Below, piece by piece: positions 1 through 17,466 of a DNA stretch of 17,466 nt. Numbering within the stretch: position 1 is the first letter of the stretch; each line of letters starts with the position of its first letter. The stretch is from Desulfocapsa sp. Its GTDB lineage: Bacteria > Desulfobacterota > Desulfobulbia > Desulfobulbales > Desulfocapsaceae. Below the pieces are notes generated by a model, which saw nothing but the letters and a program-made list of their open reading frames with translations, searched no databases and was not told the origin of the DNA. Where the stretch lies: the NCBI GenBank assembly GCA_029934915.1, contig JAOZLI010000025.1, positions 1 through 17,466 on the forward strand, read 5' to 3'. The translations under genes were made by a program, and so were the position numbers.

Positions 1-53
1 GTGCAACCTTGCCAAGGTTGACGTCGCGAGTTCGAATCTCGTTTCCCGCTCCA
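1..53 (+). tRNA. tRNA-Gly (anticodon GCC), 3' part
   Basis: This is the 3' part of a tRNA whose 5' end lies before the window. The anticodon stem pairs CAACC (4-8) with GGTTG (16-20) around the loop TTGCCAA, which gives anticodon GCC at 11-13 and so glycine. The T stem pairs GCGAG (26-30) with CTCGT (38-42) around the canonical TTCGAAT loop. The 3' acceptor strand TTCCCGC (43-49) is followed by discriminator T50, the base usual for bacterial tRNA-Gly, and an encoded CCA at 51-53. The acceptor 5' strand and D arm are outside the window, so only the anticodon and 3' half can be checked. Confidence 0.95.
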
Positions 54-69
54 TTATTATAGCAATTAA

Positions 70-96
70 GGTTCGACATTGTTCGAGCCTTTTTTT
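70..96 (+). terminator. Intrinsic terminator of the tRNA-Gly transcript
   Basis: A 7-bp stem (70-76 with 83-89, one G:T pair) encloses a six-base loop and runs directly into seven T residues (90-96). It lies 16 bp after the tRNA CCA end and separates the tRNA unit from rplM. Its left side, GGTTCGACATT, recurs in the hairpin at 1937-1947. Confidence 0.8.
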
Positions 97-135
97 ATTA
101 CGATATGTACCATCCCATAGAGGCAAAAGAATATA

Positions 136-564
136 ATGAAAACCTATCTTACTCCGGTTAATGAAATCGAAAGAAAATGGCACCACCTGAATGCCGAAGG
201 TAAGGTTCTTGGTCGCCTGGCCACAGAAATCGCTGATTGTCTGCGCGGAAAGAACAAACCGACCTTTTCCAATTTTCAAGATAACGGTGATTTTGTTGTT
301 GTTACCAATGCTGACAAAATCCGCCTCACTGGTAGAAAATGGGATCAGAAGAAATACTATCATCACAGCGGATACATTGGCTCGATGAAAGAAATCACTG
401 CTAAAGAGTTGCTTGTTAAGCATCCCACCCATCTGCTTATGAAAGCAGTGAAAGGAATGCTCCCCAAAAACAAGCTTGGTCGTGCACAGCTGAAAAAGCT
501 GAAGCTCTACGCTGGCTCAGACCATCCACATGCGGCACAGATGCCTGCAGAACTCGAATTTTAA
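136..564 (+). CDS. rplM: 50S ribosomal protein L13
   Basis: Structural protein of the large ribosomal subunit that binds 23S rRNA early in assembly. The 142-residue length is that of the family. The N-terminal half carries the typical VLGRLATEIADCLRGKNKP stretch. The mid-protein signature reads LTGRKWDQKKYYHHSGYIGS, close to the family pattern of a GK/GR turn followed by Y-x-HSGY-x-G. The C-terminal part has the usual KGMLPKNKLGR and AGSDHPHAAQ blocks. The start ATG has a modest GAGG about 13 bases upstream. The gene forms the near-universal rplM-rpsI pair, 36 bp before rpsI. No convincing promoter is visible in the short gap after the tRNA terminator. Confidence 0.98.
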   Translation: MKTYLTPVNEIERKWHHLNAEGKVLGRLATEIADCLRGKNKPTFSNFQDNGDFVVVTNADKIRLTGRKWDQKKYYHHSGYIGSMKEITAKELLVKHPTHLLMKAVKGMLPKNKLGRAQLKKLKLYAGSDHPHAAQMPAELEF

Positions 565-600
565 CACATAGAAGAAAAGAAATTACGGAGATATTCAATC

Positions 601-993
601 ATGGCTCAAGACAAATTTTACGCCACTGGCAAGAGAAAGACTGCCATTGCAAAAGTATGGCTCACTCCCGGCAGTGGAAAAATTTTAGTCAACAAGATGA
701 CTCCAGAGGCATACTTTGGTAGAACTTTCAAAATTCACAAGATTGACAAGCCCTTCAAAGTAACTGACACCGTTGAGAACTACGATGTTATGGCAACTTG
801 TCTTGGCGGTGGTAAATCAGCTCAGGTTGAAGCACTGACCCATGGAATTTCTCGTGCTCTTCTTGAAATTGATGGCGAACATCGTGGAACCCTCAAAAAA
901 TCAGGCCTTCTTACTCGTGACCCACGTATGAAAGAACGTAAGAAATATGGCCAGAAAGGTGCTCGCGCCAAGTTCCAATTCTCCAAGCGTTAA
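601..993 (+). CDS. rpsI: 30S ribosomal protein S9
   Basis: Structural protein of the small subunit head, whose C-terminal tail reaches the P-site tRNA. It has 130 residues, normal for the family. Diagnostic blocks are the N-terminal YATGKRKTAIAKVWL, the central GGGKSAQVEALTHGISRAL, and the basic C-terminal end TRDPRMKERKKYGQKGARAK finishing in FQFSKR, the conserved S-K-R tail. An ACGGAG Shine-Dalgarno sequence at 585-590 precedes the ATG. It is the second gene of the rplM-rpsI operon, and a strong terminator follows within 60 bp. Confidence 0.98.
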   Translation: MAQDKFYATGKRKTAIAKVWLTPGSGKILVNKMTPEAYFGRTFKIHKIDKPFKVTDTVENYDVMATCLGGGKSAQVEALTHGISRALLEIDGEHRGTLKKSGLLTRDPRMKERKKYGQKGARAKFQFSKR

Positions 994-1047
994 TCTATTT
1001 TTGGAATTCTTCCGCATCTGCGGTCGGTGGTTTCAAATTTGCTTTAC

Positions 1048-1086
1048 AAGGGAAGTAACAGATTTTCTGTTACTTCCCTTTTTTTT
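1048..1086 (+). terminator. Strong intrinsic terminator after rpsI
   Basis: A perfect 15-bp stem (1048-1062 with 1066-1080) with a three-base TTT loop ends in an eight-T run (1079-1086). It closes the rplM-rpsI operon and implies that truA, which begins 34 bp later, needs its own promoter or read-through. Confidence 0.95.
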
Positions 1087-1113
1087 GTGCCCCCTTCTCT
1101 ACGCTGTTAATTT
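1085..1113 (+). promoter_or_regulatory. Possible truA promoter, placing the start of transcription at the ATG
   Basis: TTGTGC (1085-1090) and TAATTT (1108-1113) are separated by 17 bp. Each matches the sigma-70 consensus at only three of six positions. If used, transcription would begin at about the truA ATG, which fits the absence of a Shine-Dalgarno sequence there. This is a weak call based on spacing and position only. Confidence 0.25.
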
Positions 1114-1119
1114 TTCTGT

Positions 1120-1878
1120 ATGCGCAATATTAAAATCACCATAGCTTTTGACGGAACTGATTTCAGTGGTTGGCAGCGACAGAGCAATGCTGTTACTATT
1201 CAGGGTGAAATAGAAAAGGCGCTATCCAGAATATGCGATGCACCAACCACTCTTCATGGGGCAGGTCGAACGGATGCAGGAGTTCATGCTCTCGCGATGG
1301 TGGCAAACTTTGAAACAAAATCCACAATTGACCTTCCTCAGTTACAGAAAGCTCTAAACTCTATCCTTTCTTTCGCCATTCGTATCAATGAAATTGTAGA
1401 GGTACCCGCTGAATTCCATTCCAGATTTTCACCATCGTCAAAAACCTATCTATACAACATAGACACCTCTGCTATCCAGTCTCCTATCAACCGCCTCTAC
1501 CATGTCCATATCCCACAAAAACTTTCTATCAGTAGCATGGAGAAGTGTCTCAGCAAAATCGTGGGTACCCATGATTTTGCAAGTTTTGAGGCCAGTGGCT
1601 CACGTGACAAATCGATAACCACTGGACGTGGCAGTGTTCGGACAATACACATAGCAAAACTCAATAAAACTGGAAAAGGATCTTATCAGTTTGAATTTTC
1701 AGGAGATGGCTTCTTGCGACACATGGTACGCAACATTGTTGGAACCGTGCTGGATGTAGGAAAAGGAAGAACAACAGCAGAAGAGTTTGAAGAAATCTTA
1801 TCTGCAAAGGACAGATCAGCAGCAGGAATGACAGCCCCTGCGCATGGTTTATTTCTAAAGCAAGTATATTACGAGTAA
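1120..1878 (+). CDS. truA: tRNA pseudouridine(38-40) synthase TruA
   Basis: Isomerises uridines 38-40 in the anticodon arm of many tRNAs to pseudouridine; cytoplasmic. At 252 residues it has normal family length. The N-terminal KITIAFDGTDFSGWQRQ block (5-21) matches the TruA start, and the catalytic loop GAGRTDAGVHA contains the nucleophilic Asp at residue 52. The second half has the family's FSGDGFLRHMVRNIVGT stretch, and the GMTAPAHGLFL block lies near the C-terminus. The ATG at 1120 is chosen because it puts the conserved KITIAFDG block at the usual distance from the start. No Shine-Dalgarno sequence precedes it. The gene stands alone between the rpsI terminator and a hairpin shared with the convergent aminotransferase gene. 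Confidence 0.96.
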   Translation: MRNIKITIAFDGTDFSGWQRQSNAVTIQGEIEKALSRICDAPTTLHGAGRTDAGVHALAMVANFETKSTIDLPQLQKALNSILSFAIRINEIVEVPAEFHSRFSPSSKTYLYNIDTSAIQSPINRLYHVHIPQKLSISSMEKCLSKIVGTHDFASFEASGSRDKSITTGRGSVRTIHIAKLNKTGKGSYQFEFSGDGFLRHMVRNIVGTVLDVGKGRTTAEEFEEILSAKDRSAAGMTAPAHGLFLKQVYYE

Positions 1879-1901
1879 CGGGTGAGCAATTAAATTGAAC
1901 G

Positions 1902-1947
1902 AAAAATGTCGAAGGCAGAAGTTCTTTTACTTCTGCGGTTCGACATT
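1902..1947 (-). terminator. Long hairpin between convergent truA and aminotransferase genes
   Basis: A 9-bp outer stem (1905-1913 with 1939-1947) and an 8-bp inner stem (1915-1922 with 1929-1936) are separated by a small internal bulge, with a six-base loop (1923-1928). Read on the minus strand, the stem is followed by a five-T run (complement of 1902-1906), so it best fits termination of the minus-strand aminotransferase transcript. On the plus strand no good T run follows, though the hairpin could still slow read-through from truA. Confidence 0.75.
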
Positions 1948-1994
1948 CCTTGTTCGGTATTCCGGAGTCTCACAGGCTCGCTTACCTGCGGTTC

Positions 1995-3188
1995 TTACTT
2001 CATCGCTCTTGCCACAGCCGCACAAACCTTCTCTATATTAGAATTCGTTAATCCAGCAAGATTGATACGACCACCTCCAACAATATAAATACTGTCTTCC
2101 TTTCTCAACTGAGCCACAACATCATCAGACCAACCACTAAAGGAAAACATACCACGCTGCGCCTCAATAAAAGAAAAGTCGCCATCAACACCCTGAGCAG
2201 CTAATCCCTGCACAAGCAGTTTTCGCATGGATTTAATCCGTTCACGCATATCAGCAAGCTCTTCAAGCCAGATGGTACGTAATTCCGAACTATTGAGAAT
2301 AAGAGCGGCAACCAGACCACCATGGGCAGGAGGATTAGAATAGTTTGTTCGTACAACAGTCTTCAAATGACTCATTGCAACCGTTGCTTCATCGGTACTC
2401 GGGGTGATAACAGTAATAGCCCCTGTTCGTTCGTTATACAAACCAAAGTTTTTAGAAAACGAACTTGCAACATAACAGTCAATCCCGGCAGCAGCGAACT
2501 GCTCAACTGCAAACCTATCCTCATCAACGCCATCGCCAAAACCCTGGTAAGCAAAATCGAGGAATGGAATCCATCCAGTTTTTGCAGCAAGGGCAGCGAC
2601 CTCAGTCCATTGTTCATTTTGGAGATCGACACCACTTGGATTATGGCAGCAGGCGTGCAAAACAACCACATCACCCGCTGGAACTTTGGCAAGATCCGCC
2701 ATCAACAAATCAAAATCCAAAGCTCTTGTCTGAGGATTATAATAGCCATATTGCTTAATCTCAAAACCGGCAGCTTCAAATATTCCGTTATGATTGGCCC
2801 AGGTAGGAGAACTAACCCACAATTTGGCTTCGGGGCTAAACTTATGAATAAGATCACCACCAACTCGCAGAGCACCGGTTCCACCAGGTGCATGAACAGT
2901 TACTGCTCGCCCATCTTTAATTACTGCATTATTTTCGCCAAGAATCAAACGTTGAACAGCTGCGGCATAACCAGGATCACCAGAAATGGGAAGATAGCTT
3001 TTTGTTTTTTCAATCTCCAGTAATTCTTTTTCCGCAGCCTTTACACAACGAAGAATAGGAGTATTGCCTTTTTCATCCTTATAAACACCAACACCTAAAT
3101 TCACTTTTTCTGGATTTTGATCCTTTCTGAATGCATCGGTAAGACCTAAGATTGAATCAGGCGGTGCTGGTTGCACATTTTTCCACAT
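1995..3188 (-). CDS. Aspartate/aromatic amino-acid aminotransferase (class I, subgroup Ia)
   Basis: PLP-dependent cytoplasmic enzyme that moves the amino group between aspartate or an aromatic amino acid and 2-oxoglutarate. At 397 residues it matches E. coli AspC and TyrB in length and layout. The internal aldimine lysine is K246 in SSFSKNFGLYNERTGA. Other visible active-site residues are W130 (PTWANH), N183 (HNPSG), D211 and Y214 (DFAYQG), R254 and the substrate-carboxylate arginine R374 (GGGRINLAGL). Substrate preference (AspC or TyrB) cannot be read from sequence alone, so no symbol is given. A good AAAGGAAA ribosome-binding site precedes the ATG. The gene lies 113 bp downstream of the LysR gene on the same strand and could be partly co-transcribed with it. 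Confidence 0.93.
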   Translation of the reverse strand: MWKNVQPAPPDSILGLTDAFRKDQNPEKVNLGVGVYKDEKGNTPILRCVKAAEKELLEIEKTKSYLPISGDPGYAAAVQRLILGENNAVIKDGRAVTVHAPGGTGALRVGGDLIHKFSPEAKLWVSSPTWANHNGIFEAAGFEIKQYGYYNPQTRALDFDLLMADLAKVPAGDVVVLHACCHNPSGVDLQNEQWTEVAALAAKTGWIPFLDFAYQGFGDGVDEDRFAVEQFAAAGIDCYVASSFSKNFGLYNERTGAITVITPSTDEATVAMSHLKTVVRTNYSNPPAHGGLVAALILNSSELRTIWLEELADMRERIKSMRKLLVQGLAAQGVDGDFSFIEAQRGMFSFSGWSDDVVAQLRKEDSIYIVGGGRINLAGLTNSNIEKVCAAVARAMK

Positions 3189-3301
3189 GGTATTTTCCTT
3201 TTGCTATATAATAATGAGTTGAATGCTAGGTTCTGAGAATGAGAAATAGCGCATAAAGGCTAATGTGCAAGCTTTTTCTGAACTCGGGCAAAAAAAACTG
3301 A

Positions 3302-4279
3302 TCATTTCTTTTTTGATCGTACTGACTGTTTAGCGAGTAGTGATTGCAACTTCCAAGGAGACGACAAACAGGCACGGGACTGAGAACAGGTAGACATAAC
3401 ATCACAAAACGCCAGAAATTCAGCAAGTGTGTCGTTCATCTTCAGGTTTTTCCGTGATATAACCCGTAGTTTACGCTTCATATTTACAGCCTCAATCTGT
3501 AAGGTTTTAAGCCAGCCATGTTCTACTTCGCGACATACAGTAAGAGATGATAAACACGCCAGCCCAACACCTGATTCGACAGCTTTTTTTATTGCTTCAG
3601 GATGCCCCATTTCCATGATCACATTAATCTGATCAAGATAATCTTTCATTTTTTCGCGAAATATAGCTACGGTTCCAGAGCCTTCTTCTCGCATGATCCA
3701 CCGGGTATTGACAAAATCATTCTCCACGTCAAATATCTTTTTATGAGCCAAAGGATCTGTGGGACCTGCAATAACCACAAGCTCATCTTCAAACCAGAGC
3801 CTTTCCACGGTATCAGGATTTCTGACAGGTCCTTCCACAAAACCCACATCAACCTTCCCGTCAAGCACAAGACTTTCAGCATATCGCGTATGATGAACAA
3901 GCATATTAATATGAACCTGTGGATGCATTCGCTTAAACGCACCGATTAAATAAGGAAGGATGTAATCACCAATTGTGGTGGAAGCAACGACATTAATTGT
4001 ACCACTAAGCGTGTCATTTTTTTCTGACATGACATTTTCAACATTACCTACCTGACAAATAATTTCTTTGGACAAGGGCAGCAGATAACGACCACGCTCA
4101 TTTAATAAAAGACTCCTTCCATGACGATCAAACAATGATCCACCAAGCTGATTTTCAAGTTCAGCAAGTGCCATACTGACAGCAGACTGGGTTACGAATA
4201 GTTTTTTACTTGCCTTTGTAACCTGAGCAGTTTCCGCTACTGCTATAAATATTTCTAATTGTCTCAAGGTGATAGACAT
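3302..4279 (-). CDS. LysR-family transcriptional regulator, YeiE-like
   Basis: DNA-binding regulator with an N-terminal winged helix-turn-helix (about residues 3-62, with LRQLEIFIAVAETAQVTKAS and the recognition-helix region VTQSAVSMALAELENQLGG) and a C-terminal periplasmic-binding-protein-like effector domain. From my recollection of family sequences it is closest to YeiE: shared landmarks are STTIGDYILPYLI, VDVGFVEGP, LWFEDELVVIAGPTDPLA, MREEGSGT and MGHPEAIKKAVESGVGLACLS. At 325 residues it is about 30 longer than YeiE because of a Ser/Lys-rich C-terminal tail. An AGAAGG ribosome-binding site precedes the ATG. The gene is divergent from nuoA across a 273-bp gap, a common arrangement for LysR regulators and their targets. 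Its effector and targets are not known from sequence. Confidence 0.9.
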   Translation of the reverse strand: MSITLRQLEIFIAVAETAQVTKASKKLFVTQSAVSMALAELENQLGGSLFDRHGRSLLLNERGRYLLPLSKEIICQVGNVENVMSEKNDTLSGTINVVASTTIGDYILPYLIGAFKRMHPQVHINMLVHHTRYAESLVLDGKVDVGFVEGPVRNPDTVERLWFEDELVVIAGPTDPLAHKKIFDVENDFVNTRWIMREEGSGTVAIFREKMKDYLDQINVIMEMGHPEAIKKAVESGVGLACLSSLTVCREVEHGWLKTLQIEAVNMKRKLRVISRKNLKMNDTLAEFLAFCDVMSTCSQSRACLSSPWKLQSLLAKQSVRSKKK

Positions 4280-4314
4280 TCGCTAACCTTCTGTTTGATT
4301 TTTTTTATGAGAAG

Positions 4315-4358
4315 TATCATTTTTATTAATTAGGGATTTCGCACCATATCATTTATAT
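4315..4358. repeat. Direct repeat in the LysR-nuoA intergenic region
   Basis: TATCATTTTTAT (4315-4326) and TATCATTTATAT (4347-4358) match at 11 of 12 positions and start 32 bp apart, about three helical turns. They lie just upstream of the divergent LysR gene and could be regulator contacts. The sequence is AT-rich, so chance is a real alternative. Confidence 0.3.
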
Positions 4359-4418
4359 ACTTTTTCTCAATAGTTTTCCCGTTGCTGGTTGATTTTAAAT
4401 ATTTTTATACTTCAGCCC

Positions 4419-4436
4419 TGAATGAGGAATCATTCA
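4419..4436. promoter_or_regulatory. Inverted repeat resembling a TetR-type FadR operator, site 1
   Basis: A perfect inverted repeat TGAATGA-GGAA-TCATTCA. Its arms are those of the consensus remembered for Bacillus FadR (TGAATGA, four-base spacer, TCATTCA). It lies about 50 bp upstream of the TTGACA box before nuoA. Assignment to a FadR-like regulator is an inference from this resemblance. Confidence 0.6.
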
Positions 4437-4445
4437 CACTAGAAG

Positions 4446-4464
4446 ATGAATGACTATTCATTTT
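4446..4464. promoter_or_regulatory. Inverted repeat resembling a TetR-type FadR operator, site 2
   Basis: ATGAAT-GACT-ATTCAT (4446-4461) is a perfect inverted repeat. In the FadR register the site reads TGAATGA-CTAT-TCATTTT (4447-4464): left arm identical to site 1, right arm matching at five of seven positions, spacer fitting the remembered consensus. The TGAATGA arms of the two sites start exactly 28 bp apart, and this one ends 6 bp before the TTGACA box. Confidence 0.55.
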
Positions 4465-4469
4465 TTAAG

Positions 4470-4498
4470 TTGACAAGTACAAACTACTTAAGTAGTTT
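4470..4498 (+). promoter_or_regulatory. Candidate promoter of the nuo operon
   Basis: A consensus -35 hexamer TTGACA (4470-4475) is followed after 17 bp by TAGTTT (4493-4498), a weak -10 with three of six matches. An alternative -10, TATATC at 4507-4512, would need an over-long spacer. The -35 is convincing and the -10 is not, so an activator or another sigma factor may be needed. Confidence 0.4.
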
Positions 4499-4500
4499 GT
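4479..4500. promoter_or_regulatory. Perfect 22-bp palindrome overlapping the nuo promoter
   Basis: ACAAACTACTT (4479-4489) is followed directly by its exact reverse complement AAGTAGTTTGT (4490-4500), with no spacer. It covers the spacer and the putative -10 of the nuo promoter, the usual place for a repressor operator. It is unrelated in sequence to the TGAATGA repeats upstream, so a second regulator is likely. It could also form a 5' hairpin if transcription starts upstream of it. No T run follows, so it is not a terminator. Confidence 0.6.
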
Positions 4501-4552
4501 TGTGCATATATCAGAAAGTCACTTTTCTAATTCAACTTTAAGGAGCCATTAG

Positions 4553-4987
4553 ATGGAGCTTCAATTTTCTGATTTTCTCTACCGTGACAATGTCTTATGG
4601 ATCACGGCTTTCACTCTTGGTGGTCTTGCCTTTGCGCTGGGCCCCATCGTTATTGTGTATCTGCTGATGCCTCGCGGCACCAGACAATTTGAGAACAATA
4701 ACAAACAGGCTATCGAATGTGGAATGGTCCCTATTGGAGATTCCTGGGTTCGTTACAACTCTGTATTTTTCCTTTACGCATTAATTTTTCTCGCATTTGA
4801 TGTAGACGTTCTTTTTCTCTTTCCTGTTGCTCTTGCCTACAACAGCAAAGAATTACTGGACATGGGTATCGTCTACCGGGATTTCATTGAAGTTGTTATT
4901 TTTGTTGGAATCTTATCACTCGCAATCGTCTACGCATGGATCAAGGGAGTCTTCAAGTGGGAACGCAGAACGTACCTTCGCCGTTAG
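4553..4987 (+). CDS. nuoA: Complex I subunit A (NADH-quinone oxidoreductase)
   Basis: Small membrane subunit at the junction between the peripheral and membrane arms, next to NuoH and NuoJ, where it helps shape the quinone channel. It has 144 residues and three membrane helices (about 15-38, 69-95, 110-131). The long loop between helices 1 and 2 carries the family's [19 protein letters not shown] motif with the conserved Cys at 56, and helix 2 holds the paired acidic residues D83 and D85 (AFDVDVLF). An AAGGAG ribosome-binding site lies just upstream of the ATG. It is the first gene of the operon and overlaps no earlier gene. Confidence 0.97.
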
Positions 4988-5475
4988 AACCAATACCATC
5001 GTCAGTTGTTCAGTTTGCTGCTGCCGACAAACTCATTAATCTGGGTAGGGTCAATTCATTTTGGCCCCTCACCTTCGGTATTGCCTGTTGTGCCATCGAA
5101 ATGATGGCCACCGGTTGTGCAAGATTTGATATGTCTCGATTTGGTGCAGAGGTTTTTCGCCCATCCCCAAGACAAGCTGATCTAATGATCGTAGCTGGTA
5201 CCGTCACCAAAAAAATGATGCCTGGTATCAAGGTATTATACGATCAAATGCCCGAGCCCAAATGGGTTATGGCACTTGGTAACTGTGCCATCTCTGGTGG
5301 CCCTTTTGCCTTTGAGGGACAATACTCCATTGTGCTTGGTGCAGACACCTTCCTTCCTGTTGATATTTATATACCAGGTTGTCCGCCACGTCCTGAAGCT
5401 CTCCTACAGGGTATTCTTGACCTGGAGAACAAAGTATCCGGTTGGAACCGTTGGAAAGATCCTGAAAAAGCCTGA
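4957..5475 (+). CDS. nuoB: Complex I subunit B, cluster N2 protein
   Basis: Carries the [4Fe-4S] cluster N2 that passes electrons to quinone at the interface with NuoD. Ligands are visible as the tandem cysteines C44-C45 (ACCAIEMM), C110 (LGNCAISGG) and C142 ([11 protein letters not shown]). I choose the GTG at 4957 because AAGGGAG (4943-4949) sits seven bases upstream, giving 172 residues. An in-frame ATG at 4936 gives 179 but has no ribosome-binding site. With the GTG start the gene overlaps nuoA by 31 bp, implying tight translational coupling. The core sequence is fully conventional. Confidence 0.95.
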
Positions 5476-5489
5476 AGAGGAATTGGAAC

Positions 5490-6041
5490 ATGATAAAAGA
5501 AAAGATGATACAGGCTCTTTCGGAACTCTTTCCAGACCCCGAGCCGATTGTAGAAGAACCTGTCGTTGAAGCCGCTGAAGACGAAGCTGCAGATGATGGA
5601 AAGAAAAAGAAACCAAAGAAAAAAGTAGAGCCACCTCGAGTGAACGGTGTTCTTGAGCGCGACCATGCTGCTCACGGTTATGACATCGACGTACAACTCG
5701 ACCCCGGTGAACTTTTAGCTGCTGTCATGATCATTGATAAGGCAGGGTTCTTTATTGAAAGTATCACGGGTGTTGACTGGATTAAAGAAAAACAGCTTGA
5801 GTCTGTCTACGATTTCAGTCGTTATGACCACGACCTTTGTCGAATTGTTGTTCGTACACGCACTCCACGTGACAACCCAAGCGTTCCAACTATTTCAAAA
5901 ATATACCCGGGTGCCAGCTGGCACGAGCGTGAAACACACGATTTCTTTGGTATCAAATTTGAAGGGCATCCGCACCTTATCCCGCTTCTCTTACCTGAGG
6001 ATGCTGACTTTCATCCCCTCTTAAAGGATTTCAAACCATGA
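5490..6041 (+). CDS. nuoC: Complex I subunit C (30-kDa subunit) with charged N-terminal linker
   Basis: Peripheral-arm structural subunit that packs against NuoD and NuoB. The family core spans about residues 54-183, including the diagnostic C-terminal block beginning YPGASWHERETHDFFGI (139-155) and ending PLLLPEDADFHPLLKDFKP. Residues 15-50 form an unusual low-complexity linker, first Glu/Asp/Pro-rich and then a lysine run (GKKKKPKKK), which is not part of the standard fold. A GAGGAA ribosome-binding site precedes the ATG, 14 bp after nuoB. The stop overlaps the nuoD start as ATGA. It is a separate gene, not fused to nuoD as in E. coli. Confidence 0.95.
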   Translation: MIKEKMIQALSELFPDPEPIVEEPVVEAAEDEAADDGKKKKPKKKVEPPRVNGVLERDHAAHGYDIDVQLDPGELLAAVMIIDKAGFFIESITGVDWIKEKQLESVYDFSRYDHDLCRIVVRTRTPRDNPSVPTISKIYPGASWHERETHDFFGIKFEGHPHLIPLLLPEDADFHPLLKDFKP

Positions 6042-7156
6042 GTGGACCAATTCATATCCGAAAGGACGAAACCTTTACCCTAAACGTGGGACCGCAGCAT
6101 CCGGCAACTCATGGTGTTCTTCGGGTAAAGATGGAAATGGATGGTGAATATATCGTTAAGGCCGAAACAGTCCTTGGTTATATTCATCGTATGCACGAAT
6201 TGATGGGTGAAAATAGAACCTACCCACAGGTTCTACCCAACCTCAGTCGTCTTGATTATCTTGGTGCCATGGGCTACACCCACGGACATGTTCTAGCAAT
6301 AGAACGTGCAGCAGGTATAGAAGTCCCGGAACGTGCTGAGTATATTCGTGCGATTATGGTTGAGTTAAACAGAATATCATCCCATCTCTTCTGGTTTGGT
6401 GCTTTTGTTATGGATCTTGGCGGTTTCACCCCTCTTATGTATGCCATTCAAGATCGTGAACATATTCTTGATCTTATGGAAGCGGTAACCGGATCACGTC
6501 TCACATACTGTTACTTCCGTTTTGGCGGATTATATAATGATGTAGACGACGATTTTATCAATGCTACCCGTGCCGTTATTCCAATGTTACGAAAGTCGTT
6601 GAAGAAATATGATGCACTGGTAACCGGCAATATCATTTTCAGGAAACGCCTTGAAGATATCGGGCCCATATCCGCTGAAATGTGTCGGAAATATGGTGCC
6701 ACAGGTCCTGTCGCCAGAGGTGCAGGCCTGGACTTTGATGTACGAAAGAACGAACCCTATTCTGTGTATCCTGAATTTGATTTTGATATCCCTGTGTATC
6801 ATGAGTGTGACTCATTAGCACGCTACAAGGTACGCATGGATGAGATGGAGCAGTCATTGCGCATTATTGAACAGGGGCTCGACAAATTGCCTGACGGGCC
6901 AATTATGCCCAAGAAAAAACCAAAACTTATTAAACCTCCAGTAGGAGATTATTATCAGGCTGTGGAAACAGCTCGTGGCAGTTTTGGTATTAGAATTGTT
7001 AGTGACGGTACTAAAAATGCCTATCGCTTCAAACTTCGCTCTCCGACGTATTCCAACATGTCTCTCTTTGACGAGGCATGTGAGGGCATGATGATTATGG
7101 ATGCGCTCGCTATGATGGGGAGTCTTGATCTGGTAATACCTGAGATTGACAGGTAA
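6038..7156 (+). CDS. nuoD: Complex I subunit D (49-kDa subunit, quinone site)
   Basis: Forms the quinone-binding cavity with NuoB and is related to [NiFe]-hydrogenase large subunits, without their nickel ligands. Its 372 residues are slightly short of the usual 390-420. The N-terminal GPQHPATHGVLR block supplies H25, and SRLDYLGAM supplies Y74, equivalent to the quinone-headgroup His and Tyr known in Thermus Nqo4. Other blocks are ELNRISSHLFWFGAFVMDLG, the GARGAG-like region VARGAGLDFDVR, and the C-terminal LRSPTYSNMSLF followed by the invariant ending EIDR. It overlaps nuoC by 4 bp. No NuoE, F or G gene follows: the next gene is nuoH. Confidence 0.97.
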   Translation: MSGPIHIRKDETFTLNVGPQHPATHGVLRVKMEMDGEYIVKAETVLGYIHRMHELMGENRTYPQVLPNLSRLDYLGAMGYTHGHVLAIERAAGIEVPERAEYIRAIMVELNRISSHLFWFGAFVMDLGGFTPLMYAIQDREHILDLMEAVTGSRLTYCYFRFGGLYNDVDDDFINATRAVIPMLRKSLKKYDALVTGNIIFRKRLEDIGPISAEMCRKYGATGPVARGAGLDFDVRKNEPYSVYPEFDFDIPVYHECDSLARYKVRMDEMEQSLRIIEQGLDKLPDGPIMPKKKPKLIKPPVGDYYQAVETARGSFGIRIVSDGTKNAYRFKLRSPTYSNMSLFDEACEGMMIMDALAMMGSLDLVIPEIDR

Positions 7157-7168
7157 GGGAGAAGTCGT

Positions 7169-8155
7169 ATGAGTTTAACAATACTAAATGCGGTGGTTGC
7201 AGTTGTTGCTGCCATTGCCTTTGCCGCAGCAAATGCTGCGTATCTTGTCTGGGCAGAGCGTCGGGGAGCAGGTCGAATTCAGCGTCGTCCCGGCCCAAAC
7301 GTTAATGGCCCCTTAGGACTATTACAGCCACCATGTGATGGTATTAAGCTGATGACCAAACAGCTGATGATACCCGGTGGTGCTGACAAAGCCTTGTTTA
7401 TGGTGGCACCGGTTCTAGCAATGGCTCCAGCAATTATGAGTTTTGTCACCATTCCATTTAGTGAAACCATTGTCGCTCACTCCATGAACGTTGGGGTGCT
7501 GATGATATTTGCCTTTGCCTCCCTTGGTGGTATGTCTATCCTCCTCGCGGGTTGGGGCTCACGCAATAAATATGGTGTCATGGCTTCAGTTCGTGCTGTC
7601 TCCCAGAATATATCCTACGAAGTCCCAATGCTTATCACAGTTATCACCATCGTGATGATGGCAGGTACCATGAACCTTAAAGAACTGGTTGCTGCGCAGG
7701 CTGGAGGTATATGGAATTGGAACCTAATCCCATCACTGTCCAGTCCTCTGATGCCAGTATCCTTTCTCATTTTCTTTATCTGCTCACTCGCAGAGACCAA
7801 CCGGGCTCCATTTGATCTTGGTGAGGCTGAAAGTGAGTTAGTAGCTGGTTTCCATACAGAGTATGGAAGTATGGGATTCGGTCTGTTCTTTATGGGAGAG
7901 TACGCAAACATCGTTATTGGAGCAAGCCTGATTACCATCCTGTTTCTTGGTGGCTGGGATTGTCCACTAGGACTCTTCCCTGGTGTCTGGTGGTTCCTAC
8001 TGAAAATTTACATGCTGATCTTCTCATTTATTTGGATTCGCTGGACTTTCCCACGAACAACCATTTATGGACTGCTCAATTTGAGCTGGAAGATACTTAT
8101 TCCCATCTCACTGTTTAACCTGCTGCTCACAGCCGGATTACTGAAGGTATTTTAA
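7169..8155 (+). CDS. nuoH: Complex I subunit H (membrane anchor for the quinone module)
   Basis: Integral membrane subunit that bridges NuoB/NuoD to the proton-pumping arm and forms part of the quinone tunnel (E-channel). It has 328 residues with about eight membrane helices. Family landmarks are WAERRGAGRIQRRPGPNVNG (28-47) and the acidic cytoplasmic loop starting at AETNRAPFDLGEAE (208-221), which continues with ESE and a GFHTEYG turn. A GGGAGA ribosome-binding site lies in the 12-bp gap after nuoD. No truncation is seen. Confidence 0.97.
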   Translation: MSLTILNAVVAVVAAIAFAAANAAYLVWAERRGAGRIQRRPGPNVNGPLGLLQPPCDGIKLMTKQLMIPGGADKALFMVAPVLAMAPAIMSFVTIPFSETIVAHSMNVGVLMIFAFASLGGMSILLAGWGSRNKYGVMASVRAVSQNISYEVPMLITVITIVMMAGTMNLKELVAAQAGGIWNWNLIPSLSSPLMPVSFLIFFICSLAETNRAPFDLGEAESELVAGFHTEYGSMGFGLFFMGEYANIVIGASLITILFLGGWDCPLGLFPGVWWFLLKIYMLIFSFIWIRWTFPRTTIYGLLNLSWKILIPISLFNLLLTAGLLKVF

Positions 8156-8156
8156 T

Positions 8157-8627
8157 ATGGGTGCCTATTTTAGCGAAATATTTCTTGGACTCAAAAGCCT
8201 GGCCATTGGTCTGGGGATAACGTTCAAGGAATTCTTCAAACCTGTGGTTACGGTTCCCTATCCGTACAAAACTCTCAAAATGAGTGACCGCTATCGTGGT
8301 CATATCGAATTGATAGAAAATGAGGATGGGAAACCCAAATGTGTAGCCTGTGGTATGTGTCAGCGAGCCTGTCCATCAGGTTGCATAAGCCTTGCTTCAA
8401 AATCAGTTGAATATGAAGTTGAAGTGAAAGGCGAAATGAAAACTAAAAAGAAAAAGGTCTTAACCAAATACGACCTGAACTTCACTACCTGTTCTCTATG
8501 TGGTCAGTGTGTGGAGAGTTGTGGCTTTGGAGCCATCACTTTTTCTAAGGACTACAATCTTGCTTCATTTCGTAAGGAAGATTTCCATTTCGACCTTCTT
8601 AATAGATTGAAGGAGAGAAACGCATGA
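8157..8627 (+). CDS. nuoI: Complex I subunit I, two [4Fe-4S] ferredoxin-type subunit
   Basis: Carries clusters N6a and N6b, which pass electrons to N2 in NuoB. Two CxxCxxCxxxC motifs are intact: C62/C65/C68/C72 (CVACGMCQRACP) and C112/C115/C118/C122 (CSLCGQCVESCG). In the second motif the usual Pro after the last Cys is Gly. The N-terminal amphipathic helix (about 5-25) is the expected membrane-surface anchor. Between the clusters lies a lysine-rich turn (KGEMKTKKKK). The ATG begins one base after the nuoH stop. With NuoE, F and G absent, NuoI would be the entry point for electrons from a soluble donor. Confidence 0.96.
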   Translation: MGAYFSEIFLGLKSLAIGLGITFKEFFKPVVTVPYPYKTLKMSDRYRGHIELIENEDGKPKCVACGMCQRACPSGCISLASKSVEYEVEVKGEMKTKKKKVLTKYDLNFTTCSLCGQCVESCGFGAITFSKDYNLASFRKEDFHFDLLNRLKERNA

Positions 8628-9196
8628 ACATAATGGACCAAGTAAATTCCTTGCTTCCAGGTTTCCTCACTGCTGATGGATTCGCAGGGGTTGCTGATGA
8701 AGCTGCAGGAATTGTCTTTCTCATAATGCTTGCCACTACAATTATTGGTGGAATTATAGCATGTAATTCGAAACGACTTGTTCGTGCAGTAGCTGGTTTG
8801 GCTCTCTGTTTTGTTGGAGTTGCCGCCATCTACTACTATTTGAATTCACCCTTTGTTGCCATGATGCAGATGTTAATCTATGTAGGAGCGGTTTGTATTA
8901 CCATCGCCTTTGCCATCATGCTTGCTGCACCAGAAGACAAAGTAAAGCCTGGACCTTCCGGCCCCTTAAGCGGTCCGCTTGGTTTAATTACTGCGGGTCT
9001 TGCAACCATCGGAATGATTGGACTAGCCGTAAAAACAGTTTTCCCTGTCATGCCCAAAATAAATATGGGTTCCGTTCAACTCATCGGTGTTAAATTACTG
9101 ACTAATTATTCCATGGTCTTTGAGCTTGTTTCAATTGTGCTGCTCATCGCCATCCTGGGATCTCTAGTTATTGCCCGTCACGGAAGGAGCAAATAA
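8624..9196 (+). CDS. nuoJ: Complex I subunit J
   Basis: Membrane subunit whose third helix moves during turnover and links quinone chemistry to pumping. It has 190 residues and about five membrane helices. The typical region LNSPFVAMMQMLIYVGAV around 73-90 is clear, including the Y-V-G-A block of TM3. The protein has roughly 25 residues before the first helix, a longer N-terminus than in E. coli. The ATG overlaps the nuoI stop as ATGA and has an AAGGAGAG ribosome-binding site. An ATG three codons later is an alternative start. Confidence 0.95.
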   Translation: MNIMDQVNSLLPGFLTADGFAGVADEAAGIVFLIMLATTIIGGIIACNSKRLVRAVAGLALCFVGVAAIYYYLNSPFVAMMQMLIYVGAVCITIAFAIMLAAPEDKVKPGPSGPLSGPLGLITAGLATIGMIGLAVKTVFPVMPKINMGSVQLIGVKLLTNYSMVFELVSIVLLIAILGSLVIARHGRSK

Positions 9197-9523
9197 ATGT
9201 CGCTTTTAAACCTTCATAACGATCTAAACACATATCTTGTTCTTGCAGCAATCCTGTTTGGAATGGGTATTTATGGATTGGTTACCAGAAAGACACTTGT
9301 CGGTATGCTGATTGCTTCCGAGTTAGTGCTTGTTGCATCGTCCATAAATATTATGGCGTTTAACAGATTCACTGCTCCCGACCCTGCCATTGGCCAGATT
9401 TTCGCTCTATTTATTATGGCAATTGCCGCAGCAGAAGCTGCTATTGGCTTGAGTATCACCATTGCAGTATATCGTAATTACAAATCCGTCGACATCGAAG
9501 ATATCGTCGACCTTCAAGGTTAG
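9197..9523 (+). CDS. nuoK: Complex I subunit K
   Basis: Three-helix membrane subunit homologous to MrpC that relays charge between NuoJ and the antiporter-like subunits. It has 108 residues. The two buried glutamates needed in the family are present: E42 (IASELVLVASSINI) and E80 (AIAAAEAAIGLSI). The C-terminus SVDIEDIVDLQG is of the usual type. The ATG starts immediately after the nuoJ TAA, preceded by GGAAGGAG. Confidence 0.97.
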   Translation: MSLLNLHNDLNTYLVLAAILFGMGIYGLVTRKTLVGMLIASELVLVASSINIMAFNRFTAPDPAIGQIFALFIMAIAAAEAAIGLSITIAVYRNYKSVDIEDIVDLQG

Positions 9524-9541
9524 GAAAGAGGAACATCTGAC

Positions 9542-11023
9542 ATGGAAATTCAAACGGTAAGTTCCGTAAAACTTCTCGTCGCGCTTCTTGTTCCACTCAT
9601 TGGCACACTCGGTGTGCTCTTTGTTGGCAAAAACGAGAATGTACGTGAAGGGGTTTCATCTGCAGCATCGGTAATTCTTCTCCTGATTGTTGCTTCAATG
9701 ATTCCAACAGTCTTGAGTGGTAAAGTTCTCGTGTACCATATGTTTACAATACTGCCCGGGATCTCTGTCACATTGCGGGCTGATGGCATGTCCATGATCT
9801 TTGCGCTCGTAGCATCGTCGCTTTGGACCATAGCAGTTTATTACTCCCTGGGATATATGCGAGCCCATGCTGAACATGCACAGACACGATTTAATGCATG
9901 CTTTGCCCTTGCAATCTTTGGCGCCATTGGTGTTGCATTTTCTGACAACTTCTTCACTATGTATCTCTTTTATGAGATCGTCTCTGTCTGTACCTATCCA
10001 TTGGTTGCTCATGCTCAAGACAAGGCTGGTTATGAAGGAGCCCGTAAATATATCGTTTACCTGACGACTACAGCTAAGCTCTTTTTACTACCTGCTCTAA
10101 TTCTGATTTATGTAATCACTGGAACACTCGATTTTCCACATAATATTTCAGATGGTATGTTTTCGGGAGATACCCAATCCTGGATTGTGATCATGCTGTA
10201 CATCTTCTGTCTCTTTGGCTTTGCCAAAAACGGTGTAATGCCATTTCATCACTGGCTCCCTGGAGCCATGGTCGCACCAACGCCCGTATCAGCTTTGCTC
10301 CATGCTGTGGCCGTTGTTAAAGTTGGTGTGTTCTGTACTACACGTACCATGCTCTATGTTTTTGGTGTGGACACCATGCATGCACTCAATCTTGGTATTC
10401 CCACGGCCTACTTCGTCGGGTTTACCATTATCATGGCATCTGTTCTAGCTCTATCAAAAAATAATCTTAAAGAACGGCTGGCTTACTCTACAATTTCTCA
10501 GCTCTCTTATATTATTCTTGGTGTAGCGTTACTCACTCCTGCGGCAATCGATGGTGGACTTATTCACATCGTTAACCATGCGTTCTCAAAGATTACACTC
10601 TTCTTCTGTGCCGGTGCAATTATGATTGCCCATCACAAAAAAGACCTCTCTGAAATGGGAGGGCTGGGTAAAAGCATGCCGATCACCTTTGCCTGTTTCT
10701 TTATCGCTTCACTTTCCATGATTGGTGCTCCTCCCGTTGCCGGATTTGTAACCAAATGGAACCTACTAGTCGGATCTATTCAGGCTGATCAGATCGGGAT
10801 ACTCCTTATCTTGATAACCTCGACAATATTAAATGCCGCTTACTTTATGCCGGTTACTATTAAAGCATTTTTCGGAAAGCGTCCGGAAGGTGAAACATAT
10901 CAAGGTATCCAGGAAGCACCACTCTCAATGCTTATCCCCATTGTAATAGCATGTACGATTTCGGTGATTCTCGGTATCTTCCCTAACTTTATGATGCAAT
11001 TTGTAAGGATGGTGACAGGATGA
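9542..11023 (+). CDS. Complex I antiporter-like subunit, NuoL/MrpD-type without C-terminal arm (L1)
   Basis: One of four antiporter-like membrane subunits in this operon, with 493 residues and about 14 membrane helices. Key residues of the proton path are intact: E145 in TM5 (FYEIVSVCTYPLV), K229 in TM7 (FAKNGVMPFHHWLPGAM), H254 and K260 in TM8 (LLHAVAVVKVGVF), and K350 in the later broken helix (HAFSKITLFF). The APTPVSALLHA block is NuoL/MrpA-like. The protein ends right after the last helix, so it lacks the long lateral helix and final anchor of canonical NuoL. I therefore leave the symbol empty although databases may call it nuoL. Its stop overlaps the next start as ATGA. Confidence 0.93.
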   Translation: MEIQTVSSVKLLVALLVPLIGTLGVLFVGKNENVREGVSSAASVILLLIVASMIPTVLSGKVLVYHMFTILPGISVTLRADGMSMIFALVASSLWTIAVYYSLGYMRAHAEHAQTRFNACFALAIFGAIGVAFSDNFFTMYLFYEIVSVCTYPLVAHAQDKAGYEGARKYIVYLTTTAKLFLLPALILIYVITGTLDFPHNISDGMFSGDTQSWIVIMLYIFCLFGFAKNGVMPFHHWLPGAMVAPTPVSALLHAVAVVKVGVFCTTRTMLYVFGVDTMHALNLGIPTAYFVGFTIIMASVLALSKNNLKERLAYSTISQLSYIILGVALLTPAAIDGGLIHIVNHAFSKITLFFCAGAIMIAHHKKDLSEMGGLGKSMPITFACFFIASLSMIGAPPVAGFVTKWNLLVGSIQADQIGILLILITSTILNAAYFMPVTIKAFFGKRPEGETYQGIQEAPLSMLIPIVIACTISVILGIFPNFMMQFVRMVTG

Positions 11024-11271
11024 TTGCGAATCTAATCGACTACCTATCCGACCGGTTACCCTTGGTAACAAAGGTCTGCTATGTGGCCATGGCCTTCATA
11101 GTATTCTGGAGTATGTCTGTGGATACATCCCACGCACATACCTGGGCAGAAAAAATGATACCAGGATTCTGGTCACTCTTTGGAATTTCCAGCTGTGCCG
11201 TCGTTATTATGGTGGCAAGATGGTATGGCAAGAGTGGTATCCAGACCCGGGAGGACTATTATGACAATTAG
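11020..11271 (+). CDS. Small two-helix membrane protein between two antiporter-like subunits
   Basis: An 83-residue protein with two predicted membrane helices (about 14-32 and 48-66), a connecting loop DTSHAHTWAEKMIPGFW rich in His/Trp, and a charged tail ending TREDYYDN. It is not a known core complex I subunit that I can name. Its ATG overlaps the stop of L1 by 4 bp, and its end overlaps the start of L2 by 11 bp, so it is translated as part of the operon. I recall similar small proteins beside such antiporter genes in other Desulfobacterota, but this is memory, not a search. A plausible role is as an accessory or spacer subunit between L1 and L2. Confidence 0.85.
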   Translation: MIANLIDYLSDRLPLVTKVCYVAMAFIVFWSMSVDTSHAHTWAEKMIPGFWSLFGISSCAVVIMVARWYGKSGIQTREDYYDN

Positions 11272-13048
11272 TTTTATGCATCCGGCACTTATAATGATCG
11301 TGGGAGCACTCTTGCTGCCATTGGTCCGTGGGCCGTTTCGCAAACCATTTATGTTTCTTGTTCCTCTGCTAACGTTTATTGATGTAATTTACCTTAGTCA
11401 ACATCCTGGAACTTACGGTATCTTCCAATTTATGGATTGGGAATTAACCTTCGGTCGTGTCGATCGGTTGTCAATGATCTTTGCCTTTATCATGGCGCTT
11501 ATGGCTATCATTGGTACCATTTATGGTATGCATGTAGAAGATGAATGGCAGCATATGGCCGCTTGGTTTTATGTAGCTGGATCATTGGGTGCTATATATG
11601 CTGGTGATTTTATAACTCTCTTTGTCTTCTGGGAAATGATGGCTTTTGCCTCTACTTTCCTTATCTGGGCAAGAAAAGATACTGAGGCATTGGAAGCTGG
11701 GTATCGTTACATTCTGGTGCATACCTTTGGCGGTGTCGTTCTTCTCATAGGATTTGTTCTGCGCTATCAGGCCACGGGTGATCTCAGTTTTGATCTCTTA
11801 AACGTTCAAAATCCCGAGATATATACCTGGCTGATTATGATTGGCCTCATGCTTAATGCCGCTGTTCCACCAGTACACTCCTGGTTGCCTGATGCATACT
11901 CTAAGGCCACCGCGATTGGTGCAGTTTTTATGTGTGCGTTCACAACCAAAACAGCTGTATATACTTTGATCCGCAGCTGTGCTGGATTTGATGTACTGAT
12001 TTATCTCGGTGTCTTTATGGCCATCTACGGGATTATTTATGCTGTAATGGAAAATGATGTACGCAAACTTCTTGGTTGGGAAATTATCTCTCAGGTTGGA
12101 TACATGGTTGCAGCCGTCGGTATAGGTACATCCCTTGCCATCAATGGTGCCTGTGCCCATGCTTTTGCCCACATCCTTTACAAAGGTCTTCTCTTTATGG
12201 CAGCTGGTGCTATTCTCACCACCACTGGCAGACAGAAACTTTCTGAACTCGGAGGCTTGTATAAGAAAATGCCGGGGACAATGATTTTTATGCTTATTGG
12301 CGGACTCGCAGTATCAGGTCTTCCACTGATGTCAGGATTTGTCTCTAAATCTATGATCATTTCAGCAGCATTCGAATCACATATACTCTGGGCTGGTTTT
12401 GCGCTCACTTTTGTATCAGCTGGCACATTCCTTGCCGCCGGACTAAGGCTCCCTTACCTACTCTTCTTTGGCAAAAATAACTGTTCTGAAGAAACCTGGG
12501 AGAAGGCACAGGATCCATCCTGGAATATGCAACTGGCCATGACCATAGGCGGGTTCCTCTGTATCTTTATTGGTTGCTATCTTCCCTTTTTGTACAACAT
12601 GCTGCCTTACACCGAGATATCATATCACCCATACGGTGCATATCATCTCAGTGAAACAATACAGATTATGGCATTTACAGCTTTTGGATTCTTCATGCTT
12701 CGTAAGTATATTATGCCAAAAAATACAATTAGTTTAGACCTTGATTGGTTTTATCGCATGGGTGGCAGAGCATTTCTCTGGACTGTTAAAAACCCACTGC
12801 AATACTTTGACACTGCCCTTTCTAAATTTTACAAGTCTGTTGGTATCAGTTGCTTGATGGAAACTTCTAAATTCTGGTCCTGGTTTGACTGGAATGGAAT
12901 TGATGGTGTAGTTGACGGCACAGCACGTTGTGTGCAGGCTATTGGTCGCAGAGTGACAATTGTTCTGCAACGTGGACAGATTCAACAAACTATTTGCTAC
13001 ACGGTATCTTTTGCAGCCGTACTCCTTGTAGCTTACGTCTGGTTATAA
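11261..13048 (+). CDS. Complex I antiporter-like subunit with NuoL-like C-terminal arm (L2)
   Basis: Second antiporter-like subunit, 595 residues. The start at 11261 is chosen for its GGGAGG ribosome-binding site six bases upstream; an upstream in-frame ATG at 11180 would add an unlikely 27-residue extension. The antiporter core has E125 (FVFWEMMAFAS), K230 (AFTTKTAVY) and K308 (HILYKGLLF). The TM7 position usually held by Lys is N199 (LMLNAAVPPVHSWLPDAY), a type I remember from MrpD-like proteins of this subgroup. After a helix at about 465-482 come roughly 90 polar or amphipathic residues and a final membrane helix (577-594), resembling the lateral helix and terminal anchor of NuoL. It is thus the best candidate for the distal subunit. 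Confidence 0.93.
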   Translation: MTISFMHPALIMIVGALLLPLVRGPFRKPFMFLVPLLTFIDVIYLSQHPGTYGIFQFMDWELTFGRVDRLSMIFAFIMALMAIIGTIYGMHVEDEWQHMAAWFYVAGSLGAIYAGDFITLFVFWEMMAFASTFLIWARKDTEALEAGYRYILVHTFGGVVLLIGFVLRYQATGDLSFDLLNVQNPEIYTWLIMIGLMLNAAVPPVHSWLPDAYSKATAIGAVFMCAFTTKTAVYTLIRSCAGFDVLIYLGVFMAIYGIIYAVMENDVRKLLGWEIISQVGYMVAAVGIGTSLAINGACAHAFAHILYKGLLFMAAGAILTTTGRQKLSELGGLYKKMPGTMIFMLIGGLAVSGLPLMSGFVSKSMIISAAFESHILWAGFALTFVSAGTFLAAGLRLPYLLFFGKNNCSEETWEKAQDPSWNMQLAMTIGGFLCIFIGCYLPFLYNMLPYTEISYHPYGAYHLSETIQIMAFTAFGFFMLRKYIMPKNTISLDLDWFYRMGGRAFLWTVKNPLQYFDTALSKFYKSVGISCLMETSKFWSWFDWNGIDGVVDGTARCVQAIGRRVTIVLQRGQIQQTICYTVSFAAVLLVAYVWL

Positions 13049-13106
13049 TTCCTGACTAACTGAATAACATAATTTCGGACAAATAAGAAACTAAGGAACA
13101 CTGGAA

Positions 13107-14633
13107 ATGGATCAACTACTTTTCAATCAACAGTACCCACACATTTTGAGCACGCTTATTTTCCTGCCATTGGCAGGAGCAATGCTGCTGCTCTTTGTAA
13201 GAAACGAATCCTTTGCCAGATACTGGGCTCTTGGAGTGACCATCGTAACAGCAATTATATCAATTCCTCTACTGAGTGCATTTGATAGCGGGACTTCCAA
13301 ATTTCAATTTGTAGAGAAGGTCACTTGGATTAAGTCTCTTAACATTGACTACGTTATAGGGATTGACGGGATCTCCATCCTGCTCATAATGCTTACCACG
13401 CTGATTATGCCCCTTTGTGTACTTGCATCATGGACATATATCAAAACAAGAGTACAGGCATTTATGGTTTGCCTTATGATTATGGAAACAGCAATGCTTG
13501 GTGTTTTCTGTGCCCTTGATTTTGTATTATTCTATGTTCTCTGGGAAGCCATGCTGATACCTATGTATATGCTTATCGGTATATGGGGTGGTCCTCGGAA
13601 GATCTATGCATCCGTCAAATTCTTTTTGTATACTCTTGCAGGCTCCGTTATGCTGCTTGTTGCCATTATCTGGCTCTATATTAATAATGGATACAGCTTT
13701 TTTATCCCGGATATGATGTGGCAAAATTACTCAAGCACTGCGCAGATATTCCTTTTTCTTGCCTTCTTTCTGGCCTTTGCCATTAAGGTACCTATGTTTC
13801 CTTTTCATACATGGTTACCGGCAGCACATGTTGAAGCGCCCACAGCAGGTTCAGTCATCCTTGCCTCTGTTTTATTGAAGATGGGTACATATGGCTTTCT
13901 GCGATTTGCAATTCCCATTACCCCTGAAGCAACCATGCTCCTGGCCGAACCCATACTTTGGCTCTCCATAGCCGGTATTATGTATGGCGGTTTTACGGCC
14001 CTTGCTCAAAATGATATGAAAAAGCTTATTGCCTACTCTTCAGTTGGTCATATGGGTTTCGTAACACTTGGTATTTTTGTCTTGAATACCAGAGGCGTTG
14101 AAGGTGCAATTTTGCAGATGATTAATCATGGAATTACCACTGGTGCACTCTTTCTCTGTATCGGTATGATCTACGAGAGAACCCATTCTCGAGAATTGAG
14201 TGATGCGATGGGACTTGGCAAATATATGCCAATTTATGCTACATTTCTCGCATTTTTCTCACTTTCATCATTTGGTTTTCCTGGGACCAATAGTTTCGTT
14301 GGTGAGTTGCTGATTATTGCAGGAACTTTTGAACACTCCACTGTTCTTGCACTGGCATGTATCCCTGGCGCAGTTCTGGCTGCGGCTTACATGCTTCGTA
14401 TGCTGCAAAAAATAATCTGGGGTGACACTAACAATCCTGATCAATCAAAGATGGTAGATCTTAATGTGCGTGAAATTGTAACACTTGCCCCTTTTCTGTT
14501 TTTTGTTTTCTGGATTGGCCTGGGCGCACAACCATTTTTAGATATTATTCATGTAAGTGTAGAGAATCTGCTAAATAATTACCATGGTTTCACAAATCAA
14601 GCCGTGGCAATTACAGAACTTATTATCCATTAA
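13107..14633 (+). CDS. nuoM: Complex I antiporter-like subunit M
   Basis: Third antiporter-like membrane subunit, 508 residues and about 14 helices, with strong NuoM character. The proton-path residues are E147 (VLWEAMLIPMYMLIG), K227 (FAIKVPMFPFHTWLPAAH), K258 (VLLKMGTYGFLR) and the NuoM-typical late glutamate E400 (TNSFVGELLI). The block QNDMKKLIAYSSVGHMGF is also diagnostic. An AAGGAA ribosome-binding site lies near 13095, within the 58-bp gap after L2, the largest gap in the operon; I see no terminator or clear promoter in it. Confidence 0.97.
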   Translation: MDQLLFNQQYPHILSTLIFLPLAGAMLLLFVRNESFARYWALGVTIVTAIISIPLLSAFDSGTSKFQFVEKVTWIKSLNIDYVIGIDGISILLIMLTTLIMPLCVLASWTYIKTRVQAFMVCLMIMETAMLGVFCALDFVLFYVLWEAMLIPMYMLIGIWGGPRKIYASVKFFLYTLAGSVMLLVAIIWLYINNGYSFFIPDMMWQNYSSTAQIFLFLAFFLAFAIKVPMFPFHTWLPAAHVEAPTAGSVILASVLLKMGTYGFLRFAIPITPEATMLLAEPILWLSIAGIMYGGFTALAQNDMKKLIAYSSVGHMGFVTLGIFVLNTRGVEGAILQMINHGITTGALFLCIGMIYERTHSRELSDAMGLGKYMPIYATFLAFFSLSSFGFPGTNSFVGELLIIAGTFEHSTVLALACIPGAVLAAAYMLRMLQKIIWGDTNNPDQSKMVDLNVREIVTLAPFLFFVFWIGLGAQPFLDIIHVSVENLLNNYHGFTNQAVAITELIIH

Positions 14634-14661
14634 TAGCGTTTAACCGAAGAAGGTAATACAA

Positions 14662-16074
14662 ATGCAATTTCTCCCTGAGTTAGCACTGTTGGGTGCAGGC
14701 CTTGTCATCTTTATGGTGAGCCTTGGTAAGACCAATGCTACCACCACAAGAAATATAGCCATTGGACTTGGTGCTGCAGTTTTTGGCGCCACGCTTTTGA
14801 GCTATTGCGCCGAAGGAAAGCTCTTTTATGGGGCCTACCAGGTTGACCTGTATTCTCAGGTTTTTAAAACCCTGATCGCAGGGTCCATGCTTGTGGTACT
14901 AATCCTCGGCCAAAATTTAAAGGGTGTCTCCGAGAAGGTGCATCCAGAGTACTACCTCTTTCTTTTTATGAGTGTACTTGGCCTTATGATGCTGGTTTCA
15001 AGTGTTGAACTGATTTCCATTTTCGTTGCACTTGAGCTTTCATCCTTTGCTGTCTACATTATGGTTCCCATGCGTGATGATGAAGGGAAGATCAGGTTCC
15101 AAATGGAAGCAGGAATCAAATACCTGCTCTTTGGCGTAACTGCAACCGGATTTATGCTTTTCGGTATGAGCTATATGTATGGCCTCACCGGCTCTACTGA
15201 CCTTGCTACTATTATTACACAATATTCCACCATGTGGACGCACCCTGCATATGTAATTTCTATGATGATGGTCTTGGCCGGGTTCTTTTATAAACTGGCG
15301 ATATTCCCCTTTCATTTCTGGGTACCAGATGTTTATGAGGGAGCCTCCAACGAGACCACAGCGTTTATAGCAACTGTTCCAAAACTTGCAGGAACAGCCA
15401 TGCTGATTAGACTTATTAGTCATATCACCGGAGACGGTCAGGTCATTACTAACGTTCTGTTAACATGTGCTGTTGCTTCCATGTTTTATGGTAATCTCTC
15501 AGCCCTTGTTCAAAAAGACGTAAAACGGATGCTCGGGTTCTCAGGAATAGCACATGCTGGTTTTGTTCTCCTTGGTATCCTGACCTTTCAAATCACTGGT
15601 TTTGCAAACGCCATGTATTACATCATTGGCTATGTAGTCATGAATCTTGCCTGCTTCCTTGTTATTTGTAATGTTTCTTCAAAAGGCGAGAATGTGATGA
15701 TAGAAGACCTATCCGGTCTTCACAAACGATCACCACTAATGGCCTTCACCTTAGCAGTAGGTCTCTTCGGCTTAGCCGGTATTCCCCCATTCGTTGGTTT
15801 TATGGGGAAATTTATGCTCCTCACCGGTGCTTTAAAGGAGGGATATATGGTCGTAGTTATCCTCGCAGCAATTAATACTGCAATCGCGATTTACTACTAC
15901 TTGTCTGTTATACGTGTTACCTATTGCAGTGAACCTGAGGAGCGAGGACTGGTTTCGCCGACTATGATGACAAGTGTCACTTCTGTATTTCTACTTATCA
16001 TTATTGTCGTCATGGGAGTTTCTCCTCAAAGATTTGTAGACTTTGCATCAACTGCCGTGCAGACAATTATGTAG
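14662..16074 (+). CDS. nuoN: Complex I antiporter-like subunit N
   Basis: Fourth antiporter-like subunit, expected nearest to NuoK. It has 470 residues and about 14 helices. Proton-path residues are E125 (VALELSSFAVYIMV), K211 (FFYKLAIFPFHFWVPDVYEG) and K241 (TVPKLAGTAML). NuoN features include the VPDVYEGAS block and the QKDVKRMLGFSGIAHAGF segment. A GAAGG ribosome-binding site lies upstream of the ATG, 28 bp after nuoM. It is the last gene of the operon, followed by an intrinsic terminator 32 bp downstream. Confidence 0.97.
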   Translation: MQFLPELALLGAGLVIFMVSLGKTNATTTRNIAIGLGAAVFGATLLSYCAEGKLFYGAYQVDLYSQVFKTLIAGSMLVVLILGQNLKGVSEKVHPEYYLFLFMSVLGLMMLVSSVELISIFVALELSSFAVYIMVPMRDDEGKIRFQMEAGIKYLLFGVTATGFMLFGMSYMYGLTGSTDLATIITQYSTMWTHPAYVISMMMVLAGFFYKLAIFPFHFWVPDVYEGASNETTAFIATVPKLAGTAMLIRLISHITGDGQVITNVLLTCAVASMFYGNLSALVQKDVKRMLGFSGIAHAGFVLLGILTFQITGFANAMYYIIGYVVMNLACFLVICNVSSKGENVMIEDLSGLHKRSPLMAFTLAVGLFGLAGIPPFVGFMGKFMLLTGALKEGYMVVVILAAINTAIAIYYYLSVIRVTYCSEPEERGLVSPTMMTSVTSVFLLIIIVVMGVSPQRFVDFASTAVQTIM

Positions 16075-16105
16075 CATCTCATTGTGACCTGACCAACTTA
16101 TATTA

Positions 16106-16146
16106 AAAAGCCTTGTGAGATAGCTCACAGGGCTTTTCTTTTTTTT
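16106..16146 (+). terminator. Intrinsic terminator of the nuo operon
   Basis: A 14-bp stem (16106-16119 with 16124-16137, one T:G pair) with a four-base ATAG loop ends in a T-rich run with one C (16134-16146). It lies just after nuoN and separates the operon from the coiled-coil gene. Confidence 0.93.
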
Positions 16147-16159
16147 AGTAAAAAATGTT

Positions 16160-16188
16160 TTTAGGAGACTGTTTAAATATAATATAAT
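16160..16188 (+). promoter_or_regulatory. Candidate promoter of the coiled-coil protein gene
   Basis: Two overlapping perfect TATAAT hexamers (16178-16183 and 16183-16188) lie in an AT-rich stretch. The second has TTTAGG (16160-16165) 17 bp upstream as a weak -35. This would leave a 5' leader of about 110 bases before the ATG at 16304. The rest of 16189-16290 is AT-rich with no clear structure. Confidence 0.35.
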
Positions 16189-16303
16189 TTCATATTAAAC
16201 ATATTTTGCTGTTTTTCTTTCTCATTTTTTGCTAACTTGTTCATAATCCATCACTTAAACACTATATGTGTTCATCTATATGAAACTGTCGGAGGAATAA
16301 TTT

Positions 16304-17314
16304 ATGAAAAACTTAGAGTTACGATCATCACTTATTAAATCAGGACTACTGCTAGGAATCTTCATCTTCTTAATCTACGCATTTGCAGTAGACGATTCTG
16401 GAGGAATCGGTGGTACCATCGGTTCTTTGTTTGCAGGTGTTACTTTTCTTATTGGTTTGAGTATCGCCATTGTTGTTAGTGTTGCAATTATGTTTGGTGT
16501 CTATTTTGGTATTCTGTATCTTTACAATCCTGCAATTTCTGCAAAAACCTTTGCTGAACTTAAGGTCTGCATTTCTGATGTATCCGAACAACTCTGTAGC
16601 TGTGATTCGTGCGGCATATCGGTCGCTACTTCAGTTACCCCAGTTATAACTGCCGATGATTTACAGCCACTTCAGGCTGCTCAGGATACCTTATCAGGAC
16701 AGCTTTCCAACGTAGGGTCAACAGTAGACTCTATTCAGAAAACTCTTACCGCACTTAACGCCTCAATCAGTACTGCTCAGGAGAGCATTGATGCAATTGG
16801 TGAGAAAACTGCCACTATTGAAGAAGAAATTGGAAATAAAGCCCCTGCTGATGCGATAGAAGATGTATCAAAAAAACTGACGGCAGACATCGCAACCATT
16901 AAAACTATGGTTCAACCTCTTAGTGACAAAATTGCCAGCCTTGAAGAAACAGTTGCCGGAATAGATCCTACCTCTGGTTCTGAAGAAACAAACAAGGCCA
17001 TAGAGGCACTCCAGAAGGATCTTGAAGCGCTAAAAAAAAAGTTAGCTGAAAAAGAAGCCAAAACTGAGTCAGCTGTTACAGCTGATAAAGAAACAACTGA
17101 AGATACAGACCATAAAATCCTATCTTATTTTACTAAGAAGGCCGATGAGAAGAAGTTTGTTACCTTGGTGAAGGATAGCGTAGAACAGAATATGACTTAT
17201 GCCCAGGTAGACGAATACCTGAATAAATCATTATCTAAAGCTGCCGCAAAGGTTATTTCAGAGCACCCTTCCCTTACTAAAGATTATATAAGGGAGTGCA
17301 GGCAAAAAAGCTAA
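16304..17314 (+). CDS. Membrane-anchored coiled-coil protein of unknown function
   Basis: I do not recognise this 336-residue protein. Two hydrophobic segments at the N-terminus (about 11-28 and 42-74) anchor it in the membrane. They are followed by a cysteine group C89, C98, C100, C103 (CISDVSEQLCSCDSCG), which could bind metal or form disulfides. Residues about 118-260 are rich in Ala, Ser, Glu, Lys and Ile with heptad-like spacing, suggesting a long coiled coil. A Lys/Glu/Thr-rich linker leads to a compact C-terminal part (about 270-336). A strong GGAGGAATA ribosome-binding site precedes the ATG. It has its own terminator and a candidate promoter, so it is a single-gene unit independent of nuo. 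Roles in envelope scaffolding or protein tethering are possible but not shown. Confidence 0.88.
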   Translation: MKNLELRSSLIKSGLLLGIFIFLIYAFAVDDSGGIGGTIGSLFAGVTFLIGLSIAIVVSVAIMFGVYFGILYLYNPAISAKTFAELKVCISDVSEQLCSCDSCGISVATSVTPVITADDLQPLQAAQDTLSGQLSNVGSTVDSIQKTLTALNASISTAQESIDAIGEKTATIEEEIGNKAPADAIEDVSKKLTADIATIKTMVQPLSDKIASLEETVAGIDPTSGSEETNKAIEALQKDLEALKKKLAEKEAKTESAVTADKETTEDTDHKILSYFTKKADEKKFVTLVKDSVEQNMTYAQVDEYLNKSLSKAAAKVISEHPSLTKDYIRECRQKS

Positions 17315-17344
17315 AACCTATTCGTCTGTTTTAACGTTTTATTT

Positions 17345-17383
17345 AAGCACTTTCAGAATTCAGTTTCTGAAAGTGCTTTTTTT
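17345..17383 (+). terminator. Intrinsic terminator after the coiled-coil gene
   Basis: A perfect 14-bp stem (17345-17358 with 17365-17378) with a six-base loop is followed by a T run to 17383. It lies 30 bp after the stop codon. Confidence 0.93.
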
Positions 17384-17396
17384 ATGCTTTTTATCA

Positions 17397-17425
17397 TTGA
17401 CAGGTTCCCTACAAAAGAGTAATTT
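17397..17425 (+). promoter_or_regulatory. Candidate promoter at the window end
   Basis: TTGACA (17397-17402) is a perfect -35 and is followed after 17 bp by TAATTT (17420-17425), a weak -10. It lies just after a terminator, where a new transcription unit is expected. Whatever it drives lies mostly beyond the window, and the last 40 bases show no identifiable gene. Confidence 0.35.
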
Positions 17426-17466
17426 GCCGCGGCCTTGAGGGAAACTTCAAAGCGTCAAAACTTGGA

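Follow-up and report, generated by a model that had tools for sequence, protein, structure and literature searches.

A probable N-module-free complex I in Desulfobulbales with an Mrp-related L1-x-L2 block in the place of NuoL

In green complex I, NuoL is replaced by two MrpD-like subunits (PMC9040806, citing Degli Esposti & Martinez-Romero 2016). Nitrospira has a 2M complex I (Chadwick et al. 2018, via PMC9040806 and PMC7784846) whose fourth antiporter-like subunit is a second NuoM, with NuoL kept, and whose lateral helix contains an additional stretch similar in length to a 26-residue insert reported in PMC9040806; an insert of this kind was postulated to accommodate the fourth subunit (PMC9040806, citing Chadwick et al.). 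Complex_I_3 of Ca. Manganitrophaceae (PMC9040806) has two MrpD-like subunits, two NuoM and five antiporter-like subunits altogether, with the 26-residue insert in MrpD2 relative to rhizobia; the rhizobial pair is described there as free of the insert, but it was compared with Manganitrophus rather than with NuoL. Two extra NuoM/NuoL-like genes follow mrpD in a Nitrospira (PMC7784846). In Desulfurivibrio dismutans, a nuo cluster without EFG is strongly upregulated in sulfur disproportionation, and 11 subunits are listed for its locus tags RS03515-03575 (PMC12142623). If these tags step by five they amount to 13 genes, which would fit two MrpD-like genes and a small gene between them (L1, x and L2 below) behind one 'NuoL'.

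The locus analysed here has the layout of the known green complex I, in an N-module-free form and in Desulfobulbales. The window (the whole stretch of DNA under analysis, 17,466 nucleotides) comes from a draft genome of 3.06 Mb in 606 contigs that is 83% complete. Its ORFs read as an operon in the order nuoA-B-C-D-H-I-J-K-L1-x-L2-M-N, spanning 4553-16074 on the plus strand, so that the core genes of complex I (A, B, C, D, H, I, J, K and the antiporter-like subunits) all lie in one operon. Positions 4553..9523 hold nuoA, B, C, D, H, I, J and K, which make up the quinone module and the proximal membrane arm; nuoA, B, C and D were named by Pfam/NCBIfam and nuoI by NCBIfam, while nuoH, J and K were named only by reading and position, together with tblastn synteny in relatives. 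Then follow L1 (9542..11023, 493 aa), x (11020..11271, 83 aa), L2 (11261..13048, 595 aa), nuoM (13107..14633, 508 aa) and nuoN (14662..16074, 470 aa). L1 and x overlap by 4 bases, x and L2 by 11, and the L2 start is the ATG at 11261 with a GGAGG ahead of it. The 4-base overlap of L1 and x recurs in 57 of 65 loci of relatives (from the best 80 of 83 loci, see below). No nuoE, F or G was found among the operon ORFs. PF01512 (NuoF) had 0 matches in the genome itself, where absences are weak evidence because it is only 83% complete, and was present somewhere in 26 of 56 genomes (this one and 55 relatives).

Family searches separate the four antiporter-like subunits. All four are intact ORFs and lie far over the PF00361 cut-off of 21.5 bits (L1 208.7, L2 159.4, M 263.6, N 216.7). 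The canonical nuoM, with its TM12 Glu, passes TIGR01972 (608.8 bits vs 263.8) and the canonical nuoN passes TIGR01770 (365.5 bits vs 332.6). Against canonical NuoL (TIGR01974, cut-off 407.5 bits) L1 reaches only 225.8 and L2 only 170.1 bits. Instead, L1 passes NF006236 (antiporter subunit D; 790 bits vs 663) and L2 passes NF009310 (also antiporter subunit D; 730 bits vs 564); both are MrpD-type, an assignment resting for L1 on NF006236, residues and tree. No NuoL above cut-off was found elsewhere in this 83% complete genome. Of the 56 genomes, 51 have NF009310 over cut-off and 26 have canonical NuoL; since NF009310 also covers the D3 subunit of Mrp antiporters, the 51 genomes are not a count of complex I. 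Foldseek and VIA-align both recover the antiporter fold common to these subunits, and NuoL-type and MrpD-type are indistinguishable by either. A sequence-only reading of this DNA had counted four complete antiporter-like subunits, each with its own glutamate and mostly with the lysine, and this count agrees with our data: TM5 Glu is found in all four and TM7 Lys in L1, M and N, with L2 as the exception.

The phylogeny proposed in that reading (L1, L2, NuoL, NuoM, NuoN, MrpA and MrpD) was computed as a maximum-likelihood tree of 78 rows. TIGR00940 (MrpA) found nothing over cut-off in 79 genomes of the phylum, and the MrpA and MrpD references were therefore taken from two annotated plasmids and one genome (L130). 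L1 groups with D2 of the three-antiporter Mrp operons (support 99/94) and L2 with D3 (100/100), giving two separate clades that are each shared with Mrp; NuoL lies outside both, and NuoL and MrpA form separate clades. The L1s of the window, its relatives, Ruegeria and S. meliloti form one clade (100/96), as do the corresponding L2s with weak support (89/45). NuoM and NuoN are clades of their own (100/100 each), and L1 and L2 fall outside NuoM. AU tests reject a clade of L1 with NuoL (p 1.2e-39), and also L2 with NuoL (p 0.031) and L1 with L2 as a single clade (p 0.0105), the latter two values being soft because the groups were picked after viewing the tree and long branches are present. Tree and AU tests together imply that L1 and L2 are neither recent duplicates nor two NuoLs. 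The suggestion that the L position holds one more antiporter-like subunit is supported, whereas the idea that both L1 and L2 are L-type is not. A recent tandem duplication of one gene is rejected by the AU tests. An extra NuoM, as in the 2M enzyme, is rejected on the basis of the single NuoM, the position of L1 and L2 outside the NuoM clade and the NCBIfam matches; unlike in that enzyme, NuoL is absent here.

The arrangement is not peculiar to one contig. An L2 scan of public genomes was analysed for the best 80 of 83 loci, which comprise 72 complex I loci and 8 Mrp operons. By name, the complex I loci belong to Ruegeria (3) and to Desulfocapsa, Desulfobulbus and other delta-proteobacterial or unclassified bacteria (69), and the closest named L2 relatives are Desulfocapsa MAGs and other Desulfobulbales. 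Among these best 80 of 83 loci, K-L1-x-L2-M-N is found in 54 of the 72 complex I loci and the unbroken A-to-N order in 44; L1-x-L2 sits between nuoK and nuoM in 60/60 loci that have both (in two of these L2 is in pieces), and x lies between L1 and L2 in 65/65 that have both. The other 12 of the 72 lack one flank, with a contig end at that place in those inspected. Within the fetched flanks (up to 10 kb) of the 72 loci (best 80 of 83), nuoE, F or G was found in the 3 Ruegeria and at no other locus. Misassembly or chance is ruled out by these 72 loci (best 80 of 83), which come from separate records.

The features of green complex I are present in the window: an MrpD-like pair instead of NuoL, and its kinship with the rhizobial pair. 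In rhizobia, too, the pair adjoins NuoM and NuoN, and S. meliloti has the K-L1-x-L2-M-N block; the Sinorhizobium plasmid copies are about 54% (L1) and 47% (L2) identical to those of the window. The S. meliloti plasmid cluster differs in that it has nuoEFG, places J-K-L1-x-L2-M-N before A-B-C-D-E-F-G and carries I and H on the other strand, whereas the Desulfobulbales cluster runs from A to N without E, F and G. Among the literature matches listed, no title or abstract describes this layout in Desulfobulbales, and the available parts of PMC8879329, PMC13047784, PMC12361115 and PMC9426454 hold nothing on it. Our results extend the two-MrpD complex I from rhizobia to an order of sulfur-cycling anaerobes, which live on low energy yields and for which a difference of a single ion per electron pair matters.

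The L1-x-L2 block occurs in two enzyme families, complex I and Mrp. The Mrp operons L088, L091 and L093-L098 (from the best 80 of 83 loci) read E-F-G-DUF4040-B-C-D1-D2-D3, and their D2 and D3 are homologues of L1 and L2 and, in the tree, the closest relatives of these outside complex I. The haloarchaeal plasmid L116 has the same order, and the same Mrp genes occur in L120 and L121, two clusters from Desulfobulbales. The sequence-only reading had itself raised the case that L1 or L2 might belong to a separate antiporter. L1-x-L2 would then be an Mrp-like antiporter merely co-transcribed with nuo, leaving a complex I without NuoL, and the presence of both families in three-antiporter Mrp operons (8 loci of the best 80 of 83, L120, L121 and the haloarchaeal plasmid) is in its favor. 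We nevertheless consider this unlikely. MrpB, C, E, F, G and DUF4040 are present in the operons of three-D-type Mrp antiporters, and 15 queries for these genes matched all six kinds in 10/10 Mrp loci, but none in the window nor in the 72 complex I loci (best 80 of 83; tblastn 1e-3). Moreover, the block stays between nuoK and nuoM in every locus with both flanks (best 80 of 83), no other NuoL is over cut-off in the 83% complete genome, and the L2 tail of the complex I type is longer than that of 8 of 10 Mrp D3s. The same observations favor an extra subunit within complex I at the L position, as originally suggested, and the length of the lateral helix adds to them.

L2 carries a C-terminal lateral (amphipathic) helix region (12728..12979, about residues 490-573 of 595) as well as a TM16. 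Residues were counted from a D-x-x-Y anchor before the lateral helix to the ID motif and to the C-terminus. In the window, the L2 extension of 24-25 residues lies after the DWFY anchor (Y498) and before the IDGVVD motif. Of 67 complex-I L2s examined (best 80 of 83 loci; 7 shorter than 555 aa are excluded, L076 has no anchor and 5 lack the ID motif), 61 have the motif, at a distance of 50 in 60 and 51 in one. Among 13 canonical NuoLs the distance is 25-26 in nine and 29 in one (M. intracellulare, anchored and matched by looser letters); L103 was dropped as mis-anchored, and E. coli and L132 as lacking the ID motif. The L2 region is accordingly longer by 24-25 residues than in 9 of 10 measurable canonical NuoLs and by 21 than in the tenth, an extra stretch resembling that of the 2M enzyme. 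From anchor to C-terminus, complex-I L2s measure 95-99 in 66 of 67 (best 80 of 83 loci; 97 in the window, 98 in S. meliloti) and canonical NuoLs 68-74 in 12 of 13. Mrp D3s measure 70-82 in 8 of 10; the other two, L120 and L121, have tails of 99 and 100 without the ID motif, so that tail length alone is no proof of a fourth subunit. The haloarchaeal plasmid D3 has no anchor, and in a few cases the QxG distance was taken to a wrong site. In the L2 model the block forms helices 494-526 and 530-567 at a pLDDT of about 40-58, which makes the modelled shape unreliable.

A stretch of 24-25 helical residues would span about the width of one antiporter subunit. The longer lateral helix of L2 is what would be expected if L1 were built into the arm, and speaks for it; lateral helix length may serve as a sequence-only hint at the number of subunits in an arm. 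Gene content, order, families, residues and helix length are read directly; from them we infer assembly, subunit position, pumping, donor and direction as follows. Outward from the quinone site the order would be H-A-J-K, N, M, L1 and, at the tip, L2, whose lateral helix, longer by about one subunit, would extend back across L1 and M as far as N, with x packed at the L1/L2 junction. Quinone would be reduced by electrons from a donor other than NADH via NuoEFG of the operon, and coupling would follow the central row of charged residues that crosses N, M and L1. The proposal as a whole, an N-module-free complex I in which Mrp-related L1-x-L2 replaces NuoL with this architecture and coupling, we regard as probable. 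Read like canonical K-L-M-N, the gene order K-L1-x-L2-M-N would instead make L1 the tip subunit, with L2 adjoining M. This order is unlikely, however, as L1 lacks a lateral helix, ending with its last antiporter helix, and an L2 helix that is 24-25 residues longer would not be required.

Whether a fourth subunit is also a fourth pump is a separate matter. In L1, the key residues E145, K229, K260, K350 and K405 are each conserved in 72/72 sequences (best 80 of 83 loci; residue counts in both families exclude sequences of 400 aa or less), and with this complete set L1 is most likely a full pump. In L2, the position of the TM7 pump Lys is Asn199 (595 aa, start 11261; Asn198 in the 594-residue translation from 11264), and for this reason a fourth subunit need not equal a fourth pump. 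Of 24 sequences compared in a panel, the 3 from the L2 family have Asn and the 21 other antiporter-like proteins all have the TM7 Lys. In the L2 family including the Mrp D3s (best 80 of 83 loci) the position holds Asn in 79/80 and Ser in one (L048), while TM5 Glu (79/80), TM8 Lys (80/80), TM11 Lys (79/80) and TM12 Lys (80/80) are kept. In the tree set Asn is found in 14/14 L2/D3 rows and Lys in 63 of the 64 others, the remaining one being a NuoM row with Leu. The same 14 rows all have a TM6 His (residue 154) and Arg149; His154 occurs in 0/64 of the other rows. Judging from helix positions, this His probably lies near the site of the replaced Lys. Thus a residue regarded as necessary is missing from the family, in bacteria as well as one archaeon, while the rest is strongly conserved.

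One reading of this pattern is four subunits with three pumps: L2 would be a brace that bears the lateral helix and seals the tip, N, M and L1 would pump, and the number of ions per two electrons would be that of canonical complex I. The near-universal exchange of Lys for Asn agrees with it, as does the report that NuoL K229A and E144Q severely reduced complex I activity in earlier work (PMC4938563). In that paper's own Mrp complementation assay, in contrast, K229A had almost no effect; in addition, TM5 Glu and the Lys of TM8, TM11 and TM12 are nearly invariant, which seems to exceed the requirements of a mere brace, and the TM6 His is a possible substitute for the TM7 Lys. The brace is possible but, in our opinion, somewhat doubtful. 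Given that TM5 Glu, TM8 Lys, TM11 His/Lys and TM12 Lys are kept alongside Asn at TM7 and the TM6 His, we lean slightly, and without strong conviction, toward an L2 that conducts via a rewired half-channel. A broader scenario, which we put forward only tentatively, sees L1-x-L2 as a portable tip cassette common to Mrp and complex I that replaces a single MrpA/NuoL-type subunit; L2 would be naturally lysine-less, with the TM6 His standing in for the TM7 Lys in the rewired half-channel, and x would be an undescribed structural subunit. If true, it would offer a natural experiment for finding out which of its residues complex I requires to pump. The question of pump number becomes testable here, L2 being an evolved antiporter subunit without the lysine thought essential. 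The lysine-less L2, the predicted tip subunit, and the unannotated small candidate subunit x are the parts that deserve specialist attention.

Gene x, absent from the sequence-only reading, encodes a predicted two-helix membrane protein and is a candidate subunit that annotation labels hypothetical. A protein of 79 to 102 residues is found at this place in 68 of 80 loci (best 80 of 83). No Pfam family scores over cut-off (best DUF6542, 15.6 bits vs 27) and no NCBIfam model matches. A word-limited search of 5.8 billion proteins returned at least 82 homologues at E 0.001, which, where named, are called hypothetical save for two automatic and seemingly stray names. AlphaFold2 predicts a two-helix hairpin (helices 13-33 and 50-74; mean pLDDT 79, pTM 0.43). 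A further likeness to the three-D-type Mrp antiporters is an x-like ORF between D2 and D3, which the x profile matches in 7 of the 8 Mrp loci L088-L098, a small set, at E 1e-9 to 8e-4, and at L098 with only E 0.08.

Two Mrp operons from Desulfobulbales genomes (loci L120 and L121) form an exception to the correlation of lateral-helix length with subunit number. Each carries three antiporter genes, and the tails of their L2 homologue D3, counted from the D-x-x-Y anchor to the C-terminus, reach 99-100 residues.

At the head of the nuo operon, nuoA and nuoB share 52 bases (window 4936-4987). This overlap is probably genuine rather than the product of a miscalled start codon, since the tblastn matches to the two genes also overlap, by 49, in loci L022 and L023. 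Upstream of nuoA, a LysR-type regulator gene lies on the opposite (minus) strand (3302-4279); it is a candidate controller of the operon, and a match precedes nuoA in 32 of the best 80 of 83 loci from the L2 scan. Downstream of nuoN, positions 16304-17314 encode a 336-aa membrane-anchored coiled-coil-like protein, a relative of which is present in 16 of these same best 80 loci.

The draft genome that holds the window also contains an additional three-antiporter cluster on a short contig, C115 (L118, 1403-6131). Its members are HyfB-like (30%), L1-like (39%) and D1-like (31%), and in the alignment the HyfB-like member has Ala in the TM5 Glu column. On contig C353 of this genome, a partial HyfB-like protein (L119, 2-925; 44% identity), truncated at the contig end, may be part of a hydrogenase-type membrane arm.
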